Shown here: positions 1-64,000 of the stretch, piece after piece
Layout of the letters: each line of letters starts with the position of its first letter
Numbering within the stretch: position 1 is the stretch's first letter
Assembly (NCBI GenBank): GCA_900167925.1
Contig: FUZM01000004.1
Coordinates: 243,216 to 307,215 of the forward strand
Length of the DNA: 64,000 nucleotides
Direction of reading: 5' to 3'
Origin: Bacteroidales bacterium WCE2008
GTDB lineage: Bacteria > Bacteroidota > Bacteroidia > Bacteroidales > UBA932
Notes under the pieces: generated by a model
The model's database searches: none
Seen by the model: only the letters and a program-made list of their open reading frames with translations
What the model was told of the DNA's origin: nothing
Position numbers and translations under genes: made by a program

Positions 1-236
1 TGCCCCCTCAACACAGGAAAATCAATGCTGAGGGGGCAGCATCCCGTAGTACAGCACACTCAGTGGCACATTGCTGCCCCCTCAACACAGGAAAATCAAT
101 GCTGAGGGGGCAGCATCCCGTAGTACAGCACACTCAGTGGCACATTGCTGCACCCTCAGTGCCGGAAAATCAAGGTTAAGGGTGCAGTACCCCGCAATAT
201 ACACGTCTCTGTCCATATGTCGTGCACCCTCAACGC
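1..236. repeat. 74-bp hairpin repeat array, locus 1 (three units plus a stub)
   Basis: Direct repeats start at 1, 75 and 149, with a degenerate fourth start at 223, giving a strict 74-base period; the first two units are essentially identical. Each unit opens with a hairpin: arms 1-10/29-38 and 75-84/103-112 (TGCCCCCTCA with TGAGGGGGCA). In unit three the arms are 149-156/179-186 (TGCACCCT with AGGGTGCA), so both arms changed and pairing was kept. The 36 bases after each hairpin include a conserved GTGGCACAT block. The array touches the window edge and may extend leftwards. The same family recurs at 16847-17230. Open frames crossing it follow the repeat period and resemble no protein I recognise, so I treat it as non-coding. 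Its function is unknown. Confidence 0.9.
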
Positions 237-296
237 TTTATCCGACGGATCAGAGGACTCGATGCGCGAGGGTGTGTCAATTATCCGAAGGTCCGC

Positions 297-372
297 AGGC
301 GGCGGACAGGAGGAAAACAGGCGGCGGACTGGAGGAAAACAGGCGGCGGACTGGAGGAAAACAGGCGGCGGA
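297..372. repeat. 22-bp tandem repeat, three copies plus 10 bases
   Basis: Copies occupy 297-318, 319-340 and 341-362, followed by a partial copy to 372. The unit is AGGCGGCGGACTGGAGGAAAAC written as a purine-rich GGCGGCGGA half and a GGAGGAAAAC half; only the first copy differs, by one base. It is not in a credible gene. Confidence 0.9.
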
Positions 373-460
373 GACACCGGTGAAAAGCAGAGTGGGATGT
401 CGCTGGCCTTGGTGGCCAGGGGGCCGGGGGCGTGTCCATCCGCAGACACGAGTAGCGGAA

Positions 461-540
461 GGGGCCCGCAAGATACGAGTTCTGCGCAGCAGGACGAAGT
501 AGATTGTGGGAAGGCCGGAGACGCGAAGCGTCGGAGTCCC
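461..540. repeat. Hairpin module, copy 1
   Basis: The module begins at GGGGCCCG (461) and carries a 7-bp stem GTTCTGC (479-485) / GCAGGAC (489-495) with a GCA triloop. Exactly 41 bases after the start of that stem comes a second stem, GACGC (520-524) / GCGTC (528-532), with a GAA triloop. A further stem, CCTGC/GCAGG with a GTCA loop, follows at about 547-560. Copy 2 at 695-770 has the same layout. The strand of any transcript is unknown. Confidence 0.75.
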
Positions 541-694
541 CCGGCTCCCTGCGTCAGCAGGTCAGCGGCGACAGCGACCGAGCAGCTTTTCCGAACCTGA
601 CGGAGGCGGCCCGACAGCCGGACGCAGTGGCGAGAAAGCGGCGGGTGTCCTCTGGTCGCGGCGAGCGTGGCCACCCTCGGCCACGTCAGAGGGA

Positions 695-770
695 GGGGCC
701 CGATGGATACGAGTTCTGCGAAGCAGGACGAAGTAGACATTGGGAGGGATGGAGCCGACGAAGTCGGCGG
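695..770. repeat. Hairpin module, copy 2
   Basis: The order is the same as in copy 1, about 234 bases further on. The 7-bp stem GTTCTGC (713-719) / GCAGGAC (723-729) now has a GAA loop. At the same 41-base offset there is a 6-bp stem GCCGAC (754-759) / GTCGGC (763-768), again with a GAA loop. The second stem has a different sequence from that in copy 1 but pairs equally well, which suggests selection on structure. A 22-base identity that follows each module (606-627 and 811-832) is not at a fixed distance. Confidence 0.75.
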
Positions 771-901
771 AACAGAGCCGAGACCATGAGGATTCCCGCC
801 GCGGACGACAGCGGCCCGACAGCCGGACGCAGCAGATGCAGTAGGACAGCGATGGAAGGTAGCAGCTGTGCACGAGCGATTAAGCCAGGCGGAAAGAGGG
901 A

Positions 902-1615
902 CTACTGGGCGAGGAATTGGTAGACGATGTCGCCGGTCTGGCGGGCGGGAGCGTGGGGATCGGACGAGAATTTGGAGAGACGGGCTGCACGGACTGCAAA
1001 TTCACGGAGACATTTATCGGTGGAACTGACGGCATCCTGAACTTTGGCGCTGACGACATTACCGGCATTATCCACAATGATGATGACCGTGACCATGCCG
1101 CCGCCATAGCACCGGTAAGCCGGAATAGGAAGCTTGCTGGCCTTGCGACCGTCAAGAGAATACGATACGACAGAAGGACCGGAATACTCGGCAGCCGGCT
1201 TCTTCTCGGCAGGCTTCTTAGGATCAGGAGCAACAGGAACATAATCATCCTCCGGCTCATCAGCTACCACCCCGTCCCTAAGCTCCTTTGCAAGCCTCTC
1301 AGCCTCCTTATAAAGCTCCTCCGCATCAGTACCACGATCATCCTTCAGCTGACTCCGGTCTGAAGCAATATTACGGAAAGCCACCCCGGACTCCCCTGCT
1401 ATAAGTTCATCGATACGCTGACTGATAGCCTCCGAAAACTTCTCCTCGGCCTTTTCCTTCTCTATAGCTTCCTCACGAGTGAAATCAATAACGAAAGACT
1501 GCTCCCCCTTCATGACAGCACCAATCCGGAAAAGGAGCAAAATGATAATCACCGTGAGATGTACGATCACGGTGATATACAATCCTGCCTTATCCTCGCC
1601 GGAAAGACGCTTCAT
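902..1615 (-). CDS. TonB-like energy transducer / cell-envelope protein
   Basis: A 237-residue protein with a short cytoplasmic start, one membrane segment at about residues 12-33, a charged coiled region (about 45-115), a Pro/Lys/Glu linker (about 120-142) and a C-terminal TonB-type domain in which a PIPAYRCYGGGMVTV stretch fits the first strand. TonB proteins sit in the inner membrane and pass proton-motive force to outer-membrane transporters. No exbB or exbD is nearby, so its partner is not visible. It starts 3 bases after the udk stop and is probably cotranscribed with asnS-udk. It has internal Cys residues (RCYGG, DKCLR), unusual for TonB. The family call comes from architecture and the C-terminal pattern; a generic TonB C-terminal-domain protein would look the same. 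Confidence 0.7.
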   Translation of the reverse strand: MKRLSGEDKAGLYITVIVHLTVIIILLLFRIGAVMKGEQSFVIDFTREEAIEKEKAEEKFSEAISQRIDELIAGESGVAFRNIASDRSQLKDDRGTDAEELYKEAERLAKELRDGVVADEPEDDYVPVAPDPKKPAEKKPAAEYSGPSVVSYSLDGRKASKLPIPAYRCYGGGMVTVIIIVDNAGNVVSAKVQDAVSSTDKCLREFAVRAARLSKFSSDPHAPARQTGDIVYQFLAQ

Positions 1616-1618
1616 AAA

Positions 1619-2245
1619 CTATTTCCTTTTGGATTTATCCGACATTGCGTTCTCTATCGTAGTAGAGATCATATCGATGGCAACCTTATTGTGGCCGCCC
1701 TGAGGAACTATGATATCAGCAAAGCGCTTGCTTGGCTCGATAAACTGGAGATGCATCGGCTTGACCGTCTCCGTATAATGCTGGATAGCCGTATCGATAT
1801 TACGGCCACGCTCGGCAATGTCGCGGAGAATGATTCTCATGAGCCTGTCATCATCATCGGCATCCACGAAAATCTTGATATTCATCTGGTCGCGGAGCTC
1901 CTTGCATGTAAAGATAAGAATACCCTCGACGATGATGACATCAGCCGGCTCGACAGTAACAGTCTCCGTCTTGGAACGGGAACATGTTATATACGAATAT
2001 ACAGGCTGCTCGATAGTCTTTCCCTGCTTGAGCTCACGGACCTGCTGACAGAGAAGCTTCCAGTCAATTGCCTCCGGATGGTCGAAATTGATCTTCTGCC
2101 TCTCCTCCATCGGAAGATGGCTAGAATCCTTGTAGTAGGAATCCTGAGGAATGACCACAACCCTGCCATTCAACTGGTTCGTGATAGCCTTGACAACAGT
2201 TGTCTTGCCCGAACCTGAACCGCCTGCTATACCGATTACCAACAT
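1619..2245 (-). CDS. udk: Uridine kinase
   Basis: Phosphorylates uridine and cytidine to UMP and CMP in the pyrimidine salvage pathway, in the cytoplasm. The P-loop GGSGSGKTT is at residues 8-16, and DSYYKD and FDHPEAIDW, typical of the nucleoside-binding region of Udk/PRK-type kinases, follow. The IIVEGIL motif lies in the middle. At 208 residues the length is normal for the family. It lies 12 bases downstream of asnS and 3 bases upstream of the tonB-like gene, so one transcript is likely. Confidence 0.96.
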   Translation of the reverse strand: MLVIGIAGGSGSGKTTVVKAITNQLNGRVVVIPQDSYYKDSSHLPMEERQKINFDHPEAIDWKLLCQQVRELKQGKTIEQPVYSYITCSRSKTETVTVEPADVIIVEGILIFTCKELRDQMNIKIFVDADDDDRLMRIILRDIAERGRNIDTAIQHYTETVKPMHLQFIEPSKRFADIIVPQGGHNKVAIDMISTTIENAMSDKSKRK

Positions 2246-2257
2246 AGTCTATACGGA

Positions 2258-3658
2258 TTAAAACTCTGCATTCTTCGGGGTCCTCGGGAATGGGATCACG
2301 TCCCTGATATTGCTCATGCCGGTAACGAAGAGAAGAAGTCTCTCGAAACCAAGGCCGAAGCCGCTATGAGGCACGGTACCGAACCTTCGGGTATCGATAT
2401 ACCACTCGAGGTTCTTCCTGCTCATGCCAAGTTCGTCGATACGGGTCTCAAGCTTCTCGAGGGAAGCCTCACGCTCGGAACCGCCGATAATCTCTCCGAT
2501 CTTAGGGAAGAGCACATCCATTCCGCGGACAGTCTTGCCATCCTCATTCTGCTTCATGTAGAAAGCCTTGATATCCTTAGGGAAATCGATGAGGATAACC
2601 GGCTTGCCGAAATGTTTCTCCACGAGATAGCGCTCATGCTCGCTCTGGAAGTCGGTACCCCAATGTACCGGGTACTCGAACTGCTGACCTTCGCTGATAG
2701 CCTTCTCGAGGATTTCGACAGCCTGGGTATATGTAACTTTTTCAAAGGCTATGCCAAGCACGCTTCTGAGGCGCTCGACAAGGCCGTTGTCATATTTGTC
2801 ATTGAGGAACTGCAGGTCGTCCATGCAGTTGTCAAGAGCGTACTGGACGAGATACTTCACGAACTCCTCGGCGAGGGCCATGTCATCGTTGATGTCATAG
2901 AAGGCCATCTCAGGCTCGATCATCCAGAACTCTGCTAGGTGGCGTGGAGTATTGGAGTTCTCGGCACGGAAGGTCGGACCGAAAGTATAGATCTCGCCTA
3001 CGGCAGTAGCGCCGAGCTCGCCTTCAAGCTGGCCGCTGACGGTAAGGCTGGTCTTCTTGCCGAAAAAGTCCTTGCTGAAATCGACCTTGCCCTTATGCAT
3101 AGGAACATTTGCAAGATCCATGGTAGTAACCTGGAACATGTCGCCTGCACCCTCTGCGTCAGACTCTGTGATGAGCGGAGTATGGAGATATACGAAGCCC
3201 TTGTCGTTGAAGAACTTATGGATAGCGAAAGCCATTGCGTGCCTGATACGGAGCACTGCGCCGAAAGTATTGGTGCGCAGACGCATGTGGGCTACGGAAC
3301 GGAGGTATTCCAGAGAGGTGTCCTTCTTCTGGAGCGGGAAGCGCATCGGATCGCATTCGCCATAGACTTCGATCTCCTTTGCCTGGATCTCTACAGCCTG
3401 GCCGCTGCCGACCGACTCCACGAGGTTACCCTTTACCGCAAGGCTGGCGCCGGTGGAAATCTTCTTGAAGAGCTCCTCGTCGAAGAGGCTGGCGTCTGCG
3501 ACTACCTGGATATTATTGATGGTAGAACCGTCGTTGAGTGCGATGAACTTAACCTGTTTGTTTCCTCTCTTAGTCCTCACCCATCCTTTGGCAAGGACTT
3601 CCTGGCCTGGCTGGCTTTTCAGCAGGTCTTTTACCTTTGTTCTGGCTAATTTCTCCAT
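2258..3658 (-). CDS. asnS: Asparagine--tRNA ligase
   Basis: Class II aminoacyl-tRNA synthetase that charges tRNA-Asn. An N-terminal OB-fold anticodon-binding domain (about residues 15-105, starting [18 protein letters not shown]) is followed by the catalytic domain. Motif 2 is visible as [15 protein letters not shown] and motif 3 as [10 protein letters not shown] near the C-terminus. The 466 residues match bacterial AsnRS. A -7 element of the Bacteroidota form (TATCTTTG read on the minus strand) lies at 3679-3686, 21 bases before the start codon; the -33 match is poor. It heads a likely asnS-udk-tonB transcript. Confidence 0.97.
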
Positions 3659-3779
3659 AGAATTAATTATATATCATGCAAAGATACAAAAACTGCCGTT
3701 ATTATCGCCAACTTATGACAACTAAAATTCCGAATTGTATATGTTTCTGCAATATTATCATCTTTGTAAGCATCTCATA

Positions 3780-3810
3780 TTTGCGTAAATAGTTTTTGTT
3801 TATATATTTG
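3780..3810 (+). promoter_or_regulatory. Consensus Bacteroidota promoter of the 37-codon gene
   Basis: TTTG at 3780-3783, a 19-base spacer, then TATATTTG at 3803-3810: an exact match to TTTG-N19/20-TAnnTTTG. Transcription should start near 3815, leaving a leader of about 24 bases before the ATG at 3839. Confidence 0.8.
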
Positions 3811-3838
3811 CAATTAGTAGTTAACACTTTAATGCCAA

Positions 3839-3952
3839 ATGGAAAAAGTAGCTAAAGAAAATTACATCACGCCGGAAACCGAACTGGTGGAGTTGCAAAC
3901 CGAGGGGACAATAACTGCTGCTAGCGATTACTGGTCCGAGCCACTCGATTAA
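3839..3952 (+). CDS. Small peptide of 37 residues, function unknown
   Basis: ATG at 3839 to TAA at 3952. The peptide starts MEKVAKENYITPETELVE and continues with an LQTEG...AAS stretch and an acidic, aromatic end (DYWSEPLD). It has no signal peptide or membrane segment. The layout, a basic start, a Y-I-T-P-E motif, a hydrophobic/acidic strand, then G-x-I-x-A-A-S, is one I associate with short unannotated peptides common in Bacteroidota; that is recollection, not a search result. It has its own perfect promoter and sits 49 bases from the stop of the convergent UpxY gene. No Shine-Dalgarno sequence precedes it, as is normal here. A leader peptide or RiPP-like precursor are alternatives; no modification enzyme is adjacent. 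Confidence 0.6.
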   Translation: MEKVAKENYITPETELVELQTEGTITAASDYWSEPLD

Positions 3953-4001
3953 TAGTACGAGTACGATATGTAATTCCGACCTTAAGGGAGCCTGCAACCA
4001 A

Positions 4002-4535
4002 TTACTTGATAACTTCCAGGTATTCGAGGGGAATGTAGGTGGAGGCGACGGAGAGGAGTTCTGGGAGTTCGACCAGGATGCGGCGCGATTTCTTGATGCG
4101 GATGACAGTGCCTTCGACACCGGCAAGAGGACCGAAGCAGACGCGGACGCGCACTCCGCTGCGGAGTTTCTCATCCATCTCCGAGATAAACACGGCATCA
4201 TCAGCCGAAGCCTCGCAGACGCGGATGAAATCCTCCATCTGCCGCTTCGGAACAATCAGAGGCTTACGCGAGACCCGATCCCAGATAAAACGCGTGACAG
4301 CGGCATCTCCTTCCGAAAGAATATGGTCATAGATAGTCTGCTGGTCAGAATAGACGAACAGAAGATTATTGACAGCCGGGACGCTCTTCTTCACGACCCT
4401 GCCGCCCTTCTCCTCACGCACAGTCTTCATCGGCACGAAAACCCGCATTCCTTTATCCTGCAGGACCTTCTGCACCTTCAGTTCACGCGAATAAGTCACC
4501 CTCAGGACATACCAGTTCTCCCCGCTATCTTCCAT
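4002..4535 (-). CDS. UpxY-family transcription antiterminator (NusG/RfaH paralogue)
   Basis: A NusG-like protein that allows RNA polymerase to read through long surface-polysaccharide operons. The N-terminal NGN domain starts NWYVLRVTYSRELKVQ and carries the FVPMKTV and NNLLFVY stretches; a C-terminal KOW segment has GPLAGVEGTVIRI. The best start is the ATG at 4535, or the ATG at 4538, because AGGAG lies just upstream; a longer frame from 4580 would overlap rfbB by 56 bases. The stop of rfbB lies about ten bases inside this start. It is unusual in being the last gene of the rhamnose operon, whereas UpxY genes normally come first in capsule operons. No polysaccharide gene follows downstream. 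Confidence 0.88.
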   Translation of the reverse strand: MEDSGENWYVLRVTYSRELKVQKVLQDKGMRVFVPMKTVREEKGGRVVKKSVPAVNNLLFVYSDQQTIYDHILSEGDAAVTRFIWDRVSRKPLIVPKRQMEDFIRVCEASADDAVFISEMDEKLRSGVRVRVCFGPLAGVEGTVIRIKKSRRILVELPELLSVASTYIPLEYLEVIK

Positions 4536-5589
4536 CATACATCTCCTTGTAATACTTCTGATAATCCCCCGAGACGACATGGTCCAGCCAATCCTGGTTG
4601 TCCAGATACCACTTCACAGTCTTCTCTATCCCCTCTTCGAACTGCAGCGAAGGCTTCCATCCCAGTTCCGAAGACAGTTTTGACGCATCGATGGCATACC
4701 TCAGGTCATGGCCGGCACGGTCAGTCACATGCTGGATAAGGTCCATGTCTTCGCCCTCGGCGCGACCCAGCAGTCGGTCAGTCACCCGGATCAGCACTTT
4801 GATCAGATCGATGTTCTTCCACTCGTTGAATCCTCCGATATTGTAGGTCTCCCCAACCTTCCCCTTATGGAAAATCGTATCGATAGCGCGGGCATGGTCT
4901 CCGACATAGAGCCAGTCGCGGACATTCTCCCCCGCGCCATAGACAGGCAGCGGCCTGCGGTTACGGATATTATTGATAAACAGCGGAATAAGCTTCTCCG
5001 GGAACTGATTAGGCCCATAATTGTTCGAACAGTTCGAAATAACTACAGGCAGCCCGTATGTATCGTGGAAAGCACGCACGAAATGGTCGCTGGAAGCCTT
5101 CGAAGCCGAATACGGGCTATGCGGGCTGTATGGAGTCTTCTCTGTAAAGAGAGTGCCGTCGAATCCGAGCGCCCCATAGACCTCGTCAGTCGAAACATGA
5201 TAGAAACGACAGTCCGCAGACGCGTCTGACCAGTATTCCTTCGCAGCCTGAAGCAGCGACAGAGTCCCGAGCACATTAGTCCGCGCAAAAGCGAACGGAT
5301 CCTTGATCGAACGGTCCACATGAGTCTCTGCCGCAAGATGGATGATTCCGGAGACATCATACTTCGACATCAGCGAACGTATGGCATCCAAGTCGCAGAT
5401 ATCTACCTTCTCGAAAACATAGTTCGGGCGGTCTGCGACATCCTTCAGATTCTCCAGGTTGCCGGCATATGTAAGCTTGTCGACATTGATTATCCGGTAG
5501 TCCGGATACTTCGTCACGAACAGGCGGACGACATGGCTGCCGATGAACCCGGCGCCTCCCGTTATGATTATACTGCGCTTGAAACTCAT
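4525..5589 (-). CDS. rfbB: dTDP-glucose 4,6-dehydratase
   Basis: Second step of dTDP-L-rhamnose synthesis: dTDP-glucose is converted to dTDP-4-keto-6-deoxyglucose with bound NAD. This extended short-chain dehydrogenase has the Rossmann motif GGAGFIGSH at residues 11-19, STDEVYG with the catalytic Thr-Asp-Glu, and the YSASK Tyr-Lys pair. Its 354 residues are typical. The start codon overlaps the rfbC stop by 4 bases and the 3' end overlaps the start of upxY. Confidence 0.97.
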   Translation of the reverse strand: MSFKRSIIITGGAGFIGSHVVRLFVTKYPDYRIINVDKLTYAGNLENLKDVADRPNYVFEKVDICDLDAIRSLMSKYDVSGIIHLAAETHVDRSIKDPFAFARTNVLGTLSLLQAAKEYWSDASADCRFYHVSTDEVYGALGFDGTLFTEKTPYSPHSPYSASKASSDHFVRAFHDTYGLPVVISNCSNNYGPNQFPEKLIPLFINNIRNRRPLPVYGAGENVRDWLYVGDHARAIDTIFHKGKVGETYNIGGFNEWKNIDLIKVLIRVTDRLLGRAEGEDMDLIQHVTDRAGHDLRYAIDASKLSSELGWKPSLQFEEGIEKTVKWYLDNQDWLDHVVSGDYQKYYKEMYDGR

Positions 5590-6125
5590 AGTTCAGAGAT
5601 TTTAGGATTCCGTCGGTCCTTGTCCGAAAGTTTCACGGCTTCAGCCGGAAGCTGCCAGTCGATACCCAGCGAAGGGTCGTCCCAGGCAATACCGCCTTCG
5701 GACTCCGGACAATAGTAATTATCGCATTTATACTGGAATACAGCCTCCTCCGAAAGAACGCTGAAACCATGGGCAAAGCCCCTCGGAATGAAGAACATGC
5801 GATGGTTCTCCCCCGTCAGTTCGACAGAAACATGACGTCCGAAAGTCGGAGAGCCCGGGCGCATGTCGACGGCAACGTCGAGGACGCGGCCGCTTACTAC
5901 CCGGACGAGCTTGGACTGGGCATGGTCCCCTTTCTGGAAATGCAGTCCGCGGAGCACGCCGTAAGACGACTTGCTCTCATTGTCCTGCACGAAGGTGACA
6001 TGCATTCCGACAGCCTCGTCGAAGTCCTTCTGATTGAAGGCCTCGAAGAAGTATCCGCGCGCATCGCCGTGGATTACAGGCTCTAAAATATACAGCCCGG
6101 GAATATCTGTATTGATTACTTTCAT
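5586..6125 (-). CDS. rfbC: dTDP-4-dehydrorhamnose 3,5-epimerase
   Basis: Third step of dTDP-L-rhamnose synthesis: epimerises the keto sugar at C3 and C5. A 179-residue RmlC-type cupin with GVLRGLHFQ (catalytic His), [18 protein letters not shown] and the C-terminal [16 protein letters not shown] segment. Overlaps rfbA and rfbB by 4 bases each, so the operon is translationally coupled. Confidence 0.97.
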
Positions 6126-7009
6126 TTCTCTACAATAGTTCCGTCAGCAATCTTGAGGAGATACTGGCCGTACTGGTTCTTTGCCATCGGGGCAGCCAGA
6201 GCACGGAGCTTATCCGCAGAAATCCAGCGCTTCGAGAAAGCGATGGACTCCAGACAGGCAATCTTCAGCCCCTGCCTCTTCTCGATGACTTCGATATAGT
6301 TGGATGCTTCGGAGAGGGAATCATGAGTACCGGTATCGAGCCATGCAAAACCACGGCCCAGAGTCTGGACCTTCAGCTTGCCCTGCGCCAGGAAGGCCTG
6401 GTTGACGGACGTTATTTCGAGTTCGCCGCGGGCAGAAGGCTTGACAGCCTTGGCGATGCCGACGACCTCGTTAGGATATATATAAAGTCCCACTACGGCA
6501 TAGTTGGACTTAGGATTCTGCGGCTTTTCCTCGATGCTTATGCAGTTGCCGTCAGCGTCGAACTCCGCTACTCCATAACGCTGGGGATCGCTTACCCAGT
6601 AACCGAAAACAGTAGCCTTGCCGGCAGAGGCATCCTTGACGGCGCCGGTCATAAGACGGCCGAGTCCGTTGCCATGGAAGATATTGTCTCCGAGCACTAG
6701 GCAGACGCTGTCGTCCCCGATGAACTCTTCTCCGATTATGAAGGCCTGCGCAAGCCCGTCCGGGGATGGCTGGACGGCATATGTAAAACTGACTCCGAAG
6801 TCGGAGCCGTCGCCGAGAAGTCTGCGGAATGCCGGCTGGTCCTCAGGAGTCGAGATGATCAGAATCTCCCTGATTCCGGCCTGCATGAGAACGGAAAGCG
6901 GATAATATATCATCGGTTTGTCAAAAACCGGAAGCAACTGCTTGCTGACTCCTTTAGTTACCGGATACAAGCGGGTACCGCTTCCTCCGGCAAGTACAAT
7001 TCCTTTCAT
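6122..7009 (-). CDS. rfbA: Glucose-1-phosphate thymidylyltransferase
   Basis: First step of dTDP-L-rhamnose synthesis: glucose 1-phosphate plus dTTP gives dTDP-glucose. The nucleotidyltransferase signature [11 protein letters not shown] is at residues 8-18, followed by [24 protein letters not shown] and [14 protein letters not shown]. Its 295 residues fit RmlA. Its ATG overlaps the rfbD stop by 4 bases. Confidence 0.97.
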
Positions 7010-7878
7010 AGTCTATCTATACATTTAACCAGAGAGTCCTTCCAGTAAGGAATCTCTATCCCGAATGTGCTTCGCACCTTGCTCTTGTCCAGAAGGGAGA
7101 AATGCGGGCGGCTTGCCTTGGTCGGATACTCAACCGTCAGGCACGGGGAAATCGAACCGCCAGCCCCGGAAATCTCCTTTATGGCCATGGCGACATCGTA
7201 CCATGAGACCGCACCCTCGTCGGTATAGTGGTAGACGCCTGTCTTGTCCAGTTTGCGCTCCGAAACGATACCATAAATCAGCCGGGCCAGGTCCTCGGCA
7301 TAGGTCGGAGAACCGATCTGGTCGTAGACGACCTTGAGGTCGCGGCCGCTCTGGAGCATTCCCAGAATCGTCTTTATGAAGTTCTTCCCATATGGGGAAT
7401 ACAGCCAGGCCGTCCTGAATATCATGTAACGGCAGCCGGAATTCTTTATTGCGTCCTCGCCGGCAAGCTTGGTCACGCCATAGACTCCGAGCGGGTCGGG
7501 AGCATCATCCTCGGCATACGGTATGGACTTCTCTCCGTTGAAGATATAGTCCGTCGAGATATGGATGAGCAGGGCGCCGGTCTCGGCAGCTACCGCCGCA
7601 AGATTTGCCGGGGCCTTATGGTTCAGGAGATCGGCCATCTGAGGATCCTCCTCGGCCTTCTCGACGTTGGTATAGGCGGCGCAATTGACGATCACGTCGA
7701 CCGATTCGGATTCGCATACTATCTTGAGAGCACCCTGATTGGTGATATCAAGGAAAAGAGTATCCGCTCCCGGAACCTGACTCACGTCCGAGAATATATA
7801 ACGGTCGCCGCTTCCTTTTGAGACATTCCTGAGTTCCGTCCCGAGCTGCCCGTTGGCTCCTGTAACCAGAATAACCAT
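7006..7878 (-). CDS. rfbD: dTDP-4-dehydrorhamnose reductase
   Basis: Last step of dTDP-L-rhamnose synthesis, an NADPH-dependent reduction. A 290-residue RmlD-type SDR with [10 protein letters not shown] near the N-terminus, STDYIFNG, and YGVTKLAGE carrying the catalytic Tyr and Lys. In this operon it is the first of the four sugar genes, 2 bases after the lipoprotein gene, although it catalyses the last step. All four steps are present, so the cell can make dTDP-rhamnose from glucose 1-phosphate. Confidence 0.96.
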
Positions 7879-7880
7879 AT

Positions 7881-8321
7881 CTATTTCTGTTTAACCGTCA
7901 GGTCTATGGAAAGACTGCCGGACTTCATCTTAATCTTCAGATATCGCGGAGCTCCGGTATCATTCGGGCTGACTCCGATATTGAGTTCATGGTGGTGACC
8001 CTCCATTGAAGGTATCGAACATGAAAACCAGATACCGTTGAATGCCTTTCCCTCCTCCTGCTTGTCCGCTGCGAAAAGCTCCGTCCAGGCGGAATTGTCC
8101 GCCGATTCGCTGATACCCGCAATCCACCAGGTATCGCGGTTGGTACATGAAACGACAACAGGGCTTGCTGCTGTCCTCTCGAATTCTATATATGACTGCG
8201 AGACCCACAGGCTCTCTTTGCCGGAATCAGGCCGGTCATTGCCGGGGTTGTCGCCTTTGACACACGATGTAAAGGCGGCAGCAATAACAGACAAAACTGT
8301 CAGAAGAACAAACTTTCGCAT
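7881..8321 (-). CDS. Small lipoprotein with BACON-like fold, first gene of the rhamnose operon
   Basis: 146 residues with a lipoprotein signal peptide ending FTSC (Cys at about 20), so it is lipid-anchored in the envelope. The mature part is short and beta-rich (LWVSQSYIEFERTAASPVVVSCTN, TWWIAGI, then a C-terminal LKIKMKSGSLSIDLTVKQ strand), which resembles BACON or other Ig-like modules of Bacteroidales surface lipoproteins. No enzyme motif is visible. It leads the dTDP-rhamnose operon with only 2 bases to rfbD and has its own promoter at 8355-8385. The fold call is weak; the lipoprotein call is firm. Confidence 0.75.
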   Translation of the reverse strand: MRKFVLLTVLSVIAAAFTSCVKGDNPGNDRPDSGKESLWVSQSYIEFERTAASPVVVSCTNRDTWWIAGISESADNSAWTELFAADKQEEGKAFNGIWFSCSIPSMEGHHHELNIGVSPNDTGAPRYLKIKMKSGSLSIDLTVKQK

Positions 8322-8354
8322 ATAATCTGGTTATTAATTCCTACTAACAACTTG

Positions 8355-8385
8355 TAAAAATACTCATAATTTGTTTTTCTTCAAA
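8355..8385 (-). promoter_or_regulatory. Promoter of the lipoprotein-rfb operon
   Basis: Read on the minus strand: TTTG (8382-8385), 19-base spacer, TATTTTTA (8355-8362), one base off TAnnTTTG. It lies back to back with the rnhA promoter, 3 bases apart. Confidence 0.6.
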
Positions 8386-8388
8386 ATC

Positions 8389-8419
8389 TTTCAATTTAGG
8401 AAAGGAAACATTATTTTTG
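8389..8419 (+). promoter_or_regulatory. Promoter of rnhA-pdxA-recG
   Basis: TTTC (8389-8392), 19-base spacer, TATTTTTG (8412-8419), just ahead of the rnhA ATG at 8428. This leaves almost no 5' leader. Confidence 0.55.
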
Positions 8420-8427
8420 TAGAACGA

Positions 8428-8913
8428 ATGGATAAAAGACCTGTCATATTTCTGTATACGGATGGAGCGGCGAGCGGCAACCCGGGCCCGGGAGGCTATG
8501 GAGTCGTACTCAAATGCGCCGGACATGAAAAAGAAATGAGCGGCGGCTTCGCCCTTACGACCAACAACAGGATGGAGTTGCTCGCAGTCATAGAAGGTCT
8601 GGAGGCCATAAAATGGGACCGTGCGGACGTCGAAGTATGGAGCGACTCTTCTTATGTCGTCAAGGCCATCAATGAGGGCTGGCTGCAGAACTGGGAGCGC
8701 AAAGGCTTCGCCAAGGTCAAGAATCCGGATCTCTGGATGAGATTCCTGCAGGTCTACCGGAGGCACAATGTCACTTTCCACTGGCTGAAAGGACACGCCG
8801 GGCATCCGGAAAACGAGCGTTGCGACAGGCTCGCAGTCGAGGCCTACAAGAAACAGGACCTGCCGCACGATACCGGTTATGAAGAATTAAACAGTACGCT
8901 ATATGAACAATAA
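8428..8913 (+). CDS. rnhA: Ribonuclease HI
   Basis: Cleaves RNA in RNA-DNA hybrids, removing R-loops and primers. Catalytic residues are visible: Asp in LYTDGAASGNPGPGG, Glu in TTNNRMELLAVIEGL, Asp in EVWSDSSYVV, and a late His-Asp pair in LKGHAGHPENERCD. The start at 8428 gives 161 residues, the usual size; an upstream in-frame ATG at 8371 would put the promoter inside the gene. It overlaps pdxA by 11 bases. Confidence 0.95.
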   Translation: MDKRPVIFLYTDGAASGNPGPGGYGVVLKCAGHEKEMSGGFALTTNNRMELLAVIEGLEAIKWDRADVEVWSDSSYVVKAINEGWLQNWERKGFAKVKNPDLWMRFLQVYRRHNVTFHWLKGHAGHPENERCDRLAVEAYKKQDLPHDTGYEELNSTLYEQ

Positions 8914-9988
8914 AAGACTCGTCGTCGGGATTACCCAGGGAGACGGCAACGGCATAGGATACGAAGTGATAATCAAGGCTCTCGCCGATGCGAGGACCCT
9001 CGATTCGTTTACCCCGGTGATCTACGGATCTTCCAAGATATTCGGTTTCTACCGCAAACTGATGCACAATATCGACCAGCTCGACACATACGTCATCAGT
9101 TCGGCAAAGGATGCCAAGCCTAAGAAGATCAATATCGTCAACTGCCTTCCGGACAACGTCTTCGTGGAGCCGGGACAGTCGACTCCGGAGTCTGCGAAAT
9201 CCGCGATCAAGTCTCTCGAATGCGCAATCGAGGACATAAAGAAAGGCGACATCGACGTACTGGTGACAGCCCCTATCAACAAGAAAGCGATGGCTGCCGA
9301 GGGCTTCGGCTACGCAGGCCACACCGAATACCTGCAGAAGCAGTTCGGAGTCAAGGACCATACGATGATCATGATCAGCGACCGCCTCAAAGTCGGCGTC
9401 GTCACAGGCCATATTCCTCTCAGGGACGTAGCTGACAGTCTTACGACCGAGAAGATCCTCAGCAAGCTCCGCCTGATGAAGGCTTCCCTCCAGAGGGATT
9501 TCAAGATTGACCGTCCGAGAATCGCCGTGCTCGGCCTCAACCCGCACTGCGGCGACGGAGGACTGCTCGGAGACGAGGAGGAAAAGATCATTCTCCCGGC
9601 CGTAAAAGCCGCCAACGCAGAAGATATCCTGGCCTTCGGACCATATTCTCCTGACGGCTACTTCGGGCTCGGGCATTACAGCAAATTCGACGCTACTCTC
9701 GCGATGTACCATGACCAGGGACTCGCCCCGTTCAAGGCCCTCGCCTTCGAGGACGGCGTCAACTTCACCGCCGGACTCCCGATCGTCAGGACCTCTCCTG
9801 ACCATGGCACCGCCTACGAGATGGCCGGCCGCGACGAGGCGGACCCTCGTTCGATGAAATCAGCGATTTACGCGGCAATCGATATCTTCCGTAACAGGGA
9901 GGACTACGATGCACTGCTTTCAGGCAAGATGATCGAAGCCCCTTCCACTGAAGAGAAGCCTCGCAACGGAAAGCCGCAGATAGCATAG
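8903..9988 (+). CDS. pdxA: 4-hydroxythreonine-4-phosphate dehydrogenase
   Basis: Oxidises 4-phosphohydroxy-threonine in the DXP-dependent route to pyridoxal phosphate (vitamin B6). The N-terminal GITQGDGNGIGYEVI, the metal/substrate His in YAGHTEYLQKQF, LGLNPHCGDGG and the MYHDQGLAPFKAL motif are all present. At 361 residues it is slightly longer than average, with a charged C-terminal tail (about 345-361). Its start lies inside the rnhA end, and recG follows after 9 bases. Confidence 0.96.
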   Translation: MNNKRLVVGITQGDGNGIGYEVIIKALADARTLDSFTPVIYGSSKIFGFYRKLMHNIDQLDTYVISSAKDAKPKKINIVNCLPDNVFVEPGQSTPESAKSAIKSLECAIEDIKKGDIDVLVTAPINKKAMAAEGFGYAGHTEYLQKQFGVKDHTMIMISDRLKVGVVTGHIPLRDVADSLTTEKILSKLRLMKASLQRDFKIDRPRIAVLGLNPHCGDGGLLGDEEEKIILPAVKAANAEDILAFGPYSPDGYFGLGHYSKFDATLAMYHDQGLAPFKALAFEDGVNFTAGLPIVRTSPDHGTAYEMAGRDEADPRSMKSAIYAAIDIFRNREDYDALLSGKMIEAPSTEEKPRNGKPQIA

Positions 9989-9997
9989 TTTTTCATA

Positions 9998-12103
9998 ATG
10001 GATAAATACCTCGATTCAGATATCCAGTTCCTGCCGGGAGTGGGGCCGAAAAGAGCCGCACTGCTCAAGCGCGAACTGGAAATCGCGACAATCGGGGATC
10101 TGATCCGTTTCTATCCGTTCAGATATATCGACCGCAGCACTATCCAGCCTATCAGTTCGATAGTCTCTGAAAGCGCGTATGTGCAGATCCAGGCTGAGGT
10201 CAAATCCAGCGATTTCAAGGGGAAACGCCTCAGCGTCTATGTCAGCGACAGTACCGGAGACATGGAACTGGTATTCTTCAAAGGGGTCAAGTATATCGCC
10301 GAGAAACTGATTCCCGGGAAGACTTTCGTTTTCTTCGGAAAGCCCACGATCTTCAACGGGCGTATCAACATGGTCCATCCCGAGATCGACAGTCCGGCCC
10401 AGGAAGGAGCCGCCGTCCCGGGAGCGTCCATGGTCATGACAGGAGTATATACGTCGACCGAAAGGCTGAAGACCGCCGGGATCACCGGAAAGGTGATGAA
10501 CAAGCTCATGGCGACGGCCCTGCATCTGGCGATGCCGGAAATAGAGGAGACTCTGCCGGATTACATAATCAAGGAAAAAGGACTGGTCGGAATCCAGTAT
10601 GCCATAAAGAATATCCACTTCCCTACCGACGCATACGCCCTAAAGAAGGCAGAATATAGGCTGAAATTCGAGGAGCTTTTCTTCCTTCAGCTTTCTCTGC
10701 TGAAGCAGAAATTCATCCGCAGCCGCAACGAGCACGGAATAGTCATGCCGAAGGTCGGAGAGGCCTTCAACAAATGCTACGACGCCCTTCCGTATGAGCT
10801 TACAGGAGCCCAGAAAAGGGTTATCAAAGAGATACGCTCCGACATGATGAGCGGCCGGCAGATGAACCGTCTGCTCCAGGGAGACGTCGGATCCGGCAAG
10901 ACCATGGTCGCCGTACTCTCGGCGCTGATTGCAGTCGGCAACGGATATCAGGCCTGCATCATGGCCCCGACAGAAGTACTCGCGCAGCAGCATTTCGCCA
11001 ACATCTCGAAATATCTCGCCCCTACAGGGGTGCAGGTGGCGCTGCTGACCGGCAGCACGAAGGCCTCCTCCAGGAAGGAAATCCATGCCGGTCTGCAGGA
11101 CGGCAGCATCGGAATCATCGTCGGGACTCATGCCCTCATCGAGGATACGGTCGTCTTCCGGAGTCTCGGACTGGCGATAGTGGATGAGCAGCATCGTTTC
11201 GGCGTCGAGCAGAGAGCCCGGCTCTGGCAGAAATCCAGCGTCGGTGTGCCTCCTCATGTTCTCGTAATGACGGCGACCCCGATTCCGAGGACTCTGGCCA
11301 TGACCCTGTACGGAGATCTTGACGTTTCGGTCATCGACGAGATGCCTCCGGGACGAAAGCCGGTCCAGACCATGCAGATCACCGAGGCCAAGAGACCGGC
11401 CCTGTGGCGGTTCATGAAGGACCAGATTGCGTTGGGAAGGCAGGTATTCGTCGTCTATCCGCTGATTTTCGAGAGTGAGAAAGTGGATTACGAGAATCTG
11501 GAGAACGGATACGAGAGGATTGTAAGCGCTTTCCCTTTCCCGCCGTACAAACCTGCGATCGTGCACGGGCAGCAGTCCAATGAAGAGAAGAATTTCAACA
11601 TGTCCGCTTTTGCGGCGGGCAGAGCGCAGATACTTGTGTCGACCACCGTCATCGAGGTCGGAGTCGACGTGCCTAATGCTACTGTGATGGTCATCGAGAG
11701 CGCGGAACGGTTCGGCCTCAGCCAGCTGCACCAGCTGAGAGGCCGCGTCGGCAGAGGCAGCGACAAGTCCTACTGTATCCTCGTAAAGGGCCAGAAGGTA
11801 AGCAAGGAGTCGCAGAAGAGACTGGATCTGCTCTGCGAGACCGAAGACGGTTTCGTGCTGGCTGAGGAGGACATGAAGATGAGAGGACCGGGAGACCTGG
11901 AGGGCACGCAGCAGAGCGGTCTTCCTATCAACCTGAAGATAGCATCTCTTGCAAAGGACGGCAATTTGCTTTCAGATGCCAGGAATTATGCGATGCAGGT
12001 ACTCGAGAGGGATCCGGCGCTGGAGTCGGTCGCAAATATCGCTCTCGTGCGGGAGCTTCGCAAAGGAAAATACAATATCAACGATTACAGTAAGATAAGC
12101 TGA
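9998..12103 (+). CDS. recG: ATP-dependent DNA helicase RecG
   Basis: Remodels stalled forks and branched DNA. The N-terminal wedge/OB domain (about residues 1-170, FLPGVGPKRAALL then IQAEVKSSD) is followed by superfamily 2 helicase motifs: Walker A GDVGSGKTM at about residue 294, DEQH near residue 399, TATPIPRTLAM, and motif VI QLRGRVGRG. The 701 residues are normal. Its TGA overlaps the ATG of the next gene by one base. Confidence 0.97.
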   Translation: MDKYLDSDIQFLPGVGPKRAALLKRELEIATIGDLIRFYPFRYIDRSTIQPISSIVSESAYVQIQAEVKSSDFKGKRLSVYVSDSTGDMELVFFKGVKYIAEKLIPGKTFVFFGKPTIFNGRINMVHPEIDSPAQEGAAVPGASMVMTGVYTSTERLKTAGITGKVMNKLMATALHLAMPEIEETLPDYIIKEKGLVGIQYAIKNIHFPTDAYALKKAEYRLKFEELFFLQLSLLKQKFIRSRNEHGIVMPKVGEAFNKCYDALPYELTGAQKRVIKEIRSDMMSGRQMNRLLQGDVGSGKTMVAVLSALIAVGNGYQACIMAPTEVLAQQHFANISKYLAPTGVQVALLTGSTKASSRKEIHAGLQDGSIGIIVGTHALIEDTVVFRSLGLAIVDEQHRFGVEQRARLWQKSSVGVPPHVLVMTATPIPRTLAMTLYGDLDVSVIDEMPPGRKPVQTMQITEAKRPALWRFMKDQIALGRQVFVVYPLIFESEKVDYENLENGYERIVSAFPFPPYKPAIVHGQQSNEEKNFNMSAFAAGRAQILVSTTVIEVGVDVPNATVMVIESAERFGLSQLHQLRGRVGRGSDKSYCILVKGQKVSKESQKRLDLLCETEDGFVLAEEDMKMRGPGDLEGTQQSGLPINLKIASLAKDGNLLSDARNYAMQVLERDPALESVANIALVRELRKGKYNINDYSKIS

Positions 12104-13017
12104 TGGTTTCGGAACTTCTCAATAAGTATATATGGCTTGTCCAGACTGTCCTCAATGCCGGGGAAAGAGGTCTGGATCTGGGAGAAGTACAGTCGCGCTG
12201 GGAGTCCCGCTGGGGAGAGTATTACTCCAGGCGGTCTTTCTGCAACCATCGGGAGGCCATCGCCGAGGTCTTCGGGATAGAAATAGAGTGCAACAGGAGC
12301 ACCAACCGGTATTTCATCCGCTACGGCGAGGATGTCTCCGACACCAGGGCCGACGCCGCCTGGCTGATAAATACTTTTACCGTCAACAGTCTGCTGACTC
12401 TCGGCCAGGAGAGGCTTTCCGGCAGGGTCTCGGTCCAGAACATACCGTCGGGACAGAGATGGCTCACCGTCATCATGGAGGCCATGACCGAAGACAGGAT
12501 ACTGGAACTCGAATACCGGAAGTACCAGAGCCATGAGTCCGAGACCCTGCATGTAAGTCCGTATGCGGTCAAGGAGTTCGAGAGACGGTGGTATCTGGCG
12601 GGATGGTGCCGGGAGAGAGAAGGGCTGCGAGTCTATGGTCTCGACCGTATAGTCGGGCTGAAGGTGTCGGCTGAGGGATTCAGGATGCCGGCGCGGTTCG
12701 ATGTCGACGAACTGTTCTCGAAGAGTTACGGAATCTATCTTCCGGGAGACAGGCCGGCGGAGAAAATAGTTTTCCGGGCTACGGAGAGAGAGTCTGCTTT
12801 CCTGGAGGATCTGCCGCTGCACCATAGCCAGAAGCGGATGGGAACGGAGTTGGCGACAGAGGAGTATCCGGTCGTCTTCGGGATGGAGGCAGTGCCGAAC
12901 GTTGACATGGTCATGGATTTCTGCCGGCTGGGAAGCAGAGTGGAAGTGCTGGAGCCCGAGTGGCTGAGGACGGAAATAGCGGCGGAGATCGAAAAAGCTT
13001 TGAAATTATATAAATAA
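12103..13017 (+). CDS. WYL-domain transcriptional regulator
   Basis: 304 residues: an N-terminal helical, HTH-like region (about 1-75, RRSFCNHREAIAEVFGIEIEC, similar to helices seen before WYL domains), then the WYL domain (about 125-200) with LELEYRKYQS, LHVSPYAVKEFERRWYLAGW and VYGLDRI, and a C-terminal WCX-like extension to 300. WYL proteins sense nucleotides, nucleic acids or other small ligands and often control DNA repair or defence genes. It is coupled to recG by a one-base stop/start overlap. No defence genes are near. Its targets cannot be seen from sequence. Confidence 0.88.
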   Translation: MVSELLNKYIWLVQTVLNAGERGLDLGEVQSRWESRWGEYYSRRSFCNHREAIAEVFGIEIECNRSTNRYFIRYGEDVSDTRADAAWLINTFTVNSLLTLGQERLSGRVSVQNIPSGQRWLTVIMEAMTEDRILELEYRKYQSHESETLHVSPYAVKEFERRWYLAGWCREREGLRVYGLDRIVGLKVSAEGFRMPARFDVDELFSKSYGIYLPGDRPAEKIVFRATERESAFLEDLPLHHSQKRMGTELATEEYPVVFGMEAVPNVDMVMDFCRLGSRVEVLEPEWLRTEIAAEIEKALKLYK

Positions 13018-13023
13018 CTCTAT

Positions 13024-15243
13024 ATGAATAAAATCGGTTATATGGCAGCATCGGCTGCTTTAATGTTTGGAATCATGGGTTGTAACGTACAGAAAGAAGA
13101 GGCCGGGGCCGGATATATCGGACCTTCGGATATCAAGGTAGAGGACGGAAGGATGACTCCGGAGGTCATGCTCTCGCTGGGCAGGCTGTCGGATCCTCAG
13201 CTCTCTCCTGACGGGGAAAAGATTCTCTATGGGGTAAGCTATACTTCTATCGCGGAGAACCGCAGCTGCAGGAATCTGTTCACATGCAACCTTGACGGCA
13301 CGGGAAAGAATCAGCTTACAACGGACGGCAAGAGCATAAATGCCGCAAAATGGGCTAAGGACGGCCATTCGATTTATTTTCTCCAGGGCGGCCAGCTCTA
13401 CAATGCCGTATATGCCGAGGGCAAGCTCGGCGAGAGGACAAAGCTTTCCGACGTCGCCGAGGGTATCAGCGATTATGCCCTCTCCCCTGACAATTCGCAG
13501 GTTTATTATGTAAGCACGGTGCCTTCTGCGGTGAAGTCTCCTAAGGATTCGGATCCGGGACTCGACAAGGCCCAGGCTTATGTCACCGAGGACCTTATGT
13601 ACCGCCACTGGGACCACTGGGTTACCGAATTGCCTCATACTTTTGTGGCAGTTTTGGGCAACGGTACGATCACCAAGGATAATTCAATCGACATCCTTGG
13701 CGGTCCGGACGTCCTCTATGAGCTTCCTCTGGAGCCGTACGGCGGTGCGGAACAGCTCTGCTGGAGCCCTGACGGCCGATACATCGCCTATTCGTGCAAG
13801 AAGCTTACCGGCAAGCAGTATGCTTTCTCCACTAATACAGACATCTTTATCTACTGCATCCTTACAGGAGAGACGACTCGCGTGACCAACGGCGGAGGAT
13901 ACGATACCGATCCGGTCTGGAGCCCTGACGGCAGCCGTCTTGCCTGGATAAGCATGGAGCGCGACGGATATGAGGCCGACAAGACAAGGCTCATGGTAGC
14001 GGATCTCGAATATGAGGCTGAGGGCGAAGGCCAGACCGGCAATCCTGCAGTCAAGGCCATACGCGACCTCACCGCCGACTTCAACTACAACGCCGCCGGC
14101 GCCGTATGGACATCTGACGGAAAATCTGTATATTTCAACTCTCTCGTAGAGGGTCTCCAGGGTATCTTCATGGTTGACGCCGAGTCTGCCGAGATCGAGA
14201 GGCTCACTCCTCCGGACGCTTGGTTCGACTTCAACTCTCCGTTCGGAGTTCTCGAGGACGGCACACTGCTGGCTTCATACTGCAGCATGGACTTCCCTAA
14301 CGAACTCGTCGCTGTAAAGGACATGAAAATCACTGCCATAACTGACGAGAACGGCCACATACTCGGCCAGCTTAAGGGACATAAGACCGAAAAGAGGTAT
14401 GTCAAGACCGTGGACGGCAAGGACATGCTCACATGGGTACTCTTCCCTCCTGAGTTCGACGCCGCAAAGCAGTATCCGGCTATCGAGATCTTCCTCGGCG
14501 GCCCTCAGGGCACTCTCAGCCAGGGATGGTCATATCGCTGGAACTACAACCTGATGTGCAACCAGGGCTATATCGTGGTTCTTCCTAACCGTCGCGGAAC
14601 CACCGCATTCGGCCAGGAATGGTGCGAGCAGATCTCCGGAGACTATATCGGCCTCAACATGCAGGACTATATCGCAGCCGGAAAAATGATTAAGGCTGAG
14701 CCATACGTCGGCAAGCTCGCCGGCTGCGGAGCATCCTACGGCGGCTTCTCTGTCTATTATATGGCAGGTATCCATGAGAATCTGTATGACTGCTTCATAG
14801 CCCACGCCGGAATCTTCGACGAGACCTACATGTACTACGAGACCGAGGAGATGTGGTTCCCTAACTTCGACAACGGCGGTCTTTCCGAGTATTCATACAC
14901 CGAAGGCCAGATGGGCCCTGCCGGAGACGGAGTGACCTTCGGAGGCATGCAGCAGGCCGGCTCTCCATGGAGCTCCGCCGCCAAGGCTCGCAGGCATTAC
15001 TCCAACTCCCCTGCCCTCAATGTGACCAAGTGGCATACCCCGATTCTCTGCATCCATGGCATGATGGATTACCGTATCCCTTACGACCAGGGCATGGCAG
15101 CGTTCAACGCCGCCCAGATGATGGGAGTTCCTTCGAAGCTGATCGTGTTCCCGGAGGAGAACCACTGGATACTCCAGCCTCAGAACGCGCTCTTCTGGCA
15201 TCGCAGCTACTTCGAGTGGCTCGACCGCTGGTGCAAAGAATAA
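13024..15243 (+). CDS. S9 family prolyl oligopeptidase-type peptidase, lipoprotein
   Basis: 739 residues. The signal peptide ends IMGC, with the lipid-anchor Cys at about 20. An N-terminal beta-propeller (about 45-460) has repeated DGK/SPDG...I blades such as LSPDGEKILYGV and WSPDGRYIAYSC. The C-terminal alpha/beta hydrolase domain has the nucleophile Ser571 in GASYGG, Asp682 in GMMDYRIPY and His714 in PEENHWIL. Domain order matches dipeptidyl-peptidase IV-like or acylaminoacyl peptidases that trim peptides in the periplasm; exact specificity is uncertain. It starts 6 bases after the WYL gene and ends before a strong terminator. Confidence 0.93.
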   Translation: MNKIGYMAASAALMFGIMGCNVQKEEAGAGYIGPSDIKVEDGRMTPEVMLSLGRLSDPQLSPDGEKILYGVSYTSIAENRSCRNLFTCNLDGTGKNQLTTDGKSINAAKWAKDGHSIYFLQGGQLYNAVYAEGKLGERTKLSDVAEGISDYALSPDNSQVYYVSTVPSAVKSPKDSDPGLDKAQAYVTEDLMYRHWDHWVTELPHTFVAVLGNGTITKDNSIDILGGPDVLYELPLEPYGGAEQLCWSPDGRYIAYSCKKLTGKQYAFSTNTDIFIYCILTGETTRVTNGGGYDTDPVWSPDGSRLAWISMERDGYEADKTRLMVADLEYEAEGEGQTGNPAVKAIRDLTADFNYNAAGAVWTSDGKSVYFNSLVEGLQGIFMVDAESAEIERLTPPDAWFDFNSPFGVLEDGTLLASYCSMDFPNELVAVKDMKITAITDENGHILGQLKGHKTEKRYVKTVDGKDMLTWVLFPPEFDAAKQYPAIEIFLGGPQGTLSQGWSYRWNYNLMCNQGYIVVLPNRRGTTAFGQEWCEQISGDYIGLNMQDYIAAGKMIKAEPYVGKLAGCGASYGGFSVYYMAGIHENLYDCFIAHAGIFDETYMYYETEEMWFPNFDNGGLSEYSYTEGQMGPAGDGVTFGGMQQAGSPWSSAAKARRHYSNSPALNVTKWHTPILCIHGMMDYRIPYDQGMAAFNAAQMMGVPSKLIVFPEENHWILQPQNALFWHRSYFEWLDRWCKE

Positions 15244-15255
15244 AAACAATGAATG

Positions 15256-15290
15256 AAAAAAGGCTGCCTTCACCGGGCAGCCTTTTTTAT
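15256..15290. terminator. Bidirectional terminator
   Basis: Perfect 13-bp stem 15256-15268/15276-15288, loop of 7, with A-run on the left and T-run on the right. It sits between the converging peptidase and MFS genes and can serve both. Confidence 0.92.
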
Positions 15291-15307
15291 TTTCTATAAA
15301 GAATCTA

Positions 15308-16696
15308 TCAGTCGATCTGGGCCTGTTTCCTGTTCCAGTTGAGAAGAGGGAGGAGGCAGGCTACCACAGCCGAGCCGAGCCAGAACCATGATACATAAGA
15401 GAAGTTGTATTCGGTGATCTGACCTGCAGCGTCCTTTACTGACATGCCGTCGAGAAGGAGACCGGTAACGACGTTCTGGATTCCGGCGGCAGCGTATGAT
15501 GCCATTCCGACGATTCCGAGGGCGGCTCCCGTTGCCTTGCGAGGCACAATGTCAATGGCCATGAGACCGCCGACGAAGGCGATCAGCACTCCGATGGCGA
15601 TTCCGAAGAGCACCATGGAGGTGATGACCACGATCCTGGATCCGCCTCCGAAGAGGAAGAGCGCGAGGGCAATCACTTCGAGGATGCCGGCAACGAGAGC
15701 CGGGCACTTGCGGTCGCTCTTGAAGATAAAGTCACTGAGCCATCCTGATAATACTGTTCCGATGATTCCGAAAATCGGGTTGATACCGATAAGCGCGGAG
15801 GCTTTTCCGATTTCATAGCCATACACCTTCTGCAGGAAGATTACACCCCACTCGTTGATGGCGTAACGGCTCATGTACATGAATGCGCTGGAGATGGCGA
15901 GGATCCATACGCCCGGATTGCGGAGAACGGCACGCTGGATTGCGCTTGTCTCGGTCTTGTCGGCCTTGACTTCTTCTTCGCTCTTTTCGCCGCTGATCAC
16001 CTGGATCGGAGGAAGGCCCTTGCTTTCGGTGGTGTCATGCAGGAAGAAAAGTATGATCAGAATTCCGAGCACTCCGGCGGCTGCAGCTCCAAAGAAGCCC
16101 CATTTCCAGCCAAAGGCGGCAACGAGCGAGCCGACAAAGATGAAGGAAAGACCTTCACCGGCATTGTGGCTGGCGCTGAAGAAGCCGTAGTACGTGCCTC
16201 TCTGGGAGAGAGGATACCATCTGGTAAGTCCGACTATGGCGCATGGGGCGCCGAGCGACTGGGAGCAGCCGTTGATGGCCCACATGATCGAGAACAAAAC
16301 GAAGAGAGCAGCGCTGGAGATGCCGGAAGCGGTGGCGCTGGCTCCGAGGATTCCCATACCGAGGTTCATCAGTACGCTGATCAGAAGGCCGGTGGCCATG
16401 AAGCGTTTGATGTTGGATCTGTCGACGAGGAATCCGTTTATAAGTTTAGCCACAGCGTATGCCCAGTAGAGGCAGGCGCCGATGATACCGAGCTGGGTCG
16501 CCGTAAGGAGACCTGCGTCGATAATTGGCTGTTTCATTACTCCGAGGGAGAGTCTGCAGACGTAGAAGAGGGCGTATGCGAGAGTTCCGGAAAGGAATGT
16601 CTGGAAACGTAGTTTCTTGTAGACTGACTGCTGTTTTTCAGGTGCGACCATGGTGGCCGATGGACCGCTAGTCTTGTAGAAGTCTAAAATGCTCAT
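15308..16696 (-). CDS. MFS organophosphate:phosphate antiporter-type transporter
   Basis: Twelve-segment permease of the OPA group (GlpT/UhpT/UhpC-like), which exchanges phosphorylated sugars or glycerol 3-phosphate for phosphate across the inner membrane. Seen are LAYALFYVCRLSLGVMKQPI near segment 1, SQSLGAPCAIVGLTRWYPLSQRGTYYGFFS typical of the segment 4/5 region, and a polar central loop (about 230-260). I start at the ATG at 16696 (MSILDFYKTSG), because an upstream ATG at 16756 would read through the promoter; this gives 462 residues. The substrate cannot be read from the sequence. Confidence 0.88.
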   Translation of the reverse strand: MSILDFYKTSGPSATMVAPEKQQSVYKKLRFQTFLSGTLAYALFYVCRLSLGVMKQPIIDAGLLTATQLGIIGACLYWAYAVAKLINGFLVDRSNIKRFMATGLLISVLMNLGMGILGASATASGISSAALFVLFSIMWAINGCSQSLGAPCAIVGLTRWYPLSQRGTYYGFFSASHNAGEGLSFIFVGSLVAAFGWKWGFFGAAAAGVLGILIILFFLHDTTESKGLPPIQVISGEKSEEEVKADKTETSAIQRAVLRNPGVWILAISSAFMYMSRYAINEWGVIFLQKVYGYEIGKASALIGINPIFGIIGTVLSGWLSDFIFKSDRKCPALVAGILEVIALALFLFGGGSRIVVITSMVLFGIAIGVLIAFVGGLMAIDIVPRKATGAALGIVGMASYAAAGIQNVVTGLLLDGMSVKDAAGQITEYNFSYVSWFWLGSAVVACLLPLLNWNRKQAQID

Positions 16697-16723
16697 TGAT
16701 ATCCGTGTGTGTATAGTGAATTG

Positions 16724-16754
16724 CAAAAATACTCTGATGCAGCCTCTAATCAAC
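16724..16754 (-). promoter_or_regulatory. Promoter of the MFS gene
   Basis: Minus strand: GTTG (16751-16754), 19-base spacer, TATTTTTG (16724-16731), 27 bases before the chosen ATG. Confidence 0.6.
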
Positions 16755-16846
16755 ACACAATTTGCGTAATATTATCCCTCTTTTTACGCAAAGCTTTCCT
16801 CGTCCATCTGGCATCCACTCCCTCCGGACTTCCCTCCACCCCCAAT

Positions 16847-17230
16847 GCTGAGGGGGCAACACATTGCCCTGCATGCATCTCTGTGGCGCATCCCTGCACC
16901 CTCAGCGGCCGAAATACACGGTTGAGGGGGCAACACATTGCCCTGCACGCACCTCTGTGGCACATCCCTGCACCCTCAGCAGCCGTAATACACGATTGAG
17001 GGGGCAGCAACATGCCCTGCATGCATCTCTGTGGCACTTCCCTGCACCCTCAGCGGCCGAAATACCGGATTGAGGGGGCAACACATTGCCATGTACGCAT
17101 CTCTGTGGCACATCCCTGCACCCTCAACCGCAGAAAAACAATGCTGAGGGGGCAGCACCTTGCCCTGTACGCACCTCCGCGGCACATCCCTGCACCCTCA
17201 ACCGCAGAAAAACAATGCTGAGGGGGCAGA
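16847..17230. repeat. 74-bp hairpin repeat array, locus 2 (five units plus a stub)
   Basis: Units begin at 16847, 16921, 16995, 17069 and 17143, with a 14-base partial unit from 17217; all spacings are exactly 74. The array fills most of the 545-base gap between the MFS gene and the amidohydrolase gene; the 90 or so bases between the MFS promoter and the array show nothing else. The left arm at each junction is TGCACCCTCA and the right arm TGAGGGGGCA, so one A-G mismatch stays in an otherwise paired 10-base stem. The family, period and orientation are the same as at 1-236. Units differ at several positions, unlike the near-identical first two units of locus 1. Frames across it on both strands are artefacts of a period that is not a multiple of three. 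Confidence 0.92.
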
Positions 17231-17241
17231 GGCGATGAACG

Positions 17242-18264
17242 TTATAGTGTGAAGTCTATCGGGTTGTCCCAGTCACGGGCTTTGTACCAGTGGCCGGCGA
17301 GCTCACTGCGGTCGTAGATGACAGACCAGAGGGTCCAGCCCTCATATGAGACGGAGCTTATGGCCCCGAGGGATTCCTCGTAGGTCTTCGGGCTGTACCC
17401 GGCGAGCTTGGCGAGACGCTCATACGAGTTGACAGTCTCAGGATTCTCGCGGACTTCCCAGATGCAGTGGTTGGTCACTACAGGAGTGTCGGTGACATGC
17501 ATTTCGCCGCCCTTCCATTCGACAACTACGGAACGGGAGTCGTCGGCAATGGCGAGATGGTGAGAAGTTCCGATCGAAGGATGGATATCATATTTCCCGA
17601 TCAGGTCGATCGCTTCGTCTACCGAAGCGGCATAATCGAGCACCAGACGGATAGCTCCCACGATAGTCAGGTCAGGCTTTTCCGTGTCGAACGGAGTGAT
17701 GTCCCCGTCGATTTCGACCAGGTCGGCTATGCAGACTCCTTTCTCGTTGATTCCGTCGAGCGGGATGTATATGGTAGCGAGGGCGATGAATCCGTCCATT
17801 CCGCCCTTCGGGGCCCAGTCGCTGCCGTTGCCGATAAAGCCGAAGGTGCTGGTAGATATGGACTTATATCCATCGTCGGGCTGCGTCTTTATGATCACAA
17901 TATTCTGGCCTTCGTTCTTGAAGTCGAAGTTGCGGGCGAAGAGGCGGTCGCTCTGGATGGACGAACAGCCAAATTCCTGATCGGACGGAGCCGGGACGTT
18001 GACGTCCATGTACCCGTGCGACATGAAGCGGGCTATATAGGCAGCCATCTCGGAATCGGTCTTGGCGCCGCCTTGTTCGAGGAAGCCTTTGAAACCGTAA
18101 TCTCCCTTGAAGGAGTATGTATAGACGCCTTCTTCGATCTGCCGCAGCGACCTGATGGCATTAATTTCATCTCCAAACATTTTCATGCCTCCGTAGATAA
18201 AGAGGCCGATTCCCAGCAGCAGGACAGCTACTATTCCGAGAGCGATCTTTGTTCCTGTTTTCAT
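17242..18264 (-). CDS. Membrane-anchored choloylglycine hydrolase-like (linear amide C-N) hydrolase
   Basis: 340 residues: one N-terminal membrane segment (about 7-27), then an Ntn-hydrolase-type domain facing outside. Cys100 in FGCSSI, with RNFDF and Arg111 downstream, matches the Cys-x-x-(I/F)...R-N-x-D signature of bile-salt hydrolase, penicillin V acylase and related amidases. In typical family members this Cys is the N-terminal nucleophile after self-cleavage; here about 99 residues precede it, so cleavage before Cys100 would release the membrane part or leave it associated. The substrate is unknown: conjugated bile acid, N-acyl amide or peptide are all possible. It follows a yciI-like gene after 3 bases. 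Confidence 0.8.
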   Translation of the reverse strand: MKTGTKIALGIVAVLLLGIGLFIYGGMKMFGDEINAIRSLRQIEEGVYTYSFKGDYGFKGFLEQGGAKTDSEMAAYIARFMSHGYMDVNVPAPSDQEFGCSSIQSDRLFARNFDFKNEGQNIVIIKTQPDDGYKSISTSTFGFIGNGSDWAPKGGMDGFIALATIYIPLDGINEKGVCIADLVEIDGDITPFDTEKPDLTIVGAIRLVLDYAASVDEAIDLIGKYDIHPSIGTSHHLAIADDSRSVVVEWKGGEMHVTDTPVVTNHCIWEVRENPETVNSYERLAKLAGYSPKTYEESLGAISSVSYEGWTLWSVIYDRSELAGHWYKARDWDNPIDFTL

Positions 18265-18267
18265 ACT

Positions 18268-18561
18268 CTATTTGTATTTTTCGCCGCCGACAAGGACGAC
18301 ATTCAGTCTTTCTACTTCAATCTTCTCCCATACATGGGCAACCACATATGGCTCGCTGGCCAGATAATCGTCCAGTCCTTTTCTGTCAGGAAAGTCCATG
18401 ATAAGAGCGGACCCTTTCATCTTCCCTTCTTCGTCGAGCAGACCGCCGGCGCAAACCACATGCTTGCCCAGCCTGGCCATGCCTTCCAGATGGAGCGGGC
18501 GCACCTCCATCCTCTTGTCGAGCATTCCTGCTCCATCGTAAGCTTTTACAATAAACTGCAT
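18268..18561 (-). CDS. YciI-like protein
   Basis: 97 residues with the YCII ferredoxin-like fold pattern: MQFIVKAYDG at the start, a central His/Gly segment (GMARLGKHVVCAGGLLDEEGKMKGSALI), FPDRKGLDDYLASEPYV and VEIERL-like end. The family is poorly understood; a His-Asp pair is thought to be catalytic in some members. Cotranscribed with the downstream amidohydrolase (3-base gap). Confidence 0.85.
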   Translation of the reverse strand: MQFIVKAYDGAGMLDKRMEVRPLHLEGMARLGKHVVCAGGLLDEEGKMKGSALIMDFPDRKGLDDYLASEPYVVAHVWEKIEVERLNVVLVGGEKYK

Positions 18562-18715
18562 ATCTGATTGTTATTAAATTCGTTCATACAATATGTAAAT
18601 ATAGAAAATAAATGCGAAATTCCAGTATCGCACTAAAAATTCAGGGAAAGAAAAAAGGAAAGCGCCGGCAGATCATGGAATAGCCATGAAACGCCGACGC
18701 CTTCTGTCGAATTCG

Positions 18716-18787
18716 TACCCCCGCTCGGAATCGAACCGGGACCGTCAGAACCGGAATCTGAAATTCTATCCTTTAAACTACGGAGGC
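18716..18787 (-). tRNA. tRNA-Arg (anticodon CCG)
   Basis: 72 bases on the minus strand. Acceptor stem GCCTCCG/CGGGGGT with a G1-U72 wobble, D-stem GTTT/GAAT, anticodon stem TCAGA/TCTGA with loop TTCCGGT (anticodon CCG, codon CGG), 4-base variable loop, T-loop TTCGATT. The T-stem has one C-A mismatch. CCA is not encoded (the DNA reads CGA after the discriminator A), so it must be added by the CCA enzyme. A short inverted repeat (about 18662-18702) lies downstream and may end transcription. The rest of 18562-18900 shows only promoter-like AT-rich DNA. Confidence 0.95.
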
Positions 18788-18900
18788 GGAGTTTCGGGAC
18801 ACAAAGTTAATAAAAAAGCAGGAATTCGTGCAATATTTTAAGGATATGTCACGGAAAATAACTAATTTTGCATACTTATATAGAATATAAAATTCGCGAT

Positions 18901-19788
18901 ATGAAGAAAGCATACGTATTCCCTGGACAGGGATCCCAATTTCCAGGTATGGCGAAGGACCTGTACGAAAACCAACCCAAAGCCAAAGAAATGCTTGAAA
19001 AAGCAAACGAGATACTCGGTTTCAGAATCACTGACATAATGTTCGAAGGAACAGCCGACGATCTCAAAGCAACCAAGGTAACACAACCAGCTATCTTCCT
19101 GCACTCCACAGTACTGGCAGCATGCTACGACGGCTTCAAGCCTGACATGACAGCCGGCCACTCTCTCGGAGAATTCTCTGCACTCGTCGCAGCCGGAGCG
19201 ATAAGCTTCGAAGACGGACTCCGTCTCGTATCCATACGTGCCAACGCCATGCAGAAATGCTGCGAGGCTAATCCTGGCGGAATGGCAGCAATCATCGGAA
19301 TGACCAACGAAGCTGTAGAGGAAGTCTGCAAAAGCGTCGACGGTCTCGTCATCCCGGCCAACTACAACAGCGACGGCCAGGTAGTGATCTCCGGCGAGAA
19401 AGCAGCCGTAGAGGCAGCCTGCGAAAAGGCAAAAGAGGCCGGAGCAAAGAGAGCCCTTCCTCTTCCTGTAAGCGGAGCCTTCCACTCCCCTCTCATGGAA
19501 CCTGCACGTAAGGAGCTCGCCGAGGCTATTGAAAAGACAAAATTCAGCACCCCTATATGCCCGGTCTACCAGAACGTGACTGCAAAGGCAGAGACCGCCC
19601 CTGAGACAATCAAGGCCAACCTCCTCGCCCAGCTCACCTCTCCGGTAAGATGGACCCAGTCTGTCAAGAGCATGGTTGCAGACGGCGCGGACTACTTCAT
19701 GGAAATCGGCCCGGGCAATGTACTCCAGGGCCTCATCAAGAGGACTGCCGGCACGGAGGTGACAATCGAAGGTATCGCAACATTATAA
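18901..19788 (+). CDS. fabD: Malonyl-CoA:acyl carrier protein transacylase
   Basis: Loads malonyl groups onto ACP for fatty acid synthesis. It has FPGQGSQFPGM at the start, the catalytic Ser88 in AGHSLGE, and PVSGAFHSPLM with the catalytic His. The start at 18901 gives the usual 295 residues; the in-frame ATG at 18868 overlaps the -7 element TAATTTTG (18863-18870). No other fab genes are near. nifJ follows after 37 bases. Confidence 0.96.
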   Translation: MKKAYVFPGQGSQFPGMAKDLYENQPKAKEMLEKANEILGFRITDIMFEGTADDLKATKVTQPAIFLHSTVLAACYDGFKPDMTAGHSLGEFSALVAAGAISFEDGLRLVSIRANAMQKCCEANPGGMAAIIGMTNEAVEEVCKSVDGLVIPANYNSDGQVVISGEKAAVEAACEKAKEAGAKRALPLPVSGAFHSPLMEPARKELAEAIEKTKFSTPICPVYQNVTAKAETAPETIKANLLAQLTSPVRWTQSVKSMVADGADYFMEIGPGNVLQGLIKRTAGTEVTIEGIATL

Positions 19789-19825
19789 AAATATTAATAT
19801 TTAACTACATAACTTTACAACGATT

Positions 19826-22800
19826 ATGGCTAAAAAATTCATTACCTGTGACGGTAATACTGCGGTTGCCACCATCGCTTATCTGTTCAGCGAGCACGCA
19901 GCTATCTACCCGATCACTCCATCATCGCCGATGGCTGAAAACATCGACGAGTGGGCAGCCCACGGCAAAAAGAACCTCTGGGGCGAGACTGTGAAAGTCA
20001 CCGAGCTTCAGAGTGAAGCCGGCGCATCCGGAACTGTCCACGGATCACTCCAGGCCGGAGCTCTTACCACTACCTATACAGCATCCCAGGGTCTTCTTCT
20101 GATGATCCCAAATATGTATAAGATCGCAGGTGAAATGCTCCCTGCAGTCTTCCATGTTTCAGCCCGCGCTCTCGCAAGCCACGCCCTCTCCATCTTCGGA
20201 GACCACCAGGACGTAATGGCCTGCCGTCAGACCGGTTTCGCGATGCTGGCATCAGGTTCTGTACAGGAGGCTCATGACCTCGCAGCAGTGGCTCACCTCT
20301 CTGCGATCAAGTCAAGCATTCCGTTCCTCCACTTCTTCGACGGATTCCGTACATCCCACGAGATCCAGAAGATCGAGGCACTCGACGAGGACGATCTCCG
20401 CAAGATGGTAAGCACCAAGAGTCTTGCCAAGTTCCGCGCCCGCGCCCTTTCACCGGATGCTCCTGTAACCCGCGGTACAGCCCAGAACGGAGACGTTTAC
20501 TTCCAGGCTCTCGAGTCAAGGAACAAGTTCTACAGCGAGATTCCTGACATCGTTGCCCGCTACATGGGCGAGATCAGCGAACTCACCGGAAGAGAGTACC
20601 GTCCGTTCACATACTACGGCGACCCTAAGGCCGAGAACATCATCATCGCCATGGGTTCCGTAACCGAGACAATCAAGGAAACCATCGACTACCTCGAGGC
20701 ACAGGGCCGCAAAGTCGGACTCATCACCTGCCACCTCTATCGTCCGTTCGCAGAGAAATACTTCCTCAAAGTGCTTCCTGAGAGCGTCAAGAGGATCGCA
20801 GTCCTCGACAGGACAAAAGAGCCTGGTTCTCTCGGAGAGCCTCTCTACCTCGATGTCAAGGCACTCTTCCAGGGCCGCGAGAACAGCCCGCTCGTAATCG
20901 GCGGACGCTACGGTCTCTCATCTAAGGATACCACTCCTGCCCAGATCATCGCAGTTTACGACAACCTCGACCTCAAGGAGCCTAAGACCGACTTCACAAT
21001 CGGCATCGTCGATGACGTAACCTTCAAGTCTCTCCCGCTCAAGGAAGAGATCTCCATCGTGAAGGAAGGCACCACCGAGTGCAAGTTCTATGGCCTCGGA
21101 TCTGACGGTACCGTCGGCGCCAACAAGAACACCATCAAGATCATCGGTACCCATACCGACCTTTACAGCCAGGCATACTTCGACTATGACTCAAAGAAGT
21201 CAGGCGGTTACACCTGCTCTCACCTCCGTTTCGGTAAGCTTCCTATCAAGGCTCCTTACCTCGTATCCACCCCGGACTTCGTCGCTTGCCACGTACCTTC
21301 TTACCTCAGCAAGTATGACGTCCTCAAGGGCATCAAGAACGGCGGTACCCTCCTCCTCAACAGCCTCTGGGACGAGGAAGAGACCCTCAAGAGAATTCCT
21401 GACCACGTAAAGGCAGTCATCGGAAAGAAGAACATCAACCTCTATATCATCAACGCCACCAAGATCGCCGCTGAAATCGGCCTCGGCGGAAGGACCAACA
21501 CCATCCTCCAGAGCGCCTTCTTCAAGATCACCGGCATCATTCCTTACGACGACGCTGTCAAGTACATGAAAGACGCCATCGTGAAGAGCTACGGCAAGAA
21601 GGGTGAGAACGTCGTGAACATGAACTACGCAGCCGTTGACCGCGGTGGCGAGTACACCAAGGTTGAGATTCCTGCAGACTGGAAGAACATCACCGCGAAA
21701 TTCGAGAATCCTAACAAGGACCGCTTCGCTCCTGAGTTCGTCAAGAAGATCGCTGACGTTGTCAACGCCCAGGCTGGTGACACCCTCCCTGTAAGCGCAT
21801 TCGAGCCTTACTGCGACGGTACAATGCCTTCAGGCACCTCAGCATATGAAAAACGTGGCGTAGCCGTAATGGTTCCTTCATGGAAGGAAGAGAACTGTAT
21901 CCAGTGTAACACCTGTGCATTCGTCTGCCCTCACGCTGCAATCCGTCCGTTCCTCCTCACCGAGGAAGAGGCTAAGTCAGCTCCGGAAGGCCTCAAGATG
22001 AAACAGGGTCTTGCAGTACTCAAAGAGTACAAGTTCGCTCTCTCTACTTCAGTCGCTGACTGTACCGGTTGCGGCAACTGCGTTGACGTATGTCCTGCCA
22101 AGGAGAAAGCCCTTGTCATGGTTCCTTACGAAGGCCAGGAGGCAGAGCAGGAGAACTACAACTGGCTCAACACCAAGATCGGATACAAAGAGAACGTCAT
22201 CAACAAGGCAGCCAATGTCAAGAACGCACAGTTCGCACAGCCTCTGTTCGAGTTCTCAGGCGCCTGCGCAGGTTGCGGCGAGACTCCGTACATCAAGAAC
22301 ATCACCCAGCTCTTCGGTGACCACATGATGATCGCCAACGCTACCGGCTGTTCTTCAATCTACGGCGCATCATTCCCTGCATCACCTTACTGCACCAACA
22401 GCCAGGGTCACGGTCCTGCATGGCAGAACTCCCTCTTCGAGGACAACGCAGAGTTCGGTCTCGGTATGAAGCTCGGTTCAGACCGCGCCCGCGAGACAGT
22501 CGCCAGGCTCATGACAGAAGGTCTCCAGTGCGAGTGCTGCTCTGAGGCTATCAAGGCTCTCTTCGCAAAGTGGCTTGACAACAGAAATGATGCAGCCATT
22601 ACCCGCGAGGTAGCTGACGCCCTCGTTCCTCTCATGGAAGAGTGCAAGTGCGACATCTGCAGCGAGCTCCTTATCTACAGGCACTTCATCCCATCCCGCA
22701 GCCAGTGGATCTTCGGTGGTGACGGTTGGGCATACGATATCGGCTTCGGCGGTCTCGACCACGTACTCGCATCCGGCGAGAATGTGAACGTCCTCGTACT

Positions 22801-23347
22801 CGATACCGAGGTTTACTCCAACACCGGTGGCCAGAGCTCCAAGTCTACCCCTGCAGGCGCAATCGCCAAGTTTGCCGCTTCAGGTAAGAAGGTCCGCAAG
22901 AAAGACCTCGGTATGATCGCTATGAGCTACGGTTATGTATATGTAGCACAGGTAGCAATGGGTGCAAGCCCAGTCCAGTACCTCAACGCCATCAAGGAGG
23001 CTGAGGCATACGACGGACCGTCACTCATCATCGCCTACGCTCCATGTATCAACCACGGTCTGAAGGCCGGCATGGGTCTCAGCCAGAAGGAGGAGAAACT
23101 TGCAGTCGAGTGCGGTTACTGGCACCTCTACAGGTACAACCCTACTCTCGAAGGAACAGACAAGAATCCGTTCTCTCTCGACAGCAAGGAGCCTGACTGG
23201 ACCAAGTTCCAGGACTTCCTCAAGGGTGAGGTCCGTTTCGCATCCCTCAGCAAGCTCTTCCCTGAGCACGCTCAGGAGCTTCTAGAGAAGACCGAAGAGT
23301 TCGCAAAGGTACGTTACAACACCTACGCTAAACTTGCAGGCAAGTAA
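19826..23347 (+). CDS. nifJ: Pyruvate:ferredoxin (flavodoxin) oxidoreductase
   Basis: Single-chain PFOR of 1173 residues that turns pyruvate and CoA into acetyl-CoA, CO2 and reduced ferredoxin, a central anaerobic reaction. Domains: N-terminal ITPSSPMAE pyruvate-binding region; gamma domain; two [4Fe-4S] motifs at about 691 (CIQCNTCAFVCP) and 746 (CTGCGNCVDVCP); a further Cys pair at about 813 (CAGCGET) for the cluster near TPP; the TPP site GDGWAYDIGFGG near 966 and NTGGQ. The codons are strongly biased to C-ending forms, fitting high expression. A 57-residue ferredoxin gene at 41318-41491 is a plausible electron acceptor. Confidence 0.98.
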   Translation: MAKKFITCDGNTAVATIAYLFSEHAAIYPITPSSPMAENIDEWAAHGKKNLWGETVKVTELQSEAGASGTVHGSLQAGALTTTYTASQGLLLMIPNMYKIAGEMLPAVFHVSARALASHALSIFGDHQDVMACRQTGFAMLASGSVQEAHDLAAVAHLSAIKSSIPFLHFFDGFRTSHEIQKIEALDEDDLRKMVSTKSLAKFRARALSPDAPVTRGTAQNGDVYFQALESRNKFYSEIPDIVARYMGEISELTGREYRPFTYYGDPKAENIIIAMGSVTETIKETIDYLEAQGRKVGLITCHLYRPFAEKYFLKVLPESVKRIAVLDRTKEPGSLGEPLYLDVKALFQGRENSPLVIGGRYGLSSKDTTPAQIIAVYDNLDLKEPKTDFTIGIVDDVTFKSLPLKEEISIVKEGTTECKFYGLGSDGTVGANKNTIKIIGTHTDLYSQAYFDYDSKKSGGYTCSHLRFGKLPIKAPYLVSTPDFVACHVPSYLSKYDVLKGIKNGGTLLLNSLWDEEETLKRIPDHVKAVIGKKNINLYIINATKIAAEIGLGGRTNTILQSAFFKITGIIPYDDAVKYMKDAIVKSYGKKGENVVNMNYAAVDRGGEYTKVEIPADWKNITAKFENPNKDRFAPEFVKKIADVVNAQAGDTLPVSAFEPYCDGTMPSGTSAYEKRGVAVMVPSWKEENCIQCNTCAFVCPHAAIRPFLLTEEEAKSAPEGLKMKQGLAVLKEYKFALSTSVADCTGCGNCVDVCPAKEKALVMVPYEGQEAEQENYNWLNTKIGYKENVINKAANVKNAQFAQPLFEFSGACAGCGETPYIKNITQLFGDHMMIANATGCSSIYGASFPASPYCTNSQGHGPAWQNSLFEDNAEFGLGMKLGSDRARETVARLMTEGLQCECCSEAIKALFAKWLDNRNDAAITREVADALVPLMEECKCDICSELLIYRHFIPSRSQWIFGGDGWAYDIGFGGLDHVLASGENVNVLVLDTEVYSNTGGQSSKSTPAGAIAKFAASGKKVRKKDLGMIAMSYGYVYVAQVAMGASPVQYLNAIKEAEAYDGPSLIIAYAPCINHGLKAGMGLSQKEEKLAVECGYWHLYRYNPTLEGTDKNPFSLDSKEPDWTKFQDFLKGEVRFASLSKLFPEHAQELLEKTEEFAKVRYNTYAKLAGK

Positions 23348-23367
23348 TTCTTGACCTATATATAATT

Positions 23368-23400
23368 AGAGGCCGGCAGAAATGCCGGTCTCTTTTTTTA
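23368..23400 (+). terminator. Terminator after nifJ
   Basis: 11-bp stem 23368-23378/23383-23393 with one G-T pair, a GAAA tetraloop, and a run of seven T. Confidence 0.93.
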
Positions 23401-23405
23401 TTATT

Positions 23406-23438
23406 AATTGTATTTTTTACACTTTTTATTTATCTTTG
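23406..23438 (+). promoter_or_regulatory. Promoter with AraR-like operator, upstream of the GH127 gene
   Basis: Imperfect palindrome at 23406-23424 (AATTGT-N7-ACACTT) that agrees at 16 of 19 positions with the one at 25385-25403. It covers the -33 box ATTG (23407-23410); TATCTTTG (23431-23438) is the -7 box after a 20-base spacer. AraR bound here would block polymerase. Assignment to AraR is inferred from the two matching sites and from the neighbouring gene. Confidence 0.6.
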
Positions 23439-23463
23439 ACTTATCACAACAATTGACGCTAAA

Positions 23464-25380
23464 ATGAGAAAAACTATTTCCTTGATTATCATCGGCATAC
23501 TGGTCATAAGCGCATGCACCGGCGAACAGTCCGGCTACCCTGTCGCCCCGGTTCCGTTCACGTCAGTCAAAGTCAACGACTCTTTCTGGAGCGGGCGCCT
23601 GAAAGCATCCAGAGAGGTGACGATACCTCTGGCCTTCAGCAAATGCGAAGAGACCGGCCGCTACGAGAACTTCGTCAAAGCCGAAAAACAGATGCATTCC
23701 GATGTCAATCTCGGTTACAAAGTCGAGGGATTTCCCTTCGATGACACCGATGTCTATAAGACGATCGAAGGAGCGAGCTACATTCTCCAGACCTACCCGG
23801 ACCCGAAACTCGAAACCTATATCGACAGCGTCCTTGCAATCGTCGCCAAAGCCCAGGAACCTGACGGCTATCTCTATACTCCAAGGACCATGAATCCTGA
23901 ACGCCCGCACGCCTGGTCCGGTCCGGAACGTTGGTCCGCAGTCGAGCAGGGTAGCCATGAATTCTACAATCTCGGGCACATGGTCGACGCCGCAGTCGCC
24001 CACTATCAAGCTACAGGCAAACGCAACTTCCTCGACATCGCGATCCGATACGCCGACTGCGTAATACGCGAAATCGGCGACGGTCCGGACCAGAAATGCG
24101 TCGTTCCGGGACATCAGATCGCCGAAATGGCGTTGGCAAGGCTCTATCTCGCCACCGGCGACCGCAGATACCTCGACCAAGCCAAGTTCTTCCTCGACAA
24201 GAGAGGAACGACCGAAATCCGTCAGACTTACAGCCAGTCCCATGAGCCGGTACTCCAGCAGACAGAAGCTGTCGGCCACGCCGTCCGCGCCGTCTACATG
24301 TACTCCGGAATGGCTGACGTCGCAGCCCTGACCGGGGACGAGGGATATGTCCATGCAATCGACGCCATCTGGGACAACATTGTCTCAAAGAAGCTCTACA
24401 TAACCGGAGGAATCGGGGCCAGACATGACGGAGAGGCCTTCGGAGACGACTATGAACTCCCGAACGAAAGCGCCTACTGCGAGACCTGCGCCGCCATCGG
24501 CTTATGCTATGTCAACCACAGGATGTTCCTGCTCCATGGAGAAGCGAAATATTACGACGTTCTCGAGCGCACCCTATACAACGGACTGATCTCCGGAGTT
24601 TCACTCGAAGGGAACGGCTTCTTCTACCCTAACCCGCTGGCTTCTTCCGGCGACTATGCCAGAGAGCCCTGGTTCGGCTGCGCCTGCTGCCCTTCCAACA
24701 TATGCAGATTCATTCCGTCCCTCCCTGGCTACATATATGCCGTCAAGGACAAGGGCCTCTATGTCAACCTCTACATGTCCAATACCATGACCCATCAGAT
24801 CGGCGGCCGGAGCGTCACCCTCAGCCAGAAGACCGGATATCCATGGAACGGAGACATAGCCATCACGATCGACGACAACGACGCCGGCAAGTTCGGCCTG
24901 AAACTCAGAATCCCGGGCTGGGTTCGCGGAGAAGTCGTCCCGAGCGACCTGTACTCCTATTCTGACGGCAAGGAACTCGGTTACAGCATAAGCGTCAACG
25001 GAGAAACGGTCGACTCCCCTGTCGAAGATGGATATTTCACGATATCCCGCCACTGGCGTGAAGGGGACGAGGTCAGCATCCATTTCGAGATGGAGCCGCG
25101 CACAGTAAAGGCCAACGACAAAGTCGAAGCCGACAGAGGTCTGGTCGCTTTCGAGAAAGGGCCTATAGTATATTGCGCGGAATGGCCGGACAACCTTACT
25201 CCGATTTCCCAGATTGAAGTCGGCGACAACGAGACAGTAGAAGTCATGCATCGTGACGACCTTCTCCAGGGAATCGACGAACTGCTTGTTCCAGAGAAAG
25301 GAATCACCCTCATACCATACTACGCATGGGCCCACAGGGGTACCGGAGAGATGGCTATCTGGCTCAAATGCAGAAAGTAA
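23464..25380 (+). CDS. GH127 beta-L-arabinofuranosidase, lipoprotein
   Basis: 638 residues. The signal peptide ends ISAC (lipid-anchor Cys at about 18). The rest is an (alpha/alpha)6 barrel and beta domains of the GH127 type, which release L-arabinofuranose from beta-linked arabino-oligosaccharides. By comparison with Bifidobacterium HypBA1 (E322, E338, C340, C417, C418), the same pattern is seen here: Glu324 in GEAFG as acid/base, Glu340 and Cys342 in CETCA, and Cys408-Cys409 in CACCPSN, with Cys408 the likely nucleophile and the others zinc ligands. It is monocistronic, just upstream of the arabinose operon, and shares its operator. No SusC/SusD pair is in the window. Confidence 0.92.
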   Translation: MRKTISLIIIGILVISACTGEQSGYPVAPVPFTSVKVNDSFWSGRLKASREVTIPLAFSKCEETGRYENFVKAEKQMHSDVNLGYKVEGFPFDDTDVYKTIEGASYILQTYPDPKLETYIDSVLAIVAKAQEPDGYLYTPRTMNPERPHAWSGPERWSAVEQGSHEFYNLGHMVDAAVAHYQATGKRNFLDIAIRYADCVIREIGDGPDQKCVVPGHQIAEMALARLYLATGDRRYLDQAKFFLDKRGTTEIRQTYSQSHEPVLQQTEAVGHAVRAVYMYSGMADVAALTGDEGYVHAIDAIWDNIVSKKLYITGGIGARHDGEAFGDDYELPNESAYCETCAAIGLCYVNHRMFLLHGEAKYYDVLERTLYNGLISGVSLEGNGFFYPNPLASSGDYAREPWFGCACCPSNICRFIPSLPGYIYAVKDKGLYVNLYMSNTMTHQIGGRSVTLSQKTGYPWNGDIAITIDDNDAGKFGLKLRIPGWVRGEVVPSDLYSYSDGKELGYSISVNGETVDSPVEDGYFTISRHWREGDEVSIHFEMEPRTVKANDKVEADRGLVAFEKGPIVYCAEWPDNLTPISQIEVGDNETVEVMHRDDLLQGIDELLVPEKGITLIPYYAWAHRGTGEMAIWLKCRK

Positions 25381-25384
25381 CAAA

Positions 25385-25419
25385 AAGTGTTGTTTTTACA
25401 CTTAAATTATATATATTTG
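25385..25419 (+). promoter_or_regulatory. Autoregulated promoter and operator of the arabinose operon
   Basis: Perfect inverted repeat AAGTGT (25385-25390), 7 bases, ACACTT (25398-25403). It overlaps the -33 box GTTG (25389-25392); a 19-base spacer leads to TATATTTG (25412-25419). It should be the binding site of the Nudix-type AraR encoded 32 bases downstream, released by L-arabinose as known for Bacteroides AraR. Confidence 0.68.
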
Positions 25420-25450
25420 TGAAAACATTGGGATTTATACCTGATCACAT

Positions 25451-26137
25451 ATGGACTATTACGTTTCTAATCCCCGATTCTATGTAGCCGTAGACTGTAT
25501 CATCTTCGGATTCCGGAAGGACAGTCTGAAACTTCTGCTCCTCAAGAGGAACTTCGAGCCGGCAATGGGCAAATGGTCCCTGATGGGCGGATTCGTCCAG
25601 GAAGGTGAAAGCGTGCACATGGCCGCAGTTCGGGTGCTCAGAGAGCTGACAGGACTCGACAACGTTTTTCTGGACCAGGTCCATGCCTACGGAGAAACCG
25701 AAAGAGACCCCGGTTCCAGAGTAATCTCTGTATCCTACTATGCCCTGATCAACATCAGCGAATACGACGAGCAGCTCGTCAAGGAGCATAATGCATTCTG
25801 GGTCGATATCCATGAGCTTCCGGAGCTGATATTCGACCACGGCCAGATGGTTACCAACGCCCTGAAGAAACTGCGCCAGAAGGCGGCGATAAGGCCTATA
25901 GGCCTCAATCTTCTTCCGGACGAATTCTCCCTCACCCAGCTCCAGAGCCTGTACGAGGCAATCTACGACGAGAAGCTGGACAAGCGCAATTTCCGCAAGA
26001 AGATTGCATCGCTCAGCGCGATCCGCAAGACCGGAAACATCGACAAGACGACTTCGAAGAAGGGCGCAGCTCTCTACTGCTTCGACAAGACGGAGTACAG
26101 CGAGGCCGACAGATTCGATATAATCGATTATGAATAG
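25451..26137 (+). CDS. araR: Nudix-fold L-arabinose repressor AraR (NrtR family)
   Basis: 228 residues. The N-terminal Nudix domain (about 10-140) starts FYVAVDCIIFGFRKDSLKLLLL. The Nudix box is degenerate: GFVQEGE is kept, but the REUxEE part reads RVLREL, losing metal-binding Glu residues, so it should bind ligand rather than hydrolyse nucleotides. A C-terminal winged helix (about 155-225) has QLQSLYEAIYDEKLDKRNFRKK, as in NrtR-type regulators. In Bacteroides thetaiotaomicron a protein of this design represses arabinose genes and lets go on binding L-arabinose. Here it leads the arabinose operon, consistent with that role. Confidence 0.9.
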   Translation: MDYYVSNPRFYVAVDCIIFGFRKDSLKLLLLKRNFEPAMGKWSLMGGFVQEGESVHMAAVRVLRELTGLDNVFLDQVHAYGETERDPGSRVISVSYYALINISEYDEQLVKEHNAFWVDIHELPELIFDHGQMVTNALKKLRQKAAIRPIGLNLLPDEFSLTQLQSLYEAIYDEKLDKRNFRKKIASLSAIRKTGNIDKTTSKKGAALYCFDKTEYSEADRFDIIDYE

Positions 26138-26158
26138 AACATCTAAAACAATAACAGA

Positions 26159-27304
26159 ATGAACACATTAATCAAAACACTTTTCTGCGTAACCGCAGCT
26201 GCGATATCTCTCACAAGCTGCGCCCAGAAAGAAAAGACCACAAAATCGGGCCTCAACCCGGAAGATTTCGTTGCTGAGTATAACGAAGCTCCTACCGCTC
26301 TCTATACTCTCACGAACAAGAACGGGATGGAGGTCTGCATCACCAACTTCGGAGGAAGAATCGTGTCCATCATGGTTCCGGACAAGGACGGCAACCTCAA
26401 GGACGTAGTCCTGGGTTTCCCTACTGTAAAGGACTACTTCCCGCAGAACCATCTTTCCGATTTCGGAGCATCGATCGGCCGCTATGCCAACCGTATCGGT
26501 CAGGGAAAATTCACTCTCGACGGTGTAGAGTACCAGCTCCCGAGAAACAACTTCATGCACTGTCTCCATGGCGGCCCTACAGGCTGGCAGTATCAGGTCT
26601 ATGAGACCGTGGAAGCCGACAAGCACCATGTAAAACTCATGCGTGTTTCTCCTGACGGTGACAACAATTTCCCTGGAACTGTAACGGCCTACACGACCTA
26701 CACCCTTACCGAGGACAACAGCATCGAGATCAGCTACGAGGCCACCACGGACGCCCCTACGATCATCAACATGACCAACCACTCCTACTTCAACCTCTCA
26801 GGAGATCCGGCAGCCTATGATGTGATCGACGACGTCCTCTACATCAACGCCTCAGCAATCACCCCTATCGACAGGACCTGCATGACCTCAGGCGAAATAG
26901 TTCCGGTCGAGGGCACCCCGTTCGACTTCAGGACTCCGAAGGCAATCGGCAAGGACATCGCCGCAGACGACGTCCAGATCCGCAACGGCAACGGTTATGA
27001 CCATAACTGGGTCCTCAGCAACAACGGCAGCATGGATATAGCTGCAGCAGAGGTCTACAGCCCAGTGACCGGCATCGTACTCACAGTCTATACAGACGAG
27101 CCGGGACTTCAGGTGTACACTGGAAACTTCCTTGACGGAAGCGCTATCGGCAAGAACGGAGTTTCATACAAGTTCCGCAGCGGTATCTGCCTCGAAAGCC
27201 AGAAATATCCTGACACCCCTAACAAGCCAGAGTGGCCTTCAGCTGTCCTCCGCCCTGGAGAGACCTACACCAGCCACTGTACCTACTCATTCTCGACAAG
27301 ATAA
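26159..27304 (+). CDS. galM: Aldose 1-epimerase (mutarotase), lipoprotein
   Basis: 381 residues with a lipoprotein signal ending LTSC (Cys at about 21), so it acts in the envelope. It interconverts alpha and beta anomers of free sugars, here probably arabinose ahead of uptake. GASIGRYANRI and the catalytic His in NMTNHSYFNLSG are visible; the catalytic Glu lies in SGICLESQKYPDTPN. It is 21 bases after araR and 12 before the transporter gene, in the same operon. Confidence 0.94.
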   Translation: MNTLIKTLFCVTAAAISLTSCAQKEKTTKSGLNPEDFVAEYNEAPTALYTLTNKNGMEVCITNFGGRIVSIMVPDKDGNLKDVVLGFPTVKDYFPQNHLSDFGASIGRYANRIGQGKFTLDGVEYQLPRNNFMHCLHGGPTGWQYQVYETVEADKHHVKLMRVSPDGDNNFPGTVTAYTTYTLTEDNSIEISYEATTDAPTIINMTNHSYFNLSGDPAAYDVIDDVLYINASAITPIDRTCMTSGEIVPVEGTPFDFRTPKAIGKDIAADDVQIRNGNGYDHNWVLSNNGSMDIAAAEVYSPVTGIVLTVYTDEPGLQVYTGNFLDGSAIGKNGVSYKFRSGICLESQKYPDTPNKPEWPSAVLRPGETYTSHCTYSFSTR

Positions 27305-27316
27305 TACTAAGATAAA

Positions 27317-29230
27317 ATGAACTTGATACAAGCAATCCACAATTCCGGTTTCGCAACCGTGGATATGCTCATCCTGGTGTTCTACCTGATTCTCCTCGTG
27401 ACCCTCGGTCTATACCTGGGAAGAGGAAAGAAAGGACAGCAGAAGAGCGCTAACGACTACTTCCTCGCCGGCAACACCCTTACCTGGTGGGCAGTAGGTG
27501 CATCTCTGATCGCGGCCAACATCTCGGCCGAACAGTTTATCGGCATGTCCGGAACGGGCTACCGCGACGGTATAGCTACTGCAGCCTATGAGATCATGGC
27601 AGCAGTAACTCTCATCGTTATCGGCAAGTTCCTGCTCCCTGTCATGCTCAAGCAGAAGATCTTCACGATCCCGCAGTTCCTCCGCGAACGCTACAATGAC
27701 GGAGTCGGCCTCGCATTCTCAGTGCTCTGGCTCTTCCTCTATGTATTCGTGAACCTCACTTCAGTAGCCTGGCTCGGAGCCCTCGCCATCGAGCAGATCC
27801 TTGGTCTTGAAGGACTCGCCCTGCAGATAGGAGGACTTACGATATCGATCAGGATGTGCATAATCCTCTTCCTGTTCATCGTGGCGGGTATTTATTCTAT
27901 CTACGGAGGTCTTGCATCTGTGGCCTGGACTGACGTCATGCAGGTAGTCTTCCTCGTAGGCGGCGGTCTCATCACCGCATACTTCGCCCTCAAGGCTGCC
28001 GGCAACGGCGCAGGCGCGTTCGCAGGTCTCGCCAACGTCTATACCGACCTCACAAGCGGAGAGCATCTCACAGATACCCACTTCCACCTAGTTATCCAGG
28101 AAAGCCACAACGCCAGCGCGTTCGCAAACGTTCCCGGCATCGCCGCTATCGTGGGCGCCGTATGGCTTACGAATCTCGGCTACTGGGGCTTCAACCAGTA
28201 CATCATCCAGAAGGGACTTGCAGCCAAGAGCGTAGACGAGGCCCAGAGAGGTCTTATCTTCGCCGGCTTCCTCAAGATACTCATCCCGTTCATCGTGGTG
28301 CTTCCTGGAGTCTGCGCATACTATATGTCCATACATCCGGAGCTCTTCTCCCATCTTCAGGGCCAGATCAACGTCGCCGATGATGCCTATCCATGGCTCG
28401 TCCGCAACTTCGCTCCTACCGGCATCAAGGGACTTTCGTTCGCGGCCCTTACCGCAGCGATCATCTCCTCCCTCGCTTCTATGCTGAACAGTACTTCAAC
28501 CCTGTTCACGATGGATATCTACAAGAAATACATCAAGAAAGACGCTACCGACAAGTCTCTTGTCAACATGGGCCGTCTCGTGGCTCTCTGCGCCCTCATA
28601 ATAGCAGCCATCGCTGTCAAGCCTCTCCTCGGAGGACTCGACCAGGCATTCCAGTATATCCAGGAATACTCCGGCTTCATCTATCCTGGCATCATCACAG
28701 TCTTCGGACTCGGCCTTCTCTGGAAGAGAGCTTCCGCTAAGGCTGCAGTATGGACAGCTATCGCGACTATCCCTCTCGGCGTGATCTTCAAGATCACCCT
28801 TCCTGATGTCGCCTTCCAGCTCCGCGCCGGATATATCTTCATCATCCTCTTCGCGATGTTCGTGATCATCACCCTGATCGACAAGAAATTCGAGTCATGC
28901 GAACTTCCTTCTGAAGAGGACCGCAAATCCATGCTCAAATGGGCAAGGATCCTCGGCGGCGCCGGTCTCTTCTTCATCGTGGCAGCAGCCATCGTGACTA
29001 TCTTCAATCCGATCCCTTATCTCAACGACATAGGTTTCCAGGCATTCTATTTCTTCGGCGTTCTCGTCGGCTCATCGGCAGTATGGCTCTGGTCCAACGC
29101 CAACGACAAGAAGAAAGACGCAAAGGCCCTCCCTATCGACCTCAAGCTCTTCCATACCAGCAAGGGCTATGCATACGGAGCTCTCGGCATCTGCGTAATC
29201 ACCTGTATCATCTATGTACTTTTATGGTAA
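27317..29230 (+). CDS. Sodium:solute symporter (SSS family), probable L-arabinose transporter
   Basis: 637 residues, about 14-15 membrane segments, inner membrane. The family signature region WWAVGASLIAANISAEQFIGMSGTGY follows segment 1, as in SGLT-type sodium/sugar symporters, and STSTLFTMDIYKKYIKK is the typical later loop. There is a charged loop at about 545-560. Position between galM and araD in the arabinose operon points to arabinose as substrate; that is inference from context. The araD gene starts 6 bases later. Confidence 0.9.
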   Translation: MNLIQAIHNSGFATVDMLILVFYLILLVTLGLYLGRGKKGQQKSANDYFLAGNTLTWWAVGASLIAANISAEQFIGMSGTGYRDGIATAAYEIMAAVTLIVIGKFLLPVMLKQKIFTIPQFLRERYNDGVGLAFSVLWLFLYVFVNLTSVAWLGALAIEQILGLEGLALQIGGLTISIRMCIILFLFIVAGIYSIYGGLASVAWTDVMQVVFLVGGGLITAYFALKAAGNGAGAFAGLANVYTDLTSGEHLTDTHFHLVIQESHNASAFANVPGIAAIVGAVWLTNLGYWGFNQYIIQKGLAAKSVDEAQRGLIFAGFLKILIPFIVVLPGVCAYYMSIHPELFSHLQGQINVADDAYPWLVRNFAPTGIKGLSFAALTAAIISSLASMLNSTSTLFTMDIYKKYIKKDATDKSLVNMGRLVALCALIIAAIAVKPLLGGLDQAFQYIQEYSGFIYPGIITVFGLGLLWKRASAKAAVWTAIATIPLGVIFKITLPDVAFQLRAGYIFIILFAMFVIITLIDKKFESCELPSEEDRKSMLKWARILGGAGLFFIVAAAIVTIFNPIPYLNDIGFQAFYFFGVLVGSSAVWLWSNANDKKKDAKALPIDLKLFHTSKGYAYGALGICVITCIIYVLLW

Positions 29231-29236
29231 AATATC

Positions 29237-29929
29237 ATGTTAGAACAGCTTAAGGAAAAAGTCTGCAAGGCTAATCTGGATCTCGTAAAGCACGGTCTGG
29301 TCATATTTACCTGGGGTAACGTCTCTGCCATCGACAGGGAATCCGGCCTGGTGGTGATCAAGCCGAGCGGAGTAAGCTATGACAATATGAAGCCAAGCGA
29401 CATGGTGGTGGTCGATCTCGACGGCAATATCGTCGAGGGAGACCTCCGCCCTTCGTCCGACACCCCTACCCACCTTGTGCTCTACAAGGCCTTCAGGGAG
29501 ATCGGAGGCGTCGTCCATACGCACTCCACCTACGCGACCGCCTGGGCCCAGGCCGGCAAGGATATCCCGAACATCGGGACAACCCATGCCGACTACTTCC
29601 ATGATGCGATTCCATGCACCGCCGACATGACCAAGGAGGAAGTGCAGGGCGCATACGAACTGGAGACAGGCAACGTCATTGTCAAGAGATTCGAAGACAT
29701 CAATCCGGTGCATACTCCGGGAGTGCTTGTCAAGAACCATGGTCCTTTCTCATGGGGCAAGGACGCCGACGAGGCCGTCCACAACGCCGTAGTCATGGAA
29801 CAGGTCGCAAAGATGGCCTTCATAGCCTTCAGTGTCAATCCGGAGCTGACCATGAATCCTCTTCTCGTGGAAAAGCATTTCTCGAGGAAACATGGTCCTG
29901 ACGCATATTATGGACAAAAAAAGAAATAA
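29237..29929 (+). CDS. araD: L-ribulose-5-phosphate 4-epimerase
   Basis: Converts L-ribulose 5-phosphate to D-xylulose 5-phosphate, the last arabinose-specific step before the pentose phosphate pathway. A class II aldolase/adducin fold of 230 residues. Zn-binding HTH is in [14 protein letters not shown], with IGTTHADYF downstream and NHGPFSWG towards the C-terminus. 2 bases separate it from araA. Confidence 0.96.
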
Positions 29930-29931
29930 AT

Positions 29932-31473
29932 ATGGTAAAAGCATTTGATAATCTCGAGGTCTGGTTCATTACCGGCGCCCAGCTTCTCTACGGAGGAGAT
30001 GCAGTCGTCCAGGTCGACGGACACTCCACAAAGATGGTGGAGGGAATGAATGCCTCCGGCATACTCCCTATTAAACTCGTTTACAAAGGTACCGCAAACT
30101 CTACCGAAGAGGTTGCCGAACTCATGGCGGCTGCCGAGGTCGAGAAGAAATGCGTCGGTGTAATCACCTGGATGCATACCTTCTCCCCTGCCAAGATGTG
30201 GATCCACGGTCTGCAGAAACTCCGCAAACCGCTTCTCCACCTGCATACCCAATTCAACGAAGAGATTCCTTGGGATACCATGGACATGGACTTCATGAAT
30301 CTCAACCAGAGCGCCCATGGAGACCGCGAATACGGATTCATACTCAGCCGCATGCGCAAGGCCCACAAGACTGTAGTTGGCTATTGGAAAGACCCTCAGA
30401 CTCTCGGCCACATCGCCGTATGGCAGCGCGTGGCCGCGGCATGGGCAGACGCCCAGGACCTCAAGATCCTCCGTTTCGGCGACCAGATGAACAATGTCGC
30501 CGTAACCGACGGAGACAAGGTGGAAGCCGAGATGAGACTCGGATACCATGTCGATTACATGCCTTTCAGCAGCGTGATGGAGTATTTCGACAAAATCGCT
30601 GACAAGGATGTGGATGCTCTCGTTAAAGTCTATTTCGAGGAGTATGACCATGCCAGGGAGCTCGAGGACAAGAACTCCGAGGCATACCGCAAGATATGGA
30701 ACTCCGCCAAGGCAGAGCTTACCCTCCGCGCTGTCCTGAAGGACACCGGCGCAAAGGGCTTCACGACCAATTTCGATGACCTCGGAGACTACAATGTAGA
30801 GAAGACAGGCCGCGGCTTCGACCAGATTCCGGGACTCGCATCCCAGAGACTGATGGCCGAAGGCTATGGTTTCGGAGCAGAAGGTGACTGGAAGACGGCG
30901 GCCCTTTACCGCACGGTATGGTACATGACCCAGGGACTTCCTGAGGGATGCTCATTCCTCGAGGACTACACCCTCAACTTCGACGGCAAACGTTCCGCTA
31001 TTCTCCAGGCCCATATGCTCGAAGTCTGCCCTCTGATTGCGGCTGCCAAGCCTAAGCTCGAGGTACATCATCTCGGCATCGGCATACGCAAGACCCAGAC
31101 CGCCCGCCTGGTGTTCACCAGCAAGACCGGAAAGGGCGTGACCGCAACGGTTGTCGATATGGGCGGACGTTTCCGTCTCGTCGTCAACGACGTGGAGTGC
31201 ATCGAGCCGAAACCGCTTCCTAAGCTTCCTGTAGCATCCGCTCTCTGGATTCCTATGCCGAATTTCGAGGTCGGAGCAGGCGCGTGGATTCTCGCAGGAG
31301 GTACGCACCACAGCTGCTTCTCATACGACATCACTCCTGAGTACTGGGAGGACTACGCCGAAATCGCAGGCATCGAAATGCTGCATATCAGCGAAAAGAC
31401 CACCCTCGAGGACTTCAAGAGAGAGATGCGCATCAACGAAGTATATTACTTACTCAATAAAGCCCTCAAGTAA
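29932..31473 (+). CDS. araA: L-arabinose isomerase
   Basis: Isomerises L-arabinose to L-ribulose, with Mn2+. 513 residues, normal for the family. Seen are [12 protein letters not shown] at the start, THTxSP-like [21 protein letters not shown] with a metal Glu, [11 protein letters not shown] with a metal His, and [11 protein letters not shown] near the end. Its TAA overlaps the araB ATG by one base. Confidence 0.98.
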
Positions 31474-33062
31474 TGGACGCCAAATCTACCATACTTTCGG
31501 GCAAGGCTATTCTCGGCATCGAATTCGGCTCTACCAGAATCAAGGCAGTGCTGATCGATGCCGCCAACAAGCCGATCGCCCAGGGTAGCCATACCTGGGA
31601 GAACCAGCTGGTGGACGGGCTGTGGACATACAGTCTCGACGCCATCTGGGACGGACTCCGCGACTGCTACGGCGACCTCCGGGCCGACGTACGGAAGCAG
31701 TATGGCGTAGAAATCGAAAAGCTGGCGGCAATCGGCATCAGCGCCATGATGCACGGCTACATGGCCTTCGATTCAAAGCAGAACATCCTCGTGCCTTTCA
31801 GGACATGGAGGAATACCAATACCGGCAAAGCTGCAGCAGCGCTGTCGGAACTGTTCAATTTCAATATTCCTCTTCGGTGGAGCATCTCGCATCTGTATCA
31901 GGCTATTCTCGACAAGGAGCCTCATGTAAAAGACATAGACTTTCTGACTACACTTGCGGGATATATCCACTGGCAGCTGACCGGGCGTAAAGTGCTCGGA
32001 ATCGGCGACGCCTCCGGAATGATTCCGGTAGATTCTACTACCGGGACCTATTCGGCGGCAATGGTTGGCAGTTTCGACGCACTGACCGCAGACTATGGTT
32101 TCAGATGGAAGCTTACGGACATCCTTCCTGCAGTCCTGAATGCCGGAGAGGATGCAGGCTCGCTTACTCCGGAAGGAGCAAAGAGACTGGACGCATCCGG
32201 ACATCTCCAGCCGGGAGTTCCGTTCTGCCCTCCTGAAGGCGACGCCGGTACCGGAATGGTAGCGACAAATGCCGTCAAGCCTCGTACCGGAAATGTGTCC
32301 GCCGGCACATCGTCGTTCTCGATGATAGTGCTGGAGAAGGAGCTGTCAAGGCCTTATGAGATGATCGACATGGTCACGACCCCTGACGGAAGTCCGGTTG
32401 CCATGGTGCATTGCAACAACTGCACGTCGGACCTCAACGCTTGGGTAGGCATCTTCAAGGAGTATCAGGAGCTTCTCGGAGTCCCTGTAGATATGGACGA
32501 GCTGTACGGAAAGCTGTACAACAAAGCCCTCGAAGGCGATGCTGACTGCGGCGGACTTATCTCATACAACTACTTCTCGGGAGAGCCTGTTGCCGGACTT
32601 ACTGACGGAAGGCCGTTGTTCGTACGCTCCGCATCAGACAAGTTCAACCTTGCCAACTTCATGCGTGCGCATCTGTACGGTTCGGTCGGAGTACTGAAAC
32701 TGGGCAACGACATTCTCTTCAAGAAGGAGAAGGTCAAGGTCGAAAGGATTACCGGACACGGGGGTCTGTTCAAGACAAAAGGCGTCGGACAGAGAATTCT
32801 GGCCGCAGCTCTCGACTCCCCTATCTCCGTAATGGAGACGGCAGGAGAAGGCGGAGCCTGGGGTATAGCCCTGCTTGCTTCTTACCTTGTCAACAAGGGA
32901 GGAAAGTCTCTCGCGGACTATCTCGAGTCTGAAGTCTTCGCCGGAAACACCGGAATGGAGGTAAGACCGGACGAGGCCGATGTCAAAGGATTCAACAGTT
33001 ATATCGGTAACTATATTGCCTGTCTCCCTGTCGAGAAGGCAGCCGTAGAATCGAAAAAATAG
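31473..33062 (+). CDS. araB: Ribulokinase, FGGY family
   Basis: Phosphorylates L-ribulose to L-ribulose 5-phosphate. 529 residues with the actin-like ATPase start [24 protein letters not shown], an AGTSSFSM-type phosphate loop in the second half, and [11 protein letters not shown] near the C-terminus. It ends the operon, followed by a strong terminator. The gene order kinase-last is specific to this locus; all three catabolic steps are present. Confidence 0.94.
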
Positions 33063-33099
33063 CTGAATCAATAATATTCAAACACATTTTTCATACGGA

Positions 33100-33133
33100 A
33101 AGAGCGGTCGGTCTACCGGCCGCTCTTATATTT
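33100..33133 (+). terminator. Terminator of the arabinose operon
   Basis: 12-bp stem 33100-33111/33116-33127 with one G-T pair, TCTA loop, T-rich tail. The following LysR gene converges on it. Confidence 0.9.
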
Positions 33134-33134
33134 T

Positions 33135-33983
33135 TTACTGGAGGCTGTCGATGACAGACTGGCGCAGAAGCCGGCAGAGAGGCTGGTCCATGAATGCCGG
33201 CGACGGGTCGAAATGGATGTCGAAAGCAAGGGATGTCAGCACTGCCGGCAGGAGGACGAGACTGCCTTCGGTGACATGGCGACGGACAGCCGGGGACGGG
33301 ACGACTCCGACCAGAGAGTCCGATTCCATGACCATAGACTTGACGAGCTCGACCGACGGAGAGACGACCGAGACGCGGGCGCGGAGGTCCGGGGTCAGCA
33401 TCGGGAGATACCGGTCCCATACGGCAAAACTGTTGGAGACATGGACCCCTGCGAGGGTCGAGAACCCGGTACGGGCAGTCGGATTGGAGGCAGAGGCGAC
33501 GGCGGCAGCGTCCATGATCCCGACTACTTTCGCTTCTCCCTCGAAGTCCATTGTCCCGGGACTCGGGCTGACAGTCAGACTGAGGTCGGCATTGTCGGCG
33601 CGACCGACAGTGAAGGCTATTTCGGGGTTACCGACTGCTATGGCAGAAAGGGCCGGCGGCAGAATATATGAGGCCGAAACCGGGTCGGCGTCGATCATGA
33701 CCGGCTTCGAGGCGGCCGGACTGCCGGATTCCCCGAACATGGAGTTGGCGGCCGAGTACCAGTAGAGGATCTTTTCGGCGTATTTCATGAAACTGCGGCC
33801 GGCGTCGGTGAGGGAGACTTCGCCGCGGTTTCTGGAGAACAGTTCCGTGCCCAGGGATTTTTCCAGGGCCGTGATATGCTGGCTGACAGCCGGCTGGGAG
33901 ATGCCGAGAGTCTTGGCCGCCAGGGTGAAACTCCCCTGCTCAGCCAAAGTGACGAATACTCTCAGTCTGAAATCTTCCTGCAT
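33135..33983 (-). CDS. LysR-type transcriptional regulator
   Basis: 282 residues. The N-terminal winged HTH (about 1-65) has FVTLAEQGSFTLAAKTLGISQPAVSQHI and LEKSLGTELFSR, a textbook LysR DNA-binding domain; a LysR effector domain follows (about 90-280), poorer in conserved motifs and Ala/Ser/Val-rich. It converges with araB and is divergent from the M16 peptidase gene, 174 bases away. A -7-like CTAAGTTA (minus strand TAACTTAG) lies at 34004-34011. The ligand and targets are unknown; the divergent M16 gene is the nearest candidate. Confidence 0.93.
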   Translation of the reverse strand: MQEDFRLRVFVTLAEQGSFTLAAKTLGISQPAVSQHITALEKSLGTELFSRNRGEVSLTDAGRSFMKYAEKILYWYSAANSMFGESGSPAASKPVMIDADPVSASYILPPALSAIAVGNPEIAFTVGRADNADLSLTVSPSPGTMDFEGEAKVVGIMDAAAVASASNPTARTGFSTLAGVHVSNSFAVWDRYLPMLTPDLRARVSVVSPSVELVKSMVMESDSLVGVVPSPAVRRHVTEGSLVLLPAVLTSLAFDIHFDPSPAFMDQPLCRLLRQSVIDSLQ

Positions 33984-34157
33984 GATCCCGCGATTAATCT
34001 TCGCTAAGTTACATATTTTCCGGTTGATGGAGATGGATTTGCATGGAATTTGCGGATAAAAAATCCGGCCAAATACAATTTCTTAAAATATTTATTGTTT
34101 TTCGATAAATATTTATAAATTTGCAATAAAACAAGAAAACCATTAATAATAATCACA

Positions 34158-36974
34158 ATGAAAAAATTTCTGTTTACTATCGCTTCATTAGTGCTGACGG
34201 CAAGTTCATTCCTTGCATTCGGCCAGGCAGGAGAACTACCGACTGATCCGGCCGTACGTAAAGGAAAACTTGACAACGGTCTGACCTACTATATCAGGCA
34301 TAATGAAATCCCTGAGGGCCGTGCGGAGTTTTATCTCGCCACCGACGTCGGAGCTATCCAGGAGACCCCGGACCAGGATGGTCTCGCCCACTTCCTGGAG
34401 CACATGTGCTTCAACGGCACTAAGAACTTCCCTGACAAAGGCATTCTCGACTATCTCCAGTCTATCGGAGCATCTTTCGGCGGCAACGTCAATGCCTCTA
34501 CGGGAGTCGAGCAGACTGTCTACATGCTCAACAATATTCCGCTTGTAAACCAGACTGTCATCGATACCTGTATCCTTATCATGCATGACTACGCCTACTA
34601 TGTGACCAACGATCCCGTAGAGATCGACAAGGAGAGAGACGTCATCCTCGAAGAAAAGAGGTACAGGGACAGCGGCGAATGGAGAATCCAGCGCAAGGCA
34701 GAAAAGATAATTTATGAAGGGACAAAATATGCTGACTGCAGCATTATCGGTACCGAAGAGCAGCTCAAGACATTCAAGCCTGAAAGCCTCCACAACTTCT
34801 ACAAGACCTGGTACCACCCGGATATGCAGGCTCTCATCGTAGTGGGAGATGTCGATGTGGATTACGTAGAGCAGAAGATCAAAGATATCTTCGGTGAGAT
34901 TCCTTCGGCCGTGGATCCAAAGGCAAAGGATGTGATCAAGATTCCTGAGTTCATCGAGACCAGGGTAGGCATCCTTACAGATCCGGAGCTTTCAAGAGGT
35001 TCTGTCAATGTGCTCTGGGAGAGCGAGCCTCTGCCTGAGGAGTACAACAACACAGCTGTCGGATTCTCTACTGACATCGTCAAAAGTATAATCTGCGATA
35101 TAGCCAGAGAAAGACTGTCCGACCTCGCGGCAAAGCCAGACTGTCCTTTCATCAACGCAAATCTCGGCTTCTACGGATATTGCGAGACGATGGAAGCGGT
35201 CGAAGGTTCTGTCACCTTTAAGGAAGGCAAGGCAGTCGAGGCCTTCAACGCCCTCATGCTCGAAATCGAGAAGATCAAGAGATTCGGTTTCACTGACGAC
35301 GAGGTCGAAAGAGCCAAGGAAGAACTTCTCTCCCAGTACGAGACCAGCGCCAACAAAGCCGACACGAGAAAGAACTCCCAGCTCGTATATGAGCTTATCT
35401 ATAACTTCTTCGACAATACTCCGTACATGGCTCCTAAGGACCAGTATGAGCTTGCGAAGATGATCATCGGACAGGGAATCAACGCTCAGGTGCTCAACCA
35501 GGTGCTTCCTACCCTCTTCCCGGACAAGAACACTGTAATCATCTACAGATCTCCTGAAAAAGAAGGTATCGTACATCCGACGGAGCAACAGCTTCTCGAT
35601 GTATTCAATGCGGCCAAGACTGCCGAGATCGAACAGACTGAAGGCGAGAAGATAGAGAAGGACTTCCTCGATCCGTCAGCACTCAAGGCTGGAAAGGTCA
35701 AATCCGAATCGGATGGACTCTATGGCAGCAAAGTCTGGAATCTTTCCAACGGTGTCAAGGTCATCCTTTATCCTAGCGAACTCGAGAAAGACAGAATCAT
35801 GGTCAGACTCGAAAAAGAAGGCGGCTCAAGCACCATTCCTGTCGAGGACATGCCAAGTTTCGATTCCAATATCCTTGCTCTCTTCAACCAGAACAGCGGT
35901 ATTTCCCGCTTCCCGGCAACTACCGTAGGCAAGATGCTTTCCGGCAAGCAGGTATCCACTTCGTTCGGCATCGGCGAGTTCAGGCAGACCCTCAGCGCGA
36001 ATTCTACCGTGAAAGATATCGAGACCGCGTTCCAGATGCTTCACCTTATGGTTACCGATCCGCGTTTCGACAAGGACGAGTATGACAAGGGCATAAACAC
36101 TATCAAGGCCATCCTTCCTAATCTCGTAAGCCAGCCGGACTTCAAGCTTCAGGAAGAAGTCGCCAAGACTATCTATGTCAACAAGGAGCGCAACGAGGTC
36201 CTCAGCGACGCCATCCTTGAGAAAGCCAGCCTCGAGACTCTCGAGAAGCACTACAGAAGACTGTTCTGCGATGCTGCCGGAGCCACGCTCTATATAGCAG
36301 GAGACTTCGATCCGGAGGCCATAAAACCGCTCGTCGAGACCTATGTCGCTTCTCTTCCGGCAGACAAGAAGGCCGAAAAGTGGATTGACAACGACAACGA
36401 CATAAAGAAAGGCAAGATCGTCAACGACTTCAAGGCCGTGATGAATACGCCTCAGACTACTGTCGCCGATATCTACACCGCCTACATCGATGACAGCTAC
36501 GCCAATGAGGTCGCTCTCGGCGCAGTAAGCTATATCATGGACATGAGATATACCACTTCTCTCCGCGAGGAGGAAGGCGGCACCTATGGAGCCAGCACTA
36601 TGGGAGATCTCAGTTCAGAGCCTGAGCCTATGGCTATGTTCCAGATCTTCTTCAAATGCAACCCTGACAAGGCAGACAAGCTCCGCGAGCTTGCCACAAA
36701 AGGCCTCAATGAACTTGCAGAGAACGGTCCTACCGCCGAAGAGTTCACGATGGCTATCAATAATATCAAGAAGAACATTCCTGAGCGCAGAGTCAACAAC
36801 AGCTACTGGCTGAGCTGTCTTCTCGAGAACGAGCATCTCGGAAGAGACCGCGACAAGGGATATGAGGCCGCAGCAGAGGCTCTTACGGCAGAGGCTGTCA
36901 AGGCTATGGCCAAGACCATCGTTTCAAGCGGCAACTATATCGAACTGATCATGAGACCTCAGGTAGAGGAATAA
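34158..36974 (+). CDS. M16 family zinc peptidase (two-domain, secreted)
   Basis: 938 residues. Signal peptide (about 1-23, ending AFGQA), then an M16 repeat with the inverted zinc motif HFLEH (His78, Glu81, His82) and a downstream Glu in the EKRYRDSGEWR region. The second half (about 520-930) is the inactive M16 partner domain, as in pitrilysin-type clamshell peptidases that degrade peptides in the periplasm. A -7 box TAAATTTG is at 34116-34123, with a weaker ATTG 18 bases upstream. Monocistronic, with a terminator after it. Confidence 0.95.
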   Translation: MKKFLFTIASLVLTASSFLAFGQAGELPTDPAVRKGKLDNGLTYYIRHNEIPEGRAEFYLATDVGAIQETPDQDGLAHFLEHMCFNGTKNFPDKGILDYLQSIGASFGGNVNASTGVEQTVYMLNNIPLVNQTVIDTCILIMHDYAYYVTNDPVEIDKERDVILEEKRYRDSGEWRIQRKAEKIIYEGTKYADCSIIGTEEQLKTFKPESLHNFYKTWYHPDMQALIVVGDVDVDYVEQKIKDIFGEIPSAVDPKAKDVIKIPEFIETRVGILTDPELSRGSVNVLWESEPLPEEYNNTAVGFSTDIVKSIICDIARERLSDLAAKPDCPFINANLGFYGYCETMEAVEGSVTFKEGKAVEAFNALMLEIEKIKRFGFTDDEVERAKEELLSQYETSANKADTRKNSQLVYELIYNFFDNTPYMAPKDQYELAKMIIGQGINAQVLNQVLPTLFPDKNTVIIYRSPEKEGIVHPTEQQLLDVFNAAKTAEIEQTEGEKIEKDFLDPSALKAGKVKSESDGLYGSKVWNLSNGVKVILYPSELEKDRIMVRLEKEGGSSTIPVEDMPSFDSNILALFNQNSGISRFPATTVGKMLSGKQVSTSFGIGEFRQTLSANSTVKDIETAFQMLHLMVTDPRFDKDEYDKGINTIKAILPNLVSQPDFKLQEEVAKTIYVNKERNEVLSDAILEKASLETLEKHYRRLFCDAAGATLYIAGDFDPEAIKPLVETYVASLPADKKAEKWIDNDNDIKKGKIVNDFKAVMNTPQTTVADIYTAYIDDSYANEVALGAVSYIMDMRYTTSLREEEGGTYGASTMGDLSSEPEPMAMFQIFFKCNPDKADKLRELATKGLNELAENGPTAEEFTMAINNIKKNIPERRVNNSYWLSCLLENEHLGRDRDKGYEAAAEALTAEAVKAMAKTIVSSGNYIELIMRPQVEE

Positions 36975-36993
36975 ACTCATACTTAGCACAATT

Positions 36994-37037
36994 AAAGGGG
37001 GCAGCTCGTAAAAGGGCTGCCCCTTTTCCGATTTTTT
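36994..37037 (+). terminator. Terminator after the M16 gene
   Basis: Stem 36994-37005/37016-37027 (GGGGCAGC core, A/T-extended), 10-base loop, then a T-run at 37032-37038. Confidence 0.9.
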
Positions 37038-37076
37038 TATTAAATTTGCATTTTATACGAGTATCAGGCTTAATAT

Positions 37077-39011
37077 ATGGCAGAACTTAATACGACAAAT
37101 TACACTGACGACAATATCCGCACCCTGGAAGGTGTGGAGCATATCCGCAGACGTCCGGGAATGTATATCGGACGACTCGGTAACGGAGATAACCCCGGAG
37201 ACGGTATTTATGTGCTTCTGAAGGAAATCGTGGACAACTCTATCGACGAGTTCGCGATGGGTTTCGGAAAGCAGATAAAGATCGATATAACAGAAGGCAC
37301 TGTAACAGTCAGGGACTTCGGCCGAGGCATTCCTCTGGGTTCTGTCGTAAAAGCCACGAGCCAGCTTAACACCGGCGGCAAGTTCGACGACGAGGTCTTC
37401 AAGAAATCCGTCGGATTGAACGGTGTCGGCACCAAGGCCGTAAACGCCCTCTCGCAGGACTTCTACGTGGAGTCTTTCCGCGACGGCAAAAGTTCATGGG
37501 CAAGCTACCGCCAGGGTACCCTCGTCGACAGCGGCCTGAAGGAAAAGGTAAGCGAGAAGAACGGAACTCTCATCCGCTTCACCCCTGATTCGGAGATGTT
37601 CGGCCGGTTCGCCTTCAACATGGACTACGTGACCACCATGGTCAAGAACTATTCCTACCTGAAGAAAGGCCTCACGCTCGTACTCAACGGAGAGTCATAC
37701 AAGTCTGACAACGGTCTTCTCGACCTGGTCAACGAGAACCTCTCCGAGCAGCCTCTCTACGCCCCTATCCATCTGGAAGGCGAGGACATAGAGATCGTGC
37801 TGACCCACGGCAACTCCTACGGAGAGAATGTGGCTTCCTTCGTCAACGGCCAGAACACACGTGACGGCGGTACTCATCTCGCAGCATTCCGCGAGGCAAT
37901 CGCAAAGACTCTAAAGGAGTTCTACAAGAAGAACTACGCTCCTGAGGATTGCCGCCAGGGTATCGTAGGAGCGATAAGCATCCAGATCCAGGAGCCTAAC
38001 TTCGAAGGCCAGACAAAGACCAAGCTCGGTTCGACCTATATGTGGGAGAAGGCCAAGAAAGGCGCCGACGGCAAGATCGAGAAGACTCCGGAAGGATCCA
38101 TTATTATCGAGCGCGGCCCTACCATCAGGACCTTCGTCAATGATTTCATCGCGAAGCATCTCGACAACTACCTCCATATGCATACGGACGTCGTTCCGGT
38201 AATCGAGGAGAAGATCAAAGCCTCCCAGGCGGAGCGCGAAGAGATCTCCGGTATCCAGAAGAAGACCCGCGAGCGTACCAAGAGGGCGAATGTATATAAC
38301 CGAAAGCTCCGCGACTGCCGTTACCACTTCAACGACAAGCTCGCCAAGGACAAGGAGAAATACCGCGAGATGTCCAGCATCTTCATAACCGAGGGTGATT
38401 CCGCATCCGGAACCATCACCAAGGCCCGTGACGCAGGTTTCCAGGCTGTATTCAGCCTCCGAGGCAAGCCTATCAACTGCTATAAGGAAAGCCGCAGGAA
38501 AGTCGCCGAGAACGAGGAGCTCAACCTTCTCATCTCCGCCCTCGGAGTGGAGGACGACCTCGAGAATCTCCGCTACAACAACATCATCGTCGCAACCGAT
38601 GCCGATGATGACGGAATGCATATCAGGATGCTCGTGCTGACCTTCTTCATGAAGTATTACCCTGACCTTATCCGAAGGGAGCATGTACATATTCTCCAGA
38701 CTCCGCTTTTCAGAGTCCGCAACAAGAAGGAGACCCGTTACTGCTACAACCCTGACGAGAAGCAGGAAGCTATCGACGCTCTCAAGACAGGAGTCGAGAT
38801 CACACGATTCAAAGGTCTCGGAGAAATCTCCTCCGACGAGTTCGGAGACTTCATCGGCGAGGGCATGAGACTCGACCTTGTAAAACTCTCGGACGAAGAG
38901 TCCATTTCGGACATCATGGAGTTCTACATGGGCGCCAACACTATTGAAAGACAACGATTCATCACCCGGAACCTCAAGTCCGAAGAGGAACTGGAGGATA
39001 TAAACATTTAA
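37077..39011 (+). CDS. parE: DNA topoisomerase IV subunit B (GyrB/ParE family)
   Basis: 644 residues. The GHKL ATPase domain has EGVEHIRRRPGMYIG, EIVDNSIDEFAMG, FGRGIPLG and GLNGVGTKAVNALS; the TOPRIM domain has FITEGDSASGTI and DADDDGMHIRMLVLTFF. Decatenates daughter chromosomes together with ParC. The missing GyrB-type insert and the motif variants favour ParE over GyrB. parC is not adjacent in this window: the next genes are an acyltransferase and an acyl-CoA synthetase. TAAATTTG at 37041-37048 is the -7 box. Confidence 0.92.
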   Translation: MAELNTTNYTDDNIRTLEGVEHIRRRPGMYIGRLGNGDNPGDGIYVLLKEIVDNSIDEFAMGFGKQIKIDITEGTVTVRDFGRGIPLGSVVKATSQLNTGGKFDDEVFKKSVGLNGVGTKAVNALSQDFYVESFRDGKSSWASYRQGTLVDSGLKEKVSEKNGTLIRFTPDSEMFGRFAFNMDYVTTMVKNYSYLKKGLTLVLNGESYKSDNGLLDLVNENLSEQPLYAPIHLEGEDIEIVLTHGNSYGENVASFVNGQNTRDGGTHLAAFREAIAKTLKEFYKKNYAPEDCRQGIVGAISIQIQEPNFEGQTKTKLGSTYMWEKAKKGADGKIEKTPEGSIIIERGPTIRTFVNDFIAKHLDNYLHMHTDVVPVIEEKIKASQAEREEISGIQKKTRERTKRANVYNRKLRDCRYHFNDKLAKDKEKYREMSSIFITEGDSASGTITKARDAGFQAVFSLRGKPINCYKESRRKVAENEELNLLISALGVEDDLENLRYNNIIVATDADDDGMHIRMLVLTFFMKYYPDLIRREHVHILQTPLFRVRNKKETRYCYNPDEKQEAIDALKTGVEITRFKGLGEISSDEFGDFIGEGMRLDLVKLSDEESISDIMEFYMGANTIERQRFITRNLKSEEELEDINI

Positions 39012-39016
39012 ACCTT

Positions 39017-39568
39017 ATGTGGGGAAAATTCTGCGGTTTCTTGCTCAAGACTATGGGCTGGACCTCCGATACGGGGCCGGCTCCTGAGAAGAAGTGCATT
39101 CTTCTGGGCGTACCGCATACTTCTATATGGGACTTCATCATCTCGTACCTGTTCTATAGACAGTACGGGATCCAGGCCAAATGCATGATCAAGAAGGAAC
39201 TCTTCTTCTGGCCCCTCGGTCCCGTCATCAAAGCGATGGGCGGAGTGCCTACCGACAGGAAAAATGCGACAACACTTGTCAAGAGTATAATAACGGCGAT
39301 GGAGGAAGATGAAATGTTCCACCTGGCCATAGCTCCTGAAGGCACCAGAAAGCCGGTAAAGAGATGGAAGACCGGCTACCATCTGATTTCGAGGGCAGTG
39401 GATTGCCCGGTATACCTGTGCTATTTCAACTGGGGGACGAAGCATATAGGCCTCGGTCCGAAAGTTGATCTCACCGATGACGCGAAAGCGGACACGGAAA
39501 AAATCCAGGCGCTGTATGAGGAGATGCACCTGGTCGGGAAGCACCCGAAAAATTATATAACTCATTGA
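39017..39568 (+). CDS. Lysophospholipid-type 1-acyl-glycerol-3-phosphate acyltransferase
   Basis: 183 residues, PlsC superfamily. The catalytic HTSIWD (His-x4-Asp) comes at about residue 34, and APEGTRKPVKRWKTG is the second conserved block. It is short and lacks obvious multiple membrane segments, so it is a compact PlsC-like member acting at the membrane surface. It precedes an acyl-CoA synthetase, giving a fatty-acid activation and transfer pair. The acceptor (lysophosphatidate or another lipid) is uncertain. Confidence 0.88.
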   Translation: MWGKFCGFLLKTMGWTSDTGPAPEKKCILLGVPHTSIWDFIISYLFYRQYGIQAKCMIKKELFFWPLGPVIKAMGGVPTDRKNATTLVKSIITAMEEDEMFHLAIAPEGTRKPVKRWKTGYHLISRAVDCPVYLCYFNWGTKHIGLGPKVDLTDDAKADTEKIQALYEEMHLVGKHPKNYITH

Positions 39569-39576
39569 CAAACTTT

Positions 39577-41265
39577 ATGCGGAATTCTTTCAACAGGCTA
39601 TGGTCCAAGAAAGAGAATATCGTCACGACGCTGGGAAAGCTGTTTGACTATTCGACCATAACCTTTGCTAAAAGACAGCTGTCGTGCTTCGATGACGGCA
39701 GCGACGGATATACCTACGCCTCCTTCAGGCATAAATGTCTGGATATATCCCACAGGATGTCCAGATTCGGCATCAAAGCAGGCGACAAGGTAGCCATCCT
39801 TTCCCAGAACATGCCTAACTGGGCACTTGCATTCTTTTCGGCGACAGCATTCGGCCGCGTAGCGGTCCCGATTCTGCCGGACTCTTCTGAAAGCGAAGTC
39901 ACCAACATACTTACCCACTCCGACACGAAAGTCATCTTCATCTCCCAGAGAATGATGTCCAAACTTTCGAAAGAGTGCTACGACAAGCTTACTCTCATAA
40001 TCGACATCGAGACTCTCGAGACCATAAAGAAAGACGACCGCGCCTTCACCTGTGAAGGATGGACCGTCAATCCCCAGCCCGACAGCCTCGCAGCCATCAT
40101 CTATACTTCCGGGACCTCCGGAAAGGCCAAAGGCGTAATGCTCAGCCACCGCAATCTCGTGCAGAACATAATCGAGGCTTCATACGCCCAGCCTGCCGGC
40201 CGAAAGGACCGCTGGCTGTCGATCCTGCCGATGTCACACACCTACGAGATGGCCCTCAGCATGCTCTACCCTATCTACTGCGGAGCCTGCGTCTATTACA
40301 TCCAGAAGCCGCCTACCCCAAGGATCCTGATGGCCGCGATGAAGAACGTCCGCCCTACGATCATGTGCGCAGTTCCTCTGATCATAGAGAAGATCTACAA
40401 GACGAGCATCATGCCTACGATCGAGAAGAGCCGGATTCTCTCCTGGATGAAGGATCATACGCCATGCCTTCTCTACCGTCTCGTCGGCAAGAGACTCTAT
40501 TCGACCTTCGGCGGGAAACTGAAGTTCTTCGGTATCGGCGGCTCGAAGCTGGATCCGGTCGTAGAGGACTTCCTCAAACGGGCTCATTTCCCTTATGCCA
40601 TCGGATATGGTCTTACCGAGACAGCCCCTCTGATCACCAACGCCTGCGTCGGCAAGACGGTAGTCGGCTCGATTGGAGTCCCGGCGCACAATGTCGAGGT
40701 CAAGCTCATGAACGTAAATCCCGAGACTGGAGAGGGCGAGATATACGCCCGAGGCGACAATGTCATGCTCGGTTACTACAAGGACCCGGAGAGGACCAGG
40801 TCCGTCATCACCGACGACGGCTGGTTCCGGACCCATGATCTCGCTTGCATGGACAAGAAGGGCAGATACTATATCAAAGGCCGCCTGAGCAATATGATCG
40901 TCGGCGCATCCGGAGAGAATATCTATCCTGAGGAGATCGAGCAGGTCATCAATTCAGTCGAGGGCGTCAACGAGTCGCTCGTCATGGAACGCGACGGCAA
41001 GCTGATCGCGCTGATCAAGTTCGATGATTCCATAATCAACTGGGACCAGGCTTCAGAAGACGAGTTCTTCAAGACTCTCGAGGCCCGCAAGCAGGCCGTG
41101 CTTGACTTTGTAAACAAGCATGTGAGCAAGCAGAGCAAGGTCAACAATATCGAGGCTGTCAAGGAGCCGTTCGAGAAGACGGCTACCCAGAAGATACGCC
41201 GGTACAAGTACCAGGGCGCCAAGGGTGACGACAGGGAACTCGAGGATAAGAACAAGAAACAATAA
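39577..41265 (+). CDS. Long-chain fatty-acid--CoA ligase (AMP-binding)
   Basis: Activates fatty acids with ATP and CoA. AMP-binding motif AIIYTSGTSGKAKGVMLSH, then YGLTETAPLIT, and the C-terminal GRLSNMIVGASGENIYPEEIE with KKGRYYIKGR. The ATG at 39577 gives 562 residues; a TTG at 39565 overlapping the preceding TGA is possible but I prefer the ATG. It is paired with the PlsC-like gene, so imported or recycled fatty acids may feed phospholipid synthesis. The C-terminus is Lys/Asp-rich. A bidirectional terminator follows. Confidence 0.92.
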   Translation: MRNSFNRLWSKKENIVTTLGKLFDYSTITFAKRQLSCFDDGSDGYTYASFRHKCLDISHRMSRFGIKAGDKVAILSQNMPNWALAFFSATAFGRVAVPILPDSSESEVTNILTHSDTKVIFISQRMMSKLSKECYDKLTLIIDIETLETIKKDDRAFTCEGWTVNPQPDSLAAIIYTSGTSGKAKGVMLSHRNLVQNIIEASYAQPAGRKDRWLSILPMSHTYEMALSMLYPIYCGACVYYIQKPPTPRILMAAMKNVRPTIMCAVPLIIEKIYKTSIMPTIEKSRILSWMKDHTPCLLYRLVGKRLYSTFGGKLKFFGIGGSKLDPVVEDFLKRAHFPYAIGYGLTETAPLITNACVGKTVVGSIGVPAHNVEVKLMNVNPETGEGEIYARGDNVMLGYYKDPERTRSVITDDGWFRTHDLACMDKKGRYYIKGRLSNMIVGASGENIYPEEIEQVINSVEGVNESLVMERDGKLIALIKFDDSIINWDQASEDEFFKTLEARKQAVLDFVNKHVSKQSKVNNIEAVKEPFEKTATQKIRRYKYQGAKGDDRELEDKNKKQ

Positions 41266-41266
41266 T

Positions 41267-41298
41267 AAAATGTCCGGCTCAACAGAGCCGGACATTTT
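41267..41298. terminator. Bidirectional terminator
   Basis: Perfect 14-bp stem 41267-41280/41285-41298, AACA loop, A-run left and T-run right, between the converging ligase and ferredoxin genes. Confidence 0.93.
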
Positions 41299-41317
41299 CA
41301 TTTTCAGAGAGCAGATA

Positions 41318-41491
41318 TTATTCTGCAGGAGAGATCGCGCCCATCGGGCATACGCTTGCGCAAGTACCGCAGTCAAGGCAGAGATTAGGGTCGATTGAAT
41401 AAACGTCACCTTCCTTGATAGCGCCGGCAGGGCACTCGCCCTGACATGTACCGCATGCTACGCAGTCGGTCTCAGAAATTTTGTAAGCCAT
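41318..41491 (-). CDS. 2[4Fe-4S] ferredoxin, 57 residues
   Basis: Read on the minus strand from ATG at 41491 to TAA at 41318. Two clusters motifs are complete: CVACGTCQGECP (residues 10-21) and CLDCGTCASVCP (38-49), eight Cys in a clostridial-type ferredoxin, with the classic acidic composition. It carries low-potential electrons between PFOR, hydrogenase and other enzymes in the cytoplasm. The gene has an exact consensus promoter. It is too short for many gene callers to list. Confidence 0.95.
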   Translation of the reverse strand: MAYKISETDCVACGTCQGECPAGAIKEGDVYSIDPNLCLDCGTCASVCPMGAISPAE

Positions 41492-41525
41492 AATATAATC
41501 CTTTAATTGTTGTCTAATTGTAATA

Positions 41526-41556
41526 CAAATTTATTGCTTTAATTTGAATTATCAAA
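41526..41556 (-). promoter_or_regulatory. Consensus promoter of the ferredoxin gene
   Basis: Minus strand: TTTG (41553-41556), 19-base spacer, TAAATTTG (41526-41533). Exact match to the Bacteroidota form; leader about 28 bases. Confidence 0.78.
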
Positions 41557-41609
41557 TTTTGGGCCTTTCTTTTATGACAAGGACCGATATTTGCAGAAGA
41601 CACCATATT

Positions 41610-42704
41610 ATGAAAAAATTATTGCCTCTGATACTGATGCTTGCCGTTTCTGCAGCATCTTTTGCCCAAGTCAAGACTGACGGGGGAAAGACCGTCGTCG
41701 AGAATAAAGTCGAGTTCGACAAGATCGTCCACGATTTCGGCGATATCATGATCTCGGACGGTCCGCAGTCGTGCTCGTTTTCGGTGAAGAATGTCTCGTC
41801 GCAGCCGATAGCCATCAACAATGTGATTTCGTCATGCGGCTGTACTGACGTGAAGTGGACCCGCGAGCCAATCCGCCAGGGAAAGGCCGGTTCTATCACG
41901 GCGACTTACGACAATACGCAGGGCCCGTATCCTTTCGACAAGACTCTGACAGTATATATAGCCGGGCTGAAGAAGCCGGTGATTCTCCGTCTGCGGGGCT
42001 CCGTCCATGACAAGAAGCAAAGTCTTTCGGAGCTTTTCCCGGAGCATCTGGGCGCGCTCGGACTGAAGAGCCGCGCCATAAAGCTCGGCAATCTCGACCA
42101 GGAGAGCCAGAGAGGCGATGCCGTCAATGTGGCCAATCTCGGAGGAACTCCGATGAAGGTTAGCTTCACTAACGTGAGCCCGGGACTCGATATAAGCGTT
42201 TCTCCGAACCCTGTTCCTGCCGGGAGTACTGCCAGGATGACATATGTCGTCACCGCAGACCGTTCCCGTTGGGGAAACAATGTCTATTATGCGACTCCGG
42301 TGGTCAACGGGACGGCCAGGGCCAAGATAGAGATAACCGCTTTCACAAAGGAGAATTTCACTTCGCTTTCGGAGGCGGAGAAAGCAAAGGGCGCCCAGCC
42401 TATGTTCGAGTCGAGCACCTTCAACTTCGGTAAGGTCAAGGCCGGAACTAAGGTCGATGCTTCTTTCGTGATGACCAATAAAGGCAAGAGCACTTTCAAG
42501 GCCTATAAGATCGATTCGGATACTCCTGCCGCCAAGGTTGACGGGACTTTCCCTACTGTCGCTCCGGGCGGCAAGGCTACTCTCAAAGTGGCTCTTGACA
42601 CTTCTTCCCTGCCGAAGGGCGAGACTCTTATCATTCTGACTCTCACCACGAATTCGCCGCTGAGGCCGATTGTGAATCTTTTCCTTTCGGGAGTGATCGA
42701 ATAG
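41610..42704 (+). CDS. DUF1573-domain secreted protein
   Basis: 364 residues from the ATG at 41610, which gives a clean signal peptide (MKKLLPLILMLAVSAASFAQ); an earlier in-frame ATG at 41544 would make a non-signal leader and run through the ferredoxin promoter. Two Ig-like DUF1573 repeats are visible: FDKIVHDFGDIM...SSCGCTDVKWTREPIRQGKAGSI (about 30-100) and ESSTFNFGKVKAG... (about 270-350). The first has the conserved CGC motif. The role of the family is unknown; members are common in Bacteroidota envelopes. Alone between ferredoxin and the ribosomal operon. Confidence 0.9.
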   Translation: MKKLLPLILMLAVSAASFAQVKTDGGKTVVENKVEFDKIVHDFGDIMISDGPQSCSFSVKNVSSQPIAINNVISSCGCTDVKWTREPIRQGKAGSITATYDNTQGPYPFDKTLTVYIAGLKKPVILRLRGSVHDKKQSLSELFPEHLGALGLKSRAIKLGNLDQESQRGDAVNVANLGGTPMKVSFTNVSPGLDISVSPNPVPAGSTARMTYVVTADRSRWGNNVYYATPVVNGTARAKIEITAFTKENFTSLSEAEKAKGAQPMFESSTFNFGKVKAGTKVDASFVMTNKGKSTFKAYKIDSDTPAAKVDGTFPTVAPGGKATLKVALDTSSLPKGETLIILTLTTNSPLRPIVNLFLSGVIE

Positions 42705-42723
42705 GCTTTTCGGAGTCCGGAAA

Positions 42724-42755
42724 TTTGTCCGGCTGAAAAATAATTACTATATTTG
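42724..42755 (+). promoter_or_regulatory. Promoter of rpsF-rpsR-rplI
   Basis: TTTG (42724-42727), 20-base spacer, TATATTTG (42748-42755): an exact match. Transcription should begin near 42760, at the base of the leader hairpin. Confidence 0.78.
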
Positions 42756-42756
42756 C

Positions 42757-42792
42757 AGTCCTTTTAGTGCCTTACAGGCCGCTAGAAGGACT
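42757..42792 (+). promoter_or_regulatory. S6:S18-binding leader hairpin
   Basis: 11-bp stem 42757-42767/42782-42792 (one G-T pair), closed at the top by CCT/AGG (70-72/76-78 of 427xx) with a 3-base loop. The 3' side of the internal loop is CCG (42779-42781), the 5' side TG. A hairpin with a CCG bulge ahead of rpsF is the known S6:S18 regulatory motif that mimics the 16S rRNA site and lets the S6:S18 complex repress its own operon. About 34 bases separate it from the rpsF ATG. Confidence 0.8.
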
Positions 42793-42825
42793 TAAGTATT
42801 TATATTACAATTAATTAACAACAAA

Positions 42826-43176
42826 ATGATCAAACAGTACGAAACCGTTTTCATTGCAACTCCCGTTTTGTCTGAGGCCCAGATGAAGGAAGCGGTTGCC
42901 AAGTACGTAGACTTCATCAACAAGAATGGCGGTGAAGTTGTGTACGAAGAGGACTGGGGTCTTAAGCAGCTTGCTTACCCGATCCAGCACAAGACATCAG
43001 GATTCTATCACCTGATCGAGTTCAAATCAACCCCTGAGTTCGTAGCATCCCTCGAAACCCAGTATCACCGTGACGAGCGTATCATCCGCTTCCTCACCGT
43101 AGCTCTCGACAAGCACGCTGTTGCTTACGCAGAGAAGAGAAGGGCTAACAGGCAGGCTAAGGCTGAGCAGAAATAA
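42826..43176 (+). CDS. rpsF: 30S ribosomal protein S6
   Basis: 116 residues, standard S6 fold: YETVFIATPVLSEAQMKEAV, DWGLKQLAYPIQHKTSGFYHLIEF, RFLTVALD. Binds 16S rRNA with S18. First gene of the operon, 16 bases before rpsR; its leader carries the S6:S18 feedback hairpin. Confidence 0.98.
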   Translation: MIKQYETVFIATPVLSEAQMKEAVAKYVDFINKNGGEVVYEEDWGLKQLAYPIQHKTSGFYHLIEFKSTPEFVASLETQYHRDERIIRFLTVALDKHAVAYAEKRRANRQAKAEQK

Positions 43177-43192
43177 TTAAGGAGGAATTATT

Positions 43193-43468
43193 ATGGCACA
43201 GAATACACAGAACAGCGAAATCCGCTATCTTAACCCTCCTACAGTAGAGGTTAGAAAGAAGAAATACTGCCGTTTCAAGAAGGCAGGTATCAAATATGTT
43301 GATTACAAGGATCCTGAGTTCCTCAAGAAGTTCCTTAACGAGCAGGGTAAGATTCTCCCTCGCCGTATCACCGGTACTTCTCTGAAGTTCCAGCGCAAGG
43401 TTGCCCAGGCTGTCAAGAGAGCCCGCTCCCTCGCCCTTCTTCCGTACGTAACAGACCTTCTTAAATAA
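43193..43468 (+). CDS. rpsR: 30S ribosomal protein S18
   Basis: 91 residues with [50 protein letters not shown]-type ending, all typical of S18. A Cys is kept in KKYCRF. An AGGAGG site lies ahead of it, stronger than at most genes here. Confidence 0.98.
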
Positions 43469-43483
43469 TAGGAGATTAGCAAT

Positions 43484-43927
43484 ATGGATATCATTCTGAA
43501 GAAAGATGTGGCCAATCTCGGTCACGCAGACGACGTAGTAAAGGTTAAGACCGGCTACGCTATGAACTATCTTATCCCTCAGGGATTCGCTATTGCAGCT
43601 ACTCCTTCAGCTCTCAAGCAGCACGAAGAGACTCTTCGTCAGCGCGCTCACAAAGAGGCTAAGAAGGTTGCAGAGGCAGAGGCAGCAGCAGCCAAGATCA
43701 ACGAGCTTACCGTTAAAGTCAGCGCTAAGGTCAGCGAGAACGGCAAGATCTACGGCTCAGTTACCACAGCTCAGCTCGCAGAGGCTCTCGTAGCCGCTGG
43801 CGTTGAGGTTGACAAGAAAGACATCACCATCCTCTCAGAGGTTAAGGAGCTTGGCAACTACGAGGCTGAGGTTAAGTGCTACAAGGCTATCAAGGGCACC
43901 TTCAAATTTGAAGTCGTAGCTGAGTAA
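43484..43927 (+). CDS. rplI: 50S ribosomal protein L9
   Basis: 147 residues. The N-terminal L9 domain reads MDIILKKDVANLGHADDVVKVKTGYAMNYLIPQG, then an Ala/Glu/Lys-rich connecting helix (about 45-80) and the C-terminal domain (FGSVTTAQ-like YGSVTTAQLAEAL). Last gene of the operon, 15 bases after rpsR. Confidence 0.98.
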   Translation: MDIILKKDVANLGHADDVVKVKTGYAMNYLIPQGFAIAATPSALKQHEETLRQRAHKEAKKVAEAEAAAAKINELTVKVSAKVSENGKIYGSVTTAQLAEALVAAGVEVDKKDITILSEVKELGNYEAEVKCYKAIKGTFKFEVVAE

Positions 43928-43944
43928 TCAGACTCACACATAAT

Positions 43945-43977
43945 AAAAATGGCGACCATCCGGCCGCCATTTTTTAT
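43945..43977. terminator. Terminator after rplI
   Basis: 10-bp stem 43945-43954/43965-43974, loop of 10, A-run and T-run; likely also serves the converging pepD gene. Confidence 0.88.
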
Positions 43978-43989
43978 TTGTACTTACTC

Positions 43990-45444
43990 CTATTTCTTAG
44001 GGACGTTGGCGAGTACAGCCTTGAGGTATTCCCATGTACGTCCGACGGATGCGATGTTGACGCGCTCGTCAGGAGAGTGAGGATACTTGATGGTAGGTCC
44101 GATGGAAACCATCTCCCAGTTAGGGTACTTGGCGCCCATGATAGCGCACTCGAGACCGCCGTGGGTAGCCATGATCTTCATGTCTTCGCCATAGACCTTC
44201 TTGTACTGGGCCATCATGACCTCGTTCATAGGGGTGTCAAGCTTAGGAGCCCAGCCGGAGTAGCCTCCTGCGAAGGAAACCTTGGCACCGGCAAGCTCGA
44301 ACACGCAGCGCACGCGCTCGGCAAGATCTGCCTTGGCTGAATCTACCGCACTACGCATGAGTGATTTCACGGTAAGGTGAGAATTCTCGGTACGTACGAT
44401 TGCCATATTGATGGAAGTCTCGGTAAGTCCTTCCATTGTACGGCTCATGCGGATAACGCTTGAAGGACATGAGTAGAGAGCCTTGAGAGCACGAAGGATG
44501 ACGCTGTCCTGGATATAGCGGGCAACACCGGCCTTCTTCTCGAAGAACATCACGGCATCAGGATCGCTGTCCTTGAACTCGAACTTCACGTCGGCAAAGA
44601 TTTCATCCACCACCTTCTTGACTTTACGTACGTCATCGGAAGGGATGAGCACTTCTGCGCTTGCCTCGAACGGGATGGCATTGCGGAGGGAACCGCCATT
44701 GAAAGAAGCCACCTTTACACCATACTTTTCTACGAGAGGGAGAAGTATACGGGTAACGACCTTGTTGGCATTGGCCCTGTAAAGGGAAATGTCCATTCCG
44801 GAGTGGCCGCCCTGAAGTCCTTTGACAGTAAGCACATAGCCTACATAGCCTTCAGGTGCCTTATATGTCCTGTACTTGAAATCAGCGGTAGCATCAAGGC
44901 CGCCGGCGCAACCTACGCAGAGTTCGCCCTCCTGCTCGGAGTCGAGATTGATAAGGATGTCACCTTTGAGTACGCCCGGCTTGAGACAATCAGCGCCTGT
45001 CATACCGGTTTCCTCATCGTAAGTCACGAGCACCTCGAGAGGGCCATGCTTTACTGAAGGATCGGTAAGAGCTGCAAGGCCCATGGCGACGCCGATTCCG
45101 TTGTCTGCGCCCAGGGTGGTCCTGTCGGCTGTCACCCATTCGCCGTCAACATAAGCGTTGATCGGATCCTTGAGGAAGTCATGCTTGCTGTCGCCGGTCT
45201 TCTGCGGTACCATGTCCATGTGGCCCTGGAGGATCACACCTCTGCGGTCTTCCATTCCCGGAGTTGCGGCTTTCCTGAATATGATGTTTCCTGTGTCGTC
45301 ACGCTGTACATCTACACCATGGTCTTTTCCCCATTTGAGAAGATATTCCTGCACTTTGCCTTCGTGCTTTGAAGGTCTTGGCTGCTGGGTAAGTCCGTAG
45401 AAGTTACTCCAGACGACTTTTGGTTCAAGATCTTTAATTGACAT
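43990..45444 (-). CDS. pepD: Aminoacyl-histidine dipeptidase (Xaa-His, PepD)
   Basis: M20 family di-zinc peptidase of 484 residues that splits dipeptides such as carnosine in the cytoplasm. ILQGHMDMVPQ (zinc His, Asp), LGADNGIGVAM, YDEETGMTGA (catalytic Glu pair) and GLQGGHSGMDI are seen, with HGGLECAI near the C-terminus supplying a zinc His. A -7 box of the form TAATTTTG (minus strand) lies at 45478-45485. Monocistronic. Confidence 0.96.
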   Translation of the reverse strand: MSIKDLEPKVVWSNFYGLTQQPRPSKHEGKVQEYLLKWGKDHGVDVQRDDTGNIIFRKAATPGMEDRRGVILQGHMDMVPQKTGDSKHDFLKDPINAYVDGEWVTADRTTLGADNGIGVAMGLAALTDPSVKHGPLEVLVTYDEETGMTGADCLKPGVLKGDILINLDSEQEGELCVGCAGGLDATADFKYRTYKAPEGYVGYVLTVKGLQGGHSGMDISLYRANANKVVTRILLPLVEKYGVKVASFNGGSLRNAIPFEASAEVLIPSDDVRKVKKVVDEIFADVKFEFKDSDPDAVMFFEKKAGVARYIQDSVILRALKALYSCPSSVIRMSRTMEGLTETSINMAIVRTENSHLTVKSLMRSAVDSAKADLAERVRCVFELAGAKVSFAGGYSGWAPKLDTPMNEVMMAQYKKVYGEDMKIMATHGGLECAIMGAKYPNWEMVSIGPTIKYPHSPDERVNIASVGRTWEYLKAVLANVPKK

Positions 45445-45482
45445 AATTCTGTGGTATTAAATAGATTATATAAGTTTCAAAA

Positions 45483-46502
45483 TTACTTTGAAGATACCGG
45501 ATAGGAGCTGACAACGCCGAGCTGATAGACTGGAATCCTCGTCTGGAGGATCACATTGACACCATCGGAGAGCTTGGCGAAGCAGATGGCAGGCACACGA
45601 TAGTACATCTGAGAGCCCTTTCCGGAAGCGGATGCGGCAGGAGCGGCGACTTTCTGAGGGACAAGCTCGAGCACGTAAGGCTTGCCGGACATATTGTCGG
45701 CGGCAACGAGGCCGTCCTTATCCGAAATCCTGAATGCGATATACATCTGCTTCTGGTTAGAAGCAGACGGAACGATATCATAACTCATCTTCTGGGTACG
45801 GAGCTCGCTATAGCCATAGAAAAGAGTCATATACTCCTTCTCCAGGCGAGAAAGTTCCTCTATGGCCGATGCCATGGCTTCTCCGCTGTAGGTAGCGTCA
45901 GTATCGCCGGTAATGATATCGATACGCTTGCGGCGAAGTCTGAAGATCATGTCGGCTGCTTCCTTGGCACGGGTCTCGAGAGATTTCTCGACGACCATCT
46001 GCTGCTGTACGGCAACCTTGCTGTAAGCAGACTCCCCTTTCACATTACGGTAAAGGGTAGCCGATTCGGAAGTAAGATTGGACTCGACGCCCTTGTCCGA
46101 GAAATCTCCGCGGGAAGGAGCAGCGAAACGCCACTGCACGTCCTTGCCGGAAATGCCGTCACCGGAAGCTATAAGGCCCTGGGCGGTAAGGCTCAGGAAT
46201 GCCGGCATGGACTTGCCCGGATTGACAGTATAGCGGGCAGACTGGTCAGCCTCGACAAAAGGGGTAAGCTTGACGGAAGTGACCTGACAGCTCACTTCGT
46301 CTTCATTTCTGGCTTCACTTCCGAGATACTTGGAAGCATATCTTGCATATGGTCCTGCGTAAAAGATCTCCTGGACAGCCTCAACCTCGACAGTAACTAC
46401 AGTCTGCGGAAGAGCATAGGTCAGAGTCCCTTCGGGATCCTGGGCCATCAGACAGGTTGCGGCAACGGTGAAAGCCGATACGGCAGCGATCAATCTTTTC
46501 AT
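45483..46502 (-). CDS. DUF4831-family secreted protein
   Basis: 339 residues from the ATG at 46502, 2 bases after the stop of the acyltransferase gene; a longer start 12 bases upstream would overlap that gene. Signal peptide (MKRLIAAVSAFTVAATCLMAQ). Then a beta-rich body with LTYALPQTVVTVEVEA, a repeated FRLRRKR-type helix (about 200-210) and GYSELRTQKMSYDIVPS. The pattern fits DUF4831, a Bacteroidota family of unknown role. Cotranscribed with the lipid A acyltransferase. Confidence 0.8.
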   Translation of the reverse strand: MKRLIAAVSAFTVAATCLMAQDPEGTLTYALPQTVVTVEVEAVQEIFYAGPYARYASKYLGSEARNEDEVSCQVTSVKLTPFVEADQSARYTVNPGKSMPAFLSLTAQGLIASGDGISGKDVQWRFAAPSRGDFSDKGVESNLTSESATLYRNVKGESAYSKVAVQQQMVVEKSLETRAKEAADMIFRLRRKRIDIITGDTDATYSGEAMASAIEELSRLEKEYMTLFYGYSELRTQKMSYDIVPSASNQKQMYIAFRISDKDGLVAADNMSGKPYVLELVPQKVAAPAASASGKGSQMYYRVPAICFAKLSDGVNVILQTRIPVYQLGVVSSYPVSSK

Positions 46503-46504
46503 AA

Positions 46505-47419
46505 TTATTTCCATCTTTTATGACTCCAGAGATAGTTGGCCGGACAGTTCCGGATATCCTGCTCCAGAATCGCATAATACTTAATCATAATCTCCTCCGG
46601 AGTCATCTGCGAAGCGTCGTCGCATATCTTGATCAGCGGAGTCTCATATTTTCCTTTCTCAATCCTCGTGCAGCCGAAATAATATACGGCCATACCGAAC
46701 TTGTGGGCCAGGTTGGCGCCGCCGGCCATGACATAAGTCTTCTGGTTCATGAACGAAGGCACTTCGTGGCGCGCAGCCCCTTTATAAGGGAACTGGTCGG
46801 TCGGGAACACATAGACGACATGGTCATTCTTATGCTCTATGGCATAGCGGATCACGTTGTGGCTCTCGGTATAGCCGCCGAAATGGTCAGTCTCGGCAGC
46901 GCACCTGTTGACCATGCAGAATTCATTCCAGAACGAACTGCGCACATGCTTATAGACGACGCAGACTTCCTTCTCGGTAAATGGAATCTGGTCCATCCTG
47001 CGTCCGAAATACTGGAAGAAACCGCCCAGCAGCTCCCAATTGCCGAAGTGGGACGACAAGACCATCACGCTCGGCCTCTCCCTATACGACTTGAAGAAAG
47101 GTTCCGGATCCGGGATCGTACATATCTTGCTGTCCACAAGTCTCTCGACCCTTCCCCTGCTGCCTCCGAACCACATTGCCTCGGCGAAAATCTCCCCGAT
47201 ATGGTTATAATACTCCTTGGCGATTCCGCGCAGCTCCCCGTATTTCATCTCCGGGAAACTTCTGGCGAGATTGGTCATCACTACGTCCCGTCTGTAATGG
47301 ATTATGTCACGGGCAATAAAGGTGAAAAGCCGGCCCCAGAAATAATGGAACTTCAGTGGCAATCTCTGGATCGGCAGATATAGTGCAAGAAAAATTCTGG
47401 AAAAACTTATCTTCTTCAT
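46505..47419 (-). CDS. Lipid A late acyltransferase (LpxL/HtrB family)
   Basis: 304 residues, inner-membrane-bound. Adds secondary acyl chains to lipid A. The HTH-like catalytic block is SSHFGNWELLGG (His-x4-Glu), with an N-terminal membrane segment (about 8-25), ARDIIHYRRDVVMTNL-type LPLAT region and the YLWSHKRWK end. Family length and motifs agree. A -7 element (CAAATATA on the plus strand, 47426-47433) stands just upstream, divergent from the POT gene promoter (47476-47483). Confidence 0.92.
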   Translation of the reverse strand: MKKISFSRIFLALYLPIQRLPLKFHYFWGRLFTFIARDIIHYRRDVVMTNLARSFPEMKYGELRGIAKEYYNHIGEIFAEAMWFGGSRGRVERLVDSKICTIPDPEPFFKSYRERPSVMVLSSHFGNWELLGGFFQYFGRRMDQIPFTEKEVCVVYKHVRSSFWNEFCMVNRCAAETDHFGGYTESHNVIRYAIEHKNDHVVYVFPTDQFPYKGAARHEVPSFMNQKTYVMAGGANLAHKFGMAVYYFGCTRIEKGKYETPLIKICDDASQMTPEEIMIKYYAILEQDIRNCPANYLWSHKRWK

Positions 47420-47517
47420 ATTTCACAAATATAACCAAAATTAGCGCATTTAATGCCTTTTTACCCAATAATTGTTATATTTGTAATCAGTACGATAACT
47501 AAATTCAACAAGATATT

Positions 47518-49080
47518 ATGTTCAAAGGACATCCTAAAGGATTACTGGCAGCCGCCCTCAGCAACATGGGTGAGAGGTTCGGCTATTACATCATGAATGC
47601 AGTCCTGCTGCTCTTCCTCTGTTCCAAATTCGGTCTGTCCGACACGACCGGAGGAATCATCTATTCAGTATTTTATGCCGGCATCTACGTGCTCAGCCTC
47701 GTGGGCGGTATAATCGCTGACAGGACCTCGAACTACAAGGGCACCATACAGAGCGGTCTCATCGTAATGGCCCTGGGCTATGTAGCCCTCTCGATACCTG
47801 TGCTGGCCACTCCTTCCAACAACACCTGGCTGCTCGTGATGACGTGCATTGCCCTGTTCTTCATAGCATTCGGTAACGGACTGTTCAAGGGCAACCTGCA
47901 GGCTATCGTCGGCCAGATGTACGACAACCTCGAGGCTGAAGCCGCAAAAGAAGGAAAAGAAGCCCTCGCCGCCGCAAAAGACAAGAGAGACTCCGGTTTC
48001 CAGATATTCTACGTATTCATCAACATCGGAGGTCTTGTAGCTCCTTTCGTGGCTCCTCTTCTCCGCCAGTGGTGGCTCGGAGTACACAATCTCTCCTACA
48101 ACGCCCAGCTTCCGAGACTCTGCCACGAGTTCATCAACAACGGCACGGTATCAGACAACCTGATCGCCGAAGCCCAGAACGCAGGCGCGGCCCTCGATCC
48201 GGCCAACCTCGAAGCAATCGGAGGCTTCTGCTCTGACTACCTCAACTACTTCAATACAGGTATCCACTATTCCTTCATCGCATCCGTGGCTGCCATGATG
48301 ATTTCTCTCGCTATCTTCCTGGCTACCAAGAAGATTTTCCCTAATCCGGGAAAGAAGGAAGCCGCTGCAGCAGTCAGCTACACCGAAGAAGAGAAGCTTG
48401 CCATGGCAAAGGAGATCAAGCAGCGCATGTATGCTCTCTTCGCAGTGCTCGGAATCGTGATCTTCTTCTGGTTCTCGTTCCACCAGAACGGCCAGTCGCT
48501 TTCACTCTTCGCCCGCGACTTCGTGAATACAAGCACCATTGCGCCTGAGATATGGCAGGCAGTTAATCCGTTCTTCGTGATCGTGCTGACCCCTGTGATC
48601 ATGTGGTTCTTCGGCTTCCTCGGGAAGAGAGGCAAACAGATATCCACCCCAAGGAAGATTGCCTACGGAATGGGAATCGCAGCACTTGCGTACCTCTTCC
48701 TTTCAGTATACTCATTCTCTCAGGGCTACCCTTCAGCCAATGAATTCCTCGGACTCAGTTCTTCTGAGCAGGCAGCCGTCAAGGCAGGGCCATGGGTACT
48801 CATAGTCACCTACTTCTTCCTTACAGTCGCAGAGCTGTTTATCTCCCCTCTCGGACTGAGCTTTGTCTCCAAGGTTGCCCCTAAGCACCTCCAGGGACTC
48901 TGCCAGGGACTGTGGCTCGGTGCTACGGCAGTAGGTAACCTCTTCCTCTTCCTCGGACCTAAGATGTACAACGTGATGCCGCTCGGATACTGCTGGGGCG
49001 TATTCCTCGCTCTCTGCGTGATCTCGATGAGCGTCATGTTCGGAATGGTCAAGTGGCTTGAAAGAGTAACTTCTGATTAA
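47518..49080 (+). CDS. POT/PTR family proton-coupled peptide transporter
   Basis: 520 residues, about 12-14 membrane segments. The N-terminal GERFGYYIMNAVLLLFL carries the ExxER-like motif of POT transporters, with GGIIADRTSNYKGTI after segment 3 and FYVFINIGGLVAPFVAPLL matching the PTR signature. Imports di- and tripeptides with protons. A TATATTTG -7 box at 47476-47483 leaves a 34-base leader. Its stop overlaps the next start by one base. Confidence 0.94.
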   Translation: MFKGHPKGLLAAALSNMGERFGYYIMNAVLLLFLCSKFGLSDTTGGIIYSVFYAGIYVLSLVGGIIADRTSNYKGTIQSGLIVMALGYVALSIPVLATPSNNTWLLVMTCIALFFIAFGNGLFKGNLQAIVGQMYDNLEAEAAKEGKEALAAAKDKRDSGFQIFYVFINIGGLVAPFVAPLLRQWWLGVHNLSYNAQLPRLCHEFINNGTVSDNLIAEAQNAGAALDPANLEAIGGFCSDYLNYFNTGIHYSFIASVAAMMISLAIFLATKKIFPNPGKKEAAAAVSYTEEEKLAMAKEIKQRMYALFAVLGIVIFFWFSFHQNGQSLSLFARDFVNTSTIAPEIWQAVNPFFVIVLTPVIMWFFGFLGKRGKQISTPRKIAYGMGIAALAYLFLSVYSFSQGYPSANEFLGLSSSEQAAVKAGPWVLIVTYFFLTVAELFISPLGLSFVSKVAPKHLQGLCQGLWLGATAVGNLFLFLGPKMYNVMPLGYCWGVFLALCVISMSVMFGMVKWLERVTSD

Positions 49081-49802
49081 TGGACATACAACAACTGATA
49101 CGCTGGGCCGACAAATACAACGACCCGGTGTATTTCCATGAAGACCCTATCGCCTTCCCGACAAGATTCGCGGAAATGCTCCGCAGCGGGAAGGCAAACA
49201 TAAAAGATGTCGAAATAGCCGCGATCTTCGCGGCGCATTTCGCATGGGGCCGAAGGGCCATGATAGTGCGCGACTGCGGCCGCCTCTTCGACGAGATGGA
49301 CTGGAGACCGTATGATTACGTAATGTCCGGCAAGTACAGGAATACCGGAGAAAGCATCCACAGGACAGTCAAGTGGTGCGAAGTCGCGGCCATATGTGCC
49401 CGGCTCCGGGAATTCTACCTCGGCGGCGACAGCCTCGAATCCCTCGGAGTGGACGGCATACGCACAGGGATCTTCGGCCAGAAAGAAGACGCAAAAGCCC
49501 CTAACAAGAAAATCAATATGATGCGGCGCTGGATGGTACGGGACGACGGTAAAGTCGATCTCGGACTATGGAAAGCCACGGACCCGGCCGACCTGCTGAT
49601 TCCTCTCGATGTGCATGTCTATGAAGTCGCATCGATATTAGGACTGACGCAGAGGAAGCAGAAAGACCTCGCGACGGTAAAGGAAATAACCGGAGCCTTT
49701 GCTGAGATTTTTCCCGGAGACCCGTGCAAAGGCGACTTTGCGCTCTTCGGTTACGGAGTGACGCACCCTAAAGAAACTAAAATGAAAAACAGAAATGCCT
49801 AA
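49080..49802 (+). CDS. TIGR02757 / DUF2400 family protein
   Basis: 240 residues. IPLDVHVYEVASILGLTQRKQKD and the FALFGYGVTHP end are the recognisable family blocks; HFAWGRRAMIVRD lies in the first third. The fold resembles helix-hairpin-helix DNA glycosylases but no function is established. It begins on the last base of the POT stop and overlaps the next gene by 8 bases. Confidence 0.85.
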   Translation: MDIQQLIRWADKYNDPVYFHEDPIAFPTRFAEMLRSGKANIKDVEIAAIFAAHFAWGRRAMIVRDCGRLFDEMDWRPYDYVMSGKYRNTGESIHRTVKWCEVAAICARLREFYLGGDSLESLGVDGIRTGIFGQKEDAKAPNKKINMMRRWMVRDDGKVDLGLWKATDPADLLIPLDVHVYEVASILGLTQRKQKDLATVKEITGAFAEIFPGDPCKGDFALFGYGVTHPKETKMKNRNA

Positions 49803-50394
49803 CATCTATATCATATCCGGCTGCAACGGCTCCGGCAAGACGACGGCTTCCTACGCCATGCTTCCCGAGATGCTGAAATGCTCGCAGTTCGTCAACTCCG
49901 ATGAATTCGCGAAAGGCCTTTCCCCGTTCAACCCGGACATGGCCAGCGTCCAGGCCAGTCGCTATATGCTTCTGAAGATACGATATCTGCTGGACCGCAA
50001 GGCCGACTTCGCAATCGAGACGACACTCGCCACCCGAAGCCTTCTCAAGATGGTCCAGAAAGCCCAGGAAGCCGGATATAACGTGACTGTACTGTTCTTC
50101 TGGCTCAACTCCCAGGAGCTGGCTATCGAAAGGGTAAAGGCCAGAGTCCTCGCAGGAGGACACAATATTCCCGAAGACGTGATCCGTCGCCGGTACATCG
50201 CCGGACTGAGATATTTCTTCGAAGACTATATGCCGATCGTGGACAGGTGGATACTGGCAGACAATTCCAAGATCCCGTTCAAGATCATCGCCCAGGGCTG
50301 GAGAAACAACATGGTGGTAAAAGACAACCTCAAATTCGAGGCTATCCGCGCCCAGGCGAAACACTATAAAGAACTCGCAAACAAGAATGATTGA
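49795..50394 (+). CDS. Zeta-toxin-family P-loop kinase, no visible antitoxin
   Basis: 199 residues. Walker A GCNGSGKTT at about residues 9-17, FVNSDEFAKGLSPF with the conserved Asp/Glu of zeta toxins (substrate side), FAIETTLATRSLL and the Arg-rich DVIRRRYIAGLRYF late block. Zeta toxins phosphorylate UDP-N-acetylglucosamine, but this solo form is widespread as a plain kinase of unknown substrate. No epsilon-type antitoxin is upstream or downstream; it is coupled to the TIGR02757 and tldD genes by 8-base overlaps, which argues for housekeeping use. Confidence 0.85.
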   Translation: MPNIYIISGCNGSGKTTASYAMLPEMLKCSQFVNSDEFAKGLSPFNPDMASVQASRYMLLKIRYLLDRKADFAIETTLATRSLLKMVQKAQEAGYNVTVLFFWLNSQELAIERVKARVLAGGHNIPEDVIRRRYIAGLRYFFEDYMPIVDRWILADNSKIPFKIIAQGWRNNMVVKDNLKFEAIRAQAKHYKELANKND

Positions 50395-51841
50395 GACCAA
50401 AAAATATTATCTGGATACTTTCGGAGTGACTGAAGGCCAGCTGCAGACTCTTGTGGAAACTGCAATGGCCACGGGAGGAAGCTACGCCGACCTCTTCTTC
50501 GAGAATACCTCCTACAGCGACCTGATGCTGAGGGATGGAGAGGTGACTTCCGGAGGTTTCCACATCGACTATGGCGTCGGAATCCGCGTCCTCAAAGGAG
50601 AACGCACCGGCTACGCCTACTCCGAGAGCACCGGAATGGCTGCGATGCTTTCGGCCGCCAGAGCCGCCTCTGCGATCTCGCGGGGTGACCGTCCGGCAGA
50701 CGGCAGCATCGCAGACAGCAAAGGCTATGTCCCGAGACTCTACCGCGGAGCGCCCAACCCTGCCGCCGACCGTTATCCTATGGGAAAAGACTGGAGGATC
50801 GCCGAAGCGGCGCAGTTCATCCCGGTACTGAACCGGCTCAAGGACATGATCCAGCAGCGCGACCCCAGAATCATAAAGATCATAGCAGTACTGCAGAACC
50901 AGGTCTCCGACATCATGATGTACAACATCTACGGAGAATTGAAATATGAAACCCGCCCTATGGGCACCCTTGCCGTCTCAGTCATCTTCAGCGACGGCAA
51001 GACAACCCAGAGCAGCCACGTCAGCCGCAGCTACCGCATGGGAGCCGAGATGCTGACCGACGAGGTCCTGAACGAGCTGGCCGACAAAGCCGTCCGCAAT
51101 ATGGACGACCGCTTTGCAGCCCGCCGTCCGAAAGGAGGCAGAATGCCCGTCGTCATGGGGGCCGGAGCCTCCGGGATCCTGCTTCACGAGGCCATGGGCC
51201 ATGCATTCGAGGCTGACTTCATCCGAAAGAAACAGTCTGTCTTCAGCGGCAAGCTGGGCAAGAAGATCTGCGACGAGAGCATCAGCATCGTCGACGACGG
51301 CACTATCCGCGGCAACCGGGGATCCCTCAACTTCGATGACGAAGGAGTTCCGGCCCAGAGGACATACATGGTCGAGAACGGAGTCCTGACATCATTCCTT
51401 CACGACCGCGTCAGCGCCCGTCACTTCAAGGTCGCTCCGACCGGCAACGGCCGCAGGGAATCCTTCCGTTTCGCCCCTATCCCGAGGATGAGGGCGACCT
51501 ACATGGAAAGCGGGAACTCCAGGCCTGAGGACATCATCGCGTCCGTCAGGAAAGGCATCTACGTCGATGAATTCTCAAACGGTCAGGTCAAGATCGGAGA
51601 AGGCGATTTCACCTTCTTCGTCAAGAGCGGCTATCTTATCGAGAACGGCCGCCTGACCATGCCTGTCAAGGACATAAACGTAATCGGCAACGGTCCGAAG
51701 GCCCTCGCCGACATAGTGGCCGTCGGGAACGACGCTCTCGTTGACGAGAGCGCATGGACCTGCGGCAAAGACCAGAGCGCACCTGTATCATGTGGCATCC
51801 CGACCGTCCTTATCAACAATCTTACCGTAGGAGGAGAATAG
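50387..51841 (+). CDS. tldD: Metalloprotease TldD
   Basis: 484 residues. Zinc site HEAMGH at residues 267-272 (HExxxH). Works as a heterodimer with TldE to cut unfolded or modified peptides; in enterobacteria it matures microcin B17 and degrades CcdA. Further blocks: GILLHEAMGHAFEAD, GVPAQRTYMVENGVL, and the C-terminal metal Cys region (SCGIPTV). tldE follows after one base, the expected pairing. Confidence 0.96.
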   Translation: MIETKKYYLDTFGVTEGQLQTLVETAMATGGSYADLFFENTSYSDLMLRDGEVTSGGFHIDYGVGIRVLKGERTGYAYSESTGMAAMLSAARAASAISRGDRPADGSIADSKGYVPRLYRGAPNPAADRYPMGKDWRIAEAAQFIPVLNRLKDMIQQRDPRIIKIIAVLQNQVSDIMMYNIYGELKYETRPMGTLAVSVIFSDGKTTQSSHVSRSYRMGAEMLTDEVLNELADKAVRNMDDRFAARRPKGGRMPVVMGAGASGILLHEAMGHAFEADFIRKKQSVFSGKLGKKICDESISIVDDGTIRGNRGSLNFDDEGVPAQRTYMVENGVLTSFLHDRVSARHFKVAPTGNGRRESFRFAPIPRMRATYMESGNSRPEDIIASVRKGIYVDEFSNGQVKIGEGDFTFFVKSGYLIENGRLTMPVKDINVIGNGPKALADIVAVGNDALVDESAWTCGKDQSAPVSCGIPTVLINNLTVGGE

Positions 51842-51842
51842 A

Positions 51843-53201
51843 ATGACAGAAGGAAGACTTACAACAGAAGAGATGCAGACAGTCGACAGAGCGCTGTCAT
51901 TCGCTGCGGCAAACGGTGCTGACAAATGCCGTATAACGCTTACCAAGTCCCTCATGGACATGACCGGCACCCTCAACGGCAAAGTCGACAAGGTAACCCA
52001 CTGCCTCGACAGGGCCGTCACGATCGCAGTCTTCGCAGACGGCAGGTTCGGCACATTCTCCACCAACAGCCTCGACGCCAAAGCCCTCGAAAAGTTCATC
52101 CTCAAGGCCATCGGGACAGTCAGGATGCTGGCTGAAGACAGATTCCGCGACCTCCCGTCCCGGGAAAGAGTGGCGCACCCGGACCTGAGCGGAGAGAATC
52201 TCGGGCTCTGCGACCTGGCTACATACGAAGCCATGACCCCTGCTAAACGCAGGAAGCTCGCTCTCGGCAAGTCCAGATATCTGAAATGGCCGAAGAATAA
52301 GAATTATACTATAATATCCGAAGAAGGAGAATACTCCGACTCGATATCAGACATATATATCATCGACACAAACGGCACACGCTGCCGACAGACCGAGACA
52401 TCATTCGAATATGGAGTCGAGGTCACGATCGCCGACAGTAAAGGCAACCGTTTCAGCGCAAACACCTGGGACGCTAATCCTCACCTTGCGCTTCTTAAGA
52501 AAGGCAGCCCGGACGAAGCCCTCCAGATGGCCGTAGCCAAGATAGGCTCGAGGGCATGCAAGAGCGGACAATACCCTATGGTACTCTCCAATATCTGCTC
52601 TTCAAGGCTTCTTACGCCTATACTTACAGCTCTCGGAGGATATGCGATCCAGCAGAAGAACTCCTTCATGGTGGACACGCTCGGAAAGAAGGTTTTCCCG
52701 GACAATCTCACAATAATCGACAGGCCTCACATGGAAGGCTGCTCCGGAGCCAGACTTTTCGACTCCGAAGGAGTGGCTACGGTCGAAGAGCCGGTGATCG
52801 AAAACGGCGTGGTCAGGAAATATTTCGTAAACACATATATATCCCGCAAGACCGGAATGAAGGCCACAGTCGACGATATATCAAAGGCTTGCGTAGTGCC
52901 TACGGCCGGAAAACCTGACGAAGTGACAGAGAGATTCGATGGCACGTGGATTGAAGTGAACGGCTTCAACGGAGGAAACTGCAACTCGGTTACAGGAGAC
53001 TTCTCCTACGGAGTAGAAGGATTCATGGCCAGACGCTCGGCAAGCGGGAAGGTTTCCAGGAAACCGGTAAAGGAGATGCTCATAACCGGCAACCTCCGGG
53101 AACTTTGGAATAATCTTGAGGCTGCATGCGACGATGCATTGCTCAAGAATACGCACCAGGTCGGCACCCTGATATTCAGGAACGTCGATTTCAGCGGCTA
53201 G
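51843..53201 (+). CDS. tldE: TldE/PmbA, partner of TldD
   Basis: 452 residues, the non-catalytic-subunit homologue that lacks a HExxxH motif. Seen: GTLNGKVDKVTHCLDRAVTIAVFADGRFGTFSTN near the start, SSRLLTPILTALGG, and NGGNCNSVTGDFSYGVEGF close to the end, the conserved block of the family. Begins one base after the tldD stop. Confidence 0.95.
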   Translation: MTEGRLTTEEMQTVDRALSFAAANGADKCRITLTKSLMDMTGTLNGKVDKVTHCLDRAVTIAVFADGRFGTFSTNSLDAKALEKFILKAIGTVRMLAEDRFRDLPSRERVAHPDLSGENLGLCDLATYEAMTPAKRRKLALGKSRYLKWPKNKNYTIISEEGEYSDSISDIYIIDTNGTRCRQTETSFEYGVEVTIADSKGNRFSANTWDANPHLALLKKGSPDEALQMAVAKIGSRACKSGQYPMVLSNICSSRLLTPILTALGGYAIQQKNSFMVDTLGKKVFPDNLTIIDRPHMEGCSGARLFDSEGVATVEEPVIENGVVRKYFVNTYISRKTGMKATVDDISKACVVPTAGKPDEVTERFDGTWIEVNGFNGGNCNSVTGDFSYGVEGFMARRSASGKVSRKPVKEMLITGNLRELWNNLEAACDDALLKNTHQVGTLIFRNVDFSG

Positions 53202-53222
53202 AAAATATTTAAAGAAGATATA

Positions 53223-53849
53223 ATGAAGATTGGAAAGAATGCAGTAGTAGAGGTCAGCTATGACCTCGAAGTGGAAGGACAGCTTGTAGACAGAGCTACC
53301 AGGGAGCACCCTCTGGACTATATCCAGGGCACGAATATGCTTATCCCTAAGTTTGAGGCAGAAGTTGAAGGCCTCGAGCCGGGAGAGGAATTCTCCTTTA
53401 CGGTAACTCCCGAGGAGGGTTATGGAGAATATGACCTTGCTAAGGTGAAGGAACTCCCTAAGGACGCCTTCAAGATCGACGGCAAGGTACGCGAGGACCT
53501 GCTCACGATAGGGCGTCAGATTCCCATGTACAACAGCACGGGGCATGTGGAGGTAGGAACGGTAATCGCTGTCACGGAAGATAAGGTCACCATGGACTTC
53601 AACCATATAATGGCAGGAAAGACTCTGCTTTTCAAGGGAACCGTAGTCTCTGTGCGCGAAGCTACGGAGAAGGAGCTCAAGGAGGGTCTCCACGGCGAAT
53701 ATCTTCCAAAGGAAGGCTGCTGCCACGGGAAAGGTCACTGCCACAAGCATGACCACGAAGAAGGCCACGAATGTCATTGCAACGAAGACGGACACGAGTG
53801 CCATTGCAACGAAGAAGGCCACGAGTGCCATTGTCACGATAAGGAATAG
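53223..53849 (+). CDS. SlyD-like FKBP peptidyl-prolyl isomerase with His/Cys-rich tail
   Basis: 208 residues. FKBP domain with an IF (insert-in-flap) chaperone loop: VEVSYDLEVEGQLVDRA, PLDYIQGTNMLIPKFEAEVEGLEPGEEFSFTV, DFNHIMAGKTLLFKGTV. The C-terminal tail (about 162-208) holds three near-identical 9-residue repeats of the GHECHCNE type plus earlier HCHKHDH, a metal-binding tail as in E. coli SlyD, likely for nickel or zinc. The gene overlaps nothing upstream (21-base gap) and touches the GT2 ATG directly. Confidence 0.92.
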   Translation: MKIGKNAVVEVSYDLEVEGQLVDRATREHPLDYIQGTNMLIPKFEAEVEGLEPGEEFSFTVTPEEGYGEYDLAKVKELPKDAFKIDGKVREDLLTIGRQIPMYNSTGHVEVGTVIAVTEDKVTMDFNHIMAGKTLLFKGTVVSVREATEKELKEGLHGEYLPKEGCCHGKGHCHKHDHEEGHECHCNEDGHECHCNEEGHECHCHDKE

Positions 53850-54917
53850 ATGAAAACGGCGGTTGTCATACTGAACTGGAATACAAAGGAATTTCTGGAG
53901 AAGTTCCTTCCTGGAGTATTGGAATCCGCCGGAAAGGATGCCGAAGTGATAGTCGCAGACAGCGGCTCCACTGACGGCTCCATGGAAATGATGAAAGAGA
54001 AATTCCCGGAGGTCAGGAGAATTGAGCTCGGGGAGAATCTCGGATTCACGGGAGGCTACAACAAAGCCCTGTCGGAGCTGGATGGTTTCGAGTATTTCAT
54101 TCTGTTGAACTCCGACATCGAAGTGCCTAAGCGCTGGCTCGAACCGCTGGTGGAATGGATGGAAGCCAACCCTGACTGCGGAGCCTGCGCCCCGAAGCTG
54201 CTGTCCTGGTACAAGCGGGACCACTTCGAGTACGCCGGTGCCGCCGGAGGCATGATCGACAGGCTGGGCTATCCGTTCTGCAGAGGCAGGGTCATGAAGA
54301 TGGTCGAGCTGGATTACGGCCAGTACAACGATCCGAAGGACGTTTTCTGGGCCAGCGGCGCCTGTCTCATGGTCCGTAGCAAGCTGTTCCGGGAGCTTGG
54401 AGGACTGGACGCAAGATTCTTCGCCCATATGGAGGAGATCGATTTCTGCTGGAGACTCCAGCTGCTGGGATACCGCATATGCATAGTCCCGGGCTCGGAG
54501 GTCTACCATCTCGGCGGAGGAACTCTCCCGGCGAACTCGCCGCAGAAGATTCTGCTGAACTTCAGGAACAACCTGCTGATGCTGGAGAATAATCTCGCGA
54601 AAACTTATGGACTCCGCAACGGAGACGCCGGCAAGGCATGCAGGGCCGCCCGCATGACCATAGCCAAGCGTATGATTCTCGACGGGATGTCAGCTTTAGT
54701 CTATGTCCTCAGCGGAAAGATTTCATGGTTTCGGGCCGTCATCCAGGCGCATCGGGAGTACCGGCGCTCGAGGATAAAGACTACGCCGGAGGAAGTCGGA
54801 CGCTATCTGCAGGAATGGTTCGGAAAGGCCCGGGTCAACGGAATGTATGACGGCCACATAGTGTTCCAGGCGTTGATTAAAGGAAACAAGGTATTTGAAA
54901 ATCTACATAGATTATGA
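53850..54917 (+). CDS. GT2 family glycosyltransferase
   Basis: 355 residues. N-terminal nucleotide-sugar fold: VVILNWNTKEFLEKFLPGVL, VIVADSGSTDGS, LGENLGFTGGYNKAL, FILLNSDIEVP (the DxD-like metal site). HMEEIDFCWR is the ED-type acceptor/catalytic block of rhamnosyl-transferase-like GT2 enzymes, followed by a hydrophobic C-terminal stretch (about 270-300). Such enzymes often transfer rhamnose, and the window carries the dTDP-rhamnose operon, so rhamnose is a plausible donor; that is inference. Starts on the base after the SlyD-like stop. Confidence 0.9.
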   Translation: MKTAVVILNWNTKEFLEKFLPGVLESAGKDAEVIVADSGSTDGSMEMMKEKFPEVRRIELGENLGFTGGYNKALSELDGFEYFILLNSDIEVPKRWLEPLVEWMEANPDCGACAPKLLSWYKRDHFEYAGAAGGMIDRLGYPFCRGRVMKMVELDYGQYNDPKDVFWASGACLMVRSKLFRELGGLDARFFAHMEEIDFCWRLQLLGYRICIVPGSEVYHLGGGTLPANSPQKILLNFRNNLLMLENNLAKTYGLRNGDAGKACRAARMTIAKRMILDGMSALVYVLSGKISWFRAVIQAHREYRRSRIKTTPEEVGRYLQEWFGKARVNGMYDGHIVFQALIKGNKVFENLHRL

Positions 54918-56272
54918 AGATCGTAATTGAAGGGGCCGGAGAAGTAGGGTCCCACCTCGCAAAAATGCTCTCAAGCGAAGCCAATGACATTACTGTCATC
55001 GACTCCGACGAATCGAGGCTGAACAAGCTTGCGATGACTGCCAATGTAGTCACCCTCGCGGGCAAGGTATCATCGATCAAAATGCTTAAAAGCGCCGGCG
55101 TAAGCCATGCCGACCTGTTCATCGCTGTCAACCCGGCTTCCAGCCAGGATGTCAACGTCGTGAGCGCCCTGCTCGCAAAGAAACTGGGCTGTCCGAAAGT
55201 CTGCGCGCGCATAAACGACGAGGAGGATCTCTCCTACGAAAACAAATACCTTTTCACGGAGATGGGCATCGACATGATGTTCTATCCTGAGAAGATCGCC
55301 TCCGCCGAGATCGCCGAACTGCTTAAGAGGACTGCATCTACCGATTCCATGGATTTCGCTCATGGAAAATTGCAGATGGCTGTCTTCCGTCTCGAGGAGG
55401 ACTCCCCTCTCATCGACATGAAGCTGGCAGAATTCGCGGCCGTATTCGCCTCGGAGGACCGTCAGTTCAGAGTTGTCGCCGTATCAAGAGACAACGATAC
55501 GATCATCCCGAAACCGGACTTCAAGTTCCACTACCATGACCTGGTATTCATAATCGCCAAGCGCGAGGGCATGGAGCCGATCATGACCTTCATGGGCAAG
55601 AGCGACATCGAAGTCAACAAAGTCATGATACTGGGTGCGAGCCAGATCGGCGAGATGCTCGCGAATACACTGAGCAAGCAGGTGGACAGCATCAAGATAA
55701 TCGACTTCGACCGCAAGAAGTGCCTGGAGGTAAGCGAAAGGACCGACGACAATGTCGTTGTCGTAAATGGCGACGGCCGTAATTCGGATTTCCTTCTGGA
55801 AGAGAATATCAAGGACTTCGACTCGTTCGTAGCCGTGACCGGTAATGATGAAGCCAATATCCTGGCCTGCGTTGTGGCTAAGAAATTCGGAGTTCCGAGA
55901 ACCGTAGCCCAGGTCGAGAATATTGAATATATCAAGCTGGCCGAGGACATGGGCGTGGACGCAGTGATAAACAAGAAGCTTATAACTGCCGGCAAGATAT
56001 TCAAGATGACCCTAAGCAACAAGGTCCGTTTCGTCAAGTATATGGGCGGTACCGATGCCGAGGTGCTGGAATATATAGTAGCGCCTGGCAGCAAGATAAC
56101 CGCCGCCCCGCTGAAGGACCTGAATTTCCCTGACGACGCGGTAGTCGGAGGTATCGTCCGCGGCAACGAATCCATGATCGCCGTCGGCGATACCAAGATC
56201 GAGGCTTATGACAGGGTTGCGGTATTCGCTCTGCCGAATGCGGTGAAGGATGTGGACAGAATGTTCAAATAG
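54914..56272 (+). CDS. trkA: Trk system potassium uptake protein TrkA
   Basis: 452 residues: two RCK/KTN repeats (about 1-215 and 228-450). The first Rossmann domain starts MKIVIEGAGEVGSHLAKML, the second KVMILGASQIGEMLANTLS, both with NAD-binding glycines and acidic DIDS-type residues (VIDSDESR, IIDFDRKK). Gates the TrkH potassium channel. No trkH in the window. Its start overlaps the GT2 stop by 4 bases. Confidence 0.95.
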   Translation: MKIVIEGAGEVGSHLAKMLSSEANDITVIDSDESRLNKLAMTANVVTLAGKVSSIKMLKSAGVSHADLFIAVNPASSQDVNVVSALLAKKLGCPKVCARINDEEDLSYENKYLFTEMGIDMMFYPEKIASAEIAELLKRTASTDSMDFAHGKLQMAVFRLEEDSPLIDMKLAEFAAVFASEDRQFRVVAVSRDNDTIIPKPDFKFHYHDLVFIIAKREGMEPIMTFMGKSDIEVNKVMILGASQIGEMLANTLSKQVDSIKIIDFDRKKCLEVSERTDDNVVVVNGDGRNSDFLLEENIKDFDSFVAVTGNDEANILACVVAKKFGVPRTVAQVENIEYIKLAEDMGVDAVINKKLITAGKIFKMTLSNKVRFVKYMGGTDAEVLEYIVAPGSKITAAPLKDLNFPDDAVVGGIVRGNESMIAVGDTKIEAYDRVAVFALPNAVKDVDRMFK

Positions 56273-56281
56273 CGGCTGGAG

Positions 56282-58063
56282 ATGGCGAGTTACCTGCAGA
56301 TAGAGAATATTTCGAAATCATACGGTCCGAAGATTCTTTTCGAACATATCGGATTCAATATCAACGAAGGCGACAAGATTGCTCTTATCGCCCCCAACGG
56401 CACAGGCAAGACTTCCCTGCTGCGCATTCTGGCGGGCAAGGACAAGTCTGACTCCGGCGGAAAGATAACCTTCCTGAGGCATATAAGGATAGCTTTTCTC
56501 GAGCAGGAGTATGATTTCGATCCCGAGGCCGGAATCTTCGACCAGATCATGAACTCTTCTGCGGAGTTCCGCCGCAGTCTCGACCAGGACGGCCAGTTCC
56601 AGCACGAGCTCCGGGTCCGTCAGCTCCTGACCAGTTTCGGGCTTTCTGATTTCGGGATGCAGATGAAGAATCTCTCCGGCGGCGAAGTCAAGCGCGTCGC
56701 CCTGACGGAGATGCTCGCGACCGAGGCTGATTTCTATATCATGGACGAGCCGACGAACCATCTGGACATCGACGCCATCGAGTTCCTTGAGGGCTATCTT
56801 TCGCGTTCTCGCTGTACCCTGCTGATGGTGACCCACGACCGCTACTTCCTCGAACGTGTATGCAATACTGTCATGGAGATGGACCACGGGGCCGTCTATA
56901 TCTATAAGGGCGACTACGAGAACTATCTGGAGAAGCGTCAGGAGCGCATCGACAACTACAACGCCGAGACAGACAAAGTCAGGAACATTCTGCGGCGCGA
57001 GCTGGAATGGATGCGCAGCACTCCATGCGCCCGTACCGGCAAGGCAAAATACCGCAAGGACGCCTTCTACGAGCTTAAGGACCGCGCGGAGCAGGTCTAT
57101 CGGACTTCCAGCGTGGACCTTTCTGAAATGGGCGGGGCTTCAAGGCTCGGCAGCAAGATAATCAACTGCAAGAATCTCAGTTTCTGGTATGGCGGAAAAT
57201 GCTATCTGGACAACTTCACCTATAACTTCCAGCGCTACGAAAGGGTCGGTATAGTCGGCCGGAACGGTGCGGGCAAGACGACCTTCATCAATCTTCTGAC
57301 CGGGAACATGGATCCTTCTGACCCGGGGACTCTGACGGGAATAATCGACCGCGGAGAGTCGCTGAAGATAGGTTACTACCACCAGAAGGGCATGACTTTC
57401 GATGAGGACCAGACTGTCCTGGAGACCGTCAATGACACTCACCTTCTCTCCCGCTTCCTCTTCCCTCACGACATGCTGAACAATAAGATCTCGAAGCTTT
57501 CGGGAGGTGAGAAGAGACGTCTGTATCTGCTGACCATCCTTAAGGAGCAGCCGAACCTGCTTATTCTGGACGAGCCTACCAACGATCTGGACATCGTGAC
57601 TTTGAATGTACTGGAGGAGTATCTGAAAGAATACAAGGGCTCGCTTATAATAGTTTCCCACGACCGCCATTTCCTGGACCGTCTGGTGGACCATCTGTTC
57701 GTCTTCTGCGGAGACGGCGTGGTCAAGGATTTCATAGGTTCCTATACCGAGTACAGGACATTCATCAAGGATTATGAGGCGGAGCAGAAGGCTTCTGCCA
57801 AGCCGGCAGTCCAGCAGGCTGCCGTAAAGCCGAGGGATAACGCCGCCAAGAAGAAGATGAGCTTCAAGGAGAAGCAGGAATTCGCACAGCTGGAAAAGGA
57901 TATCGAGGCTCTCGGAGCCGAGAAGGCCGCCATCGAAGAAAAGATGAACAGCGGGACTCTCCCCTATGACGAACTGCAGGCCGCTTCCGAACGCTTCGGA
58001 GAACTGACCGACCTTCTCGACGAAAAAGAACTCCGCTGGCTCGAGCTCTCAGAGTTAAGCTAG
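56282..58063 (+). CDS. ABC-F ATPase (Uup/EttA type)
   Basis: 593 residues with two ABC domains on one chain, no membrane part. Walker A APNGTGKTS (about 37-45) and GRNGAGKTT (second); signatures LSGGEVKRV and LSGGEKRRL; DEPTNHLD and DEPTNDLD Walker B. The C-terminal coiled coil (about 520-590, KKKMSFKEKQEFAQLEKD) suggests Uup. ABC-F proteins bind the ribosome E site or branched DNA. Its stop codon overlaps that of the convergent AraC gene by 4 bases. Confidence 0.93.
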   Translation: MASYLQIENISKSYGPKILFEHIGFNINEGDKIALIAPNGTGKTSLLRILAGKDKSDSGGKITFLRHIRIAFLEQEYDFDPEAGIFDQIMNSSAEFRRSLDQDGQFQHELRVRQLLTSFGLSDFGMQMKNLSGGEVKRVALTEMLATEADFYIMDEPTNHLDIDAIEFLEGYLSRSRCTLLMVTHDRYFLERVCNTVMEMDHGAVYIYKGDYENYLEKRQERIDNYNAETDKVRNILRRELEWMRSTPCARTGKAKYRKDAFYELKDRAEQVYRTSSVDLSEMGGASRLGSKIINCKNLSFWYGGKCYLDNFTYNFQRYERVGIVGRNGAGKTTFINLLTGNMDPSDPGTLTGIIDRGESLKIGYYHQKGMTFDEDQTVLETVNDTHLLSRFLFPHDMLNNKISKLSGGEKRRLYLLTILKEQPNLLILDEPTNDLDIVTLNVLEEYLKEYKGSLIIVSHDRHFLDRLVDHLFVFCGDGVVKDFIGSYTEYRTFIKDYEAEQKASAKPAVQQAAVKPRDNAAKKKMSFKEKQEFAQLEKDIEALGAEKAAIEEKMNSGTLPYDELQAASERFGELTDLLDEKELRWLELSELS

Positions 58064-59118
58064 CTGGTACGCCAGGAGGATGGGGTGCGGCCGGTGTATT
58101 CCTTGAAGACGCGGAAGAAGGTGGACTTGGAAGTAAATCCGCAGCGCTCGGCGCACTCGATGCAACAGAGATCCGGAGACTCGTTGAAAAGTTTCACCGC
58201 ATGGTCTATACGGAGACGGTTTATATACTCGTTGAACGTCATGCCCGTCACAGAATTGATCGTATTGGAGACATAAGTCCTGTTGGAGCACAACGCCCCT
58301 GAGACATCAGTTATCTTAAGCCCCGGCTGCAGATACATTCTGGACTCGGCCATGATCGTGTCGATTCTCTTCATAAGCTCATCCTTCGCGCTTTCCTCCG
58401 GCATCTGCTCCACTTTGGACTCCGGACCGACCTCCTCTTCGTAATTACGGATAGAGAAATCGACTCTCTGGCCTATATAAAAGACAGCGAACAGAAGAGA
58501 TGAGAAAAGCACCGAAGGGATAGCCAGCAGAAGCGAACCACGGAACGAGTCGCGCCCGATAATGTCAGCCACTGACGAAGCAACGGAAGCCACCACAAAG
58601 AGGACCAGAAGTATGACTACCGGATTCAGCCTTTTGTCTTCCGTATCGGCATAAGCATTGTCGACCTTGCGGCGGAAAGCATTGAGATCATGGAAGCCGA
58701 TCATCGCGGCAACCACCACCTCTAACAGGAAAACGAATTTCGCAACCCTGAAGACAGGTTCGACATTCTTGTCAAGGAAGAATACGATCCATGCCCACGC
58801 CGAGACGATCAGCGCCAGGGACAGCGCACAGACGAAGGACCACACGGTCACATGTCCCCTCGTCAGCTGCCTTATATAAAGACAGATGACCGGATAGGAC
58901 GACAGGGAGCACAACAGCCAGATGCAGTCTACCACCGAAAGATGCCCCGATCCGGAAAAATGTACGGCATGCGTAAAATACAGTACCGCACTTAAAACAG
59001 CAAAGCCGGTCAGGATTCTCTTATCCTGACTGGCTTTACCGTATTCAAGCAGATATATTACCGACCAGATCATGCAGACCATGAACGGCAATATCGTAAA
59101 TATGTAATAAATATCCAT
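58060..59118 (-). CDS. Membrane-embedded AraC-family regulator
   Basis: 352 residues. Seven hydrophobic segments (about 5-27, 37-55, 62-82, 93-118, 124-142, 165-188, 195-217) anchor it in the inner membrane. The C-terminal AraC-type double HTH (about 250-350) has the TDVSGALCSNRTYVSNTINS and FTSKSTFFRVFKEYTGRTPSSWR blocks. Sits one base (TAATG overlap) after a GH51 arabinofuranosidase, so it probably senses a periplasmic or membrane signal and controls that unit; the signal is unknown. Confidence 0.9.
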   Translation of the reverse strand: MDIYYIFTILPFMVCMIWSVIYLLEYGKASQDKRILTGFAVLSAVLYFTHAVHFSGSGHLSVVDCIWLLCSLSSYPVICLYIRQLTRGHVTVWSFVCALSLALIVSAWAWIVFFLDKNVEPVFRVAKFVFLLEVVVAAMIGFHDLNAFRRKVDNAYADTEDKRLNPVVILLVLFVVASVASSVADIIGRDSFRGSLLLAIPSVLFSSLLFAVFYIGQRVDFSIRNYEEEVGPESKVEQMPEESAKDELMKRIDTIMAESRMYLQPGLKITDVSGALCSNRTYVSNTINSVTGMTFNEYINRLRIDHAVKLFNESPDLCCIECAERCGFTSKSTFFRVFKEYTGRTPSSWRTS

Positions 59119-60647
59119 TAACGGATTTCAAGCACTATTACAGAAGCGGCAGGAACCTCAACTGTGATGGTACCTTTGGCAAGCTTATACCCGTTGAACG
59201 CAACAGGAGCGACAGCCGGAGCCTTGTCGAACTCATTATGGTCGGTAATCTTCTTGCTCTTCAGGATCTCTCCGCTTACTGATGAAGGCTTGAGCTCGTC
59301 AAAATTGAGAGTGATCTTCTGGGCCTTGTCAAGCGAAGGATTGGCGATGGAGACATGGAACTTGCCGTCCTTTGATGAAGTCGAGATGCTGAGATCAGAC
59401 ATGATACGTCCATTGGCGGAAACGATCTCGCCTGCCTTGTATTCTGTAGGCACGAAAGTAGCATTCTGATGCACGTTATACATCCTGAAGACATGGTATG
59501 TCGGAGTAAGGATCATCTTAGGACCGTCGGTAAGGATCATCGACTGAAGTACATTCACGACCTGGGCGATGTTCGCCATCTTCAGACGGGAAGTATGACC
59601 ATTGAAGATGTTAAGGCACATGGCAGCGACCATGGCGTCGCGCATGGAGTTCTGCTGGAAGAGGTGGCCCGGGTTGGTGCCAGGCTCTACGTTGAACCAT
59701 GTTCCCCACTCGTCGAGAAGAAGGCCGACTCTGCGCTGAGGATCATAAGCATCCATGATGGCCTCATGATTCTTGAGCACCTGGTCGATCTCGACTGACT
59801 TTGCTACGATGTTATAGTACTCTTCGTCAGTGAAATTGATGGCAGAGCCCTTGTCTTCCCAGTTGAGGACAGTATAGTAGTGCAGAGAAATGCCGGCCAT
59901 CTGTTTTCCGGCCTTCTGCATAAGAGTCTTCGTCCAGTTGTAATCATAATCGGAAGCACCGCTGGCAATCTTATAGAGGGTGTTTCCCGTATAATCGTGG
60001 CAGTAGGTGACATAACGCTTATAGACATCGGCGTAGTAGTCGGCAGTCATGTTTCCGCCGCAGCCCCAGGCCTCGTTGCCGATACCGAAGAACTTTACGT
60101 GCCAAGGCTCCTGACGGCCGTTCTTCTGGCGGAGCTCCGCCATGGAACCGCTCTGTGCAGTCATGTACTCGATCCATTTCGACATTTCCTCGACGGTGCC
60201 TGAGCCTACGTTTCCGGAGATGTACGGCTCGATGCCGAGCTTCTCGCAGAGGTTAAGGAACTCGTGGGTACCGAAGGAGTTGTCCTCGAGAGTGCCTCCC
60301 CAGTTGGAATTGAGGATCTTCGGGCGCTCGTTCATAGGTCCGATACCGTCCATCCAGTGGTAATCGTCGGCAAAGCATCCTCCCGGCCATCTCATTACAG
60401 GGACTTTAAGTTCCCTGAGGGCATTGAGGACATCGGTACGATATCCGTCTTCGTTAGGAATGCTGGAATCGGGACCAACCCAGATACCTTCATAGATGCA
60501 ACGTCCGAGGTGCTCGGAGAACTGACCGTAGATATCAGCAGGGATGACCGGCTGATCTTTTGCGGTCTCGTGGATACGCACTTGCACTTGGGCGCCTGCA
60601 GCAAGACCAAAGCACAGGAATGCCACCAATAGTGTCAATCTTTTCAT
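59118..60647 (-). CDS. GH51 alpha-L-arabinofuranosidase, secreted
   Basis: 509 residues with a signal peptide (ending AAGAQ at about 20). TIM barrel plus C-terminal beta domain. Acid/base Glu192 in GIGNEAWGCGG and nucleophile Glu313 in LLLDEWGTW. Releases terminal alpha-L-arabinofuranose from arabinan or arabinoxylan; complements the GH127 enzyme at 23464. It lies 66 bases after pgi and overlaps the AraC-type gene by one base. Confidence 0.94.
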   Translation of the reverse strand: MKRLTLLVAFLCFGLAAGAQVQVRIHETAKDQPVIPADIYGQFSEHLGRCIYEGIWVGPDSSIPNEDGYRTDVLNALRELKVPVMRWPGGCFADDYHWMDGIGPMNERPKILNSNWGGTLEDNSFGTHEFLNLCEKLGIEPYISGNVGSGTVEEMSKWIEYMTAQSGSMAELRQKNGRQEPWHVKFFGIGNEAWGCGGNMTADYYADVYKRYVTYCHDYTGNTLYKIASGASDYDYNWTKTLMQKAGKQMAGISLHYYTVLNWEDKGSAINFTDEEYYNIVAKSVEIDQVLKNHEAIMDAYDPQRRVGLLLDEWGTWFNVEPGTNPGHLFQQNSMRDAMVAAMCLNIFNGHTSRLKMANIAQVVNVLQSMILTDGPKMILTPTYHVFRMYNVHQNATFVPTEYKAGEIVSANGRIMSDLSISTSSKDGKFHVSIANPSLDKAQKITLNFDELKPSSVSGEILKSKKITDHNEFDKAPAVAPVAFNGYKLAKGTITVEVPAASVIVLEIR

Positions 60648-60713
60648 TTAACAGTGTTTTTTAGTGTGATTTGAATGTGTGTAGGTGAGTGTTTATGTAG
60701 TTGTGTGTGTGTC

Positions 60714-62051
60714 TTATTTTATTCTCTCGCGGATAGCCTTGCTCTGCTCCTCGAAACCCGGCTTGTTGAGAAGAGCGAACATATTCTTCTTGTAAGCCTC
60801 GACGCCCGGCTGGTTAAACGGATTGACACCGAGAGTGTATGCGCTCACGCCGCATGCGAACTCAAAGAAATAGAACAGACCGCCGAGGTTGTGCTCATTG
60901 ATCTTCTCGATGCTGATTTCGAGCTGAGGAACGCCTCCGTCGATATGGGCGAGTCTTGTTCCGAGCTGGGCCATTGCGCCGCAGTGCTCTACATGCTTGC
61001 CGGCGAGATAGTTGAGCTGGTCGAGATTCTGGCTGTCAGGCTCGATGACTACGCTGCGGTTGGCATTCTCGATGTTGATGACAGTCTCGAACATTACGCG
61101 GTCTCCTTCCTGGATGAACTGTCCCATGGAGTGGAGGTCGGCGGTGTTGTTGACTGATGCTGGGAAGATACCCTTGCCGTCCTTGCCTTCTGACTCTCCG
61201 TAGAGCTGCTTCCACCATTCTCCGAGGTACTGGAACTTAGGATTGTATGTCACGAGGATCTCTATCTTCTTGCCGTATTCGGTGTAGAGGAGGTTTCTCA
61301 TGGCAGCATATACTACTGCAGGGTTGGTCTCGCCCTTGATCTCGAGAGCTTTCTCCATCTCGGCTGCGCCTGCGAGCATTGCACGTACGTCGAAGCCTGC
61401 GAGCACTATTGGGAGAAGACCTACAGGAGTAAGGACTGAGAAACGGCCGCCGCAGTCGTCAGGAACTACGAAAGTGCGGTATCCTTCCTGGGTTGAGAGA
61501 GTCTTGAGGGCACCCTTCTTGGCATCGGTGATAGCCACGATACGCTCTGCAGAGTCTTTATATTTCTTGTCAAGATAATCTTTGACGATACGGAAAGCCA
61601 CGGCCGGCTCGGTAGTGGTGCCTGACTTGGAGATCACCACGCAGGCGACGTTGCGCTCTGCCACGAGGTCCATGAGCTCGGCAACATATTCTTCTGAAAG
61701 ATTGTTTCCCGCGAAGACGATTTCCGGGTTTCCACCTTTTGACTTAAGCTGTTTTGCGAAATTATGGGAAAGGGCTTCGATTGCGCAGCGGGCTCCGAGG
61801 TATGAGCCTCCGATACCGATGACTACTACGAGATCCACGCCTTTTGACTTCCAGTCATCCCTTACTGCCTCGCACTCGGCGATGAGGGACTCGGGAGTCT
61901 GTGTAGGAAGATGTCTCCATCCGAGGAAATCATTGCCTGCACCTTTCTCGCCCATGAGGACGTCGAAACCGGCGAGGGCCTTTTCAACATAATTTTTATA
62001 CTCTGCGCCCTTGACAAAGGTATCGCAGCCTGAAACATTTACTTTTACCAT
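60714..62051 (-). CDS. pgi: Glucose-6-phosphate isomerase
   Basis: 445 residues; interconverts glucose 6-phosphate and fructose 6-phosphate. VVVIGIGGSYLGARCAIEAL is the first PGI signature, GQFIQEGDRVMFETVIN and the late VNPFNQPGVEAYKKN the others. At 445 residues it is the short bacterial type. A -7 element of TAAATTTG form (minus strand) stands at 62073-62080. Confidence 0.95.
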   Translation of the reverse strand: MVKVNVSGCDTFVKGAEYKNYVEKALAGFDVLMGEKGAGNDFLGWRHLPTQTPESLIAECEAVRDDWKSKGVDLVVVIGIGGSYLGARCAIEALSHNFAKQLKSKGGNPEIVFAGNNLSEEYVAELMDLVAERNVACVVISKSGTTTEPAVAFRIVKDYLDKKYKDSAERIVAITDAKKGALKTLSTQEGYRTFVVPDDCGGRFSVLTPVGLLPIVLAGFDVRAMLAGAAEMEKALEIKGETNPAVVYAAMRNLLYTEYGKKIEILVTYNPKFQYLGEWWKQLYGESEGKDGKGIFPASVNNTADLHSMGQFIQEGDRVMFETVINIENANRSVVIEPDSQNLDQLNYLAGKHVEHCGAMAQLGTRLAHIDGGVPQLEISIEKINEHNLGGLFYFFEFACGVSAYTLGVNPFNQPGVEAYKKNMFALLNKPGFEEQSKAIRERIK

Positions 62052-62125
62052 AGGATTGTTGTGTTAATCCTACAAATTTAATGTTTTTTTCCGTAATACC
62101 TCGGATTATGCGACTTATGTGGTTT

Positions 62126-62950
62126 TCAGCTGAAAAGGGTGCTGTAGATGCGGTGGAGAGGGGTCGGATCGCCTGAGGCGACGAGCCGGACATCCGGATG
62201 GAGGTGACGTGAGGATGTCTCTTCGCCACGGGCTTCGGCCTCGGCCATCTCGATGACCTTGGCAAGGGCCTTGGTGGCGTCTGATTCGGAAAGGAGACGT
62301 TCCTGGACCATCACATAGATAAGATGTCTGGCAACAGCCGGAGCAGGGTCGATGAAACGTATGTCCGGGCCGGCTACCTCGCGCAAGGTATCAATGAGGA
62401 ATGGATAATGGGTGCATCCCAGGACAATAGTATCAGCCCCCTGATCGAGAAGCGGCTTTAGACTTGCGCTTACCACAGATTCGGCCTCAGGGCCCTCCAG
62501 AATGCCATTCTCGACCAGTTCCACGAAGCCCTGGCCTACATGCTCGACAATCTTGCACTTGTCCTCCCAGTCACCTTTGCTGGTCAGATACTTGGAGCCT
62601 TTGAGGGTTCCGGCGGTGGCAAGCACTCCGATAACTCCGCTCCTTGTACCGAGAGCAGCCGGCCTTACAGCCGGCTCCATCCCGATAAACTTTATGTCAA
62701 ACTCGCTGCGCAGATCGTTGATCGCAGCAGCAGTAGCTGTATTGCAAGCTATCACTATTATGTCGGCGCCCTCCCCGATGAGGAACCTGGTGATCTCCCT
62801 GCACCTGTCCAGTATATACTCCCTGCTCTTCTCACCGTAAGGACAGTGGGCATTGTCAGAATAGTAGATATACTTCTCGTCAGGCAGCAGCTTGACTATC
62901 TCTCTCAGTACGGAGAGGCCACCCTCTCCGGAGTCGAATACGCCGATCAT
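62126..62950 (-). CDS. murI: Glutamate racemase
   Basis: Makes D-glutamate for peptidoglycan. 274 residues: VFDSGEGGLSVL (Asp/Ser of the active site), the first catalytic Cys in VIACNTATAAAI, and the second in VLGCTHYPFLIDTL. Monocistronic or cotranscribed with the downstream-lying minus-strand gene before it (62957 onward, 6 bases upstream). Confidence 0.96.
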   Translation of the reverse strand: MIGVFDSGEGGLSVLREIVKLLPDEKYIYYSDNAHCPYGEKSREYILDRCREITRFLIGEGADIIVIACNTATAAAINDLRSEFDIKFIGMEPAVRPAALGTRSGVIGVLATAGTLKGSKYLTSKGDWEDKCKIVEHVGQGFVELVENGILEGPEAESVVSASLKPLLDQGADTIVLGCTHYPFLIDTLREVAGPDIRFIDPAPAVARHLIYVMVQERLLSESDATKALAKVIEMAEAEARGEETSSRHLHPDVRLVASGDPTPLHRIYSTLFS

Positions 62951-62956
62951 GACCGA

Positions 62957-64000
62957 TTAATAATAGCTGTAGTATGAATTGTACTTGCGGGCCATAGAGC
63001 CGTACATCTGGCCGAGGACCTCAAGGTAAGGACGGCCTCCTACGAGGACTGTGCGATATACGGTATCGTCGACTCTGTAATACTCTGCACCGCCGAGGGT
63101 TATGATATCATAGTCCTCAGGAAGGAACTCGACGAGAGCGCCTGCAGGAGGGACGATCACCTCGTAACGGCCTCTGCCGTTGACGATGTAGAATACGCCG
63201 TCATTGTAGAAATAATCCCTGTCGGCATAAGCGTAGCTCTGCGCAAGACCGAGCCTGTAGGCGATATCATATGAACTCTGGGCAGAAGAAAGATTCATTC
63301 CGATATATGAGTTCTGGGCAGCTATCACCGCATTGTTGCGGGCGATGATACGGTTCTGCTCGTCGATATATCTGCTGTATGAGTCCCAGCCGTTATAGGT
63401 ACGGTAAACATTGCTGTAATACGCGAACCTTACGGTAGAGAATACAAGATTCCTGATGCTTCTTTCGATAACGACTCCGATAGGCGGACGGCATACTACA
63501 TAATGGCCTGCGTACGGCCTGTAGTATATATTGTCATACATGTAGTAAGTCACTCCGAAATAAGAGACTCTCTTATACCTTGCCGGCAGGCTGTAGATCC
63601 TGAATCCGTAATAATGCGGATCATGGCTATAGAAGCGGCCGACGACCTCATAAGTCATATAATCTCTCTCGCGCGGGTGGATGCGGAGCACATTGTTTCT
63701 CTCGACACGGTAGTCACCATAGTATCCGTTGTGGGAAGAAGAGCTGTTCCTCACCTCATCGGAAACGGGGCTGAGACCTTTGGCAGTCACATTGCTGTTG
63801 GTCCTGACGTTGGATCCGGAAACAGACGAACTGCGGGTCACTTTGTCCAGGTCCTGGACGCTTATGCTCCTCGCAGTACTTGACGCAGAAGTACTCGAAG
63901 TCCTCGTAGCGGAAGTGCTGGATGACCTTGTTACCGAAGTACTTGATGACCTGGTAGCAGAAGAGTTGGATGACCTGGCAGCAGAAGTGCTTGAAGACCT
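62957..64000 (-). CDS. DUF6515-like protein with Ser/Thr/Arg repeat region, 5'-truncated by the window
   Basis: The reading frame runs open to the window edge, so the start and any signal peptide lie beyond it; the GTG at 63841 is only an internal valine. From 64000 down to 63881 there are five 24-base repeats coding RSSSTSAT-type octapeptides; the region to about 63700 stays Ser/Arg-rich. The body is Tyr-rich (YYGDYRVERNNVLRIHPRERDYM..., YYMYDNIYYRPYAGHYVV, RPPIGVVIERS), and the C-terminal part with IVPPAGALVEFLPEDYDIITLGGAEYYRVDDTVYR resembles DUF6515 (glycine/proline-type PPxGxxVxxLP motif). Envelope location is likely, function unknown. Confidence 0.7.
   Translation of the reverse strand, partial: RSSSTSAARSSNSSATRSSSTSVTRSSSTSATRTSSTSASSTARSISVQDLDKVTRSSSVSGSNVRTNSNVTAKGLSPVSDEVRNSSSSHNGYYGDYRVERNNVLRIHPRERDYMTYEVVGRFYSHDPHYYGFRIYSLPARYKRVSYFGVTYYMYDNIYYRPYAGHYVVCRPPIGVVIERSIRNLVFSTVRFAYYSNVYRTYNGWDSYSRYIDEQNRIIARNNAVIAAQNSYIGMNLSSAQSSYDIAYRLGLAQSYAYADRDYFYNDGVFYIVNGRGRYEVIVPPAGALVEFLPEDYDIITLGGAEYYRVDDTVYRTVLVGGRPYLEVLGQMYGSMARKYNSYYSYY

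Follow-up and report, generated by a model that had tools for sequence, protein, structure and literature searches.

A widespread mobile hairpin with a pseudoknotted core and locus-specific arms in gut and rumen Bacteroidales

Near the start of a 64,000-nucleotide stretch of the genome of Bacteroidales bacterium WCE2008 (contig FUZM01000004.1; this whole stretch is called the window below) lie two similar hairpin modules, and the question is what they are. A preliminary description, made from the letters alone, proposed an undescribed structured RNA or DNA element. We find that both are copies of one mobile hairpin that is widespread among gut and rumen Bacteroidales and has not been described before. 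The proposal is thus borne out, as relatives carry the element, its stems covary and no Rfam family matches it. Outside the scope of that description were the dispersal of the module as an insertion element, its locus-specific arms, the copies inside genes and the evidence leaning to folded DNA. The features of the two copies are listed in Table 1.

Table 1 Coordinates of the two element copies in the window and of the 22-nt identity beside them
Feature	Position	Strand	Remarks
Element copy 1, arms and core	401..567	+	locus L001; covariance-model match 431-540, E 4e-20
Copy 1 left outer arm CGCTGGCCTTGGTGGCCAGGGGGCCGGGGG	401..430	+	pairs with 538-567
Copy 1 hairpin A CGTGTCC-ATCCGC-AGACACG	431..450	+	alignment, covariation; with pseudoknot 431-459
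Copy 1 pseudoknot, 439-443 TCCGC with 455-459 GCGGA	439..459	+	covariation (helix 2, 100% of cells paired)
Copy 1 hairpin B: CCCGCAA/TTGTGGG, internal loops GA-TAC-GA / GAA-GTA-GA, GTTCTGC(GCA)GCAGGAC	465..510	+	fold, covariation
Copy 1 hairpin C GACGC(GAA)GCGTC	520..532	+	
Copy 1 right outer arm	538..567	+	pairs with 401-430
22-nt identity, first copy	606..627	+	satellite repeat outside element
Element copy 2, arms and core	638..802	+	locus L001; covariance-model match 666-776, E about 4e-25 to 5e-25
Copy 2 left outer arm GCGGCGGGTGTCCTCTGGTCGCGGC	638..662	+	pairs with 777-802
Copy 2 hairpin A CGTGGCC-ACCCTC-GGCCACG	666..685	+	alignment, covariation; with pseudoknot 666-693
Copy 2 pseudoknot, 674-678 CCCTC with 689-693 GAGGG	674..693	+	covariation
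Copy 2 hairpin B: CCCGATG/CATTGGG, internal loops as copy 1, GTTCTGC(GAA)GCAGGAC	699..744	+	fold, covariation
Copy 2 hairpin C GCCGAC(GAA)GTCGGC	754..768	+	
Copy 2 right outer arm	777..802	+	pairs with 638-662
22-nt identity, second copy	811..832	+	satellite repeat outside element

Each module is a hairpin of ~165 nt, in which two outer arms enclose a core (60-120 nt in length) containing three hairpins, A to C, of which A is pseudoknotted. The aligned copies share the order left arm, hairpin A, GGGGCCC opening hairpin B, GGGAGGG, hairpin C, and right arm. The loop of hairpin A pairs with a segment just downstream, and hairpin B contains two internal loops (GA/GA and GA/GAA) flanking TAC/GTA. 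The preliminary description had recognized a shared stem, GTTCTGC/GCAGGAC, which is indeed present at 479-495 and 713-729, 234 nt apart, and a second hairpin starting 41 nt after the start of this stem, which we locate at 520 and 754. It had also remarked that the second stem is swapped between the copies while the pairing and the GAA loop are retained; this is correct for hairpin C in both modules and extends to the whole family, in which C(GNA)G accounts for 147 of 203 triloops, each of the four bases being represented at N. One correction concerns the loop of the shared first stem, which reads GCA in copy 1 but GAA in copy 2. The preliminary description had not noticed the outer arms, hairpin A with its pseudoknot, or the lower portion of hairpin B (465-510 and 699-744). 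A 22-base identity, GCGGCCCGACAGCCGGACGCAG, follows both modules as stated, at 606 and 811; however, it is part of a satellite repeat and not of the element proper. The satellite segment 565-625 recurs more than 10 times in the same genome near element copies, in either orientation. Upstream, positions 1-222 of the window hold three 74-nt tandem repeats (two identical, one 61%), each with a hairpin TGCCCCCTCAACA..TGCTGAGGGGGCA, and positions 296-372 hold about three copies of a 22-nt tandem repeat, AGGCGGCGGACTGGAGGAAAAC.

The fold of the core is supported by covariation. In an alignment of 26 sequences, 96.5% of cells in the pseudoknotted hairpin A are paired and two-sided changes occur at 9 of its 12 pairs; the covariation is 0.427, compared with 0.122 after shuffling and at most 0.104 when the pairing is slid. 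The base of hairpin B covaries as well. Independent decay of the stems, which had been named beforehand as an outcome that would refute the proposal, is therefore not what is seen. Fold z-scores are -3.4 for the copy 2 segment and -1.25 for the copy 1 segment. A covariance-model scan of the window returned exactly these two copies, the next best match having an E-value of 0.9. We note that the model was trained on 23 sequences including both window copies, so these E-values are not independent, and the independent proof is the recurrence across the genus. No Rfam family matched at gathering or relaxed thresholds, the best score being 23.7 bits against 48 for Clostridiales-1.

The genome of WCE2008 holds about 30 element copies; a search of it with the region returned 49 matches, full or partial. 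One contig of this genome, C2, carries pieces of the repeat at both ends (44-106 and 533911-533973 of 534243), and assembly breaks therefore fall on the repeat. Related genomes, where the preliminary description had proposed to look, carry the element widely: sixteen relatives of the same genus were also matched in the sequence search, and the covariance model finds it in 104 of 121 genomes of the genus (46 of 53 good genomes), with at least 31 copies in one genome and no match in the remaining 17. Outside the genus it was found in only 3 genomes among ~197 sampled across the order, and inspection of the extra-genus cases (G276, G328, and G178) shows the core together with pairing arms. An exact-pattern scan of 84,980 species genomes matched at least 120 stretches; the matches listed carry the labels Bacteroidales or Bacteroidia, include one Candidatus Coprenecus, and come mostly from the rumen or the gut. 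The plasmid, phage, and viral collections (IMG/VR) gave no match to the element.

Some copies are intergenic and others lie within conserved genes, where they are in frame and occur in both orientations, as established at the level of open reading frames and without proteomics. Among 194 copies, 73 are spanned from end to end by an open reading frame of at least 220 codons, 33 in sense and 40 in antisense, and a few of these frames (such as those at L001, L002, and L017) are probably not genes. NCBIfam names were obtained on both sides of the insert for TrmB, TruA, TruB, RibF, RsmH, MtaB, YggS, YgiQ, DnaX, UvrA, RNase R, ArgD, AroB, and others. In a GH3 enzyme, orthologues read LPL-SSP-RRIF where the carriers have ~50 extra residues, and the subfamily or orientation of the element in this loop varies by species at one site. 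Some copies lie near contig ends, as might be expected of an assembly or binning artefact. However, there are hundreds of copies in independent genomes, in frame in conserved genes and with orthologous flanks in several species, and the probability of such an artefact is practically negligible. A second short repeat, of the TGTCATTCCGAGCGAAGCGAAGGAATC type, is found in loops or intergenic sites where relatives carry the element (L274 and L286 in the TrmB loop, and also L378 and L393), which suggests that permissive sites are shared. At L336, L364, and L365, two elements stand side by side in opposite orientation.

Across 221 copies, the median pairing score of the flanks is 21, compared with 7.5 at control positions, of which 0.97% reach 12. 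The arms are 19-54 nt long, with a mode of 28-29 nt, and they are mostly unrelated from site to site, yet complementary within each copy. At L018 and L019, two loci in one genome, the cores are 97% identical and the arms unrelated. The WCE2008 genome also contains a subfamily whose arms are common to several sites, as part of a larger composite repeat. No conserved terminal sequence was found among 119 non-redundant arms. It is worth noting that the arms were located by their complementarity, which favours pairing.

Orthologous loci were compared in six related genomes (90 copies in 24 locus groups). Between species, 480 arm pairs had changed on both sides and still paired, while 92 had changed on one side only, so that two-sided changes are about five times as frequent. 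The core is inverted relative to its flanks in 11 of the 24 groups and in 23 of 82 pairs, and the flip is seen directly at L350/L362 and L339/L354. Ortholog pairs share history and are not independent, and no species tree stands behind the ratio of 480 to 92; even with this and the complementarity bias, the ratio is hard to obtain by stepwise compensation. The published marks of template switching are homogenisation of arms and inversion of the spacer (PMC8604942, PMC8794818). Concerted change of both arms and inversion of the spacer between them are both met here, and together we take them as the signature of template switching.

These observations bear on the possibility of an ordinary MITE-like or RPE-like palindrome, moved by a transposase acting in trans, with arms that form a stem selected for pairing and maintained by compensatory point mutations. 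The in-frame insertions in both orientations do recall the protein-coding palindromic repeats of Rickettsia, on which there is a review (PMC10969869), and the subfamily with arms common to several sites would fit as well. However, there is no conserved terminal repeat for a DDE transposase, nearly identical cores can have unrelated arms, arm changes are predominantly two-sided, the core flips, and Y1 transposases are rare in the genus and absent from WCE2008 (see below). We therefore consider an ordinary palindrome of this kind unlikely.

Alleles without the core exist and may inform on how the element arrives. At site 1 of the GH3 enzyme there are orthologues without the insert. The cleanest insertion is L368, which is present in G427 only and absent in five relatives, one of them 93% identical. 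Here, an inverted copy of the native left end, TGAAGAAAT, stands on the right, outside a 21-nt inner arm that arrived together with the insert. The inner 21-nt arms themselves are not derived from the flank, and no second copy of them was found in that genome within 3 mismatches; some arm sequence must therefore have an origin other than local copying. At L347, four species have a left arm coding for a conserved LLKALAAEG stretch, and in each of them the right arm is the reverse complement of the left arm of the same species; G164 has only the left stretch. The right arm at L340 is similar to the native flank, and in TrmB of G164 one arm is kept while the core is absent. The TrmB pair of G079 and G164 was considered as an insertion with an inverted flank copy and rejected, as the insert is shared by a more distant relative and a loss in G164 is equally likely. 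More generally, since the insert is found in more distant relatives, the empty alleles of G164 in TrmB, of L347, and of G003 at L348 need not be pre-insertion states and may have arisen by secondary deletion. The intergenic orthologues of L018 within the genus could not be used for empty sites, the nearest species being only 77% identical in the gene. These comparisons support the view that flanking sequence is drawn into the arm; that this happens at the moment of insertion is inferred.

The coreless allele of G003 at the L348 locus (L388) retains a 7-bp palindrome, GGATAGA-G-TCTATCC. If cores inserted into long palindromes that already existed, such as terminators, the arms would belong to the target and would vary by site as they do, and such a residual palindrome might be taken as an example. 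However, most empty alleles have no palindrome (L059-L069, L371-L375, and L389), and perfect palindromes of 30-45 bp would have had to exist beforehand in coding loops. The palindrome of L388 is probably a deletion remnant, as other relatives carry the element there. An origin of the arms from the target is very improbable.

The next issue is whether the element acts as DNA or RNA. The plus strand is more stable than its complement in 174 of 186 copies. On the core plus strand, the mismatches of the 119 non-redundant arms are G.T in 64 cases and A.C in 19, and G.A in 70 cases and C.T in 5, with equal bias in sense and antisense copies. A structured RNA, either cis-regulatory or a small RNA, whose plus-strand transcript folds and acts, would be consistent with such a defined fold strand, with the covarying pseudoknot, and with the conserved U.G and G.U pairs and tandem G.A internal loops. 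These G.U pairs and tandem G.A loops are no less compatible with RNA than with DNA, which counts against the DNA reading. On the other side, antisense copies in genes (40 of the 73) keep the plus-strand bias though the host mRNA is the other strand, the gene context is not constant, many copies lie in coding regions, and no Rfam family matches. The loops are GNA triloops in place of the GNRA tetraloops that are common in RNA, of which there are only about 8. C(GNA)G is the known rule for extra-stable DNA mini-hairpins (PMC4686876). A functional RNA is therefore quite unlikely in our assessment. Because antisense copies put the wrong strand into the host mRNA, a folded single strand of DNA is favoured; the evidence leans this way, and RNA made elsewhere is not excluded. 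No leading- or lagging-strand bias in replication was seen by GC skew.

Taken together, we read the element as a non-autonomous palindromic insertion element that is recognised by its shape and whose arms are rewritten by template switching, a reading that we lean towards without regarding it as settled. One arm would serve as the template for the other during DNA template switching, by which the arms may be both made and kept complementary, and the same switching could flip the core. Flanking host sequence would enter the outer arm and then be copied in reverse on the opposite side. The plus strand presumably acts as folded single-stranded DNA, whose shape may be recognised by an unidentified trans-acting enzyme, or which may be exposed at replication forks. 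Recognition by shape would account for the absence of a conserved terminal sequence. The full version of this scheme, in which an unidentified enzyme recognises the folded single-stranded core by shape alone and inserts it, and host flank is reverse-copied into private, self-templated, continually rewritten arms within which the core flips, remains tentative and may well be wrong. No mobilising enzyme has been identified. The Y1 transposase (PF01797) occurs in 8 of the 121 genus genomes, compared with 104 for the element, and the reverse transcriptase (PF00078) in 32; neither is present in the WCE2008 genome, with its about 30 copies. Movers of the REP/RAYT (Y1) and retro types are thus unsupported, being absent from this genome and not co-distributed with the element.

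Palindromic elements inside bacterial genes and the evolution of hairpins by template switching are known separately, and here they are joined in one abundant element. Because each genome has dozens of copies and orthologous loci are numerous, one can measure directly how long perfect stems originate, how their centres flip, and how far essential enzymes tolerate in-frame inserts. The element also points to an unidentified activity that mobilises it in this large group of gut and rumen bacteria, and gene annotation has to reckon with its in-frame inserts.

Several known systems resemble the element in part. REP/BIME repeats with RAYT (PMC3733652) are likewise small palindromic DNA repeats in many copies with a one-strand hairpin logic, whereas the element has a three-hairpin pseudoknotted core and site-specific arms, and Y1_Tnp is absent from 113 of 121 genomes. 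Integron attC sites are recognised as a folded single DNA strand of variable sequence, as is inferred for the element; they have conserved boxes at the base and a variable loop end, whereas here the core is conserved and the base variable. The d(GCGNAGC) mini-hairpins (PMC4686876) have the same C(GNA)G triloop with N free, but they are a loop motif and not a mobile element. The coding palindromes of Nematomorpha mitochondria (PMC6649704) are also long perfect inverted repeats in functional protein genes; there, each of the two arms codes for conserved protein, and the abstract mentions no dispersed core common to them, unlike the situation here. The tests made place the element outside REP, MITE, and all Rfam families; it is real and, within the reach of Rfam and the open papers searched, previously undescribed. 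The palindromic elements of Rickettsia and Wolbachia are similar in being short palindromic repeats dispersed between genes and in frame in protein genes, apparently in permissive loops. In-frame insertion in conserved protein genes, one mark of RPE-type elements, is met by the element, but another, sequence conservation of the whole palindrome including its ends, is not: only the core with its pseudoknot is conserved, the arms are site-specific, the core flips, and the phylum is different. Template-switch (quasipalindrome) mutation in inverted repeats (PMC8604942, PMC8794818) shares arm homogenisation, multi-base compensatory change, and spacer inversion. The inversions reported in yeast coding sequences change 2-5 bp (PMC8604942), whereas here a core of 60-120 nt flips within arms of 20-45 nt and the inverted repeat is itself the dispersed element. 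The nearest relatives of the element are therefore protein-coding palindromic repeats in lifestyle and template-switched inverted repeats in evolution.
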